A stretch of DNA of 64,000 nt from Parolsenella massiliensis (GTDB lineage: Bacteria > Actinomycetota > Coriobacteriia > Coriobacteriales > Atopobiaceae). The stretch lies in NCBI RefSeq assembly GCF_900143685.1, contig NZ_LT671675.1, positions 471,111-535,110 of the forward strand, written 5' to 3'. A program made the position numbers and the translations under genes. Positions within the stretch are counted from its first letter, which is position 1; each line of letters starts with the position of its first letter. The notes below the pieces were generated by a model, which worked only from the letters and a program-made list of their open reading frames with translations, was not told where the DNA came from and did no database searches. This document shows positions 1-64,000 of this stretch, one piece after another.

Positions 1-397
1 GCCCCTGCGCGGGCGACTGATAGTTGAGACGGCGTAGCGTCGTGCGGATTCGCGCCAGCAGCTCGCCCACGGAGAAGGGCTTGGTGAGGTAGTCGTCCGC
101 GCCCGCGTCGAGCGCGCCGATCTTGTCGGCATCTTCGCTCCTCGCTGAGACGACGATGATGGGCATCTGAGACCAGCTGCGAATGGCACGGACGACCTCG
201 ATGCCGTCGATGTCGGGAAGTCCGAGATCGAGAAGGACCACGTCCGGCGCGCTTGAGGCGGACGCCGCGATGGCGCCCCTTCCGGTGGCCTCACTGAGAT
301 GGCGAAATCCCTGCGTGTCGAGAGTCGTCAGGACGAGGTTCCTGATCGTTGGGTCATCCTCGACAACGAGAATCGTGGGGCTCGATTCAGCCGGCAT
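1..397 (-). CDS. kdpE: KdpE-like response regulator (3' end beyond window)
   Basis: The gene reads leftwards and runs off the window, so only the N-terminal receiver domain (about 132 residues) is visible. The start ILVVEDDPTIRNLV carries the acidic pair, VVLLDLGLPDIDG carries the phospho-acceptor Asp, and ADDYLTKPF carries the conserved Lys. Its ATG at 397 lies inside the last codons of the upstream histidine kinase, so the two are translationally coupled and very likely cognate partners. The DNA-binding domain, which in KdpE is OmpR-type, is not visible. No kdpFABC genes are in view, so assignment to potassium control rests only on the partner being KdpD-like. Confidence 0.85.
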   Translation of the reverse strand, partial: MPAESSPTILVVEDDPTIRNLVLTTLDTQGFRHLSEATGRGAIAASASSAPDVVLLDLGLPDIDGIEVVRAIRSWSQMPIIVVSARSEDADKIGALDAGADDYLTKPFSVGELLARIRTTLRRLNYQSPAQG

Positions 398-1988
398 CTT
401 CCGAGGCTCCTTCCGTGAGCTCATAGCGTGGCAGCGCGAACTCGAACGCGCATCCGTGGGGGACAGCATCCCTAACGACGATGCTACCCCCATGCGCCTC
501 CACAATCGACTTGCAAAGAGAGAGACCAAGCCCGACGCTTCGCTTGGAGTCCGCGAGCGTCCGGCCGATCGTATAGAAGGATTCGAAGACATGTGCCTTA
601 TCGGCATCTTTGATGCCGGGGCCATCATCTTCAACCCTGACAATGGCTTCGGTGTCTCGCGCGCTCGTTGAGACGAGGATGGTCGAACCCGCCTGCGTGT
701 GGGTTACGGCGTTGTTTACCAAGTTGACCACGACCTGGACAATCAGCTTGGCATCCACCTTGACGAGAAGGAGGTCCTCGCACGGCTCGATTTCCAGACC
801 ATGCTGGCAGATGTCCGGATTAGCGTGGCGCAACGCCTCCTCGATGATATCGTCGAGGAGCTCTACGGTGGTATTCAGCTGGACGTTCCCGTTTTCGAGG
901 CGAGTTATGGCGAGCAGGTTCTCAACGGTGGCGTTCAACCAGTTCGCGTCGGATCGAATGTCTAGGAGCAGCTCTCCGCGCTTGTCCGCGCTCAACGCAT
1001 CTCCGTCCGAGAGCAGGACGTCGGCGTTTCCCGAGATTGCCGTGAGCGGGGTGCGCAGGTCGTGCGAGATCGAGCGGAGGAGGTTGGCGCGAAGCTGCTC
1101 GTTCTTGGCTAGCACGGCGGCCTGCTCGCGCTGTTCTAGCGCCTGGATGCGATTGAGCGCGAGAGACGCCTCGCCCACAACTGCCTCCGCCTCGTTTTGC
1201 TCGGCGGGGAGTGGCGTCTTATTGCCAAGGCAGGTACCCATCACGCCGATAACCTTGTCGTCCGAGATGACCGGCAGATAATAGCCGCTTGCGGAGGGGA
1301 AGCAGCCGGTCCCGGCACCGACCGCACCTCTGTTCTCCATAGCCCTACGAGCCATGGGAGTCTCGACGATTGGCTCTGTCTGCGTTGTCGAGACAGCGGA
1401 GAAGCGTCTTTGGGGAGCAAAGCCCGAGATGCCCTCGGCATACCAGATGACTTCGGCTTCGAGCAGCTTGGACAGCTGGGCGCCAATCGCATCAATGATC
1501 TGCTCGCGCGTTGAGCACCTGCGTAGCGCTTCGTCCGCTTCGAGGATGACCTGCGTCCTTCGATATGCGAGCTGTGAGGCATGGACTTCGCGCCTGAGCG
1601 TCACGGCAACGGTACTGGCAATGAATGCGACCACGAACATGACCGCGAACGTCGCAGGATAGGTCCTGCCCCAGGCAGTGAGCGAGAAGCGCGGGCGGGT
1701 GAAGAAGAAGTTATAGAACAGGACTGCCAGTGCGGAGGCCACGAGGCAGTGGAGGCGTCCCACGGCGAGGAGCGAGACGCAGAGAACGGCCAAGACATAC
1801 GTGATGACTATGCATGCTTCCATGTCGAGGTCGTAGAAGATGACGCCAAGAACCGTGGCAAGCAGCATCGTCAGGAAGACGATAAGCGCGTCGGCCGCGA
1901 AGCGCTTGGGCGTGGGCTTATCGGACCACGCGAAAACCCTCTGCTCGAACCACGAGACTATGCTCCAATTTGAGCACGGGCATGCCAT
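387..1988 (-). CDS. kdpD: KdpD-like sensor histidine kinase lacking the N-terminal KdpD/Usp domains
   Basis: A membrane sensor kinase of about 533 residues. After a short N-terminus there are four predicted membrane segments of the DUF4118/KdpD type (roughly residues 30-135), then a GAF-like region, then a HisKA domain with SISHDLRTPLTAISGN (His near residue 308) and an HATPase_c domain with VVNLVNNAVTHT, VEDDGPGI and GLGLSLCKSIVEAHGG. Full-length KdpD of the E. coli type is about 900 residues and begins with a cytoplasmic KdpD plus Usp sensor module, which is absent here. I chose the ATG at 1988 because GGGGA sits just upstream; a GTG at 2018 would add 10 residues. It overlaps the downstream response regulator by 11 bases. 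Confidence 0.85.
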   Translation of the reverse strand: MACPCSNWSIVSWFEQRVFAWSDKPTPKRFAADALIVFLTMLLATVLGVIFYDLDMEACIVITYVLAVLCVSLLAVGRLHCLVASALAVLFYNFFFTRPRFSLTAWGRTYPATFAVMFVVAFIASTVAVTLRREVHASQLAYRRTQVILEADEALRRCSTREQIIDAIGAQLSKLLEAEVIWYAEGISGFAPQRRFSAVSTTQTEPIVETPMARRAMENRGAVGAGTGCFPSASGYYLPVISDDKVIGVMGTCLGNKTPLPAEQNEAEAVVGEASLALNRIQALEQREQAAVLAKNEQLRANLLRSISHDLRTPLTAISGNADVLLSDGDALSADKRGELLLDIRSDANWLNATVENLLAITRLENGNVQLNTTVELLDDIIEEALRHANPDICQHGLEIEPCEDLLLVKVDAKLIVQVVVNLVNNAVTHTQAGSTILVSTSARDTEAIVRVEDDGPGIKDADKAHVFESFYTIGRTLADSKRSVGLGLSLCKSIVEAHGGSIVVRDAVPHGCAFEFALPRYELTEGASEDAG

Positions 1989-2062
1989 GCCGTCCCCATT
2001 CGTTTTTCGCCCTATCACGAGCTTGCCCTTTCTGCTTTCCTTCGAAATAAGTCGTAATCTTT

Positions 2063-2849
2063 TTAAAATAGGCAGGCGTCAATCAGGTCCTTGGCTCTGA
2101 GCGTCTCAAGCCATTTGTCCGGTATTCCCTCAATACCATAGACGATGCCGGCAAGCGCCCCGGCCACCGCGCCGGTCGTGTCGGTGTCGTCTCCCAGGTT
2201 GACTGCCGTGAGCACGCACTCCGCAAAGCTCCCGGTGTTGGCGAGGCACCACAGGGCTGCCTCATGGGTGTCTCTGACGAAACCGCCGGAGCGGATGTCG
2301 CTGCGGTCTTTGTTGACATTGACGCCGTGGGCAGCGGCGACATCGCGTGGGGTGGCGCCCGCTATGAGCTCGCGTGCCGCATGGACCATGCCTACGCAGG
2401 CTTCGGTTGAGACCCTGTGTGCGTGGGTAATTGCGGAGACGGCGCGAATCTCGTCGTCAACGGCGCTTGTGAAGGCAAGTGGGACCGTTCTCATGAGCGA
2501 TCCGTTGCCGTTGTCACGCTCGCCCGAGAGGCCTGTGCCACGCTTGAGCGCAAGAATCGTGGTGTTGCCAATATCGAACAGCCTGTCACAGGTATAGGCG
2601 TCGTCGCGGTACCAGGAAACGAAGCGTCTCCGAATGTCGTCCGTGTCAATACGTCCGAGCTCACGATAGCTGTCGCATATGGCGAGCGTCATCGAGGTGT
2701 CATCGCTCCAGGTGCCCGTCGGTTGGCGGTGGGTGCCGTTGCCAATCATGTCTGAACATTCATAGCTGTCGCGAGGACGGAATCCGAAAGGCACCCCAAG
2801 GCGTCACCGATGGCCTGGCCATATCGCAGTCTCTAAGCGTCGCAGTCAT
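2063..2849 (-). pseudogene. ADP-ribosylglycohydrolase family protein, frameshifted near its 5' end
   Basis: The intact part (GTG at 2794 to 2063, 243 codons) is a DraG/ADP-ribosylglycohydrolase-type enzyme that would remove ADP-ribose from proteins or small molecules. It has the metal-binding DDTSMT and GDDTDTTGAVAGAL motifs and GNGSLMR. The family's first motif is missing from that frame, but it is present just upstream in another frame as YGQAIGDALG (about 2795-2825), preceded in a third frame by an ATG at 2849 (MTATLRDC) with AAAGGCGGG upstream. Two single-base losses, one near 2825 and one in the G-run near 2796, would restore one continuous reading frame from 2849. Either the gene is decaying or the sequence has two indel errors. 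Confidence 0.7.
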
Positions 2850-3131
2850 GGTATCCCGCCTTTCTTCGAGGCCATTTGGAGACGGACGCCTCAAACTCCT
2901 CTCATAGGACCTGTCTTGATGGTAGGCCAAATCGCGCGACTGATGGCATGGGGGCTCCCAGTCGCTGCTCGTTCAGACGAGAAGACGCTCAGATACCCTC
3001 CCCCTATTGACTGCGAACAGTCCTTACGCTCTCGGGCCGCGCGATGGCGCCCTCGCGATACAATGTCACGCGGCTCATTCGCCTGCGGCCGGCCCATTTG
3101 CCGACGCACGTCCTAAGAAGAGGTTCCACAT

Positions 3132-4742
3132 ATGGCAGACAAGCCCTCGTACTTCGTCACCACTCCCATTTACTACGTCAACGCCGACCCGCACCTGGGC
3201 ACCGCGTACTCCACCATCCTCGCCGACGTCCAGGCGCGCTACCGTCGCGCCGCCGGCTACAACGTCAAGTTCCTCACCGGCATGGACGAGCATGGCGAGA
3301 AGGTCGCCGAGGCCGCGGCCAAGCACGGTATGACGCCGCAGGAGTGGACCGACTCCCAGGCCCCGCACTTCAAGGACCTCTGGAAGACGCTCGAGATTTC
3401 CAACGACGACTTCATCCGCACCACCGAGCCGCGCCAGTACAAGGCCGTGCAGTACCTCTGGGAGCGCATGAAGGAGTCTGGCTACCTCTATAAGGGCAGC
3501 TACGACGGCTGGTACTGCGTGCCCGACGAGACCTACTTCACCGAGACCCAGGTCGAGAAGGGCGACGAGGAGAACGGCACGCCCGGTGCCCACCTGTGCC
3601 CCGACTGCCACCGCCCGCTCGAGCGCGTCAAGGAGGAGAGCTACTTCTTCAAGCTCTCCGCGTTCCAGGACAAGCTCCTCAAGCTCTATGATGAGCACCC
3701 CGACTTCGTGCAGCCCGACTTTCGCATGAACGAGGTCCGCTCCTTCGTCGAGGGCGGCCTCAACGACCTGTCCGTCTCGCGCACGAGCTTTGACTGGGGC
3801 ATCCCCGTGCCCTTCGACGAGGGCCACGTCACCTACGTGTGGTTCGACGCCCTGCTCAACTACATGACGGCCGTGGGCTACAGCGTCGACACGCCCGAGG
3901 CCGCCGCTGAGCTCGCCTACCGCTGGCCCGCCAACCTCCACATCGTGGGCAAGGACATCATTCGCTTCCACTGCGTCATCTGGCCGGCCATGCTCATGGC
4001 CATCGGCGAGGCCCTGCCCGAGCACGTCTTTGCCCACGGCTTCCTCACTGTGCGCAACGCCGAGACGGGCGCCGCGGAGAAGATGTCCAAGAGCCGCGGC
4101 AACGCCATCGCGCCGGCCGACGTCATTGACCTTCTCGGCGTCGAGGGCTACCGCTACTACTTCATGACCGACGTGACGCCCGGCACCGACGGCGCCATCA
4201 GCTTCGAGCGCATGGAGCAGGTCTACAACGCCGACCTCGCCAACAGCTGGGGCAACCTCATCAGCCGCTCGGTGAACATGAGCATGAAGTACTTCGACGG
4301 CGGCTCGCCCGTCCGCCCGGCCGATGCCCACGCCTTCGCGAACCCGCTGGCAGACGTGGCAGACGGCATCTTCGAGCGCTACAGCAAGCGCATGGAGGTG
4401 CTCGACTACGCCGGCGCCAAGGACGAGGCCATGGCGCTCATCCACGCCGCGAACCACTACATCGAGGACTCCGAGCCCTGGGGCCTTGCCAAGGACCCGG
4501 CCAAGGCTGACGAGCTCGCGTTCGTGATCTACAACTTGCTCGAGGCCATCCGCATCTCCGCGCACCTGCTCGCCCCGTTCATGCCCGAGACGAGCGCCGA
4601 GGCCCTGCGCCGCATCGCCTGCGACGCCGAGAACGGCACCGACGACCTCGCCGCCATGTGCGAGTGGGGCCGCTTTGCGGGCAACAAGCCCGTCGAGAAG
4701 GGCGACCCGCTCTTCCCGCGCCTCGAGGCCAAGAAGAACTAG
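3132..4742 (+). CDS. metG: Methionyl-tRNA synthetase
   Basis: Charges tRNA-Met with methionine in the cytoplasm. The class I signature HIGH is present as HLGT (residues 21-24) and KMSKS as EKMSKSRGN (near residue 317). A zinc-knuckle remnant CPDCHRPLE lies near residue 155, and the WFDALLNYMTAVGY region binds substrate. At 536 residues it is the short form without the C-terminal tRNA-binding domain. The ATG follows AAGAGG at a proper distance. A palindrome pair follows its stop codon before rsmA. Confidence 0.96.
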   Translation: MADKPSYFVTTPIYYVNADPHLGTAYSTILADVQARYRRAAGYNVKFLTGMDEHGEKVAEAAAKHGMTPQEWTDSQAPHFKDLWKTLEISNDDFIRTTEPRQYKAVQYLWERMKESGYLYKGSYDGWYCVPDETYFTETQVEKGDEENGTPGAHLCPDCHRPLERVKEESYFFKLSAFQDKLLKLYDEHPDFVQPDFRMNEVRSFVEGGLNDLSVSRTSFDWGIPVPFDEGHVTYVWFDALLNYMTAVGYSVDTPEAAAELAYRWPANLHIVGKDIIRFHCVIWPAMLMAIGEALPEHVFAHGFLTVRNAETGAAEKMSKSRGNAIAPADVIDLLGVEGYRYYFMTDVTPGTDGAISFERMEQVYNADLANSWGNLISRSVNMSMKYFDGGSPVRPADAHAFANPLADVADGIFERYSKRMEVLDYAGAKDEAMALIHAANHYIEDSEPWGLAKDPAKADELAFVIYNLLEAIRISAHLLAPFMPETSAEALRRIACDAENGTDDLAAMCEWGRFAGNKPVEKGDPLFPRLEAKKN

Positions 4743-4750
4743 CCTGCCGT

Positions 4751-4822
4751 CCCAAAGGGGACGTAGCCCTTTGGGCATTCCCACGCATCCCACGTCCCAA
4801 AGGGGTCTGGCCCCTTTGGGAC
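4751..4822. repeat. Two CCCAAAGGGG palindromes between metG and rsmA
   Basis: Two members of a dispersed palindrome family. The second (4794-4822) is perfect: GTCCCAAAGGGG, loop TCTGG, then its inverse complement. The first (4751-4776) is shorter and imperfect. There is no T-tract. Other members lie at 18845-18889, 44212-44238 and 47068-47102. Confidence 0.85.
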
Positions 4823-4854
4823 GCCTTCGTATCGCGCGCATCGAAAGGATTCCC

Positions 4855-5820
4855 ATGCCCGCGTCGCCCCTTGCAAACCCAACCGCCACGCGCGAGATGC
4901 TCGAGCGCTTTGGCCTGGCCACGAAGCACCGCCTGGGCCAGAACTTCCTCGTCGACGACCACGTGATCGCCCACATTCTTGAGCTGGCACGCCTTAGCCA
5001 GGACAGTCACGTGGTCGAGGTGGGTCCCGGCATCGGCACGCTCACGCTTGGCATGCTGCCGCACGCCGGCTCCGTGGTCTCCATCGAAGCGGACAACACG
5101 CTTGAGCCCGTGCTCGCCGACCTCGCCCACGAGTTCGGCACCTTCTCCTACGTGATGGGTGACGCCCTCAAGGTGAGCTGGGACGACGTCTGCACGGTGG
5201 CCACGTGCGGCGACGCCGAGACCCGCGACGCCGAGACCCGCGTCGAGCCCAACATCCTCGTGGCGAACCTGCCCTACAACGTGGCCGCCACGATCATCCT
5301 CAAGTACCTGGCCGAGCACCCAGCGCTCGACGCGGCCGTGGCCATGGTCCAGGCCGAGGTGGCCGACCGCATCTGCGCCACCCCCGGCTCCAAGGCCTAC
5401 GGCGCCTACACGGCCAAGCTCAACCTCTACGGTCGCGTGACGGGCCGCTTCGAGGTGCCGCCCACGTGCTTCATGCCGGCGCCCCACGTGAACTCGGCCG
5501 TCGTGCGCATCGACCGCGTTTGCGTGGCCAACCCCGAGACGACCGAGGCGCTCTCGCCCGAGCAGCTCGCGGCCACAGCCGCTGTGACCGACGCCGCCTT
5601 CGCGCAGCGCCGCAAGACCATCCGCAACTCCATGGCGGCCCGCGGATTTGAGAAGGCTGCGCTCGACGAGGCCTTCTCGGCCACGGGCATCTCGCCCACG
5701 GCACGTGCCGAGACGCTCGCCTGCGAGGACTTCGTGCGCCTTGCCCTGGCACTTGCCGGCGCGGGCGCCATCCCGGCCGACCTGCCCGTGCGCTTCAGCG
5801 CGGGAGGCGCGTCTCGATGA
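4855..5820 (+). CDS. rsmA: 16S rRNA dimethyladenosine transferase
   Basis: KsgA/RsmA methylates the two adjacent adenosines near the 3' end of 16S rRNA using SAM. The protein (321 residues) begins with the family's LGQNFLVDD stretch, has the SAM-binding motif VEVGPGIGTLT near residue 55 and the catalytic NLPYN motif near residue 138. The reading frame is open upstream, but the ATG at 4855 is preceded by GAAAGGA and gives the usual length, so I start there. Its TGA overlaps the ATG of the TatD gene (ATGA), indicating coupled translation. Confidence 0.94.
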   Translation: MPASPLANPTATREMLERFGLATKHRLGQNFLVDDHVIAHILELARLSQDSHVVEVGPGIGTLTLGMLPHAGSVVSIEADNTLEPVLADLAHEFGTFSYVMGDALKVSWDDVCTVATCGDAETRDAETRVEPNILVANLPYNVAATIILKYLAEHPALDAAVAMVQAEVADRICATPGSKAYGAYTAKLNLYGRVTGRFEVPPTCFMPAPHVNSAVVRIDRVCVANPETTEALSPEQLAATAAVTDAAFAQRRKTIRNSMAARGFEKAALDEAFSATGISPTARAETLACEDFVRLALALAGAGAIPADLPVRFSAGGASR

Positions 5821-6866
5821 GCCATGCCGCGCAGTTGATCGCGGACGCCCTCACGCTCGAGGACGGCGAGCTGTTCCACACCAAGAAGGGCAAGGCGCGC
5901 CCCATGCCCCGCCCCCTGGCGCCGCTTGCCGACACGCACGGCCACCTCACGGTGCTGCGCAGCCACGACCCGGCGCTTGCCGTGGCCCGTGCGGCGCTCG
6001 CGGGCGTGCGCCTGCTCGTGGTGCCCATCGACCCGGTGGGCGACTGCGGTCTGGACCCTGCGGACGACATGCCGGCCCGAACGCCGTCAGAGCTCATCGC
6101 GTTTCTCGACGAGGCGCGCGAGCTTGCGGCGGGGCTCCTCGGCGAGTTTGTCGAGGCGGGCCTCGTGCCACCGGCGTTTACGGGATGGGACCTCTTGCCT
6201 GGCACCACGCAAGAGATGCCGCTTGACCTGCGCTTTGTTGCAGGCGTGCACCCATATGGTGCGCCTGCGTTCGACACGGCGTGTGAGGAGCGCATGCGCG
6301 AGCTTCTCGCGGCCGCGCGCTGCGTGGGCGTGGGCGAGATAGGCCTCGACTACGGCCCGTACAACGAGGTTGATCCGGCGACCCAGCTCGACGTGTTCCG
6401 CCGCCAGCTCTCCATGGCGCGCGACCTGGGGCTTCCCGTGGAGCTCCACATCCGCGACGCGGCTGATGACCCGCATGCCACGGCCCATGCCCAGGCCGCG
6501 GCGATTCTCGCCGAGGTGGGCGTGCCCGAGGCGGGCTGCGACGTGCACTGCTTCACGTCTGGCCCCGAGGTCCTCGCATCGTTCGTGGAGCTTGGCTGCA
6601 CCGTGGCCTTTGGCGGCGCAGCAACGTTCAACAAAAGCGACGACATCCGTGAGGCGGCCGCCGCCTGCCCGCTCGACCTCATCGTGACCGAGACGGACAG
6701 CCCCTACATGGCCCCCGTGCCCGTGCGTGGCGAGGAGTGCGAGCCGGCGATGGTCGCCTTCACGGCCCGCTGCCTGGCAGACGTCCGCGCCGATGCCGGC
6801 GTCTCGATGCCCGAGGAGACCTACGCCGCCCTGTGGCGCAACGCCCGCCGCCTCTTCTCGCTCTAG
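5817..6866 (+). CDS. tatD: TatD family metal-dependent hydrolase
   Basis: A TIM-barrel amidohydrolase-type enzyme of 349 residues; the family acts as a deoxyribonuclease or other phosphoesterase. Metal-ligand motifs are visible: DTHGHL near residue 39, GEIGLDYG, ELHIRDA, DVHCFTSG and TDSPYMAP near residue 291. About 35 extra residues precede the barrel compared with typical TatD (about 260), and the internal spacing is also longer. It shares the ATGA overlap with rsmA; tatD next to rsmA and metG is a common bacterial arrangement. Confidence 0.88.
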   Translation: MSHAAQLIADALTLEDGELFHTKKGKARPMPRPLAPLADTHGHLTVLRSHDPALAVARAALAGVRLLVVPIDPVGDCGLDPADDMPARTPSELIAFLDEARELAAGLLGEFVEAGLVPPAFTGWDLLPGTTQEMPLDLRFVAGVHPYGAPAFDTACEERMRELLAAARCVGVGEIGLDYGPYNEVDPATQLDVFRRQLSMARDLGLPVELHIRDAADDPHATAHAQAAAILAEVGVPEAGCDVHCFTSGPEVLASFVELGCTVAFGGAATFNKSDDIREAAAACPLDLIVTETDSPYMAPVPVRGEECEPAMVAFTARCLADVRADAGVSMPEETYAALWRNARRLFSL

Positions 6867-6898
6867 GTGACAGTTGGGGACGGGGTCGAGCTGTCACC
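6866..6898 (+). repeat. GTGACA-type hairpin repeat at the tatD stop codon
   Basis: GGTGACAG and CTGTCACC form an 8-bp stem around the conserved loop TTGGGGACGGGGTC. The element starts on the last base of the tatD stop codon. Related copies are at 43524-43552, 55126-55158 and 63503-63534. It could act as a 3'-end stabiliser. Confidence 0.8.
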
Positions 6899-7024
6899 GC
6901 CGCCCGTGACGGTGGTGCCGGGGCCAACTATCTCCGCCGTCCGCGGAAGGTGCGTCGCCCGCCAGCCCGGTGGCTGCTACGATTAATCGGTTGACCAACA
7001 CGCATCCATACGATGGGAGCACCC

Positions 7025-8110
7025 ATGAGCAACAGCCTTCGCGTCGCCGTCCTGTTTGGCGGCACCTCAAGCGAGCACGATATCTCGCTGCGCTCCGCCA
7101 CCAACGTCCTCTCCGAGCTCGACGGCCGCGACTACGACCTCGCGCTCATCGGCATCACCCGCGAGGGCACGTGGCTCAACTACACCGGTGACGTCGCCGA
7201 CGTCTGCGAGGGCGACGCCTGGGCGTCCCACGACGTGTGCCCCGTCGTCGTCGTTCCCGGCGACGGCCTGTTCCGCCACGAGGAGGACGGCACTCTCACC
7301 CGCATCGTCATCGACGTGGCCCTGCCGGTGCTGCACGGCCAGGGCGGCGAGGATGGCATCACGCAGGCGCTTCTCGAGAGCGCGGACGTGCCCTACGTGG
7401 GCTGCGGCGTGCTCTCCAGCGCCGTGTGCATGGACAAGGACGCCTCGCACCGCCTGGCCGCGGCCTCTGGCATCCGCGTGCCCAAGTGCGAGGTGCTCTA
7501 CCGCGGCGCGCCTAAGGCGGACGTCGAGGCGGCCGTCGAGGCGTGCGGCGGGTACCCCGTGTTCGTGAAGCCCACCCGCGGCGGCTCGTCCTACGGCGTC
7601 TCCAAGGTCGCCGACGCCTCCGAGATGGCCCATGCCCTCGAGGTCGCCTTCGCGCTCGACCCCAAGGTCTCGGTCGAGGAGGCCATCGTGGGCACCGAGG
7701 TGGGCTGCGCCATCATCGGCGACGCCTCCGGCGAGCTCGAGATGGGCGTTGTGGACGAGACGGTCGTGACGGACGGCGGGTTCTTCCACATCCACCAGGA
7801 CCAGACGGCCGGTGCCTCCGCGAGCTCCAAGAACTCGTCGCTGCGCTGCCCTGCCCAGATCTCCGACGAGCAGATGGCCCTCGTGAGAAGGACTGGGTTT
7901 GCCGTCTACCGTGCCCTGTGCTGCTCGGGCTTTGCGCGCGTCGACCTGTTCGTGACGCCTGAGGGCGAGGTCGTGCTCAACGAGGTCAACACGATCCCTG
8001 GCCTCACACGCTACTCGCGTTTCCCCGAGATGATGAAGGCGTCAGGTCGCGACCTCGCCGGCGTGCTCGACCAGCTCATCTCCGCGGCCGCCGCCGGGCA
8101 GGACCGCTAG
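7025..8110 (+). CDS. ddl: D-alanine--D-X ligase of the Van/Ddl ATP-grasp family, VanA-like specificity loop
   Basis: ATP-grasp ligase (361 residues) joining D-Ala to a second D-residue for peptidoglycan precursors. Visible are FGGTSSEHDISL, VLHGQGGEDG, CMDKDASHRLA, VFVKPTRGGSS, TEVGCAIIG and LNEVNTIPGLTRYSRFP. The omega-loop reads FFHIHQDQ (residues 253-260). Ordinary D-Ala-D-Ala ligases have a Tyr-Lys-Tyr type motif there, while VanA-type D-Ala-D-Lac ligases have an IHQE motif, and His257 aligns with VanA His244. EVGCA is also typical of Van ligases. No vanH, vanX, vanS or vanR is nearby, so it may simply be the housekeeping ligase. ATG 7025 follows GGGAG; an ATG at 7013 overlaps that ribosome-binding site. 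The choice of second substrate is inferred. Confidence 0.85.
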   Translation: MSNSLRVAVLFGGTSSEHDISLRSATNVLSELDGRDYDLALIGITREGTWLNYTGDVADVCEGDAWASHDVCPVVVVPGDGLFRHEEDGTLTRIVIDVALPVLHGQGGEDGITQALLESADVPYVGCGVLSSAVCMDKDASHRLAAASGIRVPKCEVLYRGAPKADVEAAVEACGGYPVFVKPTRGGSSYGVSKVADASEMAHALEVAFALDPKVSVEEAIVGTEVGCAIIGDASGELEMGVVDETVVTDGGFFHIHQDQTAGASASSKNSSLRCPAQISDEQMALVRRTGFAVYRALCCSGFARVDLFVTPEGEVVLNEVNTIPGLTRYSRFPEMMKASGRDLAGVLDQLISAAAAGQDR

Positions 8111-8227
8111 GCGAGCTTCTCGGCACATTCGGGGTGACAAGGCTCCCGGGGCCTGCCTCGCACGGCTACAATCACGGCAATTAATCGACCATCCCCTTCG
8201 CGCCCGCGTGGTGTGGAGGGGATCTCT

Positions 8228-9043
8228 GTGTCGACGAATCTGTTTGGCGAGGCGTCTGGCGGCTGGCTGGGCGGCGTGGGTCTTCCTCAGGGCCCACGCA
8301 CCGGTGCGCGCTCGCTCGTCTCGCGTGTGGCGTCCGCCGCGGCCGAGCTTGCCTGGCCCACGCGCTGCGTCCTGTGCGACGCGCCCGGCGAGCTCCTATG
8401 CGAGAGGTGCCGGGAGGACCTGCCGTGGCTTGCCCAGCGATGGGCCTGCCCCAACTGCGGGGCCCCGTTCGGGTGGGTCTCGTGCACCGAGTGCGATGCC
8501 TCGCGAGGCGAGCTGTGGGAGTCGCGCGCCTGCGTGTGCGCCCTGCCGCTCGCGGATGCCGGGCGCGCGCTGGCCCTCTCGTACAAGGACGCGGGGGAGC
8601 GCAGGCTCGCGCCCGTCATCGCGGCCGTCATGGCGTGCGCCCTGGACGAGGCCTCCGCGTGGCCGGCGGCCGATGGTGCGGCCCGCTTCGACGCCTCCGA
8701 GCTCGACGCCGTGTGCTTCGTTCCCGCGACGCGAGCCGCCTACGCGCGGCGCGGCTTCGACCACATGGAGGACGTCTCGCGCTCGCTTGCCGGCATGCTG
8801 GGCCTGCCGCTTGCCGACGTCCTTGCCCGGCCCGAGGCGCAAGACCAGCGAAGGCTCGGCCGCGAGGAGCGCTTCGCCAACGCGGCCTGCTCGACGATCG
8901 TCGTGGGAGACATCACGGACTGCTCGCTTCTGCTCGTGGACGACGTCGTGACCACGGGTGCGTCGATGCGCGCCTGCGCCCGCGACCTTCTCGCCCACGG
9001 CGCCGGCAGCGTCACCGCCTGCGCCCTTGCCCGCACGTGGTAG
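8228..9043 (+). CDS. comF: ComF family phosphoribosyltransferase-like protein
   Basis: A ComF/GntX-type protein (271 residues). Two N-terminal zinc-finger pairs are visible, CVLCDAPGELLCERC and CPNCGAPFG...CTEC, followed by a phosphoribosyltransferase fold with the PRPP-binding motif LLLVDDVVTTGASM near the C-terminus. In naturally competent bacteria ComF is needed for DNA uptake; elsewhere its role is unclear, and no other competence gene is in the window. GTG at 8228 is chosen because GGAGGGG lies 6 bases upstream; the frame is open a little further. Confidence 0.85.
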   Translation: MSTNLFGEASGGWLGGVGLPQGPRTGARSLVSRVASAAAELAWPTRCVLCDAPGELLCERCREDLPWLAQRWACPNCGAPFGWVSCTECDASRGELWESRACVCALPLADAGRALALSYKDAGERRLAPVIAAVMACALDEASAWPAADGAARFDASELDAVCFVPATRAAYARRGFDHMEDVSRSLAGMLGLPLADVLARPEAQDQRRLGREERFANAACSTIVVGDITDCSLLLVDDVVTTGASMRACARDLLAHGAGSVTACALARTW

Positions 9044-9158
9044 GGCAGGGCTGCCCTTCGCCGGGGCGTTCTTCTCAACCGCTCCACTCCGGGCCGCGAC
9101 ACGACATCCGTCCTGCTCCCATTCGCGCTGCTACATAAGGTCAACATCAAAGAGCTGC

Positions 9159-9164
9159 TATAAT
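9159..9164 (+). promoter_or_regulatory. Strong -10 (TATAAT) of the 9.2-9.57 kb leader
   Basis: A perfect TATAAT box sits in a locally AT-richer stretch, with only a poor -35 match (around AAGGTC). Transcription from it would start near 9171 and produce a leader of about 395 nt before the binding-protein gene. Confidence 0.5.
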
Positions 9165-9170
9165 TGGCGG

Positions 9171-9560
9171 GTCTCATTCAGGTCTGTGGTTGCGGGGTGG
9201 TGAGGCGGGCCCTCGGGCGCGGCAAGGACGTCGCGTGCGCGAGCGTGCCTCGTCGGCGGTGCCGGCAGCCTCCCCAAGTCCATGCCAGACGAGGGCCAAG
9301 GGATCCACGTAAGTTCGGGCGTGCGCGTCCGAGCGAGCATGGCTCGTCCTAGAAGTAAGACGCACCGTCCGTTCAACCAGGGGCAAACGGCCCCGCGGGC
9401 GAGAGGGCCAGTAGTGGCGCCACCGCGGTGGAGTGCTGCGACCGTCCCCGTGCGCGAGTGTGGGGTCAAATACCAGGTCAGCTGAACGAGACACACCGAA
9501 GGCCAGGTCCCGAGCGCGGGGCCGCAACGGGCGCGCGCGGGCGCCCCCGCAAGACGAGGA
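9171..9560 (+). ncRNA. Long GC-rich structured leader of unknown class (weak T-box resemblance)
   Basis: The 520-base gap between comF and the binding-protein gene holds no convincing gene, but it follows a perfect TATAAT and is rich in self-complementary segments. One is an apparent H-type pseudoknot at about 9371-9400: CCGTT pairs with AACGG, and the GGGG in its loop can pair with the CCCC just after the stem. Downstream, GCCACCGCGG followed after 14 bases by CCGTCCCC loosely resembles a T-box antiterminator (GGTGGNACCGCG ... CGTCCC) but has extra bases. I could not match it to RNase P RNA, tmRNA or SRP RNA. A regulatory leader for an amino-acid uptake gene is the most plausible reading. 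Confidence 0.4.
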
Positions 9561-9566
9561 GACTCG

Positions 9567-10562
9567 ATGACATGCAACAAGACGCTCGGACGCTGTGGCG
9601 TCGCACTCCTCTCCGCGGTGGCTGCCGTCTCGCTCGCCGGCTGCTCGAACCCCGTCTCGGCGGTCCAGCAGACGTTTGGCACCCCCAGCGTGGCCGAGGC
9701 GCGCGCCAAGCAGGCCGCGTCCGTCTCCGCGCAGGTCTCCACGCCGGCCATCATCAAGCAGGGTACGCTCACCGTTGGCCTCGACACCTCGTCGTCGGCC
9801 CCGATGTGCGTCACGTCCCAGGACGGCACCTTCCAGGGCTATGACGTCGACATGGCCTACGCCATTGCAGACGAGCTGGGCCTTGACGTGGAGTTCGTGA
9901 GCGTCACGAACGTCTCGCAGGCGCTTGGCCAGACGTGCGATGTCGTGATGGGCGCCTCCGCGAGCGGCTCGGGCGGGGCCACGGTCGTGGGTGCCTACGC
10001 CGAGGACGCCGTGGGCTTCTTCCACAAGGGCGGCGAGCAGGTCGCGGCCAAGCAGGACCTCGTTGGCAAGACCATCGGCGTGCAGGACGGCTCCACCTCC
10101 CAGCAGCTGCTCAGGCGCAGTGACCTCGAGGCGCGCCAGGAGTCGTTCAAGAACCTCAACGACGCCTTCGACGCGCTCGAGCAGGGCATCGTCGACTACG
10201 TGCTGTGCGACGCCTTCTCCGGTGCCTACCTGCAGTCTGCCTACACCGACATAGCCTTCTGCGGCTCCTTTGACGTGCCGAGCGCCGTGGGCGTGGGCGT
10301 GGCCGCTGCCAACACCGAGCTCCAGACGGTCGTGAAGACGGCCGTGGACAAGGTCACCTCGGGCGGCGTCGCCCAGATCGTGCGCGCGAAGTGGCTGGGA
10401 GGCCTCAGCCAGCTCAGCGACTCCTCGCAGGTCTCGGGCATCGAGGTGTCCGCCGGCACGGTCGAGGGCGCCGCGAGTGACACCGCCGAGGTCGAGAGTG
10501 GCACGTCGGGGGTCCAGGACGGCTCGACGGCCGGCGCCAACGCCGCCGATATCGCCGGCTAG
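9567..10562 (+). CDS. Amino-acid-type ABC transporter substrate-binding lipoprotein (family 3)
   Basis: An exported solute-binding protein of 331 residues. It has a lipoprotein signal peptide with lipobox LAGC (Cys26), and a family 3 binding fold with TLTVGLDTSSSAPMC, FQGYDVDMAYAIADELGL and the second lobe starting at GKTIGVQDGSTSQQLL. The last 50 residues are low-complexity Ser/Gly/Ala/Glu. No permease or ATPase gene is next to it, so it probably feeds transporter subunits encoded elsewhere. Polar amino acids are the usual ligands of this family; the actual ligand is unknown. ATG follows GAGGAGA. Confidence 0.85.
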   Translation: MTCNKTLGRCGVALLSAVAAVSLAGCSNPVSAVQQTFGTPSVAEARAKQAASVSAQVSTPAIIKQGTLTVGLDTSSSAPMCVTSQDGTFQGYDVDMAYAIADELGLDVEFVSVTNVSQALGQTCDVVMGASASGSGGATVVGAYAEDAVGFFHKGGEQVAAKQDLVGKTIGVQDGSTSQQLLRRSDLEARQESFKNLNDAFDALEQGIVDYVLCDAFSGAYLQSAYTDIAFCGSFDVPSAVGVGVAAANTELQTVVKTAVDKVTSGGVAQIVRAKWLGGLSQLSDSSQVSGIEVSAGTVEGAASDTAEVESGTSGVQDGSTAGANAADIAG

Positions 10563-10757
10563 CGCGTCCTTTGTGCATGTGCCGATTTCTCCCGGAATGG
10601 AAGGGGCGAATCGGTAACTGGTTATTCCCAATTCCCATGAAGCTCGCGACATGGTTTGGGTACCAGTGCAGTACAGGGGAGCCGCCAGGGAAAAGGCGCA
10701 ATGCCTGTGGGCGGCCGCTCCAGCAAAGGCGTGTAAGGCACGACGGTTGGAGGCACG

Positions 10758-11333
10758 ATGGATATCAAGGTTTCTGGGCGCAAGGTTACGGTCACCGATG
10801 CCCTTCGCAGCTATGTCGACGAGAAGATAGGCGGAGCCCTTGAGGTGTTCGACATTCAGCCGATGACGTGTGACGTCGTTCTCCGTGTCGAGAAGAACCG
10901 CTCGAACCCCGAGGCTGCGGTGTGCGAGGTCACGGTTCGCGTGCGTGACAACGTGGTGCGCGTCGTCTCCGCAGACCCCGACATGTACGCCGCCATCGAC
11001 ATCGCGTCGGACAAGGTCACGCGCCAGCTGCGCAAGTTCAAGACGCGCGTCATCGACCGTCGTCAGCGCACGCAGGGCCTGCCCGTGGCACCCACCTCGG
11101 CAGACCTCGCCGACCTCATCGACGCCCCCGAGGAGGACGATGAGCTCGTGCGCGAGAAGGTCATCGACCTGCCGCCCATGACCGAGGAGGAGGCCCTCGT
11201 CCAGACGGACCTCATCGGACACGACTTCTACGTGTTCACGAATGCCACGACCGGCCTCGTGAACGTCATCTATCGCCGCAAGAACGGCGGCTACGGAATC
11301 ATCAAGCCCAAGATTGAGGAGCCAGATGACTAG
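10758..11333 (+). CDS. hpf: Long-form ribosome hibernation promoting factor
   Basis: Binds the 30S subunit in stationary phase and pairs ribosomes into inactive 100S dimers. The N-terminal domain (MDIKVSGRKVTVTDALRSYV to about residue 100) is the YfiA/HPF fold. A linker and the C-terminal dimerisation domain follow (EEEALVQTDLIGHDFYVF... to the end), making it the long form at 191 residues. ATG follows a GGAGG-type site. The last codons overlap the start of the DegV gene. In the 195-bp leader, CCGATT and AATCGG (near 10580-10615) can pair. Confidence 0.93.
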   Translation: MDIKVSGRKVTVTDALRSYVDEKIGGALEVFDIQPMTCDVVLRVEKNRSNPEAAVCEVTVRVRDNVVRVVSADPDMYAAIDIASDKVTRQLRKFKTRVIDRRQRTQGLPVAPTSADLADLIDAPEEDDELVREKVIDLPPMTEEEALVQTDLIGHDFYVFTNATTGLVNVIYRRKNGGYGIIKPKIEEPDD

Positions 11334-12408
11334 CGATTCCAACGACAACTCGAACATCCAGGCCGCGGGTTCCTCGGAGCCCGCGGCCGTCGCGTGCGAA
11401 GGTGGCACGTGCGGGGCCCACTCCGCAGACGCCACCGTTGCCGAGGCGGGCGCGAGCTATCGCCGTGACGGCCAGTGTCGCGTCATCGTTGACTCGTGCG
11501 CAGACTTTGCCCCCGAGGTGGCCCGTGCCCTGGGAGTGGAGGTCATCCACTTCCCGTTCGTGATGGAGGACGGCGAGCACGCAGACGACCTGTGGCACTC
11601 CATGACGCCGCACGAGTTCTACGAGCGCATGCGCAACGGCGAGCACGCGACGACCTCCGCCGTGACGCCCGGCCACTACCTCGAGGTCTTCGAGCGCTGC
11701 GCCGCCTCGGGCGTTCCGGCCGTCTATCTCTCGTTCACCCGTGGCCTCTCCTCGAGCGTCGATGCCGCGCGCCAGGCCGCCGAGATGGTCCGCGAGGCGC
11801 ACCCGGGATACGAGATCTACGTGGTGGACAACCTCTGCCCCTCGGCTGCCGCCGAGCTGCTCGCCATCGAGGCCGTGCGCCAGGTGGGCAACGGCCTCAC
11901 GGCCTCCGAGCTCGTGGAGTGGGTCGAGGAGGCCCGCTACTACATCCAGGGCTACTTCACGCTCGACTCGTTCGACGCCCTGGCACGCGGCGGCCGCATC
12001 CCGCCCGCGGCGGCGCAGGTGGGTGGCAAGCTCGACATCAAGCCCGAGCTCTCCTATGACATCAACGGCGCCCTCACGCTGCGCGGCATGTGCCGCGGGC
12101 GCAAGAAGGCCCTGCGCGCCATCCTCGCGGACTTCAAGGAGAACTACATCGGCACGGACGGCGTGGTGACGCACATGCCCATTGGCATCGTGGACGCCGA
12201 TGCCGAGAAGGACGCCCGCTGGCTCGAGGACCAGCTTCGCAAGGAGCCGGGCTGCCAGGACATCCCCATCATCCACAGCTCCGTGTCGCCCGTGATCGGC
12301 GCGCACGTGGGGCCGGGCATGGTGGCCGTCGTCTTTTGGGGCAAGGACCGTCGAGAGGCCCTCTCCTTCACGGACCGCATCGCGCGCCGCGTGCGAGCGA
12401 ACAAGTAG
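11326..12408 (+). CDS. DegV family fatty-acid-binding protein
   Basis: DegV/FakB-type protein (360 residues). Members bind a fatty acid and present it to a fatty acid kinase. Diagnostic parts are RVIVDSCADFAPEVARALG, HATTSAVTPGHYLEVFE, YLSFTRGLSSSVDAA (Ser-rich fatty-acid headgroup loop) and LARGGRIPPAAAQVGG. The N-terminal 45 residues are extra and low complexity. ATG at 11326 overlaps the hpf stop (ATGACTAG) and is preceded by GAGGAG. No fatty acid kinase gene is in the window. Confidence 0.88.
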   Translation: MTSDSNDNSNIQAAGSSEPAAVACEGGTCGAHSADATVAEAGASYRRDGQCRVIVDSCADFAPEVARALGVEVIHFPFVMEDGEHADDLWHSMTPHEFYERMRNGEHATTSAVTPGHYLEVFERCAASGVPAVYLSFTRGLSSSVDAARQAAEMVREAHPGYEIYVVDNLCPSAAAELLAIEAVRQVGNGLTASELVEWVEEARYYIQGYFTLDSFDALARGGRIPPAAAQVGGKLDIKPELSYDINGALTLRGMCRGRKKALRAILADFKENYIGTDGVVTHMPIGIVDADAEKDARWLEDQLRKEPGCQDIPIIHSSVSPVIGAHVGPGMVAVVFWGKDRREALSFTDRIARRVRANK

Positions 12409-12429
12409 CAACGAGCACCCATACCTGGG

Positions 12430-12464
12430 GCTGCCGTCGCGGGTCTCGCGCCCGTGACGGCAGC
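12430..12464 (+). promoter_or_regulatory. Hairpin in the 5' leader of the dehydrogenase-fusion gene
   Basis: GCTGCCGTCGCGGG can pair with CCCGTGACGGCAGC over 14 bp (one G-U), loop TCTCGCG. There is no T-tract, and the stem ends about 20 bases before the ATG at 12484. The short core GCGGGTCTCGCGCCCG recurs near 57102 in the infC leader. Confidence 0.5.
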
Positions 12465-12483
12465 ATGCGTAGAAGGGAACCAC

Positions 12484-13959
12484 ATGACAGCAACCGCCAA
12501 GCCCAAGGTCGCGTTCATCGGCGCCGGCATCATGGGAGCGCCCATCGCCGGCCACATCATGGACGCCGGCTATGAGCTCACGGTCTACAACCGCACCAAG
12601 TCCAAGGCAGACGCCCTCGTCGAGCGCGGTGCCACCTGGGCGGACAGCCCCGCCGCGGCCGCCCGCGAGGCCGACATCGTCTTCACGATGCTCGGCTACC
12701 CCGCAGACGTCGAGGACGTCTACCTGTCCACGGACGGCCTCGTGCGCGCCGCCAAGACGGGCGCCTGGCTCGTCGACCTCACGACGTCCTCCGCGCAGCT
12801 CGCCCGCGACATCCACGACGCGGCCGAGGTCGAGGACAAGCACGCCGTCGACTGCCCGGTGACCGGGGGCGAGCAGGGCGCTATCGATGGCACCCTCACG
12901 CTCATCCTGGGCTGCACCGAGGCCGACGCCGCCCCGATCCTGCCCGTGCTCGAGGCCTTCTCGTCCAAGGTCTGCTACTTCGACGGCGCTGGCAACGGCC
13001 AGACGGCCAAGCTCTGCAATCAGGTGTCACTCGCCGGCTGCATGGTGGGCATGGCCGACGCCCTGGCGCTCGCGCAGCAGGGTGGCATCGACCCGGCCCG
13101 CATGCTCGACATGGTGGGCGCCGGCATGGGCGGCTCGCGCGCGCTCACGGGCCTTGGCCCCAAGGCGCTCGCCGGCGACTACAAGCCGGGCTTTCTCGTT
13201 GAGCACTTCCGCAAGGACCTGCGCCTGGCCATCGAGCAGTCCGAGGACCTCGAGATCACGCTCCCGGGTGCCGAGACGGCCTTCACGCTCTATGACATGC
13301 TCTGCCAGATCGGCGGCGAGCGCCTGGGCACGCAGGCCATCAGCCTGCTGTACGCCGAGCAGGCCGATGCCGCCGCGGCCGGCCTCGACTGGGGCAAGCT
13401 CGACGTGAGCCAGTTCGAGCCGGACGGCCACGACGGCTGCGGTTGCGGCCATGACCACGGGCAGGACCACGAGTGCTGCGGCGGCCACGGCGGCTGCGGC
13501 TGCGAGGGGGAGCGCGTGAGTGACGGATTTGCCATCACGGTCGTGAGCCTTCTGTTTGCGGTGTTCGGCATCGTCGTGGGCTTTCACCTCGGCGACGAGG
13601 CGGGCGCTCGCTGCGAGAGCTCCGCGCGCTATGCCACGGCCAACCTCGCGGCGGTGCTCGTGGGCTCCGTGCTGTTCATGCTCGTGTGGATGACGGGCTA
13701 TGTCGTTCTCGGCATGTTCGCCTTTGGCGCCGTGGCGGGCGCCGTGGCCGGGCTCAAGTTTGGCTACGGCGAGTCCGTGGGCCCCTGGAAGCTCGTGGAC
13801 CGACTCATGACGCCCGTCGCTCGCCAGCGCGACCGCGAGCGTGCCCGCGCAAGGCGTGCCGCGGTGAGGCGCGCCAAGACCGGCGACGCCGAGCCCGAGC
13901 TCATGAGCGTGGACGGCCATGCTGCCGACAAGGCCGGCAAGAGGACAGAGGGCAAGTAG
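12484..13959 (+). CDS. NAD(P)-dependent 3-hydroxyisobutyrate-type dehydrogenase fused to a Cys/His-rich linker and a membrane domain
   Basis: A 491-residue fusion. Residues 1-300 are a complete beta-hydroxyacid dehydrogenase: FIGAGIMGAPIAGHIMDAG binds NAD(P), DCPVTGGEQGAIDGTL binds substrate, and GNGQTAKLCNQ holds the catalytic Lys near residue 176. Residues about 314-343 are almost only Gly, His, Asp and Cys (GCGCGHDHGQDHECCGG), a likely metal-binding segment. After this come two or three membrane helices (about 347-425) and a basic Arg/Lys-rich tail. A GTG at 13516 is in frame with GAGGGGGAG just upstream, so the membrane part may also be made separately. ATG 12484 follows GAAGGG. The downstream NYN-LOTUS gene starts 4 bases after its stop. 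The substrate is unknown. Confidence 0.8.
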   Translation: MTATAKPKVAFIGAGIMGAPIAGHIMDAGYELTVYNRTKSKADALVERGATWADSPAAAAREADIVFTMLGYPADVEDVYLSTDGLVRAAKTGAWLVDLTTSSAQLARDIHDAAEVEDKHAVDCPVTGGEQGAIDGTLTLILGCTEADAAPILPVLEAFSSKVCYFDGAGNGQTAKLCNQVSLAGCMVGMADALALAQQGGIDPARMLDMVGAGMGGSRALTGLGPKALAGDYKPGFLVEHFRKDLRLAIEQSEDLEITLPGAETAFTLYDMLCQIGGERLGTQAISLLYAEQADAAAAGLDWGKLDVSQFEPDGHDGCGCGHDHGQDHECCGGHGGCGCEGERVSDGFAITVVSLLFAVFGIVVGFHLGDEAGARCESSARYATANLAAVLVGSVLFMLVWMTGYVVLGMFAFGAVAGAVAGLKFGYGESVGPWKLVDRLMTPVARQRDRERARARRAAVRRAKTGDAEPELMSVDGHAADKAGKRTEGK

Positions 13960-13962
13960 CGC

Positions 13963-14754
13963 ATGCAGGACATGAACCAGACCGGGGCGCCGCAGGGAAC
14001 GATTGCGGTGCTCATCGACTACGAGAACCTCGCGTTGGGGACGGGCAAGCGCCGCCGCGGCGGCCACCAGCAGCCCGGCCCCGCGCCCGACGTCAAGCGC
14101 ATCCTGGCGCGCCTCGTCGACAAGGGCCGCATCGTCTCCAAGCGCGCCTACTGCGACTGGCAGCGCTTCGAGGACGTGGTGACGCCGCTGCACGAGCTGG
14201 GCATCGAGCTCATCGAGATCCCGGACCGCGCGCACACGGGCAAGAACTCCGCGGACATCCGCCTGTCGGTGGACGCCATGGAGATGTGCCTCACCAAGTC
14301 CCACATCGACACGTTCGCCATCCTGTCGGGCGACTCGGACTTCTCGCCGCTCGTCTCGAAGCTGCGCGAGTTCGACAAGACCGTCATCGGCGTAGGCATG
14401 CGCGAGTCCACGAGCTCGCTGCTCGCCGAGGTGTGCGACGAGTTCATCTTCTACGAGGACATCGTCTCGCCCGGCGGCATCCCCGAGTACGAGAGCCGCG
14501 TGGCGCAAGACAAGCGCCCGTGCTACAAGCTACTGCTCGAGACGATCGACGCACTTCAGGGCGAGGCGGACGGCTTCATCCTGGCGTCTCTGCTCAAGGG
14601 CGCCATGCGTCGCAAGCAGCCGCAGTTCTCGGAGCGCACGTACGGGTTCCGCTCATTCACGGCGCTGCTCACGGAGGCGGCGGAGCTGGGCCTCATCAAG
14701 ATTCATAACGACCAGCGCAGCGGCACGGCCGTTGTCGACGGTTTTTGCGAGTAA
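13963..14754 (+). CDS. NYN/PIN-like putative RNase with C-terminal LOTUS (OST-HTH) domain
   Basis: A 263-residue protein of the LabA/DUF88 type. The N-terminal NYN domain (about residues 7-165) has the acidic active-site residues in VLIDYENL, NSADIRLSVDAMEM and LSGDSDFSPLVSKLRE. The C-terminal LOTUS/OST-HTH domain (about residues 178-262) reads KRPCYKLLLETIDAL ... RTYGFRSFTALLTEA ... TAVVDGF. NYN domains are metal-dependent ribonucleases and LOTUS domains bind RNA, so an RNA-processing role is likely; the target is unknown. It sits 4 bases after the fusion gene and 13 bases before the HEAT-repeat gene, in one apparent operon. Confidence 0.87.
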   Translation: MQDMNQTGAPQGTIAVLIDYENLALGTGKRRRGGHQQPGPAPDVKRILARLVDKGRIVSKRAYCDWQRFEDVVTPLHELGIELIEIPDRAHTGKNSADIRLSVDAMEMCLTKSHIDTFAILSGDSDFSPLVSKLREFDKTVIGVGMRESTSSLLAEVCDEFIFYEDIVSPGGIPEYESRVAQDKRPCYKLLLETIDALQGEADGFILASLLKGAMRRKQPQFSERTYGFRSFTALLTEAAELGLIKIHNDQRSGTAVVDGFCE

Positions 14755-14767
14755 GGGAGAAGATCAC

Positions 14768-15388
14768 ATGACCGAGGAGAACACCACGCCCACGCGCAGG
14801 AAGCTTGGCGAGGGCGTCATCACCATGGTTGACCGCCTCATCGACGAGCTTTCCGGCCCCATCCGCCGCACACGCCAGGAGGCCGCCTCGTCTCTGGCCG
14901 AGATGGCCCGCGAGCATCCCGAGTCCGTCGAGGCGGACGTCGAGCGCATCACCGAGGCGCTCGTGGACGCGCTGTACCGCCCCGAGGCCCAGACACGCTG
15001 GGAGGCCCTGGGGGCGCTGCGCGAGATTGCCACGAACCACCCAGAGCTCGCCGCTCAGGCCTACGAGGGCGCCGAGGCCTCGCTGTTCGACGAGAACTCG
15101 AGCCGCGTGCGCATCGAGGCCTTCCGCCTGCTGGCGCGTCTGGGCGCATCCTCGCCCGAGCTGTCCGACAAGGTCTGGCCGCTGCTCGACGAGGCCATCC
15201 AGTGCTTCCACGGCGACCTGGGCTACCGCGACATGCTCGACAGCCTGCTCGAGTTCGCCGAGGGCAACGCGAGCGACGCCTCCAAGCAGGCGCTCGTGGA
15301 CCGCATCAGCTTTGACGTCACGGGCGGCCGCGGCTACGTCAAGACGTGCTCGGCCAAGATTGTCGACGCCGTGAAGGCCGGCAAGTAG
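14768..15388 (+). CDS. HEAT-repeat protein
   Basis: A 206-residue all-helical protein made of HEAT-like repeats, for example RRTRQEAASSLAEMAREHPE, then a repeat with TRWEALGALREIATNHPEL and one with SRVRIEAFRLLARLGASSPE. Such solenoids are protein-binding scaffolds; no catalytic motif is visible. The ATG at 14768 follows AAGGGAGAAG; the frame is open upstream but into the previous gene. It lies directly downstream of the NYN-LOTUS gene and may be its partner, which is inference from position only. Confidence 0.75.
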   Translation: MTEENTTPTRRKLGEGVITMVDRLIDELSGPIRRTRQEAASSLAEMAREHPESVEADVERITEALVDALYRPEAQTRWEALGALREIATNHPELAAQAYEGAEASLFDENSSRVRIEAFRLLARLGASSPELSDKVWPLLDEAIQCFHGDLGYRDMLDSLLEFAEGNASDASKQALVDRISFDVTGGRGYVKTCSAKIVDAVKAGK

Positions 15389-15486
15389 CGTTCGTTTCCG
15401 TCACGTGACGCTCGGGCCCTCGTGGCCCGGAAGCCCGCGTGGGTCCACGTACAATCTCGGCACACTCACGTAAGAAGGGGGACGGC

Positions 15487-16581
15487 ATGCGCCACCAGGT
15501 AACGCTCATTCCGGGAGACGGCATCGGGCCAGAGATCTCTGCCGCCATGCAGCAGGTCGTTGAGGCCACGGGCGTCGAGGTTGACTGGCACGTCCAGCAG
15601 GCCGGCGCCAAGGTCATGGACGAGGAGGGCACGCCGCTTCCCGAGCGCGTCCTGGAGTCAGTCCGCGAGACGGGCACGGCCATCAAGGGCCCCGTCACCA
15701 CGCCGGTGGGCTCGGGCTTCCGCAGCGTCAACGTGGCACTGCGTCGCGCGTTCGACCTGTACGCCTGCGTGCGCCCCTGCCTGTCCATGCCCGGTGACGG
15801 CAGCCGCTACGAGGACGTGGACCTCGTGATCGTGCGCGAGAACACCGAGGACCTCTACGCGGGCATCGAGTTCGAGCAGGGCTCTGCGGGCGCACGCTCC
15901 ATCATGGAGACGGTCGCGGCGCAGGGAGCGGGCACCATCAAGCCCGACTCCGCCATCTCGCTCAAGCCCATCAGCGTGAGCGGCTCGGAGCGCATCGTGC
16001 GCTACGCGTTCGACTACGCCCGCGCCAACGGCCGCCACAAGGTCACGGCCGTGCACAAGGCCAACATCATGAAGTGCACGGACGGCCTGTTCCTGCACAC
16101 GGCGCAGCGCGTGGCCGAGCAGTACCCCGACATCGCGTTCGACGCCAAGATCGTGGACGCCACGTGCATGGGCCTCGTCCAGAACCCGGACGACTTCGAC
16201 GTACTCGTGCTTCCCAACCTCTACGGCGACATCGTGAGCGACCTGTGCGCCGGCCTCGTGGGCGGCCTGGGCCTGGCCCCCGGCGCCAACATCGGTGCCA
16301 ACCAGGCCATCTTCGAGGCAACCCACGGCAGCGCCCCCGACATTGCGGGCAAGGACGTAGCCAACCCCACGGCCATGATCCTGTCGGCCGCCATGATGCT
16401 CGACCACCTGGGCGAGGGGCAGGCCGCCGGCCGCATCCGCACGGCCGTGCGCCAGGTGCTGTCTGCCGGCGAGCAGGTCACGGCAGACATTCGCCGCCAG
16501 CTCACCGGCAGCACGGACGGCGCGGTGGGCACGCGCGCCTATGGAGCTGCCGTCGCGAGCGCCGTGAGCGCGCTCTCCTAG
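15487..16581 (+). CDS. icd: Isocitrate/isopropylmalate dehydrogenase family protein, probably NAD-dependent isocitrate dehydrogenase
   Basis: A 364-residue decarboxylating dehydrogenase. Motifs are LIPGDGIGPEI at the N-terminus, the substrate-binding GSGFRSVNVALRRAFDLYA, VRENTEDLYAGIE, the catalytic HKANIMKCTDG, and the nucleotide-binding EATHGSAPDIAGKDVANP. The Ser-containing phosphate loop and the RENTEDLY stretch fit NAD-linked isocitrate or homoisocitrate dehydrogenase rather than LeuB. It would convert isocitrate to 2-oxoglutarate for glutamate synthesis. ATG 15487 follows AAGAAGGGGGA. No other TCA or leucine genes are adjacent, so substrate assignment is moderate. Confidence 0.8.
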   Translation: MRHQVTLIPGDGIGPEISAAMQQVVEATGVEVDWHVQQAGAKVMDEEGTPLPERVLESVRETGTAIKGPVTTPVGSGFRSVNVALRRAFDLYACVRPCLSMPGDGSRYEDVDLVIVRENTEDLYAGIEFEQGSAGARSIMETVAAQGAGTIKPDSAISLKPISVSGSERIVRYAFDYARANGRHKVTAVHKANIMKCTDGLFLHTAQRVAEQYPDIAFDAKIVDATCMGLVQNPDDFDVLVLPNLYGDIVSDLCAGLVGGLGLAPGANIGANQAIFEATHGSAPDIAGKDVANPTAMILSAAMMLDHLGEGQAAGRIRTAVRQVLSAGEQVTADIRRQLTGSTDGAVGTRAYGAAVASAVSALS

Positions 16582-16620
16582 GGCGTGCGGGGGTAGACTT
16601 ACACAGAATAAGGGAGTCGT

Positions 16621-16646
16621 GGCCGGGCGCCTGGGTGCGCCCGGCC
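16621..16646 (+). promoter_or_regulatory. Perfect 10-bp hairpin upstream of the foldase gene
   Basis: GGCCGGGCGC, loop CTGGGT, GCGCCCGGCC. There is no T-tract. It lies 26 bases before the ATG at 16673 and between icd and the foldase gene, in the place where a weak terminator or 5' leader structure would act. Confidence 0.55.
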
Positions 16647-16672
16647 GCATGATTGAGCAGGGAGTTTCTCGC

Positions 16673-17557
16673 ATGGCAAACAAGCAGGGCGACAAGGGCG
16701 CCCACAAGTCCGCAAACGGCTCGCCCAAGCAGCTGGCAATGCCCGTCGTCGCGGCAGCCGTCGTCGTCGCGCTCGTGGTGGGCGTGCTTCTCGGCCACTT
16801 CGTCCTGGGTGGCAGCGCGCTGTCGGCGTCGTTCTCGGGCAAGACGAGCGTGTCCGAGGGGGACCTGGACCAGGTCATCGCCACCTACACGTACAAGGGC
16901 AAGACCGAGAACGTCACCGTGCGTGACGCCATCGAGTCCCAAAGGTCGCTCGACGCCGTGAAGGACTCGGACGGCAACTACACGCTGCCCAACGCCGACT
17001 CCGCGCTGGCCGTGGCGCGCAACAAGATCCTCGCGCAGGTGGCCTCCGACGAAGGCATCACCGTCTCCGACGACGAGCTGGGCAGCTACGCCGAGCAGAT
17101 CCTGGGCTCGTCTGACATCTCCTCGATCGCCTCCCAGTACGGCCTCACCGAGGACCAGGCCAAGGACGTCATCCGTCAGAGCGCCGCGATGTACAAGCTC
17201 AAGCAGCAGGTGTGCTCCACCGATGCCGGCACCATGCCCGAGGCGCCCGCGGCTCCCGCCGAGAACGACCAGGACGCCGCCACGGCCGACTACGGCGCCT
17301 ACATCGTGGGCCTGCTCGGAGACGAGTGGGACTCCTCGAGCAACACCTGGGCGCGCACGGACGGCCCGTACTACGAGGCCCTGAAGGACGAGACCTGGAC
17401 GCCCGACTCCGCCACCTACGCCCAGGCGCAGATCGCCTACTCGGTTGCCTACCAGCAGTACGCCCAGCAGGCCAGCTCCTCGAGCACCGAGTGGACCAAC
17501 TACGTGAACGGCATCCTGTCGAGCGCCTCCATCCAGATCGCCACGCTCGGCGCCTAA
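16673..17557 (+). CDS. Membrane-anchored SurA N-domain-like foldase/chaperone
   Basis: A 294-residue exported protein. A short basic cytoplasmic N-terminus is followed by one membrane anchor (about residues 24-50, AMPVVAAAVVVALVVGVLLG), then an extracytoplasmic domain with the helical SurA/PrsA-type pattern: SALAVARNKILAQVASDEGITVSDDELGSYAEQ and YGLTEDQAKDVIRQSAAMYKLKQQV. I see no parvulin PPIase domain, so it is a chaperone-like relative rather than a full PrsA. ATG 16673 follows GGGAG. The stop is 9 bases before the next gene. Confidence 0.65.
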   Translation: MANKQGDKGAHKSANGSPKQLAMPVVAAAVVVALVVGVLLGHFVLGGSALSASFSGKTSVSEGDLDQVIATYTYKGKTENVTVRDAIESQRSLDAVKDSDGNYTLPNADSALAVARNKILAQVASDEGITVSDDELGSYAEQILGSSDISSIASQYGLTEDQAKDVIRQSAAMYKLKQQVCSTDAGTMPEAPAAPAENDQDAATADYGAYIVGLLGDEWDSSSNTWARTDGPYYEALKDETWTPDSATYAQAQIAYSVAYQQYAQQASSSSTEWTNYVNGILSSASIQIATLGA

Positions 17558-17566
17558 GGAACGTTC

Positions 17567-18775
17567 GTGGACCTTATCGTCAGCAGGTGTCTGTTGGGCG
17601 AGCGCTGCCGCTATGACGGTGGCGCTCGCCCTTCTGCTTGCGTGGCCGCCCTGTGCGAGACCGTGCGCGGGGCGGGAGGCCGCGTGGTGGGCGTGTGTCC
17701 CGAGACGGACGGCGGGCTAGGCTGTCCGCGCCCACCCGCGGAGATTCGCGGGGACCGCGTCGTCACGGTGGGTGGCACCGATGTGACGCATGCCTACGAG
17801 AGGGGAGTGGGCGCCGCGCTCGACCGCGCAAGGGAGTGCTCGGCGCCGCTTGCCGTCCTGAAGGCCAAGAGCCCTGCCTGCGGTCACGGCCTGGTCTACG
17901 ATGGGAGCTTCACAGGGAGACTCGTGAGTGGCTCGGGGCTTCTTTCCCGGGCGCTCGAGAGGGAGGGGATCGTCGTGGTTGATGAGAGCGTCGTCGAGGG
18001 GTGCCGCGCGAGCGTGGAGCACCCGGTGGCCATCGTGCTTGGCAGCGGGCTTGGCGCACTTGCCGGGCTCGTGAAGCCCGTTCGTCGCATTCCGTACGAG
18101 GACATCGAGGGGTTCCCGGCGCACGCCCGCCCCATTCCCGGCCACAGGTTCGAGGCCACGGTCGGCACGCTCGACGGCGTGCCCGTCGTCGTCTATCCGG
18201 GCCGCGTCCACCTCTACCAGGGCTATGGTCCGGCCGAGGTGGCCTCCCTCGTGCGCCATGCGCACAAGCTTGGCTGCCGTGACATCATCTTCGCCTGCTC
18301 CACCGGCGCCATCGTGGGCCGCGGGCACGTGGGCCTGGGCCTCATCACGGACCACCTCAACCTCACGGGCGCCAACCCCCTCATCGAGGACGAGGACCTC
18401 ACCTGCGTCGACTCGCCGTTCGTGGGCATGACGGACGCCTACACGCCCTACCTGCGCGAGCTCGCGCTTGACGTTGCGCGTGAGCAGGGCATCGAGCTGC
18501 AGCAGGGCGTCTACGCCGGCCTTCTGGGCCCCAGCTTCGAGACGGCCGCCGAGGTTGCGGCGCTGGGGTGCCTCGGCGTGTCGTTTGCGGGCATGTCGCT
18601 CGTGTGCGAGGCCATCATGGCCCACGCACTGGGCATGAACGTGCTGGGGCTCACGCTTGCCGCCAACATGGCGGGAGAGGCGGGCATCACACACGAGAGC
18701 GTCCTGGAGGTCGCCGGCCAGCACGAGGCAGACTTCGAGCGCCTCGTCCGCGGGGTCCTCGCGCGCCTCAAGTAG
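17567..18775 (+). CDS. DUF523 (TudS-type thiouracil desulfidase) fused to purine nucleoside phosphorylase
   Basis: A 402-residue two-domain protein. Residues 1-145 are DUF523, the family that includes the [4Fe-4S] desulfidase TudS. The three expected cluster cysteines are Cys8 (SRCLLGERCRYDG), Cys44 (GVCPETDGGLGCPRPP) and Cys105 (KAKSPACGHG), with the neighbouring acidic Glu46 and Ser102 also kept. Residues 152-402 are a trimeric-type purine nucleoside phosphorylase with all key residues: VLGSGLG, PGHRFEA, PGRVHLYQGY, GPSFETAAE, GMSLVCE and Asn in LAANMAG. A combined enzyme could remove sulfur from, and phosphorolyse, thionucleosides; that pairing is inference. GTG 17567 follows AAGGA. A terminator follows. 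Confidence 0.85.
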   Translation: MDLIVSRCLLGERCRYDGGARPSACVAALCETVRGAGGRVVGVCPETDGGLGCPRPPAEIRGDRVVTVGGTDVTHAYERGVGAALDRARECSAPLAVLKAKSPACGHGLVYDGSFTGRLVSGSGLLSRALEREGIVVVDESVVEGCRASVEHPVAIVLGSGLGALAGLVKPVRRIPYEDIEGFPAHARPIPGHRFEATVGTLDGVPVVVYPGRVHLYQGYGPAEVASLVRHAHKLGCRDIIFACSTGAIVGRGHVGLGLITDHLNLTGANPLIEDEDLTCVDSPFVGMTDAYTPYLRELALDVAREQGIELQQGVYAGLLGPSFETAAEVAALGCLGVSFAGMSLVCEAIMAHALGMNVLGLTLAANMAGEAGITHESVLEVAGQHEADFERLVRGVLARLK

Positions 18776-18801
18776 GGGAGCCTCACATATCACGTCCATG
18801 T

Positions 18802-18836
18802 GGGCGGTCCGGAATCACATCCGGGCCGCCCGCTTT
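18802..18836 (+). terminator. Rho-independent terminator after the DUF523-PNP gene
   Basis: GGGCGGTCCGGA pairs with TCCGGGCCGCCC (12 bp with one G-U), loop ATCACA, followed by GCTTTTT. Confidence 0.9.
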
Positions 18837-18844
18837 TTGCTGCC

Positions 18845-18889
18845 GTCCCAAAGGGGCCAGACCCCTTTGGGACGAGACCCCTTTGGGAT
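18845..18889. repeat. CCCAAAGGGG palindrome plus an extra half-arm
   Basis: GTCCCAAAGGGG, loop CCAGA, CCCCTTTGGGAC, followed directly by a second copy of the right arm (ACCCCTTTGGGATG). It has the same core as the copies at 4794 and 47068. It sits between the PNP terminator and the feo promoter. Confidence 0.85.
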
Positions 18890-18940
18890 GCGTTGCGCCG
18901 TTGTGCCAAAAAGTTAACAACGACTAACGGTTTGCTACGG

Positions 18941-18974
18941 TTGACTCTCGTAAAAGTAAGTCACATACTACTTT
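18941..18974 (+). promoter_or_regulatory. feoA promoter with overlapping AAAGTA/TACTTT inverted repeat
   Basis: TTGACT at 18941-18946 and CATACT at 18964-18969 are 17 bp apart. AAAGTA (18953-18958) and TACTTT (18969-18974) form an inverted repeat that overlaps the -10 box and could be a metal-responsive (Fur- or DtxR-type) operator. The surrounding stretch is unusually AT-rich for this genome. Confidence 0.55.
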
Positions 18975-19012
18975 GAGTTAGCTACAGACAACTTCCGTAA
19001 GGAGCGTGTCAT

Positions 19013-19249
19013 ATGCCAGTCGCAGGCGCCCAGCTTCCGCTCGCTATGGCCCACGAGGGCCACTCGGTCCACGTCAAGAGGGTGAGTGGCAGCACCGAGA
19101 TGCGCCGTCATCTCGAGAACCTCGGATTCGTCGAGGGCGCCGAGGTGAACGTCGTGAGCCAGAGCGGCTCCTCGGGCACGATCGTCAAGGTCAAGGGCGC
19201 CCAGCTCGGCGTCGACCACGCCACGTGCATGCACGTGTTCGTGAGCTAG
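19013..19249 (+). CDS. feoA: FeoA family protein (first copy)
   Basis: A 78-residue SH3-like FeoA, the small cytoplasmic partner of the ferrous iron transporter FeoB. The family pattern is visible in VHVKRVSGSTEMRRHLENLGFVEGAEVNVVS and in the closing LGVDHATCMHVFVS. ATG follows AAGGAG at the right distance. It is the first gene of feoA-feoA-feoB, and the iron-type promoter lies directly upstream. Confidence 0.92.
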   Translation: MPVAGAQLPLAMAHEGHSVHVKRVSGSTEMRRHLENLGFVEGAEVNVVSQSGSSGTIVKVKGAQLGVDHATCMHVFVS

Positions 19250-19359
19250 CGCATCCACGCCCGAGAGGGCGAAGGCGGCGTCGGCGAGCCCGACGCATGA
19301 GACGGTTTCAACCAGGCCGGCCGCAGAAGGGCCGGTGGGAGAGGAAGAGAGGAAACAAG

Positions 19360-19587
19360 GTGACAACGCTCAGGGACATCCCCGTTGGATCCTCGTGCAC
19401 GGTGAAGGCACTCACCGGCACCGGCGCCGTGAAGCGCCGCATCATGGACATGGGCCTCACGAAGGGCGCCAAGGTCACGGTGGTCAAGGTGGCTCCGCTC
19501 GGTGACCCGCTCGAGCTCAACGTTCGCGGCTACGAGCTGTCCATCCGCAAGGACGAGGCCGAGAAGGTCGAGGTAGAGCCCGCGTAG
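19360..19587 (+). CDS. feoA: FeoA family protein (second copy)
   Basis: A 75-residue FeoA paralogue (TLRDIPVGSSCTVKALTG, AVKRRIMDMGLTKGAKVTVV, DPLELNVRGYELSIRKDEA). I start at GTG 19360, which follows GAGAGGAAACAA; the same frame is open far upstream through the first feoA, but that part is a shadow of the first gene. Two tandem FeoA genes before FeoB are common in anaerobes. The stop is 154 bases before feoB. Confidence 0.9.
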   Translation: MTTLRDIPVGSSCTVKALTGTGAVKRRIMDMGLTKGAKVTVVKVAPLGDPLELNVRGYELSIRKDEAEKVEVEPA

Positions 19588-19741
19588 GCTCGCCGTCCTC
19601 GCAACCGGTAAGCTTCCGGCACGCCCTCGCCCAGGCGAGGGGGCGCGGTCTCATGGGGACCTCCGCGCCACACTGAAAAGGTCCGGCAAAAGGGACCAGG
19701 GGGCCGACCCCGCCCCCAGCAAGAACCCAAGAAAGGGAGTC

Positions 19742-22324
19742 ATGGAAGACCGCATGTACATTGCGCTCGCAGGCAACCCGAACTGCGGCAAGACCACGCT
19801 GTTCAACGCCCTCACCGGCTCGAACGGCTACGTGGGTAACTGGCCCGGCGTCACGGTCGAGAAGAAGGAGGCGGCCTGGAGGCGCGACAAGTCCGTCACG
19901 TTCACCGACCTGCCCGGCATCTACTCGCTCTCGCCGTACTCACCCGAGGAGATCGTCTCGCGCGACTACCTCATCCAGAACCGCCCGAGCGCCGTCATCG
20001 ACCTCGTCGACTCGACGAACCTCGAGCGCAACCTCTACCTCACCACGCAGATCCTCGAGTGCGGCCTGCCCGTCGTGCTGGGCCTCAACATGCTCGACCT
20101 GCTCGAGAAGAGCGGCGACAAGATCGACACCGACGCGCTGTCCCGCGAGCTGGGCTGCAAGGTGATCCAGGTCTCCGCGCTTCGCGAGAAGAACACCGAC
20201 GAGCTCGTGAAGCTTGCCGTCGAGGCGGGCAAGGCCGGGAAAGCCTCCGCGCCCGTCCACGTCTTCACCGACGAGGTCGAGGCCGCCCTCACCAAGATCG
20301 AGGAGGGCATCGCCGGCAAGTGCGACGCCAGCCTCAACCGCTGGTTCGCCATCAAGGTCTTCGAGCGCGACGCCGCCGCCATCGAGCCGCTCGGCCTCAC
20401 GAACGCCGAGCTCGAGGCCTTCGAGGCCACGATCAAGGCCGTCGAGGCCTCCCGCGACGACGACGCCGAGTCCATCATCACCTCGGACCGCTACGAGTGG
20501 ATCGCCCGCGTCATGGACGCCTGCGTCGTGAAGGCCCCCAAGAAGCTCTCCACGTCCGAGAAGATCGACAAGGTCGTCACGAACCGCATCCTGGGCCTGC
20601 CGATCTTCGTCGTCATCATGTTCCTCGTGTACTACATCGCTATCTCCACGGTGGGCACGGCCGGCACCGTCTGGGTGAACGACAACCTGTTCTCCGACGG
20701 CTTCTTCGTGAACGGCACGAGCGCCGCCCAGTACGACGAGGACACCGAGGCCTGGTCTGACAACCACTACGGCGACCAGATCGACGGCTTCATCGCCGCC
20801 GCCACCGATGACGGCGTGATCACCGACGACGAGGCCACCGAGGTCTCCGACGCCGTGGCCGCCTACCAGGAGGACTCCGAGGACGCCGACGCGCTCGCCA
20901 CGATCGACGAGTTCGAGGCCAAGGCCGCGGGCGTCACCGCCTCCGACGTCGTCATCACCGACGAGGACGGCAACGACACCGACGAGACGATCCCCGCCGT
21001 CACCGCGACCGACTTCCAGGCCGCTATCGCCGGCTCGCTCGAGGAGCCCGACCCCGCCGACTACGACGGCTTCGTGCCCTCCATCCCCGACGCCGCCTCT
21101 GACGCGCTCGACAACGCCGGCGCCTCCGACGCCGTGAAGTCACTCGTCGTCGATGGCATCATCGGCGGCGTGGGCTCGGTGCTCGGCTTCATTCCGCAGA
21201 TGTTCGTCCTGTTCGTCCTGCTGTGCTTCCTAGAGGACTGCGGCTACATGAGCCGCGTCGCCTTCGTCATGGACCGCGTGTTCCGCCGCTTCGGCCTGTC
21301 GGGCAAGTCGTTCATCCCGATGCTCATCAGCTCCGGCTGCGGCGTCCCGGGCGTCCTGTCCACCAAGACGATCGAGAACGAGAAGGACCGTCGCATGACG
21401 GCCATGCTCACCACGATGATCCCCTGCGGCGCCAAGCAGCCGATCATCGCCCTCGTCATGGGCGTGCTCATCGGCGGCTCCGACGCCTGGTGGGTTGCCC
21501 CGATGTTCTACTTCCTCGGCCTTGCCGCCATCATCGTCTCCGGCATCATGCTGAAGAAGACCAAGCCCTTCGCCGGCGAGCCCACCCCGTTCGTCATGGA
21601 GCTCCCCGACTACCACTTCCCGTCCATCAAGTCCTGGTGGCTGCACATCTGGGAGCGCGTGAGCGCCTACATCAAGAAGGCCGGCACGATCATCTTCGCC
21701 GCCGCCGTCGTGGTGTGGTTCCTCTCCAACTTCGGCTTCACGGACGCCGGCTTTGGCTTCCTGGCCGACGGCGACATCGAGCAGTCCCTGCTCAAGGTGA
21801 TCGCCGGTGCCGTGTCCTGGATCTTCGCCCCGCTCGGTGCTGACAACTGGATGGCCGCCGCCGCCTCCATCAACGCCCTCATCGCCAAGGAGAACCTCGT
21901 CTCCACGTTCGGCGTCCTGTTTGGCCTGGGCGATGCCACCGAGAACTCCCTGACCATGTGGAGCGGCTTCGCCTCCATGTTCACGGACGCCTCCGGCATC
22001 ATGCACGCCGGTGCCATGTGCGCCTTCGTGGCCTTCAACATGCTCGATGCCCCGTGCTTCGCCGCCATGGGCACCATCCGCCGCCAGATGGACGACCCCA
22101 AGTGGTTCTGGGCTGCCATCGGCTACCAGTGCGGCTTTGGCTGGATCGTGGGCATGATCATCAACCAGCTGTGGGAGCTGATCGTGCTCGGCAACTTCGG
22201 CGTGTGGACCGTCGTGGCCTTCGTGGCCCTGGCTGCCATCCTGTTCATGCTGTTCCGTCCGGCGCCCAAGTTCGAGGGCAAGGACGAGCACATCCTCGAC
22301 ACGCTCGCCGAGGCCGAGAAGTAG
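19742..22324 (+). CDS. feoB: Ferrous iron transport protein B with a large acidic extracytoplasmic insert
   Basis: The inner-membrane Fe(II) transporter, 860 residues. The N-terminal GTPase has G1 GNPNCGKTT (residues 9-17), GNWPGVTVEKKE, G3 DLPGIYSLSPYSPEE and G4 LNMLDLL. The membrane part has the Cys-containing gate motifs SSGCGVPGVLSTK and IPCGAKQPI. Between the first membrane helix (about 284-310) and GGVGSVLGFIPQM (near 474) lies an extra block of about 140 residues, very rich in Asp, Glu, Ala and Thr, which topology places outside the membrane. Usual FeoB has only a short loop there. ATG follows GGGAG. It is transcribed with the two feoA genes and closed by a terminator. Confidence 0.94.
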   Translation: MEDRMYIALAGNPNCGKTTLFNALTGSNGYVGNWPGVTVEKKEAAWRRDKSVTFTDLPGIYSLSPYSPEEIVSRDYLIQNRPSAVIDLVDSTNLERNLYLTTQILECGLPVVLGLNMLDLLEKSGDKIDTDALSRELGCKVIQVSALREKNTDELVKLAVEAGKAGKASAPVHVFTDEVEAALTKIEEGIAGKCDASLNRWFAIKVFERDAAAIEPLGLTNAELEAFEATIKAVEASRDDDAESIITSDRYEWIARVMDACVVKAPKKLSTSEKIDKVVTNRILGLPIFVVIMFLVYYIAISTVGTAGTVWVNDNLFSDGFFVNGTSAAQYDEDTEAWSDNHYGDQIDGFIAAATDDGVITDDEATEVSDAVAAYQEDSEDADALATIDEFEAKAAGVTASDVVITDEDGNDTDETIPAVTATDFQAAIAGSLEEPDPADYDGFVPSIPDAASDALDNAGASDAVKSLVVDGIIGGVGSVLGFIPQMFVLFVLLCFLEDCGYMSRVAFVMDRVFRRFGLSGKSFIPMLISSGCGVPGVLSTKTIENEKDRRMTAMLTTMIPCGAKQPIIALVMGVLIGGSDAWWVAPMFYFLGLAAIIVSGIMLKKTKPFAGEPTPFVMELPDYHFPSIKSWWLHIWERVSAYIKKAGTIIFAAAVVVWFLSNFGFTDAGFGFLADGDIEQSLLKVIAGAVSWIFAPLGADNWMAAAASINALIAKENLVSTFGVLFGLGDATENSLTMWSGFASMFTDASGIMHAGAMCAFVAFNMLDAPCFAAMGTIRRQMDDPKWFWAAIGYQCGFGWIVGMIINQLWELIVLGNFGVWTVVAFVALAAILFMLFRPAPKFEGKDEHILDTLAEAEK

Positions 22325-22354
22325 GCTTGTCGCCTGCGTCATAGCGCTGCGATT

Positions 22355-22392
22355 GGGCGGCGGGGTCCTCCGGGGCTCCGCCGCCCCTTTTT
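22355..22392 (+). terminator. Terminator after feoB
   Basis: GGGCGGCGG pairs with CCGCCGCCC, followed by C and five T residues. Confidence 0.9.
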
Positions 22393-22446
22393 GGTGACGT
22401 AGGGACGCGTATAGTACTTGCCATCAATCGAGAGAGGGGAGCCGGC

Positions 22447-23154
22447 ATGGCCGAGAACATCAAGGTTGGCATCATCGGGGCGATGGACTCCGAGGTCGAA
22501 CTGCTCAAGTCAAAGGTCGAGGGGGCGCACACTCGCGAGCTCGCCGGCCTTGCGTTTGTCGAGGGCACGCTCGAGGGCGTCGACGTCGTCGTGGTGAAGT
22601 GCGGCGTGGGCAAGGTGAACGCCGCCATGTGCGCCCAGGCCCTCGTGAGCGTGCTGAGCTGCAATCGCATCATCAACACCGGTGTGGCGGGCTCGCTGGA
22701 CAATCGCATCGAGATCGGCGACATCGTGGTCTCAACGGACGCCGTGGAGCACGACATGGATGTCACGGCGCTCGGCTACGCCCCTGGCGAGCATCCTGAC
22801 CTGCATCTCGTTGCCTTTGAGGCGGACACTGCCCTGCGCAGTGCGGTGGTCGTGGCCGCCGGCGAGCTCGATGGCGTGAACGTCTTCGAGGGGCGCGTGT
22901 GCTCGGGCGACCAGTTCATTGGCTCGGCCGCGGCCAAGGAGCGCATCGTCTCGATGTTTGGCGGCATGTGCTGCGAGATGGAGGGTGCGGCCATCGCCCA
23001 CGCCTGCCACGTCGCCGGTGTGCCGTTTGTCATCGTGCGCGCAATCTCCGACAAGGCCGATGACTCGGGCAACGTCGACTACCCAACGTTCGAGAAGGCG
23101 GCTGCGGCGCACTGCGCGAGCATCGTGCTTGCGGCGCTCCCGCGCGTGGCGTAG
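22447..23154 (+). CDS. mtnN: 5'-methylthioadenosine/S-adenosylhomocysteine nucleosidase
   Basis: Cleaves the glycosidic bond of MTA and SAH, releasing adenine; part of the activated methyl cycle. It has 235 residues, close to the family norm. Visible are IIGAMDSEVELL (with the catalytic Glu), NTGVAGSLD, SGDQFIG, CCEMEGAAIAH (ribose-binding Met-Glu) and RAISDKAD with the catalytic Asp. ATG follows GAGAGGGGAG. It has its own short upstream region after the feoB terminator and is therefore separately transcribed. Confidence 0.94.
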   Translation: MAENIKVGIIGAMDSEVELLKSKVEGAHTRELAGLAFVEGTLEGVDVVVVKCGVGKVNAAMCAQALVSVLSCNRIINTGVAGSLDNRIEIGDIVVSTDAVEHDMDVTALGYAPGEHPDLHLVAFEADTALRSAVVVAAGELDGVNVFEGRVCSGDQFIGSAAAKERIVSMFGGMCCEMEGAAIAHACHVAGVPFVIVRAISDKADDSGNVDYPTFEKAAAAHCASIVLAALPRVA

Positions 23155-23160
23155 GGGGCG

Positions 23161-23940
23161 CTACTCGGCGGCGGTTGCCGTGGAGGCGGCGGTGCTCGTC
23201 TGGCTCTGCTCGGGAGTCGTCGCCTGGTCTGCGTCCGTGTCGCCGCCCGCCGTCGTGGCGTTGGTGGCATCGCCAGACGCGCCCTCATCGCCGCTCGTGG
23301 AGGAGCCTGCCGAGGAGCTCGTGCTCGTCGCGGGCTCCTGCTGCGTCTTGGGCCGCGTCTGCTCGGTGAGCGCGGAATGGTGCTCGGTCGTCGTGGCCGC
23401 CGCCTCGCTCTCCTGGGTGGCGGCTCCCGTGCGCTGCCCCAGGCCCTCGCCGTTCGTGGCGAGCAGCACCACGCCCGCCGAGACGGCGACGGCGGCGAGC
23501 GACGACACGACCGCGGCCACGATGACGCGACGGTGGATCTTCTCCTGTCGGCGCCTGTGGGCGGCGGCCCTCAGCTCGGCCGGGGCGACGCGCACGCCCG
23601 AGGGGGCCGCCGCGTGGCCGCTCGCCTCCTGCACGACGGGATCGCTCGGGCGGTCGAGTCCGTAGGGGTTGGAGCTCTCCGCGGCGCTTTCCTCGCCGTC
23701 GCTTGCGGCGAGCTCGCGGATCTTGTCGTTGGCGCGCCGGAGCATGCCACGGTAGAGCTGTGAGGCCACTGTGGAGACCACCGATGCCACGGCCACGCCG
23801 ATGAGCGAGCCGGCGATGCCGATCTTGCTGGAGAGGGCCACGCTCGTCACGGCGGCAAGCGCGCCTGCGAGTACCTGCGACATCGAGAGGTCCTCGAGCA
23901 GTCCCTTGCGCTTGCCATCCGATGCGTCTTGCTGGTCCAT
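23161..23940 (-). CDS. Two-helix membrane protein with Ser/Thr-rich tail, function unknown
   Basis: A 259-residue protein I do not recognise. An N-terminal segment (MDQQDASDGKRKGLLEDLSM) precedes a hydrophobic region of about 40 residues that could form one long or two short helices, then a cytoplasmic basic stretch (AHRRRQEKIHRR), a second membrane helix (about residues 155-180) and about 80 residues of Ser/Thr/Ala/Glu-rich low complexity, probably outside. ATG 23940 follows GAAGGAGA; the frame is open further upstream, but without a good start. It is convergent with mtnN, the two stop codons being only 6 bases apart. Confidence 0.65.
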   Translation of the reverse strand: MDQQDASDGKRKGLLEDLSMSQVLAGALAAVTSVALSSKIGIAGSLIGVAVASVVSTVASQLYRGMLRRANDKIRELAASDGEESAAESSNPYGLDRPSDPVVQEASGHAAAPSGVRVAPAELRAAAHRRRQEKIHRRVIVAAVVSSLAAVAVSAGVVLLATNGEGLGQRTGAATQESEAAATTTEHHSALTEQTRPKTQQEPATSTSSSAGSSTSGDEGASGDATNATTAGGDTDADQATTPEQSQTSTAASTATAAE

Positions 23941-24138
23941 GTGCGTCTCCTTCACTCGAGAGGGGATGGTTCCCGCCTCCGAGCGAAGCGTATCGCATGG
24001 GCTGGCGAGACCACACAATCGGCATCGCCTGACGTGAGGCGCATCGCGTTGCCCCAAAGAACTGCGAGCTACGAGCCTGTTGGGCGCCGCTTGCGGCGCG
24101 TTCGCTACCTGCTGGGTTCACCGGGCGCACACATCGGT

Positions 24139-24167
24139 TTGGTTCGAGAAACGCCGGGCGCTAGAAT
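24139..24167 (+). promoter_or_regulatory. Probable promoter of the NlpC/P60 gene
   Basis: TTGGTT (24139-24144) and TAGAAT (24162-24167) with a 17-bp spacer, about 60 bases before the TTG start. The rest of the 23941-24228 gap shows no gene. Confidence 0.5.
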
Positions 24168-24228
24168 GGAGAGCACAGCTTTTGGCGGTCCTCCGCCTGA
24201 TTCTGCACCCGAACGAAGGGACTATCCC

Positions 24229-25368
24229 TTGAAGATTCGTACGCACATTGCCCGCGCCACGGTGGCCGTCGCCCTTGGCGCCACCGTTCTCACCGGCCTG
24301 CCCACGCTGGCCATTGCCGATACGTCCGCTGAGCTCCAGGCCAAGCTTGACGAGGCCAACGCCCACCTCAACGACCTGTACTCCCAGGCCGAGCAGGTAA
24401 GCGAGCAGGTCAACCAGACCCAGGTGGACCTCGACAACACCAACTCCGAGATCGAGCAGAAGCAGGCCGAGCTCGCGAGCGCCCAGGACACGCTCAGCAA
24501 GCGCGTGGCCTCCAACTACAAGACTGGTGGCGTCTCGCTCGTCTCCATCCTCTTTGACTCCACGAGCTTCGAGGACCTGGTGAACCGCGTCACGTACGCC
24601 TCCAAGGTGAGCGACTCCGATGCCCAGGTCATCCAGCAGGTCAAGGACATCCAGAACGAGCTCAACGAGAAGCAGTCCCAGCAGGAGCAGCTCCTCGCAG
24701 ACCAGCAGTCCCAGCAGGCCGAGCTCAACGACAAGGTCAACGAGGCCCAGAGCTACGTGAGCTCGCTTGACCAGCAGGTCCAGGATGCCCTGGCCAAGGA
24801 GCAGGCCGAGCGCGAGGCCCAGCAGGAGGCGGAGCGCAAGGCCGCCGAGGAGAAGGCCGCCCAGCAGAACAACTACGTTCCCGAGGGCAACGCCAACGCC
24901 GGCAACAACAACTCCAACAACAACACGAACACCAACACCAACACGAACAACGGTGGCGGCTCGGACAACGGTGGCAGCTCCAACAGCGGCAACTCCGGCA
25001 ACTCCGGTGGATATTCTGGCGGCGGCAACCTCAGCTCCAGCGCCCGTGACATCATCATCTCCACCGCCTACAGCAAGATCGGCTGTGGCTACGTCTATGG
25101 CGCCTCTGGCCCCAGCAACTACGACTGCTCCGGTCTCGTCCAGGCATGCTACGCAGCTGCCGGCATTTCCGTGTCGCACAGCTCCGGCTCCCTTGCCGGC
25201 TACTGCAACAAGCCGGCCTCCCAGGCCGAGCCGGGTGACATCGTGTGGCGCGCTGGTCACGTGGGCATCTACATCGGCGGTGGCACCACCATCGAGGCCA
25301 TGAGCCCCTCGCAGGGTGTGACGTATGGCAGCCTCTCGACCTTCGTTCGTGCAGGTTCGCCGGCTTAG
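24229..25368 (+). CDS. Secreted coiled-coil NlpC/P60 peptidoglycan hydrolase
   Basis: A 379-residue exported cell-wall enzyme. A signal peptide (residues 1-30, ending LAIADT) is followed by a long coiled coil (about 33-235, heptads rich in Gln, Glu and Lys), an Asn/Thr/Gly/Ser linker and a C-terminal NlpC/P60 domain. The catalytic Cys is in YDCSGLVQACY (near residue 300) and the His in AGHVGIYIGGG (near 343). The layout is like PcsB/RipA-type D,L-endopeptidases acting at division sites. I start at TTG 24229: it gives a clean signal peptide and follows GAAGGGA, while the longer open frame upstream has no signal sequence. A strong terminator follows. Confidence 0.88.
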   Translation: MKIRTHIARATVAVALGATVLTGLPTLAIADTSAELQAKLDEANAHLNDLYSQAEQVSEQVNQTQVDLDNTNSEIEQKQAELASAQDTLSKRVASNYKTGGVSLVSILFDSTSFEDLVNRVTYASKVSDSDAQVIQQVKDIQNELNEKQSQQEQLLADQQSQQAELNDKVNEAQSYVSSLDQQVQDALAKEQAEREAQQEAERKAAEEKAAQQNNYVPEGNANAGNNNSNNNTNTNTNTNNGGGSDNGGSSNSGNSGNSGGYSGGGNLSSSARDIIISTAYSKIGCGYVYGASGPSNYDCSGLVQACYAAAGISVSHSSGSLAGYCNKPASQAEPGDIVWRAGHVGIYIGGGTTIEAMSPSQGVTYGSLSTFVRAGSPA

Positions 25369-25390
25369 AGCCCTATGGCGTGAATCGTCT

Positions 25391-25426
25391 GGGACCGGTT
25401 CGCAGCGTGCGGACCGGTCCCTTTTT
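25391..25426 (+). terminator. Terminator after the NlpC/P60 gene
   Basis: GGGACCGGT pairs with ACCGGTCCC across a short loop, followed by five T residues. Confidence 0.92.
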
Positions 25427-25475
25427 GTTAGGTCTGGGAGTCATGCGGTGCGTGCCGCGGCTGCCCACGCCAACA

Positions 25476-25517
25476 AGAAACCGCCCCAGAAGCGACTCTC
25501 AGTGCTTCTGGGGCGGT
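25476..25517 (-). terminator. Terminator of the suf operon (minus strand)
   Basis: ACCGCCCCAGAAGC and GCTTCTGGGGCGGT form a perfect 14-bp stem with a 10-base loop. Read on the minus strand it is followed by TTTCTTGTT. It lies 23 bases beyond the stop of the last suf-operon gene. Confidence 0.85.
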
Positions 25518-25539
25518 GTTCGTTATATCTGGCTTAAGA

Positions 25540-26028
25540 CTACTTGCAGAGACCCTGACCAAGCTCCTCGAGGCTCTTGAGGACCTCGGCGCTGTCCTCG
25601 GGCCCCCTCATGCCGCTCACGATGTCGGAGAGGTGCTTGCTGTCGAGATATCCGCTGATGAGGGCACCAAGCTCCTGCCAGACGGGCAGCGTGGGGCAGA
25701 TCTTCGTGCGGGGGCACAGCGTCCCGCTCGAGCAGTCCAGGCACGAGACGGGCGCCAGCGAGCTGCCTTCCGCCGCACGGATGATCTCGCCAAGCGTGTA
25801 GCCGACGGGGTCTCGGCTCAGGCGGTACCCGCCTCCCTTGCCGCGCTGGCTCGTGACGAACTTGGCCTTGTGAAGCGAGGCCATGACCTGCTCGAGGTAC
25901 TTGCGCGAGATTCCCTGGCGCCTGGAGATGTCGCCGAGCGAGACCCAGCAGCTGTCTCCCTGGCTCACGGCAAGGTCTGCCATGACGCGCAGCGCGTAGC
26001 GTCCCTTTGTCGAGATGCCGGAGGCCAT
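25540..26028 (-). CDS. Rrf2 family Fe-S-type regulator, last gene of the suf operon
   Basis: A 162-residue Rrf2/IscR-type transcription factor. The N-terminal winged helix reads ISTKGRYALRVMADLA ... ISRKYLEQVMASLHKAKFVTSQRGKGGGYRLSR. The middle holds Cys96, Cys99, Cys105 and Cys111 (SCLDCSSGTLCPRTKIC), the region where IscR/RsrR-type regulators bind an Fe-S cluster. The position at the end of sufCBDSU suggests it senses cluster status and controls the operon; a palindrome upstream of sufC is a candidate target. ATG 26028 follows AGGAG, 3 bases after the sufU stop. Confidence 0.88.
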   Translation of the reverse strand: MASGISTKGRYALRVMADLAVSQGDSCWVSLGDISRRQGISRKYLEQVMASLHKAKFVTSQRGKGGGYRLSRDPVGYTLGEIIRAAEGSSLAPVSCLDCSSGTLCPRTKICPTLPVWQELGALISGYLDSKHLSDIVSGMRGPEDSAEVLKSLEELGQGLCK

Positions 26029-26030
26029 GG

Positions 26031-26540
26031 CTACTCCTGCCTGCCGGCGGCCACGGGGTTTCCGCGCTCGTCGGTGCCGTCCTCGGTGGTCGTGGCGGTG
26101 CAGGAGCCCTCGGGGTGGGCGAGCATCTCGTCGAGCGTGCGCCAGGCGAGCTCGGCGCACTTCACGCGCGCGGGCATGTGCGAGATGCTCTCGAGCTCGG
26201 CCGCCTCGTCAAGCTCCTCGAGCTCGGCGGGGTCCTTCTGCTCACCGCGGATCATCTGGCCAAACAGGTGGCAGAGCTTGCGTGCGTTCTCGGGCGTCTC
26301 GCCCACCATGAGGTCGCTCATCATGTCGGCAGAGCCCTGCGAGACGGCGCAGCCGTGGCCCGTCCAGGACACCTCGGAGATGGTGCCGTCGTCGCCCAGG
26401 CGCACGTCGAGCACGAGGTCGTCGCCGCAGCTGGGGTTGATGCCCTCGTGCGACAGCGTGGGCTCGTTCATCTTGTACTTGTAGTCGGGGCTGCTCACGT
26501 GGTCCATGAGCGCGCGGCTGTAGACGTTGGCGTTAGCCAT
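26031..26540 (-). CDS. sufU: SufU zinc-dependent sulfurtransferase
   Basis: Accepts the persulfide sulfur from SufS for Fe-S cluster assembly. It has 169 residues. The three cysteines that bind zinc in SufU are present: Cys38 (NPSCGDD, with the adjacent Asp), Cys64 (GHGCAVSQGSADMM) and Cys128 (ARVKCAELAW). The GEQKDPAELEELDEAAELE insertion is the one that separates SufU from IscU. A short extra tail follows residue 145. ATG 26540 follows GGGAGG and overlaps the last codons of sufS. Confidence 0.93.
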   Translation of the reverse strand: MANANVYSRALMDHVSSPDYKYKMNEPTLSHEGINPSCGDDLVLDVRLGDDGTISEVSWTGHGCAVSQGSADMMSDLMVGETPENARKLCHLFGQMIRGEQKDPAELEELDEAAELESISHMPARVKCAELAWRTLDEMLAHPEGSCTATTTEDGTDERGNPVAAGRQE

Positions 26541-27759
26541 GGAAGACCTCCCAGACGAACTTGAGCCCGGCGACGAGCTGGTCGATGTCGGCGCGGTCGT
26601 TGTAGAACGCCACGCTCGCGCGGCAGCAGCTCTCGATGCCCATCCAGGTGAGCAGGGGCTGGGCGCAGTGGTGTCCCGCGCGGATGCCGACGTCCTTGGT
26701 GTCGAGCAGGCTCGAGACGTCGTGCGGGTGGATGCCCTCCACGTTGAACGAGACGGCCCCCACGTGGGCACGCGGATCGTCCGGTCCCACGATCTGGACG
26801 AACGGCAGGGCCTGGAGCTGCTCGCACAGGTAGGCGGCAAGCTCGCGCTCGCGTGCCTCGAGCTCGTCTCGGCCGTGCTCGCAGATGTAGTCGATGGCGG
26901 CTCCCGTGGCATAGATGCCGGCGGCATCCTGCGTGCCGGCCTCGAACTTCTCGGGGATGGGGGCCCACACGGCTTCGTCTTCGGTGACGGAGTCGATCAT
27001 CTCGCCGCCCGTGAGGAACGGCGGGAGGCTCTCGAGCAGCTCTCGGGTGCCCCACAGCCCGCCGATGCCCATGGGGCCGCCGAGCTTGTGGGCCGAGAAG
27101 GCCAGCGCGTCCACGCCAAGCTCGCGCACGTCCACGTGGACGTGCGGCAGCGACTGGGCGGCGTCTGCGATGACCGTGGCACCCTGCGCGTGCGCGGCGT
27201 CGGCGATGGCGCGCACGGGGTTCTCGACGCCCAGGACGTTCGAGACGTGCGTGACCGAGACGATCCTCGTGGCCGGGCCGATCTTGGCCGCGATCTCCTC
27301 GGGGCCGATGACGCCCTGGTCGTCCGGGCGCAGGTAGACGAGGCGGGCGCCGGTGGCGCGACAGACCTGTTGCCAGGGGATGAGGTTGGAGTGGTGCTCC
27401 ATGATGGAGATGCACACCTCGTCGCCCTCGTGAAGGACAGCAGGCCCAAGCGTCTTGGCGATGAGGTTGAGCGCCTCGCTGGCGTTTCTGCAGAAGATGA
27501 CCTCTGCCGGGTCGGTGGCGCCCACGAAGCGCGCCACCTTGGCGCGTGCGTCCTCGATGGCCTGCGTGGCGTCAACGGAGAGCCGGTAGAGGCCGCGAAG
27601 CGGGTTGGCGTTCATCGTCTCGTAGAACGTGCGCTGCGCGTCGAGCACTGCGGCCGGGCGCTGCGCCGTGGCCGCGCTGTCAAGAAACGCAAGCTCGGGG
27701 TGGGACGCCAGCAGCGGGAAGTCCGCCTTGTAGGGGTTCTTGTCGATGTCTGTGGTCAT
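26533..27759 (-). CDS. sufS: SufS-type cysteine desulfurase
   Basis: A PLP-dependent group II cysteine desulfurase of 408 residues that mobilises cysteine sulfur. It has LDSAATAQRP at the N-terminus, EHHSNLIPWQ, DAAQSLPH (PLP Asp/Gln), the PLP lysine in FSAHKLGGPMGIGG (near residue 225) and the persulfide-forming cysteine in RAGHHCAQPLL (near residue 365). It starts 3 bases after the sufD stop. SufU next door is its usual sulfur acceptor in Gram-positives. Confidence 0.95.
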   Translation of the reverse strand: MTTDIDKNPYKADFPLLASHPELAFLDSAATAQRPAAVLDAQRTFYETMNANPLRGLYRLSVDATQAIEDARAKVARFVGATDPAEVIFCRNASEALNLIAKTLGPAVLHEGDEVCISIMEHHSNLIPWQQVCRATGARLVYLRPDDQGVIGPEEIAAKIGPATRIVSVTHVSNVLGVENPVRAIADAAHAQGATVIADAAQSLPHVHVDVRELGVDALAFSAHKLGGPMGIGGLWGTRELLESLPPFLTGGEMIDSVTEDEAVWAPIPEKFEAGTQDAAGIYATGAAIDYICEHGRDELEARERELAAYLCEQLQALPFVQIVGPDDPRAHVGAVSFNVEGIHPHDVSSLLDTKDVGIRAGHHCAQPLLTWMGIESCCRASVAFYNDRADIDQLVAGLKFVWEVFHG

Positions 27760-27762
27760 GCC

Positions 27763-29058
27763 TTACGCCTCCTTGGGCGAGATGCTCTCATCATCCTCGT
27801 GGCTCCCGAGCGCAAGCGCGTCGGAGATCTCAGCGGAGACCTCGGGGCCAAGGGAGCCCGCGGCCCAGTCGATGACGGCGACGGGCGCCTGTCCGGGCAG
27901 CGTGTTCGCGGCGTCGTCCACGATGGCGCGGCTGAACAGCGCCTCCGCCTCGGCCTGGGTGAGGCCGCGGTCGGCGAGGTAGGCGAGCTGCTCGGGGCTC
28001 ACCGAGCCGATGGCCGCGCCGTGCGTGCCCTCGACGTCGTCCTCGTCGCACAGGATGGTGGGCAGCGTCTTGTTGACGACGTCGTCTCCGCACACAAGTA
28101 CGGTCTCGTTCTCGGAGCCCTTGGCACCCTTGCAGCCGTGCCTGAGGTCGATCGTGGCCCGAAGCGCCTTGCGGGCGTTCTCTGACAGCACGCCCGTCAT
28201 GTCGAGGTTGGCGCGGGCGTGCCGTCCGCTCACGGGCACGGAGTAGCCCAGGTCGATGAGCTCGCCTGCGCCCGCGAGGTAGCGAAGCGCAAGGTCGAGG
28301 CGGCTGCGGTCGCCTACGAGCTCGATGTTCGCGCCCAGGGCAGTCGTGGCGGCGCCGATGACGTACTGGCGCACCGTGACCTCGGCGCGATCGTCGGCGA
28401 CGATACCCAGGCTGTCGAGGTACTGCTCGCCTGCCGTGGCGGCCACGAGCAGCGTCACGTGCACGTGGCTGCCCGCCTCGGCGTGGATGCGCAGGACGTG
28501 GCCGCTTGTGGTGGGGGCGTCGGGCGCGGGCGCCGGTGCGTCGGCGGCGCGGGCCTCGTCCTCGTTGGCCTCGGCGTGCTCGCGCTCGTCGGCCTCCTTG
28601 GGCGCGGCGCCCAGGTCGTCTGCCACGACGACGTTGACGTTGGCCTCGGCGTCCGGGCGCACGAACACGCTCGTCTGGGCCACCGCGCCCAGCGAGCAGT
28701 CGATGTCGACGGAGACGGTCTGGGCCTGCCCCGCGCCCACGACGACGCAGTGGCGCTGGGTGGCCGAGGCGTCGAGCCACTCGGTGGCATCGGGGCCTGC
28801 GCCGCCGGAGATGCGGCGGGCGGCCGCGGGGACCTCGGCGGCGGCTGGCTCTTATTCACATATCCCAGGCCCCCGGACCAAGGCGGAAATCGGATGCCGG
28901 CTTCTTCTTGGAAAAAAAAAAAGCAGATGGAAGGGGCGATCGGCTAGATGGCTCTCACGCTTACGGGCGGCGGGCACCCTGAGCTCGCAGTCGTTGTTCT
29001 TGAGCCAGTTCCAGGTCTGGGCGTCAGTACGCCCGACGCCGGTAAGCGTGAGAGCCAT
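27763..29058 (-). CDS. sufD: SufD scaffold subunit; frame broken by inserted sequencing-adapter DNA
   Basis: Part of the SufBCD scaffold. The start (ATG 29058, MALTLTGVGRTDAQTWNWLK) lies directly after the sufB stop (TAGATG). The remainder (from about 28848 down to 27763) has the SufB/D beta-helix with RSRLDLALRYLAGAGE, RKALRATIDLRHGCKGAKGS and the conserved DDVEGTHGAAIGSVSPEQL. Between them, 28849-28965 is foreign: Nextera adapter plus an inverted copy of the gene's own start. Its frame ends at TAA 28852-28854. The insert is 117 bases, exactly 39 codons, and removing it gives one open frame of about 392 residues, the normal SufD size. The gene is therefore probably intact in the organism. 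A low-complexity Pro/Ala segment lies within the mid-part. Confidence 0.85.
28845..28922 (+). other. Illumina Nextera adapter read-through with poly-A (artefact)
   Basis: CTCTTATTCACATATCC, then CCCCGGACCAAGGCG, then ATGCCGGCTTCTTCTTG and a run of A residues follow, in order and spacing, the Nextera transposase end, i7 adapter, an index like TAAGGCGA and the P7 end, with scattered base errors of the kind seen in low-quality read tails. It is not genomic sequence. Confidence 0.93.
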
Positions 29059-29081
29059 CTAGCCGATCGCCCCTTCCATCT
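28925..29081. repeat. 40-bp perfect inverted repeat, probably a chimeric read end
   Basis: 28925-28964 is the exact inverse complement of 29042-29081, which holds the sufB stop and sufD start. The 77 bases between are normal sufD 5' sequence. Together with the adjacent adapter this is best explained as a library or assembly chimera, not a biological repeat. Confidence 0.88.
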
Positions 29082-30513
29082 CGAGCTTGATGAGGTTGTT
29101 CATCTCGACGGCATACTCGAGCGGCAGCTCCTTCGAGACCGGGTCGGCAAATCCGTTCACGACCATCGTGCGGGCCTCCTGCTCGGAGCAGCCGCGGCTC
29201 ATGAGGTACATGACCGTGTCGTCGGAGATGCGGCCGATCGTGGCCTCGTGGCCCACGCTGGCCGTGGCGTTCCTCACGTCCATGGCCGGGATGGTGTCCG
29301 AGCGGCTGATGTCGTCGAGCATGAGCGAGCTGCAGCTCACGGAGGCCTTCGCGCGGTCGGCCTTCTTCGTCACCACGACGGAGCTGCGGAATGTCGAGAT
29401 GCCGCCGCCCTTGGAGAGCGACTTGGTGTCGACCGAGGCACGGGTGTCGGGCGCGGCGAGCGTCACCTTGCAGCCCGTGTCGAGGTTCTGCGTGGCGCCG
29501 GCGAACGTGATGCCGGTGAACTCGCAGCTCGCGCGCGGGCCCACGAGCAGACTCGAGGGGTAGAGGTAGGAGACGTGGCTGCCGAACGAGCCCGAGACCC
29601 ACTCGACCTTGCCGTCCTCCTCGACGCGCACGCGCTTCGTGTTGAGGTTGTACATGTTCTTCGACCAGTTCTCGATGGTCGAGTAGCGAAGCCTGGCGCC
29701 CTTGCCCACGAACAGCTCCACGGCGCCGGCGTGCAGGTTGGCCACGTTGTACTTGGGGGCGGAGCACCCCTCGATGAAGTGCAGGTCGGCACCGGGCTCC
29801 ACGATGATGAGCGTGTGCTCGAACTGTCCGGCGCCCGCGGCGTTCAGGCGGAAGTAGCTCTGCAGCGGGAAGTCGAGCTTCACGCCGGCGGGCACGTAGA
29901 CGAACGAGCCGCCGCTCCACACGGCGTAGTGCAGTGCGGCGAACTTGTGGTCGGTCATGGGGATGAGCGTGCCGAAGTGCTCGCGGATCATGTCCTCGTA
30001 GCCCGAGTGCATGGCGTCCTCGACCGTCGTGTACACCACGCCGGACTTGGCGACCTCGTCCTTCATGTTGTGGTAGACGATCTCGGAGTCGTACTGGGCG
30101 CCCACGCCCGCCAGGCTCGTGCGCTCGGCCTCGGGAATGCCGAGGCGCTCGAACGTGTCCTTGATGTCGTCGGGCACGTCGTCCCAGCTCTCAGCCTGCT
30201 TGGCGCCACTGGCCACGTAGGTGGAGATCGTGCTCATGTCCAGGCCGCCGATGGCCGGGCCCCAGTTCTTGGGCATCTCCATGCGCTCGTAGGTCTCGAG
30301 TGCCTTCAGGCGCATCTGCAGCATCCAGTCGGGCTCGTCCTTCTTGCGGCTGATCTGCTCGACGATATCGCCGGACAGGCCGTCGGCGAAGCGCTCGTAG
30401 CCCCTCTCGGACTTCACGAAGTCATACATGCTGCGGTCGACGTCGGCCACGTCGGCGCGCTTGCGCTCGGGCTGCCCGGCCGTGGCGTCGGCGGCGATGT
30501 TCTCGCGCTCCAT
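29059..30513 (-). CDS. sufB: SufB Fe-S scaffold subunit
   Basis: The main scaffold on which Fe-S clusters are built, 484 residues, the family's usual size. Recognisable parts are GISRKKDEPDWMLQMRLKA-type sequence (ISRKKDEPDWML), AVWSGGSFVYVPAGVKLDFPLQ, ADLHFIEGCSAPKYN, ENWSKNMYNLNTKR and the C-terminal ASVGHEATIGRISDDTVMYL. It lies 3 bases after sufC and its stop is adjacent to the sufD ATG, so all subunits are co-translated. Confidence 0.96.
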   Translation of the reverse strand: MERENIAADATAGQPERKRADVADVDRSMYDFVKSERGYERFADGLSGDIVEQISRKKDEPDWMLQMRLKALETYERMEMPKNWGPAIGGLDMSTISTYVASGAKQAESWDDVPDDIKDTFERLGIPEAERTSLAGVGAQYDSEIVYHNMKDEVAKSGVVYTTVEDAMHSGYEDMIREHFGTLIPMTDHKFAALHYAVWSGGSFVYVPAGVKLDFPLQSYFRLNAAGAGQFEHTLIIVEPGADLHFIEGCSAPKYNVANLHAGAVELFVGKGARLRYSTIENWSKNMYNLNTKRVRVEEDGKVEWVSGSFGSHVSYLYPSSLLVGPRASCEFTGITFAGATQNLDTGCKVTLAAPDTRASVDTKSLSKGGGISTFRSSVVVTKKADRAKASVSCSSLMLDDISRSDTIPAMDVRNATASVGHEATIGRISDDTVMYLMSRGCSEQEARTMVVNGFADPVSKELPLEYAVEMNNLIKLEMEGAIG

Positions 30514-30516
30514 CTG

Positions 30517-31287
30517 CTACGCCTCCGCCTTCTCGAGCGAGGCCTCGGCCGCCTCGTAGCGCTCGAAGCCGTTCGCATCGATTTGGTCGATGAGCTCAGG
30601 GCCGCCGTCTGCGACGAGGTGGCCGCGCACCATGACGTGCGTGCGGTCAACGTCGACGCGCTCGAGGATGCGCGTGTTGTGCGTGATGATGAGCAGGGCG
30701 CCGCCGCACTGCTCGCGGTAGGCCGTGATGCCTCGCGAGACGACGGACAGGGCGTCGACGTCAAGGCCGGAGTCGGTCTCGTCGAGGATGGCGAGCTTGG
30801 GCTGCAGGAGCAGCAGCTGCAACATCTCGACCTTCTTCTTCTCGCCGCCCGAGAAGCCCACGTTGAGCTCGCGGGTGAGGTAGGAGGAGTCCATGTCGAG
30901 CTGCTCGCACAGCTCACCCACGCGGCGGCGGAACTGCTTGGCCGTCATCTTGAGCTCAGGGCGCTTCTGGCAGATGGTGCGCAGGAAGCTGTACAGCGGC
31001 ACGCCGGGGATCTCGACGGGCGCCTGGTAGGAGAGGAAGATGCCCGCGAGCGAGCGCTTGTCGGGCGTGGCGTCCGTGAGGTCGGCCCCGTCGAACTCGA
31101 TGGTGCCGGCCGTGGTGCGGTAGACCGGGTCGCCCATGATGACGTGGCCGAGCGTGGACTTGCCGGCGCCGTTGGGGCCCATGAGGACGTGGCACTCGCC
31201 GGCGTCCACGGCGAGGCTGACGCCGTGCAGGATGGGCTTCTCGTCGGCGCTTGCGCTCACGCCGCTAATGTTAAGGAGGTGTTCCAT
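30517..31287 (-). CDS. sufC: SufC ATPase of the Fe-S assembly complex
   Basis: An ABC-type cytosolic ATPase (256 residues) that drives the SufBD scaffold. Walker A is GPNGAGKST (residues 39-47), the SufC-type Q-loop region is FLSYQAPVEIPGVP, the signature is VGFSGGEKKK and Walker B is LAILDETDSGLD. First gene of the sufC-sufB-sufD-sufS-sufU-rrf2 operon. The ATG follows GGTAAGGAC, a weak ribosome-binding site. Confidence 0.95.
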   Translation of the reverse strand: MEHLLNISGVSASADEKPILHGVSLAVDAGECHVLMGPNGAGKSTLGHVIMGDPVYRTTAGTIEFDGADLTDATPDKRSLAGIFLSYQAPVEIPGVPLYSFLRTICQKRPELKMTAKQFRRRVGELCEQLDMDSSYLTRELNVGFSGGEKKKVEMLQLLLLQPKLAILDETDSGLDVDALSVVSRGITAYREQCGGALLIITHNTRILERVDVDRTHVMVRGHLVADGGPELIDQIDANGFERYEAAEASLEKAEA

Positions 31288-31325
31288 TTCTTGTCCTTAC
31301 CTTGCTTGAGGAAAGAGCCTTGTCG

Positions 31326-31352
31326 ATAATACCCCACCGGAAGTGGGATTAT
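31326..31352. promoter_or_regulatory. Candidate Rrf2/IscR-type operator between sufC and the symporter gene
   Basis: ATAAT-AC-CCCAC CGGAA GTGGG-ATTAT is a near-symmetric palindrome in the 84-bp divergent spacer. The minus-strand -10-like TATTAT lies within it. A site for the operon's own Rrf2 regulator is the simplest guess; a role for the divergent symporter gene is also possible. Confidence 0.45.
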
Positions 31353-31371
31353 CCCGAGGAAGGCGTTTTGC

Positions 31372-32331
31372 GTGGATAAGTGGACGAGATTTGGTAAGGC
31401 GATCGGCTCTCACATGCCCTTCATCGCGCCTCTGTGCGTGCTGGCCGGCGTGATGATTCCGCAGGTGTTTGGCGTCACCGAGCACGTGGTGCCCGTCCTG
31501 TTCGCCATCATGACGTTCCAGGGATCGCTCAACAACAACTTCCGCTCGGTGGCCGAGCAGTTCCGCCACCCCAAGAACATGCTGTTCGTGCTGGGGCTTT
31601 CCATCGTCGTGATGCCCGTCGTGGCCCATGCGATCGCGAGTCTCATCTTTGGCGGCGACCCCAACCTCGTGACGGGCGCCACGCTCGAGTATTGCGTGCC
31701 GGTGGGCGTCGTGAGCTTCATGTGGTGCGGCATGTACGGCGGCGACCTGTCCCTGGCGCTCGCCTGCATCCTCGTGTCCACCGTGCTGTCGCCCTTCACG
31801 ATCCCCGTTTCGCTCAAGCTCCTGCTGGGCGCCACCGTGCAGGTGGACGTGCTGGGCATGATGTCCAACATGGTGTTCATGATCGCCCTGCCCGCCGTCG
31901 CCGGCATGCTCGTGAACGAGCTCACGCACGGCTGGGGCCACAAGACGCTCTCTCCGGTGATGTCGCCGGCGGTGAAGGTCCTGCTCATGCTCATCATCGC
32001 GTCCAACTCCTCGCAGATGAGCGACTACGTGCGCCACCTGACGCCCGAGCTTTTGGGCATGGCGCTGTTTATCCTGGTCTACGCGTCGTGCGGGTTTGCG
32101 ACGGGACTTCTCATCGCCCGTGCCCGCGGCCTTTCGCGTGACCGCCTTGTGACGTCGTGCTTCTGCTCGGGCATCCGCAACATCTCCGCGGGGGCTGTGC
32201 TCGCGGCGCAGTTCTTCCCCGGCGAGGTGGTCTTCCCCGTCATGATGGGGACGCTCTTCCAGCAGGTGCTCGCGGGCGTGTTCGGCTCGGTCATCAACCG
32301 CGTCGCCGGCGAGGCGAGCGAGACGGCGTAG
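31372..32331 (+). CDS. Bile acid:sodium symporter (BASS) family transporter
   Basis: A 319-residue membrane protein with about nine or ten hydrophobic helices and the BASS family pattern, for example PFIAPLCVLAGVMIPQ, IMTFQGSLNNNFRSV, VGVVSFMWCGMYGGDLSLAL and the C-terminal FCSGIRNISAGAVLAAQFFP. BASS members import bile acids or other organic acids with sodium; in bacteria many carry pantoate, keto acids or unknown anions, so the substrate cannot be stated. GTG at 31372 follows AGGAAGG. It is divergent from sufC and stands alone. Confidence 0.8.
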   Translation: MDKWTRFGKAIGSHMPFIAPLCVLAGVMIPQVFGVTEHVVPVLFAIMTFQGSLNNNFRSVAEQFRHPKNMLFVLGLSIVVMPVVAHAIASLIFGGDPNLVTGATLEYCVPVGVVSFMWCGMYGGDLSLALACILVSTVLSPFTIPVSLKLLLGATVQVDVLGMMSNMVFMIALPAVAGMLVNELTHGWGHKTLSPVMSPAVKVLLMLIIASNSSQMSDYVRHLTPELLGMALFILVYASCGFATGLLIARARGLSRDRLVTSCFCSGIRNISAGAVLAAQFFPGEVVFPVMMGTLFQQVLAGVFGSVINRVAGEASETA

Positions 32332-32844
32332 CGGGTTCGTTTGCCCGCGTGTGGTTGCGGGTGCAGGTTGTACAGATTTGCGCGAATGACGCATCCGTGC
32401 GCTTTTGCACCGCTCGTTTGAGGCAAACGTGCGGATGTGCGCGCTTTCGGGGGCGTGGGGCGTACATATCCGCACGTTCGAGGCGTTCGTGTGCGCAGAT
32501 ATGCACGTTTGCCTCAAACGCGCACGAGTTCTCGACCCAACGCCCCGCGCAACCGCTCGCCGTTGGAAAAGCGTTCGAAACACAATGGACAATCCGCTGC
32601 TTATCGGCACGTAAATTCACAACGCATCCACAAATGCGCACGAAATCGTGAACATTTTCTACGCTCACCGACAATTTAACGCCGCCTACCGTTTGCGTAG
32701 AAATATCAACCGTTTGCCTATTTCTCGAAAACAAGGGTTCCCCTCATTTTCAGAGGCTCCTATCGTGTGCGACCGAAAGGCGTGCGCCTGCGCCGGAAGG
32801 GGGCTTCCGGGCATGCCCACGCACAGGCTCGAAAGGGGAGAGAC
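32332..32844. repeat. Intergenic block with CAAACGTGC-type repeats
   Basis: No gene is visible in these 513 bases. The first half holds several copies of short units such as GAGGCAAACGTGCGGAT, ACATATCCGCACGTTCG and GCAGATATGCACGTTTGCC, in both orientations. The same units recur at 34804-34879 and 58540-58700. The second half (32560-32760) is AT-rich and may hold the promoter of the SDR gene. Confidence 0.6.
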
Positions 32845-33594
32845 ATGGCCTTCGACTTCAGCGGCAAGACCGCGATTGTCACGGGTGGCACCCAGGGCAT
32901 CGGCCTTGAGATCGCCAAGGGCATCGTCGAGGGAGGTGGCCACGTCGTGCTCATCGCCCGCAGCAAGGACAAGGGCGAGGCGGCCGTGGCCGCGCTCGGC
33001 GAGGGCAACCACTTCTACCAGCTCGACGTCTCCGACACGGCCAAGGCCCGCGAGACGGTCGAGCAGATCTTCACGGAGGTGCCGGGCGTCAACATCCTCA
33101 TCAACTGCGCCGGCGTCATCTCCACGAAGAAGTTCGACGAGATCGACGACGCCGAGTGGACGCGCACGATCAACATCAACCTCAATGGCGTCTTCACGAT
33201 GATGTCCGCCGTCTACCCGCACTTCAAGGCGGCCCACGCCGGCACGATCGTCAACGTGAGCTCCGTTGCCGGCAAGATCGGCGGCGGCCTTCTGGGTACC
33301 GCGGCCTACGCCAGCTCCAAGGCCGGCGTCAACGGCCTCACGAAGGCGGTCGCCAAGGAGGGCGGCAAGTTCGGCATCCGCTGCAACGCCGTCTGCCCGT
33401 CGCTCACCCTCACGGACATGACCTCGATCCTGTCCGACGAGAACTCCCAGCGCATCATCAATGGCATTCCCCTGGGCCGCGCCGCCCAGCCGAGCGAGCC
33501 GGCTCAGATGGTGCTGTTCTTCGCCTCTGACCTCGCGAGTTTCGTCAACGGCGAGATCGGCGACTGCGACGGCGGCATCGTCCTCGACGGGTAA
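32845..33594 (+). CDS. Short-chain dehydrogenase, KduD/FabG-like
   Basis: A classical NAD(P)-dependent SDR of 249 residues. TGGTQGIGLEIAKG is the cofactor loop, NCAGVIS and the catalytic Ser in VSSVAGK are present, and the Tyr-Lys pair is in YASSKAG. The following gene is a 2-keto-3-deoxygluconate permease, so a ketodeoxygluconate or gluconate oxidoreductase role (KduD-like) is plausible, though 3-oxoacyl-ACP reductase-like activity cannot be excluded. ATG 32845 follows GAAAGGGGAG. A strong terminator separates it from the permease. Confidence 0.8.
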   Translation: MAFDFSGKTAIVTGGTQGIGLEIAKGIVEGGGHVVLIARSKDKGEAAVAALGEGNHFYQLDVSDTAKARETVEQIFTEVPGVNILINCAGVISTKKFDEIDDAEWTRTININLNGVFTMMSAVYPHFKAAHAGTIVNVSSVAGKIGGGLLGTAAYASSKAGVNGLTKAVAKEGGKFGIRCNAVCPSLTLTDMTSILSDENSQRIINGIPLGRAAQPSEPAQMVLFFASDLASFVNGEIGDCDGGIVLDG

Positions 33595-33616
33595 TCGCGC
33601 CTCTGTCGCAATCCCT

Positions 33617-33652
33617 GGCCGCGCCCGCAGCGCCGGGCGCGGCCGTCTTTTT
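33617..33652 (+). terminator. Terminator after the SDR gene
   Basis: GGCCGCGCCCG pairs with CGGGCGCGGCC (11 bp), followed by GTC and five T residues. Confidence 0.9.
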
Positions 33653-33750
33653 GCTCTTGTAAGGGCGGGTGGCGCACGGCCTCCCGCGAAGCGCGCCCCG
33701 GGCGCCCGAAGGCCCCGCACCGCGCGTGCGTTTGAAAGCGAGTACTGCAT

Positions 33751-34737
33751 ATGAGTGAAACCACTGCGGTGGAGGAGAAGAAGCCCTTCTTCAAGATGAA
33801 CTCCATCCCCGGCGCCACGATCCTCGTGCCGCTGCTTCTGGGCTGCCTGCTGAACACTCTGTTCCCCGACCTGTTCTCCACGCTTGGCAGCTTCACGCTC
33901 GGCATGACGCAGAACGGCGTGAGCCCGCTCGTCGGCGCGTTCCTGCTGATCGTGGGCACCACGATCTCATTCAAGAGCGCGCCTGCCGCCGCCGCGCGCG
34001 GCGCCATCATCATCATCGTGAAGCAGGTCGTCGTCATTGCCGTGGCGCTTCTCGTGCTTGCCACGGGCAACAACTTCTGCGGCCTGTCCGCCATGGTGAT
34101 CCTGGCCGCGTGCACCGGTGCCAACAACGCCATGTACGCCGGCCTCATGGGCACGATGGGCAACGAGGCCGAGCGCGGCGCCGTTGCCATCACGACGCTC
34201 GTCGTGGGCCCACCCGTCACGATGATCGTCCTCGGCGCCGCCGGCCAGGCCTCCATCGGCTGGACGCTCGTCGGTGCCATCCTGCCCATCGTCGCGGGCA
34301 TCATCCTGGGCAACGTCTTCCCGAGCTTCAAGAAGATGATGGCCCCGGCGCTCACCGGCGTCATCGTGCTCACGTTCTTCGCTATGGGCTCAACCATGAC
34401 GTTTGGCCAGCTCATCGCCGGCGGCGTGCCGGGCATCCTGCTCGGTGTCATCTGCTCGGTGGTCTTCGCCATCCCGACGGTGATCGTCGACCGCCTCACG
34501 GGTGGCACGGGCACGGCCGGTGCCGCCATCTCGAGCTGCGCCGGCGCCAACGTCGCGACGCCTGCCGCCATGGCCGCCACGGACGAGGGCCTGTACGGTG
34601 GCGAGGTCCTGGCCGTCGCCACGGCCCAGGTTGCCGCCTGCGCCATCGTGACCGCCATCCTGACGCCCATCGTCACGAGCTGGGTCCACAAGCACTTCGA
34701 GGCCCAGGACGCCAAGAAGGCTGCCGCCACGGCATAG
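33751..34737 (+). CDS. kdgT: 2-keto-3-deoxygluconate permease
   Basis: KdgT family transporter of 328 residues with about ten hydrophobic segments. Family features are IPGATILVPLLLGCLLNTLFP, CTGANNAMYAGLMGTMG, PIVAGIILGN and SSCAGANVATPAAMAA. It imports 2-keto-3-deoxygluconate, an intermediate of pectin and uronic acid breakdown. The SDR just upstream could act in the same pathway; no kdgK or kdgA is in view. Terminators lie on both sides, so it is a single-gene unit. Confidence 0.9.
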   Translation: MSETTAVEEKKPFFKMNSIPGATILVPLLLGCLLNTLFPDLFSTLGSFTLGMTQNGVSPLVGAFLLIVGTTISFKSAPAAAARGAIIIIVKQVVVIAVALLVLATGNNFCGLSAMVILAACTGANNAMYAGLMGTMGNEAERGAVAITTLVVGPPVTMIVLGAAGQASIGWTLVGAILPIVAGIILGNVFPSFKKMMAPALTGVIVLTFFAMGSTMTFGQLIAGGVPGILLGVICSVVFAIPTVIVDRLTGGTGTAGAAISSCAGANVATPAAMAATDEGLYGGEVLAVATAQVAACAIVTAILTPIVTSWVHKHFEAQDAKKAAATA

Positions 34738-34763
34738 CCCCGCGACGCCTTTGAGCTCGTCTC

Positions 34764-34805
34764 GCGCCCGTCACCCGTTCGGTGGCGGGCGCTTCCTGTT
34801 TTTAT
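34764..34805 (+). terminator. Terminator after kdgT
   Basis: GCGCCCG-CACC pairs with GGTG-CGGGCGC, followed by TTCCTGTTTTT. Confidence 0.85.
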
Positions 34806-34879
34806 CTGCGTACTTGCGGAGGCCGGGCCCTGATTGAGTCCGGATTTGCCCCAAACGTGGCCGTAAGTGCGCAGATGCC
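34804..34879. repeat. ATCTGCG inverted repeat upstream of dnaE
   Basis: ATCTGCGTACTTGCGG at the left and CCGTAAGTGCGCAGAT at the right form an inverted repeat with mismatches around a loop containing CCCCAAACGTGG. It shares units with the repeats at 32370-32540 and 58540-58700. Confidence 0.7.
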
Positions 34880-34994
34880 ATGGCAATCGAACGCCACGTG
34901 AACGCTCCGTGGGCGCCCGTCGGCGGCCCAATTCGTGTCCGATGCCTGCGCTATTCTCATGTGGCAGACAACCGACGGGGGAGCTTCCAACCAC

Positions 34995-37900
34995 ATGGCC
35001 TTCGTACACCTTCACAACCACACCGACTACTCCATGCTCGACGGCGCCACGCGCGTCTCGGACATGGTCAAGCGCGCTGTAGACCTCAAGATGCCGGCCG
35101 TGGCCATCACGGACCACGGCTACATGTACGGCGTCCCAGACCTGGACCTGGAGTGCGCCAAGTACAACCACCAGCAGGCGGACTGGCAGCAGTGGTTCCA
35201 CGACAAGGAGAACTATGAGAAGGGCCGCGAGATCATCGAGCCGGATGCCGAGAAGGACCCGGTGGCCCACGCGCAGTGGGAGATAGACGTCGCCGCCCAT
35301 GACGCGGGCCAGGACCTCGACGAGGTGAAGCCCCGCTCGCTCGTGAAGCCCATCTTTGGCTGCGAGGCCTACTTCACGCCCGACGACTCGCTCTCGCGTG
35401 ACCACAAGCCCGAGCTCTACCACATGATCCTGCTCGCCAAGAACCAGACGGGCTACGTCAACCTCATGCAGATGATGAGCGACGCGGCCGTCCGCGGCTT
35501 CTACTACAAGCCCCGCACCACGCTCGAGATGCTGCGCACCCACTCCGAGGGCATCATCGCCACGGCGGCGTGCGTCTCGGGCATCGTGCCGCGCTCCATC
35601 CTGCGCGGTCAGCCGGATGAGGCGCTCAAGTGGGCGCGCACGTTCAAGGAGATCTTTGCCCCCGGTGACTTCTACATAGAGATCCAGGACCACGGTCTCA
35701 CGTTCGAGAACGGCATGACCGACCGCCAGCTCGATGAGCAGCTCGTGGAGCTGGCCCACTCGCTCGACCTCAAGGTCATCGCCACGAACGACTTCCACTA
35801 CCTCACGCGTGACGACGCCCCCACGCAGGACCTCATGATGTGCATCGGCATGAACGCCAAGGTCGATGACGAGAACCGCATGCGCATGGAGGGCAGCGAG
35901 TTCTACATGAAGACCGAGGAAGAGATGCGCGAGCTGTTCTCCTGGTGCCCCGAGGCATGTGACAACACGCTCGAGCTGGCCGAGAAGTGCAACGTCGAGC
36001 TGGACTGGGACCAGATCATCCTGCCGCGCTTCCCGCTGCTCGACCCGGGCGAGACCCACGAGAGCCAGTTCCGCCGCGAGTGCGAGAAGGGCCTGCGCCA
36101 GCATTACGGCGACGACTGGGCCACGCGCTCCATCAACGGCGTGAACATCAAGGAGCGCTTCGAGTACGAGTACAAGGTCATCTGCGACAAGGGATTCGCC
36201 GCCTACTTCCTCATCGTGGCCGAGTACGTGCAGTGGGCCAAGGACAACGGCATCGGCGTGGGGCCGGGCCGAGGTTCGGCCGCCGGCGCCATCGTGGCCT
36301 ACGCCATGAACATCACGGCGTTCGACCCGCTCGAGAACGGCCTGATGTTCGAGAGGTTCCTGTCCCCGCAGCGTACCGAGATGCCCGATATCGACATGGA
36401 CTTCGACGATGAGCGTCGCCTCGAGGTCGTGGAGCACGTGCGTCAGCTCTACGGCCCCGAGAAGGTCACGCACGTCATCACCTACTCCACCATCAAGGCC
36501 AAGCAGGCCGTCAACGACGCCGCGCGCGTGCTGGACTACCCCGTCTACGTGGGGCAGCGCCTCTCCAAGATGATCAGCGCCGCGCCCAACGCCACACTCA
36601 AGGCCACGATGAACAAGGTGGACGGCCGCGAGGACCAGTACTCGCAGGACTTCGTTGACGCCTACAACTCAGACCCGGACGCCCACCGCATCATCGACGC
36701 GGCGCTGTCGCTCGAGGGCCTCATCCGCGGCGAGGGCGTGCACGCCTGCGCCGTCCTCATCTGCCGTGACCCCGTCAACGAGCACTGCCCCACTAAGCTC
36801 GACACCAAGGGCGGCGTGGAGATCACCCAGTACGAGGGCCACACGGTCGCCGACATGGGCCTGCTCAAGATGGACTTCCTGGGCCTGCGCACCCTCACGG
36901 TCATCTCGAAGGCCAAGGCAAACATCAAGGCCAGCTACGGCATCGACATCGACGAGAGCAAGATCCCCTTCGACGACCCGGAGATCTTCAAGCTCATGGG
37001 ATCTGGCCACACGGCGGGCGTGTTCCAGGTGGAGTCCGCCGGCATGTCGGCCACGATCAAGAACATGAAGCCCACCGAGTACAAACACGTGGTGGCACTC
37101 ATCGCCCTGTACCGACCGGGCCCCCTGGGCGCGGGCATGGTCTCGTCCTACATCAACCGCATGAACGGCAAGGAGCCGGCCGTCTCCTATGACCCGCGCC
37201 TCGACGGCATCCTCGGCGAGACGTACGGCACCATGGTCTACCAGGAGCAGGTCATGAACATCTCGGTCGAGATGTGCGGCTTCTCCAAGGGCGAGTCGGA
37301 CTCGCGCATCCGCAAGCCCGTAGCCAAGAAGAAGATCAAGCTGCTCACGTCCACGGTGCTGCACTGGGAGGACGGCTCTGACGAGACGACCTACGACCAC
37401 TGGATGAACGGCGCCGTCAAGAACGACTACTCGCGCGAGACGGCCCAGAAGATCTGGGACGACGTCCTCGAGTTCGCCTCGTACGCGTTCAACAAGTCGC
37501 ACTCCGCCGGTTACGCCATCCTCGTCATGCAGACGGCCTGGCTCAAGGCCCACTACCCCAACGAGTACATGGCCGCCGTGCTCACGAGCTACACCGGCAA
37601 GACCGACAAGATCGTCCACTACGTCTCGGCCTGCCGTCAGGACGGCATCCAGGTGCTGCCGCCAGACATCAACGAGTCGGGCAAGGAGTTCACGGCCACG
37701 AAGGAGGGCGTGCGCTTCGGCCTGGCCGGCATCCGCGGCGTGGGCGAGGGCGTGGCAGACCTCATCATCGAGGAGCGCGAGCGCGGAGGGGCGTTCAAGA
37801 ACCTGCACGACCTCGTGGACCGCGTGGACACCGGCACGTGCAACCGCCGCGTCATCGAGGCCCTCATCAAGGGCGGCGCGTTCGACTCGACGGGCTACCC

Positions 37901-38795
37901 GCGCCGCCAGCTCATGGAGTTCGTGGACAAGAACAATCCCGCGAACATCATCGACGCCGCCACGAAGCGCCAGAAGGACCGCGCTGCCGGCCAGAGCTCG
38001 ATGTTCGACCTGTTCGGGGACGTCGAGGGATCGGGCTTCGAGAACGAGGCGCCCGAGCCGAGCCCCGTGGAGTGGGACCGTACGCTCAAGCTCGCCCAGG
38101 AGCGCGAGGTGCTGGGCCTCTATGTCTCGGACCACCCGCTGCGCCCCTACGAGTACGCGCTGTCCAAGGCCCGCGACTTCACGCTCGGCGAGGTGCTGAA
38201 CGGCTACGACAAGACGAGCGCCACCGGCGAGGTGCGCCACGTCGATGTGGGCGGCGAGAAGCCCGTCTGGGTGGCCGGCATGGTGAGCGGCCTGCAGAAG
38301 CGCACCACGAAGAACGGCGACGCCATGGCCATCGTCCAGCTCGAGGACATGGAGAACGAGCTCGACGTCGTCGTGTTCCCCAAGGCGTACAAGAAGAGCG
38401 CCGCCGTGCTCGCCGGCCAGACCGACGAGCAGACCGGCGAGCAGGTGGGAGACGTCTTCGTTCGCATCCTCGGCCGCATCGACCGCAGCGACCGCGGCGA
38501 CCAGTTCCTCGCCACGGCCATTGAGCCGCTCGAGCTGTCCGAGAAGACGAACAAGCCCAAGGTGCTCGAGGTCATGCTCGAGCCCAGTGCCCTGTCGCGC
38601 CTTCTGCTCGAGCAGCTGCAGAAGGTGTTCGGCCTGCACCCGGGCCTGGACCGCGTGGAGCTGTTCGTGGAGTCATCGAGCGGAGACCACCTGCGCATGG
38701 AGGTGCCCACGCGCGTCGACGCCAAGAACGTCATGCTCATGGCCCGCGTCCAGGACCTCATCGCCGGCAAGGGCGTCGCCCACGTCGTGTCGTAG
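34995..38795 (+). CDS. dnaE: DNA polymerase III alpha subunit
   Basis: The replicative polymerase catalytic subunit, 1266 residues. It starts with the PHP domain FVHLHNHTDYSMLDGA; the polymerase active-site acidic residues are in PDIDMDFDDERR, with GVGPGRGSAAGAIVAYA before it. SHSAGYAILVMQTAWLKAHYP, a tandem helix-hairpin-helix region and a C-terminal OB-fold (PVWVAGMVSGLQKR...) follow. An insertion of about 50 residues lies in the PHP domain after WQQWFHDKENYEKG. ATG 34995 gives the normal DnaE N-terminus and has GGGGGAG upstream; an in-frame start at 34935 is less likely. Confidence 0.95.
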   Translation: MAFVHLHNHTDYSMLDGATRVSDMVKRAVDLKMPAVAITDHGYMYGVPDLDLECAKYNHQQADWQQWFHDKENYEKGREIIEPDAEKDPVAHAQWEIDVAAHDAGQDLDEVKPRSLVKPIFGCEAYFTPDDSLSRDHKPELYHMILLAKNQTGYVNLMQMMSDAAVRGFYYKPRTTLEMLRTHSEGIIATAACVSGIVPRSILRGQPDEALKWARTFKEIFAPGDFYIEIQDHGLTFENGMTDRQLDEQLVELAHSLDLKVIATNDFHYLTRDDAPTQDLMMCIGMNAKVDDENRMRMEGSEFYMKTEEEMRELFSWCPEACDNTLELAEKCNVELDWDQIILPRFPLLDPGETHESQFRRECEKGLRQHYGDDWATRSINGVNIKERFEYEYKVICDKGFAAYFLIVAEYVQWAKDNGIGVGPGRGSAAGAIVAYAMNITAFDPLENGLMFERFLSPQRTEMPDIDMDFDDERRLEVVEHVRQLYGPEKVTHVITYSTIKAKQAVNDAARVLDYPVYVGQRLSKMISAAPNATLKATMNKVDGREDQYSQDFVDAYNSDPDAHRIIDAALSLEGLIRGEGVHACAVLICRDPVNEHCPTKLDTKGGVEITQYEGHTVADMGLLKMDFLGLRTLTVISKAKANIKASYGIDIDESKIPFDDPEIFKLMGSGHTAGVFQVESAGMSATIKNMKPTEYKHVVALIALYRPGPLGAGMVSSYINRMNGKEPAVSYDPRLDGILGETYGTMVYQEQVMNISVEMCGFSKGESDSRIRKPVAKKKIKLLTSTVLHWEDGSDETTYDHWMNGAVKNDYSRETAQKIWDDVLEFASYAFNKSHSAGYAILVMQTAWLKAHYPNEYMAAVLTSYTGKTDKIVHYVSACRQDGIQVLPPDINESGKEFTATKEGVRFGLAGIRGVGEGVADLIIEERERGGAFKNLHDLVDRVDTGTCNRRVIEALIKGGAFDSTGYPRRQLMEFVDKNNPANIIDAATKRQKDRAAGQSSMFDLFGDVEGSGFENEAPEPSPVEWDRTLKLAQEREVLGLYVSDHPLRPYEYALSKARDFTLGEVLNGYDKTSATGEVRHVDVGGEKPVWVAGMVSGLQKRTTKNGDAMAIVQLEDMENELDVVVFPKAYKKSAAVLAGQTDEQTGEQVGDVFVRILGRIDRSDRGDQFLATAIEPLELSEKTNKPKVLEVMLEPSALSRLLLEQLQKVFGLHPGLDRVELFVESSSGDHLRMEVPTRVDAKNVMLMARVQDLIAGKGVAHVVS

Positions 38796-38960
38796 GCCGC
38801 CCGCGGCCGGCGGTGCCGCCCGCGGCCGCATATCGCTCGTTCGCAGACGCCGTCCGGCAATTTGCCGGGCGGCGTTTCTCGTGCGTCGATCGTGGGAAGA
38901 CACTTGGTGAGGGCCACGCCGGAGGCGGCGTGGCAAGGCGTCTCGCAGAGAGGAGCGTCT

Positions 38961-39356
38961 ATGAGCGAGCTCAAGTTCTTCCGTTGCAAGAGGTGCGGCA
39001 AGGTCGTTCTCGAGATGGTGGAGACGGGCGTCACACCGGTGTGTTGCGGCGAGCCCATGGAGCTGCTCGTCGCCAACACCACCGACGGCGCGCACGAGAA
39101 ACACGTGCCCGCGCTCGAGGCGGCCAAGGACGGCAGGCGCGTCCACGTGCGCGTGGGCGAGGCGGCCCATCCCATGCTCGAGAACCACTACATCCAGTTC
39201 ATCACCATCGCGCGCGAGGACGGCACGGTCGAGACGAGGCATCTGAGCCCGGGCGACGCTCCCGAGGCCGAGTTCTGCCTACATGGCGGCGCCTCGGCGG
39301 ACGTCTACGAGTTCTGCAACCTCCACGGCCTGTGGAAGGCTCGCTACACGGCCTAG
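38961..39356 (+). CDS. dfx: Desulfoferrodoxin (class I superoxide reductase)
   Basis: Reduces superoxide to peroxide without making oxygen, typical of anaerobes. It has 131 residues. The N-terminal desulforedoxin iron site is complete: Cys9, Cys12, Cys28, Cys29 (FRCKRCGK, PVCCGEPM). The catalytic centre II ligands are also there: His48 (EKHVP), His70, His76 (HPMLENHYIQF), Cys119 and His122 (EFCNLHGLW). The usual Glu before Lys47-His48 is kept. ATG follows GAGAGGAG. A strong terminator follows. Confidence 0.96.
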   Translation: MSELKFFRCKRCGKVVLEMVETGVTPVCCGEPMELLVANTTDGAHEKHVPALEAAKDGRRVHVRVGEAAHPMLENHYIQFITIAREDGTVETRHLSPGDAPEAEFCLHGGASADVYEFCNLHGLWKARYTA

Positions 39357-39379
39357 CCGGGACGGGGCAAGAACGGCAA

Positions 39380-39418
39380 AAGGCGGACGGCTCCGATGGG
39401 GCCGTCCGCCTTCTCGTT
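39380..39418 (+). terminator. Terminator after desulfoferrodoxin
   Basis: AAGGCGGACGGC pairs with GCCGTCCGCCTT (12 bp), followed by CTCGTTTG. Confidence 0.85.
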
Positions 39419-39450
39419 TGGATGGGGCTGCGCAATGCGCCAGCCGGGCC

Positions 39451-39506
39451 GTGCGGCGTGCGGAGAGGGAAGGGAGGAAGGGTAAAAACCTCTCCGCACG
39501 CCGCGC
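39451..39506. other. 18-bp-stem hairpin with a purine-only loop
   Basis: GCGGCGTGCGGAGAGG (39453-39468) pairs perfectly with CCTCTCCGCACGCCGC (39489-39504), and two more pairs extend it outwards. The 20-base loop is purine-rich and contains GGGAGGAAGGG. There is no T-tract. It lies in the 318-base gap between desulfoferrodoxin and the nitroreductase; no gene is visible in that gap. Confidence 0.7.
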
Positions 39507-39674
39507 TTGAGAGAATGGTGGCCTCGCAACGTTGCATGCGTGTTTCGCGAGGTAGACGTTAACAAAGATGAAAAGTAACCCTTACGCGGGGCTTACGTCT
39601 GCGGTGACGGTTGACCTTGGCACCATGGTCACGCTACGGTCATGGCAGACAGTCTGCCGGATAGGGGAGTCACG

Positions 39675-40463
39675 ATGAACGAGGTCATATCCCAGCTTGT
39701 GGCGCGCACGTCGGTGCGTGCCTTCACCGACGAGCCCGTCTCGGCCGCCGACGAGCGCGCCATCCTCGAGGCCGCCTGCCAGGCGCCCACCGCCGGCAAC
39801 CAGCAGCTCTACAGCATCATCGTGGCGCGTGACCCCGCCCTCAAGAAGGCGCTTGCCCACACGTGTGACGACCAGCCCTTCATCGCCAGGGCGCCGCTCG
39901 TGCTCGTCTTCTGCATCGACGTGCGCCGTTGGTGGCGCGGCTTTGGCCTCGTAGGCGCCTCCCCGCGAGACCCCGGTGCGGGAGACGCGCTGCTTTCCCT
40001 CGAGGACGTCATGTGCGCGGCGCAAAACGCCGTCGTGGCCGCGCAGTCCCTGGGCATCGGCTCGTGCTACATCGGCGACATCCTCGAGCGTCGCGAGGAG
40101 CAGGCGAGGCTTCTGGGGTGCCCCCGCTACGTGGTGCCCGCCGCCATGCTCGTCATGGGCCACCCCACGCCCGCGCAGCTCGCCCGCAAGAAGCCGCGGC
40201 GCTTCGATCTGGATGGCGTCGTGTTCGAGAACCGCTACAACGACCCCTCAGACGACGAGCTGCGCGAGCTTCTCGCCCAGAAGGAGGGCCACACCTCGGA
40301 CCCCGACGACGGCTTCGACGTGTGGCTTTCTGCCTTCTGCCGGCGCAAGTGGAACTCGGGGTTCTCGCGCGAGATGAGCGCCTCGGTGGCGCGCACGCTT
40401 GCGGACTTCACCTTTGCGGCCGATGGCGTGGCCGTCGAGCCCGGGCAGGGCGATGCCGAGTGA
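39675..40463 (+). CDS. Nitroreductase family flavoprotein
   Basis: An FMN-dependent NAD(P)H oxidoreductase of 262 residues, NfsA/FRP-like. Family marks are ISQLVARTSVRAFTDEPV (FMN phosphate binding), ACQAPTAGNQQLYSIIV, and AAQSLGIGSCYIGDI. The physiological substrate is unknown; members reduce nitroaromatics, quinones or flavins. The C-terminal 60 residues are an extension with a Cys. ATG follows GGGGAG. Its TGA overlaps the GTG of queH (GTGA). Confidence 0.87.
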   Translation: MNEVISQLVARTSVRAFTDEPVSAADERAILEAACQAPTAGNQQLYSIIVARDPALKKALAHTCDDQPFIARAPLVLVFCIDVRRWWRGFGLVGASPRDPGAGDALLSLEDVMCAAQNAVVAAQSLGIGSCYIGDILERREEQARLLGCPRYVVPAAMLVMGHPTPAQLARKKPRRFDLDGVVFENRYNDPSDDELRELLAQKEGHTSDPDDGFDVWLSAFCRRKWNSGFSREMSASVARTLADFTFAADGVAVEPGQGDAE

Positions 40464-41110
40464 CGCCGCTTGCGCTGCACGCCTGCTGCGGGCCGTGCTC
40501 GCTCATGCCCGTGAAGAGCCTGCGCGAGGAGGGCTTTGAGCCCACCATCCTGTGGGACAACCCCAACATCCAGTCCGTGGCCGAGCACGACGTTCGCCTC
40601 GCCACGCTCCTTTCCTGGGCAGACGACGCGGGCGTTTCCGTCATCCGCTGCGAGGCCGGGAGCGGCTCGGCCGTCACCTCCACGCCCACGCTCGCCGAGC
40701 AGCGCGACGCCTGGGAGCGCGCGTGTGCCCCGCACGGCTTCGACAGGCTCGCCCGCTGCCGCGCCTGCTACGCGATCCGGCTCTCGGCCGCGTGCAAGGC
40801 GGCCTCCGAGCTGGGCTTCACGCACATCTCCACCACGCTTGCCGTCTCGCCCTACCAGCTGTTCGACGACTGCTCGGCCATTCTCGAGCGCACGGCGCGC
40901 GCGAGCGGCCTTGAGCCCGTCATCCGCGACTGGCGCCCGCTCTACCCGCAGACCGCCGTCGAGAGCCGCGAGCGCGGCATGTATCGCCAGAACTACTGTG
41001 GGTGCCGCTTCTCGGCCGCAGAGGCGGCCATCGAGCGCCACGAGCGCCGCGACGAGCGCAAGCGCGAGAAGGCCGCGCGGCGTGCCGCCAGGCTCGCGGG
41101 GGAGGCCTAG
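40460..41110 (+). CDS. queH: Epoxyqueuosine reductase QueH
   Basis: QueH (formerly DUF208) reduces epoxyqueuosine to queuosine in tRNA and replaces the cobalamin enzyme QueG. It has 216 residues. The cysteine clusters that hold its [4Fe-4S] cluster and second metal are present: HACCGPC at the N-terminus, ARCRACYAIRL in the middle and NYCGCRFS near the end. GTG 40460 overlaps the previous stop. queA and tgt lie further along the same strand, supporting a queuosine role. The sequence just downstream (41199-41217) is adapter, so the link to the next gene is unsafe. Confidence 0.9.
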   Translation: MTPLALHACCGPCSLMPVKSLREEGFEPTILWDNPNIQSVAEHDVRLATLLSWADDAGVSVIRCEAGSGSAVTSTPTLAEQRDAWERACAPHGFDRLARCRACYAIRLSAACKAASELGFTHISTTLAVSPYQLFDDCSAILERTARASGLEPVIRDWRPLYPQTAVESRERGMYRQNYCGCRFSAAEAAIERHERRDERKREKAARRAARLAGEA

Positions 41111-41198
41111 CCGCTCGCGGCCGGTGAGGTACCGCTTGCGCCCGGCCGTGTCCGCTTGCGCCACGCCATGGCCCGCCCGCCCGATTGCCCCTCGCGTA

Positions 41199-41217
41199 AG
41201 ATGTGTATAGGAGACAG
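41199..41217 (+). other. Nextera transposase mosaic-end sequence (artefact)
   Basis: AGATGTGTATAGGAGACAG differs by one base from the 19-bp Nextera/Tn5 mosaic end AGATGTGTATAAGAGACAG. Its presence inside the chromosome sequence marks a place where adapter was assembled, so the flanks may not be adjacent in the organism. Confidence 0.9.
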
Positions 41218-41303
41218 ACCCGGTGCCCGCCCGCCGCATAGGGTTGAAGGCCCTGGCGAACCGCGCGCACGCGCTCGGAGCCTGCGACATAGGAGGTCAC
41301 CCC

Positions 41304-42104
41304 ATGGGCCTTTTCACTGGTAAGACCGTCATCGTGACGGGTGGCGGCAAGGCGACGCTCAAGGACGGCTCGGCCGGCTCCATCGGCTACGGCATCGACA
41401 TCGCGTTTGCCAAGGAGGGCGCCAACCTCGTCATCACCGGCCGCAACGTGGCCAAGCTCGAGGCCGCCAAGGAGTCGCTCGAGGCCGAGTATGGCATCGA
41501 GGTCCTGCCCATCGCCGCCGACATCTCCGCCGGCCAGGACAACGAGGCCGTCGTCCAGAACGTCATCGACCAGGCCATCGAGAGGTTCGGCCGCATCGAC
41601 GCGCTCGTGAACAACGCCCAGGCCTCCGCCTCCGGCGTCACGATCGCCGACCACACGATGGACCAGTTCAACCTCGCCATCTACTCGGGCCTGTACGCCA
41701 CGTTCCTCTACATGCAGAAGGCCTACCCGCACCTCAAGGAGACGAAGGGCTCCGTGGTGAACTTCGCCTCTGGCGCGGGCCTGTTCGGCAACTACGGCCA
41801 GTGCTCCTACGCCGCCGCCAAGGAGGGCATCCGCGGCCTCACGCGCGTTGCCGCCAACGAGTGGGGCAAGGACGGCGTGAACGTCAACATCGTCTGCCCG
41901 CTTGCCTGGACGGCCCAGCTTGAGAACTTCGAGGCCGCCTACCCCGAGGCGTTTGCGGCCAACGTCCACATGCCGCCCGCCGGCCACTACGGCGACGTCG
42001 AGCGCGAGATCGGCCGCGTCGTGGTGCAGCTGTGCGGCCCGGACTTCAAGTACATGAACGGCGAGACCATCACCCTCGAGGGCGGCATGGGCCAGCGTCC
42101 GTAG
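41304..42104 (+). CDS. Short-chain dehydrogenase resembling 12alpha-hydroxysteroid dehydrogenase
   Basis: An SDR of 266 residues. The cofactor loop is TGGGKATLKDGSAGSIGYG, longer than usual; INALVNN-type NNAQASASG, FASGAGLFGNYGQCSYAAAK (with the Tyr-Lys pair) and the end LEGGMGQRP are distinctive. From memory these stretches match the clostridial bile-acid 12alpha-hydroxysteroid dehydrogenase very closely (NNAQASASG, SGLYATF, FASGAGLFGN, EGIRGL, TAQLENF, LEGGMGQRP). It would then interconvert 12-hydroxy and 12-oxo bile acids with NADP(H). Other SDR roles remain possible. ATG follows AGGAGG. The region upstream contains the adapter remnant. A terminator follows. Confidence 0.78.
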   Translation: MGLFTGKTVIVTGGGKATLKDGSAGSIGYGIDIAFAKEGANLVITGRNVAKLEAAKESLEAEYGIEVLPIAADISAGQDNEAVVQNVIDQAIERFGRIDALVNNAQASASGVTIADHTMDQFNLAIYSGLYATFLYMQKAYPHLKETKGSVVNFASGAGLFGNYGQCSYAAAKEGIRGLTRVAANEWGKDGVNVNIVCPLAWTAQLENFEAAYPEAFAANVHMPPAGHYGDVEREIGRVVVQLCGPDFKYMNGETITLEGGMGQRP

Positions 42105-42198
42105 CGACGACGCGCCGTCGTGGCACGGCGGACTCGCGGTTCGACCTTTTCGGCCGTTTCCGGGGCGGTTTCTCGTCCAAATAGTTCGAATCGATTGT

Positions 42199-42238
42199 GC
42201 GGGGTCGGAGGCGTCAGGCTTCCGACCCCGCCTCTTTT
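42199..42238 (+). terminator. Terminator after the HSDH-like SDR
   Basis: GCGGGGTCGGA pairs with TCCGACCCCGC (11 bp, 11-base loop), followed by CTCTTTTG. Confidence 0.88.
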
Positions 42239-42297
42239 GCGGCCATCGCGCGTGAGAACTACACTGGGGAGCGCTGAACACGCGAGAAGGAGCACCC

Positions 42298-43524
42298 ATG
42301 CGCACCGATGACTTTGACTACCCGCTGCCAGACGAGCTGATCGCCCAAGCCCCCGCCGAGCCCAGGGACTCGTGCCGCCTGCTCGTGCTGCACCGAGGCG
42401 GCGGCACCGGGGTGACGGGCGCGGCTGAGCCAATCGCCGACGGCGGCTCGGTGGAGCATCGCCACTTCTTTGACATCGCCGACTACCTCGAGCCGGGCGA
42501 CCTTCTCGTGGCGAACAAGACGCGTGTCATGCCCGCGCGCCTCGTGGGCCACAAGGCCAAGACGGGCGGCGTGGCCGAGACGCTTCTGCTCAAGCGTCGC
42601 GAGGACCTCGACGCCATGGGACACGTCTGGGAGTGCCTCGTGAACCCCGGCAAGCGCCTGAAGCCCGGCGCCGTCATCGAGTACCGCGTGGGCGGCCTGC
42701 ACGCGCCCGAGAGCTCGCCGGTGGTGCTCACGGGCGAGGTTGTTGACTTCGTGGAGGACTCCAAGGGCGGGCGCCTCGTGCGCTTCGAGCCGCAGGGCGA
42801 CGACCCCGCCACGGGCGAGACCCGCACGCTCGACGCTGCCATCCACGCCGCGGGCCACGTGCCCCTGCCGCCCTACATCACGCAGTATGAGGGCGACCCC
42901 GAGAAGTACCAGACCGTCTACGCCATGCACGAGGAGCACTCCGCGGCCGCTCCCACGGCGGGCCTTCACTTCACGCCCGAGCTCATCGAGAGCCTGAAGG
43001 CCAAGGGAATCGGCTGGGCCACGGTGGAGCTCGAGGTGGGCATCGACACGTTCCGCCTCGTGGAGGAGGACGACCCCACCCAGCACGTGATGCACACGGA
43101 GCGCTTCCACGTGACGCAAGACGTCGTCGACGCCGTGCACGCCACGAAGGCGGCCGGACACCGCGTGATCGCCGTGGGCACCACGGCCGTGCGCTCGCTC
43201 GAGAGCGCGTTTGACGCCGAGGCGCCGGCGGCCGAGCCGCCCATGGTGGCACGTGGCTTCGCGGGCCGAGAGGACTCCGCCGACACGCTGGGCCGCGGCG
43301 ACATCATGGTGCGCGAGAACGCCACCACGCAGCTCTACCTCATGCCGGGCAGCACCTATCACGTGGTGGACGCGCTCATCACGAACTTCCACGTGCCGCG
43401 CTCCACGCTCATGATGCTCGTGAGCGCGCTGGCCACGCACGACCAGATCATGGACGCCTACGCCGCCGCCATGCGCGAGCGCTACCGCTTCCTGAGCTTC
43501 GGCGACGCCATGCTCATCGAGTAG
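42298..43524 (+). CDS. queA: S-adenosylmethionine:tRNA ribosyltransferase-isomerase
   Basis: Transfers and rearranges the ribosyl part of SAM onto preQ1 in tRNA, giving epoxyqueuosine, the substrate of QueH. The N-terminus FDYPLPDELIAQAPAEPRDSCRLLVL, KTRVMPARLVGHK, AAPTAGLHFTPELIESLKAKG, ELEVGIDTFRLVEEDD and NFHVPRSTLMMLVSA are typical. At 408 residues it is about 50 longer than most QueA, with extra residues after VLHRGGG and after residue 300. ATG follows AAGGAG. A GTGCCA-type hairpin repeat begins on the stop codon. Confidence 0.95.
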   Translation: MRTDDFDYPLPDELIAQAPAEPRDSCRLLVLHRGGGTGVTGAAEPIADGGSVEHRHFFDIADYLEPGDLLVANKTRVMPARLVGHKAKTGGVAETLLLKRREDLDAMGHVWECLVNPGKRLKPGAVIEYRVGGLHAPESSPVVLTGEVVDFVEDSKGGRLVRFEPQGDDPATGETRTLDAAIHAAGHVPLPPYITQYEGDPEKYQTVYAMHEEHSAAAPTAGLHFTPELIESLKAKGIGWATVELEVGIDTFRLVEEDDPTQHVMHTERFHVTQDVVDAVHATKAAGHRVIAVGTTAVRSLESAFDAEAPAAEPPMVARGFAGREDSADTLGRGDIMVRENATTQLYLMPGSTYHVVDALITNFHVPRSTLMMLVSALATHDQIMDAYAAAMRERYRFLSFGDAMLIE

Positions 43525-43552
43525 TGCCATCGGGGACGGGTTCCGCTGGCAC
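43524..43552 (+). repeat. GTGACA-type hairpin repeat at the queA stop codon
   Basis: GTGCCA ... TGGCAC flank CGGGGACGGGTTCC. It begins on the last base of the queA stop, as the copies after tatD and the nicotinate phosphoribosyltransferase gene do. Confidence 0.7.
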
Positions 43553-43558
43553 GTCTTC

Positions 43559-43628
43559 GCAAACTCCGCCTCTGGGGAGGATTTCTCGGCATATTCGCGC
43601 GAGAAACGTCCCCGGCGGCGGAGTTTGC
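43559..43628. repeat. 70-base near-perfect palindrome
   Basis: GCAAACTCCGCC and GGCGGAGTTTGC form the outer arms; inside, TTTCTCG pairs with CGAGAAA and GGGGA with TCCCC. The tip is GCATATTCG. It lacks a T-tract. It could be a mobile palindromic repeat or a stable RNA hairpin. Confidence 0.75.
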
Positions 43629-44150
43629 GGGCCAAGGGGTCAGGTCTCTTTGGGCACACGCTGGCGACTGCGCGCGGAAATAGGGTTCGTGATTGATTTG
43701 CTGCAAAAACTGAATGAGGTTTGTGCGGTATCGGGGGTCCTGGCGCCGCCTGTTTGGTCGCAGGAACGCCCCTGGGGCCATTTGGGTCCCGTGTGGGGTC
43801 CTAAGGGGGCGCGAGGCAGCCGTGCACGGACGGCGGCGGGCCGTCGAGCGCACAAACCTCGGGTATTATTTGCAACTTTAGGATTGAGAACTTGCTTGTT
43901 GGCAGTTTTTGGCCCCGATTGTGCGATGCGGTCGGGTTACCCGTGGCCTCGAGGTTGATTCTCTGCCACAAAATCGATCGTTTGCGCAATATCGGGTGCC
44001 CACGGGGCGCCGTCGGGGAGTTGTCCTGGGCTATTGGAGGGTGTTTGGACTACTCGTGATCTCTCCGAGCGCACTCTCGAGGGTCATTTCTGCCATTTAG
44101 GCGCCTTTGAGTGCACTTACGATTGGTTGCGCGGTGCTTTGAGTCGCCTT
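43629..44150. other. Intergenic region of lower GC with no recognisable gene
   Basis: I see no supported gene between the 70-base palindrome and the terminator of the coiled-coil gene. Open frames here are short and lack convincing starts or domains. GC content drops around 43860-43910, and GGGTCC is repeated near 43735-43800. A decayed mobile or repeat element is possible. Confidence 0.4.
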
Positions 44151-44154
44151 TGGC

Positions 44155-44190
44155 AAAACGCCGCCCGGGCCATGTGCGGCTCGGGCGGCG
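44155..44190 (-). terminator. Terminator of the acidic coiled-coil gene (minus strand)
   Basis: CGCCGCCCG and CGGGCGGCG form a 9-bp stem with a 14-base loop, followed on the minus strand by TTTTG. Confidence 0.8.
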
Positions 44191-44211
44191 AATGATAGCG
44201 GTGGCTGGGGG

Positions 44212-44238
44212 TGCCAAGGGAACCCGTCCCCTTTGGCA
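44212..44238. repeat. CCAAGGG/CCCTTTGG palindrome next to the coiled-coil gene stop
   Basis: TGCCAAGGG and CCCCTTTGGCA form an imperfect hairpin, a degenerate member of the CCCAAAGGGG family. It lies directly after the stop codon of the minus-strand gene. Confidence 0.6.
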
Positions 44239-44239
44239 T

Positions 44240-45718
44240 CTAGCCGAGGGCGAAGACCAGGACGAGAAGGACGATGACCACGGCGGTGGCCACAAGGGCG
44301 TAGAAGATCTTCCTCGTGTGCTCGGTGCGCTCGCGGACCATGTGCTCCTCGCTGGCGAGGCGCTCGACGAGCTTGCGCTGCTCGTCTGCCTGGGCGCGGC
44401 TTGCCTCGCTGCGCCTTGCGAGCTCGTCGGTGAGCTCGGGGTGGGCATGGACGTCGTTTGCCTCCTCGAGCGCGGCCCGGGCGGCGTCCCCGCGACCCCG
44501 GGCGCCGGCCTCGTCGTCCCTGGCCTGCTCGACGGCGTCCTTGAGCGCAGATATCTTCGAGGAGACGTCCGCCTCCTGCTCGTCTGCCTTCGAGCGTTTG
44601 GCGTCATAGGCGCCGCGCAGCTCCTCCTCGCGCTCGCGGGCCTCCTTGAGATCTGCCTCGGCCTCCTCGAGCGACTTGCGTTGCGTGTACAGGTGCGTCT
44701 GGGCGATCTGGACGGCCTGGCTCGTCTCTTGGGTGACGCGCGTGACGTTCTCGCGCGCGTTCTCGAGCTGGGCGAGGGCCGCGGCCACCGCGCTGCTCGC
44801 CTGGGAGAGCGCCTTGGCGCCCGTCGAGGGGTCCCGGCGCATCTCGGCGAGTTGGTCCTGCTGCCGTGCGAGCTTGGCGGAGGCGCTGTCTGCCGAGCGC
44901 TTGGCGGCCTGAAGCTTTGAGTCGCGGCTTGCCTGGGCCTCGTTTGCCTGGGCCTGGGCGCCCTTGAGCGCGCGGAGCGCCTCGGCCTGGGCGCGCTCCG
45001 CCTTGGTGAGGGCGCCCTTTGCCTGCTCCATGAGCTTGCGCGAGGGGGCCACCTTCTGCTCGTTTGCGTCCTTGAGGCGCGTGAGCTCGTTTTTCTTGCC
45101 CTCGAGCTGAGACTCGAGGCTCACCCTGCGCACGCGCGCCTGCTCGAGCGCCCGCGCTGCGCCCTCGGTCTCCTGGGTCTGCAGCTTCACGATCTGCTCG
45201 TAGTTGTCCTCGACCTCGCGGCGGTGCTCGAGCTGCTGCTCAAGCTGCGTGGCATCCCTCTCGAGCGACTCGAGCTCCTTGAAGGCCGTTGCGTGGGCAC
45301 GGCGTGCCGCGGAGAGCTCGCGCATGGCCGAGACGCCCTCGGTGACGGTGGCGGTGCCGGCCTGGGCGGCGCGCTGCGCCGTGTCGATGATGCGCTTCTG
45401 CGCCGAGACGGGCTCGGGCGCGTCCTGCTCGGCGGCTTGCTCGTCATCGGGCGTCTCGACGTCATCGGCCTCTTGCTCGGGCTTCGTCTCCTCGGATTGG
45501 TCCTTGGACTCCTGCTCGGATTCCTCCTCCGTGGCGCTTCCCTCGGCCCCTTGCTCGTCTTCGGCCACCTTGGCGTCCTGCTCGGCCTCGACCTGCTCGT
45601 CCCCGGTCACCTCGGCACCCTCGTCGGACGCGTCCAGCTCAACGCCCTCCTCGACCTCGACGCCCTGCTCGGCCTCGCCCGTTGCCAGCTCCTCGACCTT
45701 TTCGCTCTCGTCTGCCAT
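44240..45718 (-). CDS. Acidic, coiled-coil, tail-anchored membrane protein
   Basis: A 492-residue protein of unknown function. The first 110 residues are very acidic and low complexity (Glu, Asp, Gln, Ala). A long coiled coil follows (about 115-450), rich in Ala, Glu, Gln, Arg and Lys with heptad spacing. One C-terminal helix (FYALVATAVVIVLLVLVFAL, the last 22 residues) would anchor it in the membrane with the coiled coil in the cytoplasm. I see no enzymatic motif. A structural or scaffolding job at the membrane, for example in division or chromosome organisation, is conceivable but not shown. ATG 45718 follows GGGAG. It is divergent from tgt. Confidence 0.75.
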   Translation of the reverse strand: MADESEKVEELATGEAEQGVEVEEGVELDASDEGAEVTGDEQVEAEQDAKVAEDEQGAEGSATEEESEQESKDQSEETKPEQEADDVETPDDEQAAEQDAPEPVSAQKRIIDTAQRAAQAGTATVTEGVSAMRELSAARRAHATAFKELESLERDATQLEQQLEHRREVEDNYEQIVKLQTQETEGAARALEQARVRRVSLESQLEGKKNELTRLKDANEQKVAPSRKLMEQAKGALTKAERAQAEALRALKGAQAQANEAQASRDSKLQAAKRSADSASAKLARQQDQLAEMRRDPSTGAKALSQASSAVAAALAQLENARENVTRVTQETSQAVQIAQTHLYTQRKSLEEAEADLKEAREREEELRGAYDAKRSKADEQEADVSSKISALKDAVEQARDDEAGARGRGDAARAALEEANDVHAHPELTDELARRSEASRAQADEQRKLVERLASEEHMVRERTEHTRKIFYALVATAVVIVLLVLVFALG

Positions 45719-45865
45719 GTCTGCTCGCTCCCGTTTCGTCTTTTGAGACCCATTGTCACGCATCGGGCGGACAGTATGTGCGATTTGTCCCACGATTCTG
45801 CCGTTGTGCGACAATTCACGGAGCACAACGGCCGCTACCTGCGGCCACAGACAAGAGGGGCATGC

Positions 45866-47056
45866 ATGACGCATTCCAACGAGCAGCTCGCGGCCGCCTG
45901 GCCCGAGCCCTCCGGCCTGCCGGACAACTTGTTTCGCTTCGATATCACGGCGCAAGACCCCAAAACCCACGCGCGCTGCGGTGTCTTCCACACCGCCCAC
46001 GGCGACGTTCCCACGCCGATCTTCATGCCCGTGGGCACCAAGGCCACGGTGAAGGGCCTCATGCCCCAGCAGGTGGCAGACCTTGGCGCCAAGATCATCC
46101 TCAACAACACCTACCACCTCGCCATGCGTCCGGGTGCGGACCTCGTGGCCGAGATGGGCGGCGTGCACGAGTTCATGCGCTGGAGCGGCCCCATCCTCAC
46201 GGACTCGGGCGGGTTCCAGGTGTTCTCGCACAACGAGTTCATGAAGCTCACGAACGAGGGCGTGAGCTTCCGCGCCATCGAGTACGACGGCGCGCGCATC
46301 CGCTGGACGCCCGAGGACAACATGGCCATCGCCGAGAAGCTCGGCAGCGACATCTGCATGCAGCTCGACCAGTGCCCCGGCTACCCGGCGACGAAGGCCT
46401 ACGTGGCGCGCGCCGTGGAGCTCTCGAGCATGTGGGCCGAGCGCTGCTGTCGCGCCCACACCCGCCCCGACCAGGCGCTGTTTGGCATCGTCCAGGGCGG
46501 CATGCACATGGACCTGAGGCTTCGGAGCCTCGCGCACCTCGAGGAGTGCGGCGACTTCCCGGGATACGGCATCGGCGGCTACTCGGTGGGCGAGGACCAC
46601 GAGACGATGTACGAGACGCTCGAGCCGCTCGTCTCCGAGCACATGCCCAAGAGCAAGCCCCGCTACCTCATGGGCGTGGGCAACCCCACGACGCTCGTGC
46701 GCGCCGTGGCCGCGGGCGTGGACATGTTCGACTGCGTGCTGCCCACGCGCACGGCCCGCATGGGCACGGCCTTCTCGAGCGAGGGACGCCTCAACCTCAA
46801 GAACGCGCGCTTCAAGCACGACCACGGCGTGCTCGACGAGCACTGCGACTGCCCGGCGTGCGCGGGCGGCTTCACGCGCGCCTACATCCACCACCTCGTG
46901 CGCCAGCACGAGATGCTCGGCGGCATCCTGCTGTCGCAGCACAACATCCGCTACCTGCTCGCCCTCATGGAGCGCGTGCGCGCCGCCATCTCCGAGGGTC
47001 GCTACGAGCGGTTCTACCGCGACTGGATGAACTCGCCCGCCGCGAACGACTTCTAG
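45866..47056 (+). CDS. tgt: Queuine/preQ1 tRNA-ribosyltransferase
   Basis: Bacterial TGT swaps guanine-34 for preQ1 (or queuine) in GUN-anticodon tRNAs. It has 396 residues. The start of the TIM barrel FMPVGTKATVKGLMP, ILNNTYHLAMRPG, the catalytic Asp regions LTDSGGFQVFSH and DMFDCVLPTRTARMGTAF, and GYSVGEDHETMYE are all present. The zinc site is C-x-C-x2-C in EHCDCPACAGG plus a later His. ATG 45866 follows AGAGGGG; the open frame extends upstream but only antisense to the neighbouring gene. A palindromic terminator follows. With queA and queH it makes a queuosine set. Confidence 0.96.
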   Translation: MTHSNEQLAAAWPEPSGLPDNLFRFDITAQDPKTHARCGVFHTAHGDVPTPIFMPVGTKATVKGLMPQQVADLGAKIILNNTYHLAMRPGADLVAEMGGVHEFMRWSGPILTDSGGFQVFSHNEFMKLTNEGVSFRAIEYDGARIRWTPEDNMAIAEKLGSDICMQLDQCPGYPATKAYVARAVELSSMWAERCCRAHTRPDQALFGIVQGGMHMDLRLRSLAHLEECGDFPGYGIGGYSVGEDHETMYETLEPLVSEHMPKSKPRYLMGVGNPTTLVRAVAAGVDMFDCVLPTRTARMGTAFSSEGRLNLKNARFKHDHGVLDEHCDCPACAGGFTRAYIHHLVRQHEMLGGILLSQHNIRYLLALMERVRAAISEGRYERFYRDWMNSPAANDF

Positions 47057-47067
47057 CGCCGAGACGT

Positions 47068-47102
47068 GCCCAAAGGGGTCCGACCCCTTTGGGCCGTTTT
47101 TT
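47068..47102 (+). terminator. Terminator after tgt built from a CCCAAAGGGG palindrome
   Basis: GCCCAAAGGGG, loop TCCGA, CCCCTTTGGGC, then CG and six T residues. Here the dispersed palindrome clearly has the form of a Rho-independent terminator. Confidence 0.88.
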
Positions 47103-47179
47103 GCGGGGCCGGCCCAAAGGTGCCAGGACCGGCCCTGCCCAAGACATGCCCCCTCATGTCGCGTACCTGCCGTTTTAGG

Positions 47180-47185
47180 TACAAT
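47180..47185 (+). promoter_or_regulatory. -10 element (TACAAT) of the SecD-like gene
   Basis: TACAAT in an AT-rich patch, 33 bases before the ATG; no good -35 is seen 17 bp upstream. Confidence 0.4.
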
Positions 47186-47217
47186 CAAAAGGTTAAAACG
47201 ACGACTAGGGGGTTCGC

Positions 47218-48576
47218 ATGAAGCGAGACGAGAAGTTCAAGGCAAAGATGGCGTCCGAGCGAAGGAGGCTCGCGGGCCCCTTCGCGCTCACGGTGGTTCT
47301 GCTCGTGGCCTCGCTCGTGGCGCTGTTCCTCCCCGCATGGGGCGTCTCCCAGGGCGTGGACCTCGCCGGCGGCAACGCCGTGACCCTCACGGCCTCGGAC
47401 TACGAGGACGGCAAGGGCGCCGCGGACGTGCTGGCGGTCCTGCGCGCGCGTGCCGACGCGCTCAAGGAGCACGACGTCCAGATCTCCCAGACGGGGGATG
47501 ACACGTTCGAGCTACGCGTCCCGGCCGGCTATGACGCCTCGTCGGTGGCGGACGCCCTCACGCAGGGCGGCTCGGTCGAGCTCGTGCGCGTGGACTCCAT
47601 CTCCGACGCCGACGTGCTCCAGAAGCTGCAGAACAACGCCAGCAACGTCACCCTCGAGCCGGGCAGCTACGACGCGTTCGTCACGTCCGACGAGGTGAAG
47701 GGCGCAAGCGTGGTGTCGCAGAGCTACTACGGCATGACCTACTACGGCATCTCCCTCACCCTTGACGCGGACGGCTCGACGGCGCTCGCCGACGTCACGG
47801 GCGAGCTGTCGGCAGACGGCGCCTCGGGCCAGGTGGCCGTGCTCATGGACGGCACCGTCATCGCCTCGCCCTCCGTGAGCAGCAAGATCGAGGGCGGCAA
47901 GATCAACGTCTCCGGTGCCTTCACCGAGTCGCAGGCCTATGCGTACGCCTCCGCCATCGCCGGTGGCAAGCTGCCCTGCTCGCTTTCGCAGACCGAGCCC
48001 GCCGAGACGGGCGCCACGCTCGGAGACGACGCGGCCGGCATCGTCGTGGCGGCGTTCCTCATCGTCTCGCTCGTGGCGTGCGCCGTGTGCGCCCGCATGT
48101 TCGGCGCGGCCGGCAGGGTGTGCGCCGATGCCGCCACCGTTGCCGTGATCCTCTCGCTCGGCGCCCTCACGATCATCGCGCGCTTCGACGTGGTCATCCT
48201 TGGCCGCATGGAGCTCGTGGGCCTGCTCGTCACCGAGCTCGCCGCCCTCGCCGCGGGTGCGCGCGTGGCCGCCCGCTACCACGCCGAGCGCGCCGCCGGC
48301 TCCTCGGTGCGCAAGTCCCAGCAGGTTGCCTGCGGCCCCGAGGCGCACCGTCTCATGGGCGTGGCGGCCGCCATCCTCGTGCTGGCCGCCATCGTGGCCT
48401 TCGTCGTCCCCGGCCACGTCCGCGAGCTCGCCGCCACGATTGCCTGCGGCATGGGCTGCGTCGTCTACGCCCTGGCCGTGACCGTGCCCACGCAGCTTGC
48501 GCTGTTCACGGTGGCAGACGCCGAGAAGACCGCCGACGAGCAGTTCGAGGCGCCCGCTTCCAAGAGCGGGGAGTAG
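47218..48576 (+). CDS. Divergent SecD-like membrane protein
   Basis: A 452-residue membrane protein with SecD-type features: one N-terminal helix (about 20-42), then an extracytoplasmic domain starting GVDLAGGNAVTLTA and containing VSSKIEGGKINVSGAFTESQAYAYASAIAGGKLP, which corresponds to the SecD P1 region and the conserved NVALVLDG/IxGG..ISG.F pattern in reduced form. C-terminal helices follow (about 280-430). Normal SecD has six helices and GxDFxGG-type motifs; the set here is incomplete and I see no SecF. It may assist protein export or be a relict. ATG follows AGGGGG. The next gene begins 3 bases after its stop. Confidence 0.7.
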   Translation: MKRDEKFKAKMASERRRLAGPFALTVVLLVASLVALFLPAWGVSQGVDLAGGNAVTLTASDYEDGKGAADVLAVLRARADALKEHDVQISQTGDDTFELRVPAGYDASSVADALTQGGSVELVRVDSISDADVLQKLQNNASNVTLEPGSYDAFVTSDEVKGASVVSQSYYGMTYYGISLTLDADGSTALADVTGELSADGASGQVAVLMDGTVIASPSVSSKIEGGKINVSGAFTESQAYAYASAIAGGKLPCSLSQTEPAETGATLGDDAAGIVVAAFLIVSLVACAVCARMFGAAGRVCADAATVAVILSLGALTIIARFDVVILGRMELVGLLVTELAALAAGARVAARYHAERAAGSSVRKSQQVACGPEAHRLMGVAAAILVLAAIVAFVVPGHVRELAATIACGMGCVVYALAVTVPTQLALFTVADAEKTADEQFEAPASKSGE

Positions 48577-48579
48577 CCG

Positions 48580-51500
48580 ATGAGCGGCCTTCGAGAGAGC
48601 GACCGCTGGCACGTCCTCACCGGCGACGCCGTCGCCGAGCACGAGGTCCGCGCGGCAACGGGCGTCACGCCGCTCGCGGCGCGCGTCATGGTGGCGCGCG
48701 GCATCCGCACGGCGGCAGACGCCCATGACTTCCTCACACCCTCGCTCGAGAGGGACTGGATCGACCCCGTCGAGCTGCCCGGCCTCGTGCAGGCGGCGGA
48801 CCGCGTGGAGCGCGCCGTGCGCGACCACGAGGTCATCGCCGTGTTCGGCGACTTCGACGTGGACGGCATGAGCTCGACGTGCCTGCTCACGCTGGGGCTT
48901 CGCGAGTTGGGCGCCGAGGTGCACCCCTACATCCCGCGTCGCTTCGGAGAGGGCTACGGCCTGTCTGCCGAGGCACTCGACCGCGTGGTGGAGGGGTGCC
49001 ACCCAGACCTGATCGTCACCGTGGACAACGGCATCGCCGCCGCGGCCGAGGTGGAGATGGTGCGAGCCCAGGGCATCGACGTCGTCGTGACGGACCACCA
49101 CGAGCCGTCCGACCTCGTGCCCCAGGGGGTGCCCGTCTGCGACCCCAAGCTCGACCACGACTGCCCCAGCTGTGATCTGGCCGGCGCGGGCGTGGCGCTC
49201 AAGCTCGTGCAGGAGCTGGGCCGACGCATGGGTATGCCCGAGCTGTGGCGCTCCTACACCGACGTGGCCACGCTTGGCACCATCTCGGACATGATGAACC
49301 TCACGCGCGAGAACCGCGCCCTGGTTACGGACGGCATCGAGCGCATGCGCCACACGCAGCGCCCCGGCATCGTGGCGCTCGCGGCCGTTGCCAACTGCGA
49401 CCTTTCCACCATCGAGGCGGACGGCCTGCCGTTCTCGCTCGTGCCGCGCCTGAACGCCGCCGGCCGCATGGGCGACGTCGACGTGGCGTTCAACCTGCTC
49501 ATCTCGAGCGACGCCACCGAGGCAGCATCTCTTGCCGCCGAGCTCGAGACCATCAACCAGAACCGCCGCGACATCGAGCGCGACCTCGCCGACCAGGCCA
49601 TGGCCATGATCGAGGAGACCTACGACGGGGGCCGCGCCATCGTCGTGGGCGGCGAGGGCTGGCACGAGGGCGTGAAGGGCATCGTCGCGAGCCGCGTCGT
49701 GAACCGCTACCACGTGCCCGCCATCCTGTTCTCCATCTCCGACGGCGTGGCCCACGGCTCGGGCCGCTCCGTGGGCTCGGTGAACCTCTTCGAGGCCGTC
49801 GAGCGCTGCGGGGATTTGCTCGTGCGCTTTGGCGGCCATGCGGGCGCCGTGGGCGTCACGATCGACGCCGAGAACATCGATGCGTTCCGCGCACGCCTCG
49901 AGTCGGTACTCGACGAGCTGCCCGCCGAGCAGTTCGTGGACACCGGAGAGGTGGCCGCCGTCGTGGGTCTCGACGAGCTCGACGTTCCCACCATCGAGTC
50001 GCTCGGCGTCCTCAAGCCGTTCGGCCAGGGCAACAAGGTGCCGCTCCTTGCCGCCACGGGCGTGGTCATGCGCGCCCGCAGCCGCGTGGGGCGCGCCGGA
50101 GAGCACCTGCGCTTTTTGGCCACCGACGGCGTGAGCTCCGTGCCCGCCATCATGTTCCGCACGCCCGACGTCGAGTGCGCCTGTGACTACGAGGGCGCCG
50201 TCGACCTCGTGTTCGAGGCCGTGGCGGAGACCTGGCAGGGCCGCACGAAGCCCAAGCTCATGGTGCGAGACATCATCTATCGCCAGGCCACGCCCGGCGT
50301 GGAGACGCCCGAGGTGGTGGGCGAGCTGTTCGCCCGCGTCCCGCAGATACTGGCGTCTGACACCCACGAGCCGCCCGCCCCGGCGAGCACCGACGCGCGC
50401 GAGCAGGCGCGCGGCATGAGCGCCTCCGAGCTCACGGACCGTCTCGTCCATCGCTTCATCGGCGACCACGAACTGCTGGGCGCCCAGCGCGCCGCGCTTG
50501 ACGCCCTGGCGGCCGGGCGCAGCACCCTGTGCGTCATGGCGACGGGCCGCGGCAAGTCGCTCGTGTTCCACGTCCACGCGGCGCGCCTCGCGCTTGCGCA
50601 GGGACGCGCCAGCGTGTTCGTCTACCCGCTGCGCGCCCTCGTCGCCGACCAGAGCTTCCACATCACCGGTGAGCTTGCCTCGCTGGGCCTCTCCGCCCGC
50701 GTGCTCACGGGCGAGAGCTCGCCGGAGGTGCGCGAGGAGGTCTTTGGCGGGCTTGCCGCGGGCACGGTGGACGTCGTGCTCACCACGCCCGAGTTCCTCG
50801 CTATCCACTCCGGCCGCTTTGCCTCCGCAGGCCGCGTGGGCTTCGTCGTCATCGACGAGGCGCACCACGCTGGAACCTCCGACGGCGGCTCGCGCACGAC
50901 CTACCGCGAGCTGCCGCGCGTGCTCGACGAGCTCGGGCATCCCGTGACGCTTGCCGTCACGGCAACGGCCGCCGAGCCCGTCGCCCGCCAGATCTGCGAG
51001 CTCGCCCGCATCGATGACGTCATCGTCGACGACACGTGCCGCGCCAACCTCGTGCTCGACGACGAGCGAGAGCTCCACGACCGCGAGGCCGCGCTCGTTG
51101 GAATCGCGAGCACGGGAGAGAAGTGCGTGTGCTACGTGAACTCGCGCGAGCAGTCCGTCGTGCTCGCACGCACGCTGAGAAAAGCCAATCCCGAGCTGGG
51201 GCAGCGCATCGCCTTCTACAACGCCGGTCTCACGCGCCAGGAGCGCAACCGCGTCGAGCGGGCGTTTCGCGCCGGCGAGCTCACGTGCGTCATCTCGACG
51301 AGCGCGTTTGGCGAGGGCGTCAACCTGCCCGACATCCGCCACGTGGTGCTCTACCACATGCCGTTCGGCGCCATCGAGTTCAACCAGATGAGCGGCCGAG
51401 CTGGACGCGACGGCGCGCCCGCAACGATTCACCTGCTGTTTGGCTCGCGAGACGCCCGCGTCAACGAGCGCATCCTGTCCTCCTACGCCCCGGGCCGAGA

Positions 51501-51912
51501 CGAGCTCGTGTGCCTGTGGCGCACGCTGCGCTCCCTTGCCGGCCGCGCCGCGCAGGCCGGAGACGACGCCATCTGCCGCACGAACGCCGAGATACTCGAG
51601 GCGTGCCTGCAGACGGCGCCCGCCACCTCGCTCGAGGAGCGCTCGGTGTCGGCGGGCATCGCGATCTTCCGCGACCTGGGCTTTCTCACCATCGAGGGCT
51701 ACGGGACGGGCAGGCGCATCCACATGGCTCCGTCGCCGGGCCACATGGAGCTCGACGGCTCCATCCGCTATCTTGAGGGCAAGCGCAGCGGCGAGGAGTT
51801 CCACGCCTTCTGCGACTGGGTGCTTACGGCCACGCCCGACGAGCTGCTCGCGCACATCAACAGGCCCATCGTCCCGGGCTTTGGGACGCTGATCGATAAG
51901 GAGGGGGAGTGA
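48580..51912 (+). CDS. recJ: RecJ exonuclease fused to a RecQ-like superfamily 2 helicase
   Basis: A 1110-residue fusion. Residues 1-580 are RecJ, a 5'-3' single-strand DNA exonuclease: GDFDVDGMSSTCLL, VTVDNGI, VTDHHEP (DHH motif), NAAGRMGDV, and GGHAGAVGVTI of the DHHA1 domain, then an OB-like region. Residues about 620-1060 are an ATP-dependent helicase with motif I MATGRGKSLVFHVHA (near 653), motif II IDEAHHAG, SATAA-type TVTATAAEP and motif VI QMSGRAGRDG, RecQ-like but lacking an obvious RQC zinc domain. The fusion would couple unwinding to degradation in RecF-type repair. It is in line with secD-like and rel, the next gene starting 4 bases after its stop. Confidence 0.92.
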   Translation: MSGLRESDRWHVLTGDAVAEHEVRAATGVTPLAARVMVARGIRTAADAHDFLTPSLERDWIDPVELPGLVQAADRVERAVRDHEVIAVFGDFDVDGMSSTCLLTLGLRELGAEVHPYIPRRFGEGYGLSAEALDRVVEGCHPDLIVTVDNGIAAAAEVEMVRAQGIDVVVTDHHEPSDLVPQGVPVCDPKLDHDCPSCDLAGAGVALKLVQELGRRMGMPELWRSYTDVATLGTISDMMNLTRENRALVTDGIERMRHTQRPGIVALAAVANCDLSTIEADGLPFSLVPRLNAAGRMGDVDVAFNLLISSDATEAASLAAELETINQNRRDIERDLADQAMAMIEETYDGGRAIVVGGEGWHEGVKGIVASRVVNRYHVPAILFSISDGVAHGSGRSVGSVNLFEAVERCGDLLVRFGGHAGAVGVTIDAENIDAFRARLESVLDELPAEQFVDTGEVAAVVGLDELDVPTIESLGVLKPFGQGNKVPLLAATGVVMRARSRVGRAGEHLRFLATDGVSSVPAIMFRTPDVECACDYEGAVDLVFEAVAETWQGRTKPKLMVRDIIYRQATPGVETPEVVGELFARVPQILASDTHEPPAPASTDAREQARGMSASELTDRLVHRFIGDHELLGAQRAALDALAAGRSTLCVMATGRGKSLVFHVHAARLALAQGRASVFVYPLRALVADQSFHITGELASLGLSARVLTGESSPEVREEVFGGLAAGTVDVVLTTPEFLAIHSGRFASAGRVGFVVIDEAHHAGTSDGGSRTTYRELPRVLDELGHPVTLAVTATAAEPVARQICELARIDDVIVDDTCRANLVLDDERELHDREAALVGIASTGEKCVCYVNSREQSVVLARTLRKANPELGQRIAFYNAGLTRQERNRVERAFRAGELTCVISTSAFGEGVNLPDIRHVVLYHMPFGAIEFNQMSGRAGRDGAPATIHLLFGSRDARVNERILSSYAPGRDELVCLWRTLRSLAGRAAQAGDDAICRTNAEILEACLQTAPATSLEERSVSAGIAIFRDLGFLTIEGYGTGRRIHMAPSPGHMELDGSIRYLEGKRSGEEFHAFCDWVLTATPDELLAHINRPIVPGFGTLIDKEGE

Positions 51913-51916
51913 CGCC

Positions 51917-54274
51917 ATGGCACAGGCCAAACACGTCGCCGCGCCGCCCGAGGGCGCTCCCGAGGTTGGGGCCGACGACTACCCGCTGCTGAGAAAGACC
52001 TGCTCGAGGTACCTGTCTGCCGAGGGCATGGCAAAGGTCGACGAGGCGTACCGCTTCGCCGCCGAGTTCCACCGCGACCAGAGGCGCAGGAGCGGCGAGC
52101 CCTACATCAACCACCCCGTAGAGGTGGCTCTCATCCTGGCGCACGACCTGCGCATGGACGAGGACGTCATCTGCGCGGCGCTCCTTCATGACACGGTGGA
52201 GGACACTCCGGCCACGCTCGCGGACCTCTCCGAGCTGTTCGGCGAGACGGTCGCCGAGCTCGTGGACGGCGTCACGAAGCTCACCTCCATCGAGGTCGAC
52301 TCCATGGACGCCAAGCAGGCGCTGAACCTTCGCAAGATGTTCCTCGCCATGAGCCGCGACATCCGCGTGGTCATCATCAAGCTCGCGGACCGCCTGCACA
52401 ACATGCGCACGCTCGCGGCGCTTCCGCCCGATCGCCGCACGTTCAAGGCCCACGAGACCATGGACGTCTACGCGCCGCTCGCCGACCGCCTCGGCATCTC
52501 CTCCATCAAGTGGGAGCTCGAGGACCTCGCGTTCTTCTACCTGGAGCCTGAGGAGTACCAGCGCATCGCGCGCATGGTCCAGGACTCCCGCGACCAGCGC
52601 GAGCGCGACACCGAGGAGGCCATCAAGACCCTCACCGACGAGCTTCGCCGAGTGGGCCTCGACGGCTTCACGATCACGGGGCGCCCCAAGCACCTGTGGA
52701 GCATCTACCTCAAGATGAAGCGCAAGGGCAAGGAGTTCTCCGACATCTACGACCTCATCGCGCTGCGCGTCATCCTGCAGACGGTGGGGGACTGCTACTC
52801 GGCCCTGGGCGCGGTCCACTCGTTGTGGCACCCGCTGCCGGGCCGCTTCAAGGACTACATCGCCACGCCCAAGCCCAACGGCTACCAGTCGCTGCACACC
52901 ACGGTCGTGGGCCCCGAGGCGCGTCCCATCGAGATCCAGCTGCGCACGGTCGAGATGCACGAGCAGGCCGAGTACGGCATCGCCGCCCACTGGCTGTACA
53001 AGCGGGCGGGCAACTCGCAGGGCAACATGAGTGCCGACGACAAGAGCGTCGACCGCCAGATCTCCAGGATCCGCCGCAGCCTCGACTGGACGGTCGAGAG
53101 CGACATGGAGGACCCGCACGAGTTCCTCGAGGACCTGCGCGTGGACCTGTTCGGCGACGAGATCTTCGTGTTCACGCCCAAGGGCGAGGTCATGAACCTG
53201 CGCGCCGGCTCCACGCCGCTCGACTTCGCCTACGCCGTCCACACCGAGGTGGGAAACCACTGTGTGGGCGCCAAGGTCAACGGCTCAGTCGTCTCGCTCA
53301 CCAAGCCGCTCGCCACCGGCGACCGCGTGGAGATCCTCACGAACAAGAGCGCCAAGCCCTCGCGTGACTGGATGAACATCGTGGCGACGCCCTCGGCGCG
53401 CTCGAAGATCCGCAAGTACTTCGCGGCCTCCACGAAGTCTGACGACGCCGAGGCTGGCCGAGGCGAGCTTGGCCGCGAGCTGCGCAAGCGCGGCTACGGC
53501 ATCTCGACGCCGCGCTCCGCCAAGGCGCTCGCCCGCGTGAGCGAGGAGCTGTCGTTCAAGGAGACCGACGACATGCTCGCGGCCATCGCCAACGGCAAGG
53601 TCACGGCAAAGTCCGTGGCCAACAAGGTACAGGCTGTGCTCGAGGAGGGCTCCCCGGCCGAGATGCTCGCCGCCCAGCAGCGCGCCAACGCCGAGGCCAA
53701 CGCCGCGCGCGAGGAGTTCTTCGAGGGCGGCTCCAAGCCCATGAGCGCGCCTCGCCAGGCGCGCGGTCCCAAGGGCGGCCCCAAGCGCCGTCACGCGAGC
53801 TGCGGCGTGGTCGCCAAGGGCGACGCCGACCTGCTCGTGCACCTCGCGCACTGCTGCAATCCCGTGGCCGGAGACGACATCGTGGGCTTCATCACGCGTG
53901 GCCGCGGCGTGTCGGTGCACCGCTCGAGCTGTCCCAACGTCAAGGGCCTCATGGCGCACCCCGAGCGCATGATCGAGGTCGAGTGGGACACCTCGGGCGC
54001 CACGCAGTTCCAGGTTGAGATTATGGTCGAGGCCACGGACCGCATGGGCCTTCTCAAGGACGTCACGATCGCCGTGGGCGAGGCGGGCGGCAACATCCTG
54101 TCCGCCGCCACCAACACGAACGCCCAGGGCGTCGCCAAGCTGCGCTTCCTCATCGCCATCAGCGACGCGAGCCTGCTCGACACGCTGCTGTCCACCGTGG
54201 GCCGCGTGCCGTCGGTCTATGACGCGCGCCGCATCATGCCCGGCGAGGGCGCCAACTCGATCCACGGGAGGTAG
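51917..54274 (+). CDS. rel: Bifunctional (p)ppGpp synthetase/hydrolase
   Basis: The stringent-response enzyme, 785 residues. The N-terminal HD hydrolase reads INHPVEVALILAHD and ALLHDTVEDTPATLADL. The synthetase has ITGRPKHLWSIYLKMKRKG, DLIALRVI and KPNGYQSLHTTVVGPE. Then TGS (FVFTPKGEVMNLRAGSTPLDFAYAV-type sequence) and a C-terminal Cys/His region (LVHLAHCCNPVAGDDIVGF) and ACT domain. Both catalytic halves look intact, so it should make and degrade the alarmone. ATG follows AAGGAGGGGGAG. The MBL-fold gene starts 2 bases after its stop. Confidence 0.95.
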   Translation: MAQAKHVAAPPEGAPEVGADDYPLLRKTCSRYLSAEGMAKVDEAYRFAAEFHRDQRRRSGEPYINHPVEVALILAHDLRMDEDVICAALLHDTVEDTPATLADLSELFGETVAELVDGVTKLTSIEVDSMDAKQALNLRKMFLAMSRDIRVVIIKLADRLHNMRTLAALPPDRRTFKAHETMDVYAPLADRLGISSIKWELEDLAFFYLEPEEYQRIARMVQDSRDQRERDTEEAIKTLTDELRRVGLDGFTITGRPKHLWSIYLKMKRKGKEFSDIYDLIALRVILQTVGDCYSALGAVHSLWHPLPGRFKDYIATPKPNGYQSLHTTVVGPEARPIEIQLRTVEMHEQAEYGIAAHWLYKRAGNSQGNMSADDKSVDRQISRIRRSLDWTVESDMEDPHEFLEDLRVDLFGDEIFVFTPKGEVMNLRAGSTPLDFAYAVHTEVGNHCVGAKVNGSVVSLTKPLATGDRVEILTNKSAKPSRDWMNIVATPSARSKIRKYFAASTKSDDAEAGRGELGRELRKRGYGISTPRSAKALARVSEELSFKETDDMLAAIANGKVTAKSVANKVQAVLEEGSPAEMLAAQQRANAEANAAREEFFEGGSKPMSAPRQARGPKGGPKRRHASCGVVAKGDADLLVHLAHCCNPVAGDDIVGFITRGRGVSVHRSSCPNVKGLMAHPERMIEVEWDTSGATQFQVEIMVEATDRMGLLKDVTIAVGEAGGNILSAATNTNAQGVAKLRFLIAISDASLLDTLLSTVGRVPSVYDARRIMPGEGANSIHGR

Positions 54275-54276
54275 CC

Positions 54277-54972
54277 ATGGGTGCGTTCTGGAACAAGGGG
54301 AGCGTTGCGTTTGGCGACGTCGCCGGCATGGCATCGGGCGCCATCGAGCTCAGGCAGTTCGTGGTGTCGCCGTTCTCGACGAACTGCTACGCCGTCATCT
54401 GCGCGGGCCAGGCCATGGTCGTGGACCCCGGCGCCGAGGGTGCGCGCATAGCCGAGGCGCTCGCAGACGTTGACGTGCGGCTCGTCGTGGCCACGCACGG
54501 GCACGCCGACCACGTGGGTGGCGTGGCAGCCCTCGTTGCGGCCACGGGCGCACGCTTCGCCATGGCGGAGCAGGACGTCGAGCTTGCCCGCCACGCGCGC
54601 AGAAACCACGCCTTTGGCATCGAGTACGACGCCGACGCGCCCGAGCCCGACGAGCTTCTCGTCCCTGGGGACGTCGCGGGCGTGGGCGAGGCGCGCTTCT
54701 CGGTGACTGCCACGCCGGGCCACACGCCGGGCGGCATCACGCTCGTGGGCACAGACGCCGCCTCCGGCCTTGCGTTCGTGGGCGACACGCTCTTTGTGGG
54801 AAGCGCCGGCCGCATCGACCTTGCCGGCGGCGACCCCGTGGTGCTCATGGCCTCGCTTGGGCGCCTCGTCCGCGAGCTTGCGCCGCAGACGCACGTGCTG
54901 TGCGGGCACGGTGACGACACGACGATGTCCTGGGAGCTCGGGCACAACCCCTACCTGAGAGCCGCGCGATGA
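54277..54972 (+). CDS. Metallo-beta-lactamase-fold hydrolase, glyoxalase II-like
   Basis: A 231-residue MBL-fold protein. The metal motifs are complete: THGHADHVGG (HxHxDH), TPGHTPGGI, FVGDTLFVGSAGRID (the bridging Asp) and LCGHGDDTTM (final His). The pattern GDTLF.GS.GR.D is that of YcbL/GloB-like thioesterases. Position after rel is common in Gram-positives (rel-dtd-MBL), here without dtd. ATG 54277 follows GGGAGG; a later ATG at 54328 is possible. The tRNA-Leu terminator hairpin begins right at its stop. Confidence 0.86.
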   Translation: MGAFWNKGSVAFGDVAGMASGAIELRQFVVSPFSTNCYAVICAGQAMVVDPGAEGARIAEALADVDVRLVVATHGHADHVGGVAALVAATGARFAMAEQDVELARHARRNHAFGIEYDADAPEPDELLVPGDVAGVGEARFSVTATPGHTPGGITLVGTDAASGLAFVGDTLFVGSAGRIDLAGGDPVVLMASLGRLVRELAPQTHVLCGHGDDTTMSWELGHNPYLRAAR

Positions 54973-55008
54973 AAAAGGGCCCGGATGAGCGTGCGCTCAT
55001 CCGGGCCC
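54972..55008 (-). terminator. Terminator of tRNA-Leu, shared with the MBL-fold gene
   Basis: GGGCCCGGATGAGC, loop GTGC, GCTCATCCGGGCCC: a perfect 14-bp stem. On the minus strand it is followed by TTTTT, and on the plus strand by CTCATTT, so it may work in both directions. Confidence 0.92.
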
Positions 55009-55018
55009 CTCATTTGCC

Positions 55019-55102
55019 TGGTGCCCGAGGCGAGGGTCGAACTCGCACGGGTTTCCCCAGAGGTTTTTGAGACCTCCGTGTCTGCCATTCCACCACTCGG
55101 GC
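55019..55102 (-). tRNA. tRNA-Leu (CAA)
   Basis: 84 nt including the encoded CCA end. Acceptor GCCCGAG pairs with CTCGGGC; the anticodon loop is CTCAAAA between GAGGT and ACCTC, giving anticodon CAA (reads UUG). A long variable arm and the T-loop GTTCGACCC are present, as expected for a leucine tRNA. Confidence 0.95.
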
Positions 55103-55125
55103 TTAGGGGCTCAGTATATCGCAAT

Positions 55126-55158
55126 GGTGACGCTTGGGGACGGGGTCGTTTTGTCACC
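55126..55158. repeat. GTGACA-type hairpin repeat upstream of carD
   Basis: GGTGAC ... GTCACC flank CTTGGGGACGGGGTC. It lies between the 5' end of tRNA-Leu and the carD promoter region; the only copy not at a stop codon. The rest of the 55103-55319 gap is AT-richer promoter sequence. Confidence 0.75.
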
Positions 55159-55319
55159 GTTGGCGCCGGGGCCAGTTGACGCCGGGTGTCCGCAAGTGTT
55201 CGAATTCCGTAAAACCTGGGAAGTTACCTGCGGTTATACAGTTTTTTGGTGCTAATCTAATACCAGTCGAGTAGGGAATCGCCCGCACCTTATGCGACGG
55301 GACCGTAGCGGAGGTAGCG

Positions 55320-55820
55320 ATGTTTTCTGTTGGCGAGCGCGTCATGCATCCCGGCCAGGGCCTGTGCACGGTCGTGGGATTCAAGGACTCGCCCACGCCC
55401 ATGCTCATCCTCGAGACGGGCAGCGGCCGCGGCGCCACGCGCCTCATGTACCCCGCCGCTCAGGCCGAGAAGAACCTCCACCCGCCTGTGGGACGCGAGG
55501 AGGCCCTCGCCGTCATCGACGGCTACTCCGAGCTCTCCTGCGACACGTTTACGGACCGCAACTCCGGCCTGGAGGAGACCCACTTCAAGAAGCTCGTCAA
55601 GCATGGCGTGCCAGACTCCGTGCGCGTCGTGAAGACGATGCGCGCCCGCATCGCCGATGCCGAGGCGCACTCCAAAAAGCCGAGCTCCTACCTCGTCCGC
55701 GTCCTGCGAGACGCCCGCGAGCGCTCGCTCGAGGAGCTTGCCTGCGCGCTGGACACGACGCCCGAGGACGTCGAGGCCATGTTCGTCTCGCGCGGCCATG
55801 CCCTTGACGACGAGGCGTAA
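55320..55820 (+). CDS. carD: CarD family transcriptional regulator
   Basis: A 166-residue CarD/CdnL-type protein that binds the RNA polymerase beta subunit and stabilises promoter open complexes. The N-terminal RNAP-interaction domain is FSVGERVMHPGQGLCTVVGF, the middle carries RLMYPAAQAEKN, and the C-terminal part is helical (RVLRDARERSLEELACALDTTPEDVEAMF). ATG follows GGAGGTAGC. Transcribed alone; the next gene on the other strand is convergent. Confidence 0.9.
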   Translation: MFSVGERVMHPGQGLCTVVGFKDSPTPMLILETGSGRGATRLMYPAAQAEKNLHPPVGREEALAVIDGYSELSCDTFTDRNSGLEETHFKKLVKHGVPDSVRVVKTMRARIADAEAHSKKPSSYLVRVLRDARERSLEELACALDTTPEDVEAMFVSRGHALDDEA

Positions 55821-55846
55821 CGCGTGCGTGTGCTGACCTTTCTCGG

Positions 55847-56893
55847 CTAGCCGTGCTTTCTGATCTTTGCGACGAAGAACCCCTCGTAGAGTCTGCTCGG
55901 GCACACCGTGAGCGTGCCGGGAAGCCGTCCCGGCAGGGCCAGCGGCGCCACATCGTCCTTGTCTGTGCCTGCCATGCCATGCGGCAGACTCACGTCCACG
56001 AGCTCGCAGTCCCGGTGACGCGCGAGCGCCCACTCGACGATGTCCTCGTTCTCCCTGGGCAGGATGGAGCACGTCGAGTACACGAGGTCGCCTCCCGCCT
56101 TGAGGACCGTGAGGCCGCGGTCGAGAAGGGCGCGCTGCGAGCGCTCGACGCGGGCGGCAAGCTCTGGCGTGAGGTAGCGGGCCGCGTGCTCGTCGTGGGT
56201 GTGGACGGTGCCCGAGCCCGTGCAGGGGGCGTCGAGCAGCACCTGGTCAAACGAGAACCAGTCATCGAGCCTGCGGGCGTCCGTGCGCATGACCTGGACG
56301 TTCGTGGCCCCGAGTTTGGAGAGGTTGTGCTCGAGCTTCTCGGCACGCGGGGCGGACAGCTCGCAGGCCGTGATGCGCGCCGCACGCTGTCCGGCACGAG
56401 CGGGGGCGAGGGCGGCGAGCTCGCTCGTCTTTCCGCCGGGGGCCGCGCACATGTCGAGCACGTCGGCGCCCGGGCGAGGCTCCAGCGCAAGCGGCGGCAG
56501 CATGGACGAGAGGCTCTGGAGATAGACCTTGCCCTGGGCGTAGGCATCGAGCGCCCAGACGTCACGCTCGCGCACGCCGTCCGCAAGCGCGAGGGCATCG
56601 GCATACCACGGGACGCGTGCGTAGGCGATGCGTGCCTCGTCCAGCTCGCGCGTGACCTCGTCAAGCCCGGCCCGCAGCGTGTTGACGCGCATGGTGACGG
56701 GACGATCCTGCCCCCAACCGGCTATGATGGTGTCCGCAAGCTCGCCCGTCGAGGCGCGTACGGCCTCGACGAGGTGGGCGGGCAGGCCCGTCTGGGCATC
56801 GAGCTCCTGGGGCTTGGCGTACTCCTCGCGTGGGCCTCTCGCCTGGCGACGTGCTCGTGTGGTGCTCTTGTGCGTGCGCTGCCTGCTGCTCAT
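55847..56893 (-). CDS. RsmB/NOL1/NOP2-family RNA (cytosine-5) methyltransferase
   Basis: A SAM-dependent m5C methyltransferase for rRNA or tRNA, 348 residues. Motif I DMCAAPGGKTSELAAL, the substrate-binding region QVLLDAPCTGSGTV with the first conserved Cys (motif IV) and the second catalytic Cys in VYSTCSILPRENED (motif VI) are present. The fold resembles RsmF/YebU with a short N-terminal part. ATG 56893 follows AAGGAG; the frame is open a little further upstream. It is convergent with carD and divergent from the infC leader. Confidence 0.9.
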   Translation of the reverse strand: MSSRQRTHKSTTRARRQARGPREEYAKPQELDAQTGLPAHLVEAVRASTGELADTIIAGWGQDRPVTMRVNTLRAGLDEVTRELDEARIAYARVPWYADALALADGVRERDVWALDAYAQGKVYLQSLSSMLPPLALEPRPGADVLDMCAAPGGKTSELAALAPARAGQRAARITACELSAPRAEKLEHNLSKLGATNVQVMRTDARRLDDWFSFDQVLLDAPCTGSGTVHTHDEHAARYLTPELAARVERSQRALLDRGLTVLKAGGDLVYSTCSILPRENEDIVEWALARHRDCELVDVSLPHGMAGTDKDDVAPLALPGRLPGTLTVCPSRLYEGFFVAKIRKHG

Positions 56894-57016
56894 ATTTCTC
56901 CTTGCGCGGGTGTGTCTCGCGTGCAATACTATCAATTCGTGTGGCCGAGAGGTTGCACATGCCAAGCGGGTCAGAACTCGTGACCCCACCTGAACGGCGC
57001 CTCAGGGCAGCTGTCT

Positions 57017-57095
57017 GGTTGGACAAGGGAATCACGCCACGTGGCGTCCAAGCCTGAATCTTGCCGGAGCTGTGCCAAGCGCAGCTCCGGTTTTT
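57017..57095 (+). promoter_or_regulatory. Attenuator-like structures in the infC leader
   Basis: Two hairpins: TTGGAC ... GTCCAA enclosing CGCCACGTGGCG (57018-57053), then CCGGAGCTG/CAGCTCCGG (57064-57090) followed by TTTTT. The second has the form of a Rho-independent terminator, yet no plus-strand gene lies upstream within 1 kb, so it most likely attenuates the infC-rpmI-rplT transcript, perhaps through ribosomal protein L20. Confidence 0.65.
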
Positions 57096-57195
57096 CGTTG
57101 CGGGTCTCGCGCCCGCGGCACTGCGACTTCCGGCACAAGGCCGGGGGCCACACAAGCGGCGAGGTGCCCGCAAGGCACGCCGCAGGGAAGGGAAG

Positions 57196-57774
57196 GTGTG
57201 TAAGATAGCAAAGTCCGAAGGTCCCCGCATTAACGGGGAGATCACCGCTCGAGTCTGCCGCCTGATTGGCGTCGACGGCTCCCAGCTTGGTCAGTTCGGT
57301 GTCCGTGATGCCCTTCGCATCGCCTCCGAGCAGGGCCTCGACCTCGTCGAGATCGCGCCCAACGCCGAGCCGCCCGTCTGCAAGGTCATGGATTACGGCA
57401 AGTACAAGTACGAGCAGGCGATCAAGGCCAAGCAGGCTCGCAAGAAGCAGGCCAAGGTCGAGGTCAAGGAGATGAAGTTCCGTCCCAAGATCGACACCGG
57501 CGACTACGAGACCAAGAAGGGCCACGTCATGCGCTTCCTCAAGAAGGGCGCGCGCGTGAAGGTGACCATCATGTTCCGTGGTCGTGAGATGGCCCACCCC
57601 GAGCAGGGTCTCAACGTCCTCGAGCGACTGGCCGCCGACCTCAAGCCCTACGCCACGGTTGAGAGCCAGCCGAAGATGGAGGGCCGCAACATGCACATGC
57701 TCGTCGCGCCGATCAAGGGCGCCTTCGATGAGAAGGCCTCCGAGGCGAGCGAGAAGGATACGAAGGAGAACTAG
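57196..57774 (+). CDS. infC: Translation initiation factor IF-3
   Basis: Prevents subunit joining and checks the initiator codon. It has 192 residues. [17 protein letters not shown] at the N-terminus, [20 protein letters not shown], then the C-terminal domain with [17 protein letters not shown] and [14 protein letters not shown] take GTG 57196 as the start because it follows AGGGAAGGGAAG and gives the usual N-terminus; infC often uses unusual start codons, and the ATA three codons downstream is a less likely alternative. First gene of infC-rpmI-rplT, under a probable attenuator. A Lys/Glu-rich tail ends the protein. Confidence 0.95.
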
Positions 57775-57775
57775 C

Positions 57776-57970
57776 ATGCCTAAGATGAAGACGCACAAGG
57801 GTACGGCCAAGCGTTTCCGCCGCACCGGCACCGGCAAGATCATGCGCGCCAAGGCTTTCAAGAGCCACATCCTGACCAAGAAGTCCCAGAAGCGCATCCG
57901 CGGCTTCCGCAAGGAGACCGAGCTCGCCAAGGCCGACGTCAAGGTCGTTTCGTCCCGCATGGGCAAGTAG
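57776..57970 (+). CDS. rpmI: 50S ribosomal protein L35
   Basis: A 64-residue basic protein with the L35 sequence [37 protein letters not shown] and KRIRGFRKE. It starts one base after the infC stop and precedes rplT, the standard order. Confidence 0.97.
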
Positions 57971-58015
57971 CGCATCGCGCCTGTCCGTACTTTTTTCACT
58001 AGGAGTTGATCTAAC

Positions 58016-58381
58016 ATGGCACGAGTCAAGCGCGCCGTTGCTGGCCGTAAGAAGCGTCAGACCCTCAAGGAGCTCTCCAAGGGCTACTACGGCACTTCCT
58101 CCCGCACCTTCCGCGGCATGAAGGAGCAGGTCCAGCACTCCCTGCAGTACCAGTACCGCGATCGCCGCAACAAGAAGCGTGACGTCCGTCGTCTCTGGAT
58201 CCAGCGCATCAACGCCGCCGCCCGCATGAACGACATGAGCTACTCCACGTTCATGCACGGCCTGAAGCTCGCTGGCGTCGAGCTGGACCGCAAGGTCCTC
58301 TCGCAGATCGCCTACGAGGACGAGGCTGCCTTCGCCGCCCTGGCCGAGGTCGCCAAGAAGGCCATCGCCGACGCCGAGTAA
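58016..58381 (+). CDS. rplT: 50S ribosomal protein L20
   Basis: L20, 121 residues, needed early in 50S assembly and in many bacteria an autoregulator of this operon. [37 protein letters not shown] and [13 protein letters not shown] are diagnostic. ATG follows AGGAG. A strong terminator lies 25 bases after the stop. Confidence 0.97.
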
Positions 58382-58405
58382 GCGTCTTCCACATACCGTG
58401 GCTTC

Positions 58406-58438
58406 AAGGCCCGCATGCGCTCGCGTGCGGGCCTTTTT
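58406..58438 (+). terminator. Terminator after rplT
   Basis: AGGCCCGCATGCG pairs with CGCGTGCGGGCCT, with the T-tract overlapping its end (CCTTTTT). Confidence 0.92.
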
Positions 58439-58740
58439 CTATGCCGAGAAGCGATGGGAGCGCCGCGCCCGCCGCGGCTTTCTCGGCGTTGGGTGGTGCT
58501 GTGTCCGTTACGGCTTTCTCGGCGTCACGGGTGCACGTTTGCGCCATTCGGGCTGATATGTACGCCCAAATGCGCCAAACGTGCGGATATGTACGTCCTG
58601 GGACCCGAGAAGCGCGCAGATGCGCACGTTTGCGCCAAACGTGCAGGCCATATGAGCCCGTTTGTGCCATTCGGGCAAATCTGTACGGGTCTGCCATGGC
58701 AAGAGGCGCAAAACCCTGTCGCAAGCGGTTCTCGGGCTAA
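58439..58740. repeat. Repeat-filled intergenic block
   Basis: No gene is visible. CGGCTTTCTCGGCGT occurs twice (near 58475 and 58515). TTTGCGCCATTCGGGC and its variant TTTGTGCCATTCGGGC, GCGCCAAACGTGC (twice) and GGATATGTACG recur, sharing units with the blocks at 32370-32540 and 34804-34879. Confidence 0.65.
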
Positions 58741-58782
58741 GAAGGGTGGCATGGTGGCGACTGCGTGGCCGAGAAGGGCGCC

Positions 58783-60006
58783 TTACTTCTCGTCATCCTT
58801 GTGGAAGAGGCGATCGACGAACTCCTCGCGACGCTCCTCGGTGATTTCCTCGCGTTTGGCCTGCTCCACGGCAAAGGCGGGGTCGTCGGGGGAGACGAGC
58901 TCGTCCTCGCCGCTCTTGGGGTTGTAGTGGTGGAGAAGCACCGGGTCAAACAGGTGCAGGTGCGCGGCAAAGCCAAACGATGCGCCGATGAGCGCACAGA
59001 ACACAACGATCCTGGGCGTTGTCTCGATCTTGGTCATGACGATGGCTCCTGCGCTCAGCATGGCGGTCCACAGGTACATGAGCAGTACGGCCTGGCGCTG
59101 GTTGTAGCCGTCCTGGATGAGGCGGTGGTGGATGTGGCCCTTGTCGGCCTGGCCCACGCTCACGTGGGCGCGCTTGCGGCGGATGATGGCCGAGAACGTG
59201 TCGATGATGGGTACGAACGAGATAACGAGCGGCACGATGATGGTGGTGAGGCCGGCCACGCGCCTGACGTTGAGCAGCGACACCGTGCCGAGCGCAAAGC
59301 CAAGCAGAAGCGAGCCCGAGTCTCCCAGGAAGATGGAGGCCGGGTTGAAGTTGTAGCGAAGGAATCCCAGCGTGGCGCCGGCCACGGCGATGGAGACGGC
59401 GGCGGCGTCGAGGCGGCCGGACTGCGTGGCTAAAAAGAACAGCGTGCAGCTCGAGATGAACGTGATGCCCGAGGCCAGGCCGTCGAGACCATCGATGAGG
59501 TTGATGATGTTCACGTAGGCCACGAGGTAGATGACCGTGATGGGGCAGGCCAGCCAGCCGAGCATGACCTCGCCGGGGCCAAACGGGTTCACGATGGCGC
59601 CCACGGTGAGGCCGGCCATGACGGCGATTACGGCCGCTGCGACCTGGCCCGCGAGCTTGGCGAGGGGCTTCAGCTGGAAGACGTCGTCGATGGCGCCCGT
59701 GAGGAAGATGACGAGAAACGACACGCCGAGCAGCGGGTAGTTGACGGTGGAGAATCTGCCGGGCGTGAGCACCGTGGGCCATCCAAGGTGCGCCGTGCCC
59801 ACGAGCTGGACGACGGCCGCGGCGACCAGCGCGAGAAAGATGGCGATGCCGCCCATACGCGGGATCGTCTTCTTGTTGATGCGGCGCTTGCTGGGCTTGT
59901 CCACGGCACCGAGGCGCGTGGCGATGCGGCGGGCGAGCGGTGTGGCGACGAGCGTCACGACGAGGGCCGTGACGAACAGGGACGCATACGGAATCCACTC
60001 TCTCAC
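58783..60006 (-). CDS. UDP-GlcNAc:undecaprenyl-phosphate GlcNAc-1-phosphate transferase (WecA/TagO type)
   Basis: An integral membrane enzyme of the MraY/WecA family, 407 residues with about eleven hydrophobic helices. It starts wall teichoic acid-like or other cell-surface polymers by putting GlcNAc-1-P on the lipid carrier. Visible motifs are KKTIPRMGGIAIFLALV, the Asp pair in GAIDDVFQLKPLAK, NLIDGLDGLASG, SIFLGDSGSLLLGF and KGHIHHRLIQDG. The C-terminal 55 residues are a charged tail. I start at GTG 60006 just before the first membrane helix; the ribosome-binding site (AAAGG) is distant, so the start is tentative. Confidence 0.9.
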   Translation of the reverse strand: MREWIPYASLFVTALVVTLVATPLARRIATRLGAVDKPSKRRINKKTIPRMGGIAIFLALVAAAVVQLVGTAHLGWPTVLTPGRFSTVNYPLLGVSFLVIFLTGAIDDVFQLKPLAKLAGQVAAAVIAVMAGLTVGAIVNPFGPGEVMLGWLACPITVIYLVAYVNIINLIDGLDGLASGITFISSCTLFFLATQSGRLDAAAVSIAVAGATLGFLRYNFNPASIFLGDSGSLLLGFALGTVSLLNVRRVAGLTTIIVPLVISFVPIIDTFSAIIRRKRAHVSVGQADKGHIHHRLIQDGYNQRQAVLLMYLWTAMLSAGAIVMTKIETTPRIVVFCALIGASFGFAAHLHLFDPVLLHHYNPKSGEDELVSPDDPAFAVEQAKREEITEERREEFVDRLFHKDDEK

Positions 60007-60159
60007 CAAAACGTGAAGCCTTTCGGACTGCGGGCTGGCGCCGGCGCAAGGTTCGTAAAACGATAAAACAGTCACATGATACCAGCTTGGCGGGCATGAC
60101 TTTGAGTGGGAAACCGAGGGCGCGCCCATGTCAAGACTGGCAACGACGAATGGCTTGGG

Positions 60160-60165
60160 TATAGT
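60160..60165 (+). promoter_or_regulatory. -10 element (TATAGT) of the putative 6S RNA
   Basis: TATAGT lies 7 bases before the expected RNA start near 60172. No strong -35 is evident. Confidence 0.5.
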
Positions 60166-60171
60166 GGAGGT

Positions 60172-60335
60172 GTCAGCTCCCCGCAGGGCAAACTGGGTGA
60201 ACCGACAAGCGTTTCCTGGGAGCCCATATACCGAGCTCAGTACAGGGATCCTCCGTTTGGGGGAAGCTGGAACAGCCGGCGAGGGCACCCACCTTCTGAG
60301 AGGTGGGTTCATTATCGCACCTGCGGGGAGCGACG
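60172..60335 (+). ncRNA. ssrS: Probable 6S RNA (RNA polymerase-binding regulator)
   Basis: A 165-base noncoding segment with a -10 box before it and a terminator after it. Its ends pair perfectly: GCTCCCCGCAGG (60176-60187) with CCTGCGGGGAGC (60320-60331). Inside is a largely unpaired stretch on the 5' side, while the 3' side holds a small hairpin CCCACCTT-CTGAG-AGGTGGG, as in the central bubble of 6S RNA. The apical region is a longer imperfect stem. This closing stem, bubble with 3' mini-hairpin and apical stem is the 6S layout, a promoter mimic that traps RNA polymerase in stationary phase. Sequence conservation is weak, so the class is inferred from shape. Confidence 0.62.
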
Positions 60336-60351
60336 TTGTCTTTGTCGCTAC

Positions 60352-60373
60352 GGCGCCCATGGGCGCCTTTTTT
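60352..60373 (+). terminator. Terminator of the 6S-like RNA
   Basis: The perfect palindrome GGCGCCCATGGGCGCC is followed by six T residues. Confidence 0.88.
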
Positions 60374-60415
60374 GTGCGCGTCGCCTCGGGCCACGCCCCG
60401 TTGCGAGATTCTCGT

Positions 60416-60443
60416 TTGACAGGGGCGCTCGGCACGGTACAAT
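60416..60443 (+). promoter_or_regulatory. tRNA-Ala promoter
   Basis: TTGACA (60416-60421) and TACAAT (60438-60443) with a 16-bp spacer: the best sigma-70-type promoter in the window, 21 bases before the tRNA. Confidence 0.88.
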
Positions 60444-60464
60444 ATCCCTCGCGCAAACGCGCCT

Positions 60465-60540
60465 GGGGACGTAGCTCAGCTGGGAGAGCGCTGCCGTCGC
60501 ATGGCAGAGGCCGAGGGTTCGATTCCCTTCGTCTCCACCA
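60465..60540 (+). tRNA. tRNA-Ala (CGC)
   Basis: 76 nt including CCA. Acceptor GGGGACG pairs with CGTCTCC (one G-U). D arm GCTCAGCTGGGAGAGC, anticodon arm CTGCC-GTCGCAT-GGCAG giving anticodon CGC (reads GCG), and T arm GAGGGTTCGATTCCCTT. Confidence 0.95.
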
Positions 60541-60617
60541 GGAATTGCCGAGCGGGCCACGATGTGGTCCGCTCTTTTTATATCAAGACCCGCTGCGGCG
60601 GGGCATCTGGAGGCTCC

Positions 60618-61571
60618 ATGGAGCGGATCCCAAGCGAATACGTGTCGTGCCACCTGTGCCCGCGCGCGTGCGGAGCCAATCGCGCGGCCGGTGCGCGCGG
60701 GGCGTGCGGTGCCACGGCAACCCTTCGCGTGGCCCGCGCGGCCCTGCACTTCTGGGAGGAGCCGCCCATCTCGGGCGAGGCGGGGTCGGGCGCCATCTTC
60801 TTCTCGGCCTGCACGCTTCGCTGTGTCTTTTGCCAAAACGTCCAGATCAGCTCGGGCAACTTTGGCGCGGACGTCTCCGTGGCCCGCGTGGCCCAGATGA
60901 TGCTCGAGCTTGAGGCCCAGGGCGCGCTCAACATCAACCTCGTGACGCCGGGCCACTTTGCCTCGCAGGTGGTCGAGGCCGTCCACATGGCACGTGACGC
61001 CGGGCTTTCCATCCCCATCGTGTGCAACACGGGCGGCTACGAGACGCTCGAGTGCGTGCGCCTGCTGTCCCAGGTGGTCGACGTGTGGCTCACGGACTTC
61101 AAGTACGCGAGCGCAGACCTGGCCGCCGAGCTGTCACGCGCCCGTGACTACCCGGCCGTTGCCGCGGTGGCCCTCACGGCCATGCTCGAGAGCGTGCGTG
61201 CCCACGGAGGGCCCGCCAGCGGCGAGGGCGGCCGGATGCTTCGCGGCGTCATCGTGCGTCACCTCGTGCTGCCCGGGCACACGGACGACTCCATGGCCGT
61301 GCTCGACCGCGTCTGGGAGCTCGCGGGCAACGACGTGGACATCTCGGTCATGAACCAGTACACGCCCAACGCCGCGTGTCGCGCCCGTGGCGGCGACCTC
61401 GCGCGCGCCGTGACGGACGAGGAGTACGAGCTTGTGCTCGACCATGCCGACGACCTGGGCTTCGAGCGCATGTGGTGGCAGCAGGGCGGTACGGTGTCCG
61501 AGAGCTTCGTGCCAGCGTTCGACATGACGGGCGTTGAGGGGCCGGAGCTGGCGAGTCGTCGGCACGACTAG
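60618..61571 (+). CDS. PflA-like radical SAM protein
   Basis: A 317-residue radical SAM enzyme related to pyruvate formate-lyase activating enzyme and to the widespread YgiQ/AmmeMemoRadiSam-like group. The [4Fe-4S]/SAM motif is SACTLRCVFCQN (CxxxCxxC). An additional N-terminal cysteine set (SCHLCPRACGANR ... GACGA) probably binds another metal. GHFASQVVEA, NTGGYETLE and LTDFKYAS are typical of this subgroup. The target is unknown; no glycyl-radical enzyme is in the window. ATG 60618 follows TGGAGG and the frame upstream runs into tRNA-Ala. Confidence 0.85.
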   Translation: MERIPSEYVSCHLCPRACGANRAAGARGACGATATLRVARAALHFWEEPPISGEAGSGAIFFSACTLRCVFCQNVQISSGNFGADVSVARVAQMMLELEAQGALNINLVTPGHFASQVVEAVHMARDAGLSIPIVCNTGGYETLECVRLLSQVVDVWLTDFKYASADLAAELSRARDYPAVAAVALTAMLESVRAHGGPASGEGGRMLRGVIVRHLVLPGHTDDSMAVLDRVWELAGNDVDISVMNQYTPNAACRARGGDLARAVTDEEYELVLDHADDLGFERMWWQQGGTVSESFVPAFDMTGVEGPELASRRHD

Positions 61572-61651
61572 CGCCCGTCCAGAACGGCTAGACTAAAAAG
61601 GGTAGGACCAACATGGCCCCGGGACTTGCGGGGCAGATGCGAGGAGCACCC

Positions 61652-61963
61652 ATGGCAGACGAGACACCCCTGACCGACGAGGAGCGCGAGGAGCTCAGGC
61701 GCCTTCGCGCCGAGAAGGCGGCCCGCGAGCGCGCGCAGCAAGACGCCGCCCAGAAGGCCGAGCTCGAGCGCCTGCGCTCCGAGCAGGCCGAGGCCGAGCA
61801 GGAGGCGCTCGACGCCAGCCGCCGCGAGCGCGCCCGCGAGTACATGGAGCCCGACGACGACCTCAAGATGCCCGTCGGCCAGAAGATCGTCCTGCTCGCG
61901 CTCGCCGTCATCGTGGCGCTGTTCGTCATGAGCGTCGTGGGCGGCGGCCTCATCTCCAACTAG
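61652..61963 (+). CDS. Small charged coiled-coil membrane protein
   Basis: A 103-residue protein of unknown function. The first 75 residues are a highly charged helix (EEREELRRLRAEKAARERAQ, continuing with Glu/Ala/Arg heptads), and the last 25 are one membrane helix (KIVLLALAVIVALFVMSVVG). The layout is a miniature of the tail-anchored coiled-coil protein at 44240-45718. ATG 61652 follows GAGGAG. Confidence 0.7.
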   Translation: MADETPLTDEEREELRRLRAEKAARERAQQDAAQKAELERLRSEQAEAEQEALDASRRERAREYMEPDDDLKMPVGQKIVLLALAVIVALFVMSVVGGGLISN

Positions 61964-62024
61964 CGCCGCGCCCGCGCCGGCAGTGACGCAAGCCGCGAAA
62001 CACTCACGAAAGAGGGGGAGCGCA

Positions 62025-63503
62025 ATGTCGCTCACGGACGCAACGAGGCCCACGGACGTCTCGCTCAACACGGACCTGTACGAGCTCACGATGGCCCAGG
62101 GATTCTGGGAGAGCGGCCTCATGGACGCAGAGGCCTGCTTCACGGTCTTCTTCCGTGACGCGCCGTTCAACGGAGGATATGCCGTGGCCTGCGGCACCGG
62201 CCAGATTGCGGCCCTCGTCGAGAACTTCCGCTACACCGAGGAAGACATCGCCTACCTCGCCTCCATCCAGGCCCCCGGCGGCGGTGCCCTGTTCAAGCCG
62301 GGCTTTCTCGAGTGGCTCTCCCGCTTCTCGATGGACGTCGACGTGTGGGCCGTGCCCGAGGGACAGGTGGTGTTCCCCCGCGAGCCGATCGTGCGCGTGC
62401 AGGGTCCCATGGCGGCCTGCCAGCTCATCGAGACGGCCCTGCTCAACCTCGTGAACTTCCAGACGCTCGTCGCCACCAAGACGGCGCGCGTCGTCCAGGC
62501 GGCCGAGGGCCACGCGGTCTCTGACTTTGGCCTGCGCCGCGCCCAGGGCCCCGACGGCGGCCTGGCCGTGGCTCGCGCCTCCTACGTGGGAGGGGCGAGC
62601 TCCACGTCCAACTGCCTTGCCGGCAAGATCTACGGCATCCCGGTGTTTGGCACGCACGCCCACTCCTGGGTCATGGCATTTCCCTCCGAGCTCGAGGCGT
62701 TCCGCGCGTTCGCCCGCACGAGCCCCAAGAACTGCGTGCTTCTCGTTGACACCTATGACGTGCGCCAGGGCGTGGAGAACGCCGTGACGGTTGCCAAGGA
62801 GATGGAGCGGGACGGCGAGCGCCTCGCCGCCGTGCGCATCGACTCCGGAGACCTCGCCAAGCTCTCCAAGTACGCGCGCAAGACGTTTGACGAGGCGGGG
62901 CTGCCCTACGTGAGGGTGTCTGCCTCGAACGACCTCGACGAGTACACGATCCAGTCGCTGTTCGCCCAGGGTGCGCCCATCGACTCGTTTGGCGTAGGCA
63001 CCAAGCTCGCCACGTGCGACCCTCAGCCCTCGCTGGGCGGCGTCTACAAGCTTGCCGCCGTGCGCAAGGCCGGCGAGTGCGACTGGCGCCCTACGATGAA
63101 GCTGTCCGAGGTCGCCTACAAGCGCACCATCCCCGGCATCCAGCAGGTCGCGCGCTTCTATGACGAGGCGGGCTGCCCGGTGGGAGACGTCATCTACGAC
63201 GAGACGATGGAAGGCGCCAGCCGCGAGCGCTGCGTGGACGTCCTGGACGCCGAGACGAGCTACGACTTTGCCGGCCACACCTGCGAGGACCTGCTCGTGC
63301 CCGTCGTGACCCACGGCGAGCGCGTGGGAGGCCCCGAGGGCATCGAGGACGCGAAGCACCGCTGCAGAGACGCGCTCATGCACCTTGACCCGGCGGTCCG
63401 GCGCTTCCTGAACCCGCAGGTCTACCCCGTGGGCATCGAGACGGAGCTGTCGCGGCTGCGCCAGCGCCTCGTTCGCGAGGAGCGCGCCGCCCAGGCTCGC
63501 TAG
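62025..63503 (+). CDS. pncB: Nicotinate phosphoribosyltransferase
   Basis: Converts nicotinate and PRPP to nicotinate mononucleotide for NAD salvage; 492 residues, the longer Gram-positive type. Features are NTDLYELTMAQGFWESG, LLNLVNFQTLVATKTARVV, SDFGLRRAQGPDGG, GTHAHSWVMAFPSELEAFRA, VDTYDVRQGVENAV, RIDSGDLAKLSK and FGVGTKLATCDPQPSLGGVYKL. ATG 62025 follows AGAGGGGGAG. A GTGACA-type repeat begins on its stop codon. Confidence 0.95.
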   Translation: MSLTDATRPTDVSLNTDLYELTMAQGFWESGLMDAEACFTVFFRDAPFNGGYAVACGTGQIAALVENFRYTEEDIAYLASIQAPGGGALFKPGFLEWLSRFSMDVDVWAVPEGQVVFPREPIVRVQGPMAACQLIETALLNLVNFQTLVATKTARVVQAAEGHAVSDFGLRRAQGPDGGLAVARASYVGGASSTSNCLAGKIYGIPVFGTHAHSWVMAFPSELEAFRAFARTSPKNCVLLVDTYDVRQGVENAVTVAKEMERDGERLAAVRIDSGDLAKLSKYARKTFDEAGLPYVRVSASNDLDEYTIQSLFAQGAPIDSFGVGTKLATCDPQPSLGGVYKLAAVRKAGECDWRPTMKLSEVAYKRTIPGIQQVARFYDEAGCPVGDVIYDETMEGASRERCVDVLDAETSYDFAGHTCEDLLVPVVTHGERVGGPEGIEDAKHRCRDALMHLDPAVRRFLNPQVYPVGIETELSRLRQRLVREERAAQAR

Positions 63504-63534
63504 GTGACAATTGGGGATGGGGCCAACTGCCACC
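63503..63534 (+). repeat. Degenerate GTGACA-type repeat at the pncB stop codon
   Basis: GGTGAC, core AATTGGGGATGGGGCC, then TGCCACC. The stem is imperfect; its place on the last base of the stop codon matches the copies at 6866 and 43524. Confidence 0.65.
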
Positions 63535-63598
63535 GCCGCCCTCGGCATATCTGATACACTCACTCAGTTACATCGCGTGCACGGAGAAGGGATACATC

Positions 63599-64000
63599 GT
63601 GGTCGAGACGATCGAGAAGCTGGTTCGCGCGGCGGTCGAGGAGGCGCAGGCGGCCGGCGAGCTGCCGCAGTTCGAGGTCGCTGACCTGGGTCTCGAGCGC
63701 CCGGCAGACGCCTCGCACGGTGACTGGACGAGCACCGTTGCCCTGCGCAGCGCCAAGGCCGCCCACATGGCCCCCCGCGCCATCGCGGACGCCATCGCCA
63801 AGCACCTGCCCGACGCCCCCGAGGTGGACCACGTGGAGGTCGCCGGCCCTGGCTTCGTGAACATCTACCTGTCTGCCGCCGCCGGCAACGAGATCTTCCG
63901 CACGGCCCGCGAGCAGGGCGCCGACTTCGGCCGCTCCAATCTCGGCGCCGGCCAGCGCGTCCAGGTCGAGTTCGTCTCGGCCAACCCCGTGGGCCCGCTG
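63599..64000 (+). CDS. argS: Arginyl-tRNA synthetase, N-terminal part (cut by the window end)
   Basis: The first 134 codons of ArgS. The N-terminal tRNA D-loop-binding domain is visible (VVETIEKLVRAAVEEAQAAG, DLGLERPADASHGDW, VEVAGPGFVNIYL), and the frame reaches VEFVSANPVGPL just before the class I HVGH motif. GTG 63599 follows GAGAAGGGA. The remaining protein lies beyond the window. Confidence 0.93.
   Translation, partial: MVETIEKLVRAAVEEAQAAGELPQFEVADLGLERPADASHGDWTSTVALRSAKAAHMAPRAIADAIAKHLPDAPEVDHVEVAGPGFVNIYLSAAAGNEIFRTAREQGADFGRSNLGAGQRVQVEFVSANPVGPL

Follow-up and report, generated by a model that had tools for sequence, protein, structure and literature searches.

Why should a TudS-type desulfidase and a purine nucleoside phosphorylase (PNP) share one polypeptide? 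The question is raised by a gene at 17567..18775 of a 64,000-nucleotide stretch of Parolsenella massiliensis DNA (contig NZ_LT671675.1), referred to here as the window; the gene and the features written below with two dots (..) lie on its plus strand, and positions are those of the window unless a locus handle precedes them. The gene runs as a single frame of 402 amino acids from a GTG start codon and comprises a TudS (PF04463) domain at residues 1-141 (17567..17989) that matches 6z92, a short linker with a conserved SVEHP motif at residues 142-152 (17990..18022), and a trimeric-type PNP (PF01048) domain at residues 153-401 (18023..18769). Pfam places 2-thiour_desulf at residues 4-140 (E = 2.2e-36; 125.4 bits against a curated cut-off of 34.7) and PNP_UDP_1 at residues 153-398 (E = 5.6e-35), with no DUF1722 or other domain besides these two, so that the domain search agrees with the sequence-only reading, in which one frame joins a DUF523/TudS domain to a PNP. 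The protein scores 221.9 against the NCBIfam purine-nucleoside phosphorylase model NF006054, above the cut-off of 218, and narrowly below that of TIGR01697 (189.3 against 197.1). The nearest solved structures are 6z92 for the TudS half and 6tk9 for the PNP half. A Shine-Dalgarno-like AAGGA (17557..17561) overlaps the stop codon of the upstream gene, as in a coupled operon, and a terminator-like hairpin with a T tail lies 3′ of the fusion gene (18800..18833), which together make it look like the last gene of the operon.

How widespread the fusion is was asked already in the sequence-only reading, and a genome-by-genome search of Atopobiaceae, Coriobacteriaceae, Eggerthellaceae, and a sample of 397 Actinomycetota genomes gave the answer. 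The full fusion is present in 95 of 140 Atopobiaceae genomes, covering 25 of 35 genera, and in 11 of 60 Coriobacteriaceae, from Collinsella and one other genus, where a twelfth copy is cut by a contig end. It was not found in the approximately 97 Eggerthellaceae genomes, nor was a further one found in the Actinomycetota sample, and a scan of a bacterial and archaeal collection returned it from Coriobacteriia only among the 80 loci listed. A chance or frame artefact was rejected on the domain E-values and the presence of the fusion in 25 genera, misassembly on the full-length fusions with the same gene order in many relatives, and a mobile origin on the lack of any plasmid record carrying it; PADLOC returned no match for the fusion, and a defence role was likewise rejected. 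The fusion is genuine and ancient, and two bacterial families have conserved it. In one genome (G026, L054:4575-5776), a frameshift, either real or a sequencing error, splits the gene. No TudS-PNP fusion was found in published TudS work, with subscription papers mostly beyond the search, and the architecture is apparently undescribed.

The surroundings of the gene are conserved as well, with the order NYN/LOTUS, HEAT, (isocitrate dehydrogenase), SurA-like, fusion kept in nearly all loci examined. In the window, these are an NYN + OST-HTH/LOTUS protein (13963..14754), a HEAT-repeat protein (14732..15388), an isocitrate dehydrogenase-type gene (15439..16581) that is a neighbour in some of the loci, and a SurA/trigger-factor-like protein (16619..17557; weak Pfam match), the constant direct upstream neighbour of the fusion. 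The latter has a hydrophobic stretch at its N terminus, and several TudS-less relatives (L045, L046, L048-L050) have a second SurA/trigger-factor-like copy downstream. The NYN + OST-HTH/LOTUS gene may tie the locus to RNA turnover; no RNA elements were found at 12-26 kb of the window. Downstream of the fusion, FeoB (19742-22324) carries a long acidic, Ala-rich insertion at about residues 310-455.

RudS (TudS-DUF1722), a tRNA 4-thiouridine desulfidase, also combines a TudS domain with a C-terminal partner, but that partner is DUF1722 rather than PNP. Free TudS (58.9%) and RudS (40.1%) together account for 99% of reported TudS proteins (PMC11417400), which puts TudS-PNP in the remaining 1%. RudS demonstrates that TudS can be turned towards tRNA by the domain it is fused to (PMC11417400), and a gene with putative RNA links sits in the conserved locus, so the TudS domain might demodify intact tRNA with the PNP standing in for DUF1722. 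We consider this very improbable, since the protein lacks DUF1722, no tRNA-binding role is known for the PNP fold, which here keeps its small-molecule site, and the free TudS that has been studied is inactive on tRNA (PMC10611767).

The history of the locus bears on whether the two halves depend on each other. Fused and TudS-less copies fall into a single clade of the PNP tree (SH-aLRT 90), where Coriobacteriaceae and Atopobiaceae are each other's sister groups and the copies without TudS branch from within. This topology is explained most simply if the fusion arose once and TudS was later lost repeatedly. At the same locus, some relatives carry PNP alone (L045-L053) and others TudS alone (L057, L209, L210), indicating that the domains work apart; this pattern, in which each half can go while the other stays, speaks against a pathway that requires both steps. 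In two further copies (L055:4089-5066 and L056:4371-5126), the region where PNP would be expected is a short tail behind TudS that Pfam does not recognise and that looks like an eroded PNP. In family f7, known from a single genome, TudS and PNP genes are adjacent and unfused (L039:1838-3283), downstream of HEAT and IDH-like genes, and the diverged PNP has lost the equivalent of human PNP Glu201. In Eggerthellaceae, TudS is instead fused to a GNAT acetyltransferase, PF13302 (L199:1604-2746, L200:1130-2281, L201-L205), an architecture that was not found in the published TudS work searched. The TudS-GNAT protein resembles the present one in having a partner fused at the C terminus of TudS and differs in that the partner is an acetyltransferase. 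TudS in the sister family thus joins an unrelated partner, which calls for caution in reading a pathway from a fusion and weakens the functional reading of any of them, our own included.

Residue conservation in the TudS half was counted over 71 distinct fusions. Cys8 (17588..17590), equivalent to TudS_A Cys10 and a predicted [4Fe-4S] ligand, is Cys in 70 of the 71, with the remaining one gapped; Cys44-Pro-Glu46 (17696..17704), providing a cluster ligand and the catalytic Glu (TudS_A Cys43 and Glu45), is kept in 69, with two gaps; and Arg55 (17729..17731), corresponding to catalytic RudS Arg60 (role from PMC11417400), is Arg in 70. Ser102-Pro103-Ala104-Cys105 (17870..17881) contains the first catalytic Ser, an Ala replacing the second, and the third cluster Cys. 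Save for gaps and the one Arg55 change, Cys8, Cys44, Cys105, Glu46, Arg55, and Ser102 are invariant. The earlier assignment of the three cysteines, Glu46, and Ser102 was therefore correct throughout, and fused homologues conserve the cluster cysteines, so that the desulfidase proposal is not refuted on this point. This set corresponds to the three cluster ligands, Glu general base, conserved Arg, and first Ser described for TudS and RudS (PMC10611767; PMC11417400). The contacts of 4-thio-UMP docked in TudS_A (Arg17, Tyr18, Pro102, and Tyr110) are Arg15, Tyr16, Pro103, and Tyr111 of the window protein, all kept, and comparison of fused with 32 unfused TudS revealed no fusion-specific change at active-site positions. 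Judged by its residues, the fused pocket is of the 4-thiouridine type, the same as in free TudS. The domain thus matches known TudS (PF04463/DUF523; PDB 6z92-6z96) in the three cluster Cys, the Glu, the Arg, the first Ser, and the Arg/Tyr/Pro/Tyr contacts; known TudS, in contrast, is a free single domain, whereas this one is PNP-fused and carries, in the window copy, an Ala where TudS_A has Ser103.

That substitution and the rate of change in the TudS half raise the question of whether the window copy is still a desulfidase. The second catalytic Ser (TudS_A Ser103), which the sequence-only reading leaves unmentioned, is Ala104 in the window copy; across the 71 fusions, Ser occupies the position in 64, with Ala in 5 and Thr in 2. 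Ala occurs there in 8 of 146 TudS, TudS-GNAT and one free TudS among them, and for this reason the second Ser was not taken as defining for membership of the TudS domain. In RudS, a Ser-to-Met change at this position abolishes activity, Ala not being among the changes tested (PMC11417400), and the window copy, with its Ala104, counts as a putative desulfidase. The TudS of the window's genus sits on a long branch in the tree, and dN/dS between two species of that genus is 0.25 for TudS and 0.07 for PNP, compared to 0.08-0.20 and 0.04-0.13, respectively, in other species pairs; the value of 0.25 is the loosest of the pairs tested. Both halves are under purifying selection, which is stronger on PNP. 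The long branch, the dN/dS of 0.25 against 0.07, Ala104, and the complete loss of TudS in related lineages would fit a TudS half that is weakened or no desulfidase at all (through drift, or in a structural or cluster-sensing role), the protein being in effect a PNP. We count the branch, the dN/dS, and Ala104 in the window's genus against our best explanation, in which both halves are enzymes, but still judge a weakened TudS unlikely: the cluster ligands are all retained, as are Glu46, Arg55, and Ser102, dN/dS stays well under 1, the recurrence of Ala in other fusions, TudS-GNAT, and a free TudS (8/146) shows that it is tolerated, and Ser-to-Ala is a milder change than the Ser-to-Met tested in RudS.

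An AlphaFold2 monomer model built with 43 natural fusions had a mean pLDDT of 90.8 and a pTM of 0.90, and the confidently placed short linker implies a fixed domain arrangement. Among PNP structures, the PNP half is matched best by 6tk9 (TM-score 0.85 by target length). It keeps the equivalents of human PNP Ser33, His64, Arg84, His86, Tyr88, Glu201, Met219, Ser220, and Asn243, which in the window protein are the predicted phosphate, ribose, and base ligands Ser160, His193, Arg213, His215, Tyr217, Glu325, Met343, Ser344, and Asn367. Glu325 (18539..18541), the equivalent of the purine base ligand Glu201, is conserved in 70/71 fusions, and Asn367 (18665..18667), the equivalent of the 6-oxopurine ligand Asn243, in 68/71. 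The loop that reads TNAAGG in the signature is altered at residues 243-248 (18293..18310), being ACSTGA in the window's genus and mostly ACATGA in the clade. The PNP site had been called intact, which holds for the phosphate, ribose, and base ligands and fails for this loop. The change spans the whole PNP clade, TudS-less members too, and the base preference of the clade may, because of it, differ from that of known PNPs. The fold and most active-site residues are those of the trimeric PNPs (6tk9 from Thermus, 8swu from Clostridium perfringens, 3la8/3lba from Streptococcus mutans), from which the protein differs in its N-terminal TudS domain and altered loop.

The gene content of the host genomes was examined as well. 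Known trimeric PNPs are purine-specific. ThiI, which makes s4U and is thereby a source of 4-thiouridine, is encoded in 73 of 74 genomes, that of the window included. Exactly one TudS, fused or free, is present in each of the 60 TudS-bearing genomes among the 74 tested (the window's genome also has one), so that the fused domain seems to take the place of the free enzyme. The window's genome encodes two PNP_UDP_1 proteins, the fusion and an MTA/SAH nucleosidase (22447-23154); no PF00591 protein was found in it, and so neither a pyrimidine-nucleoside phosphorylase nor TrpD, nor was a nucleoside hydrolase or uridine phosphorylase. The fused PNP is thus its only recognisable nucleoside phosphorylase, as far as sequence can tell. 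With these three activities missing from the genome and the TNAAGG loop altered, the PNP might also cleave (thio)uridine, both domains acting in turn on 4-thiouridine. There is only a slim chance of this, as the equivalents of the purine ligands Glu201 and Asn243 are conserved and trimeric PNPs as known act on purines alone.

The sequence-only reading had proposed a tandem salvage enzyme for thiopurines or thionucleosides, possibly touching thiopurine drugs in the gut. In the thiopurine version, TudS would make a 6-oxo from a 6-thiopurine nucleoside and PNP would cleave it, or the reverse, for salvage or detoxification. The PNP is a purine enzyme, the domains appear rigidly joined in the model, the altered loop might point to a shifted base preference, and 6-thioguanine from Staphylococcus chromogenes is a naturally occurring thiopurine (PMC7994395). 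Against this, the TudS pocket is that of free TudS, 4-thio-UMP contacts included, without fusion-specific change in the active site; the domains have been lost independently at the same locus; the partner in the sister family is a GNAT; and a single TudS per TudS-bearing genome and ThiI in 73/74 genomes also speak against a tandem enzyme. No paper linking a desulfidase with thioguanine (plus thiouracil) or 6-mercaptopurine was found, subscription papers lying mostly beyond the search. We therefore regard the thiopurine tandem as quite unlikely, and a dedicated desulfidase-phosphorylase of any kind, its two sites acting in turn on one thionucleoside (a thiopurine, or 4-thiouridine with a widened PNP), as hardly less so. 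The suggested part in drug metabolism loses ground with the same literature result and with a family that also inhabits the mouth and rumen, according to two reports (PMC3035223, PMC3035265).

The explanation we prefer, with a probability of roughly 0.6, is a bifunctional salvage protein, two independent enzymes on one chain in the recycling of RNA-derived nucleosides. The [4Fe-4S] TudS domain would desulfurate 4-thiouracil, 4-thiouridine, and 4-thio-UMP, the last of these probably best; such compounds would come from the surroundings or be released when s4U-containing tRNA is turned over. The cluster's free iron would be the exit for sulfide, and the reaction would give back uracil, uridine, or UMP. 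The PNP domain would phosphorolyse purine nucleosides (inosine, guanosine) to the base and ribose-1-phosphate and, by precedent in the PNP family, would form a trimer bearing three TudS heads. The analysis establishes the fusion and its conservation, the residues, the selection, the single TudS per genome, and the confident two-domain model; what each half catalyses, on which substrates, and how the protein assembles is inferred. What the fusion itself would provide is co-expression and equal amounts of both enzymes. In Staphylococcus aureus, 4-thiouracil acts as a poison via Upp unless TudS is present (PMC12210855), and the window's genome encodes Upp. The TudS of Clostridioides difficile, which detoxifies 4-thiouracil (PMC12210855), comes likewise from an anaerobic host-associated bacterium, and its chemistry is likely the same; it is, however, treated as a stand-alone enzyme, with no PNP fusion reported (PMC12210855).

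For the study of these enzymes, relatives with one domain missing at the same locus are natural controls, and the natural Ser103-to-Ala variants bear on the need for the second serine in catalysis. More broadly, the architecture links the young field of TudS desulfidases with purine salvage in Atopobiaceae and Coriobacteriaceae, the relatives of Olsenella, Atopobium, and Collinsella from the mouth, rumen, and gut.
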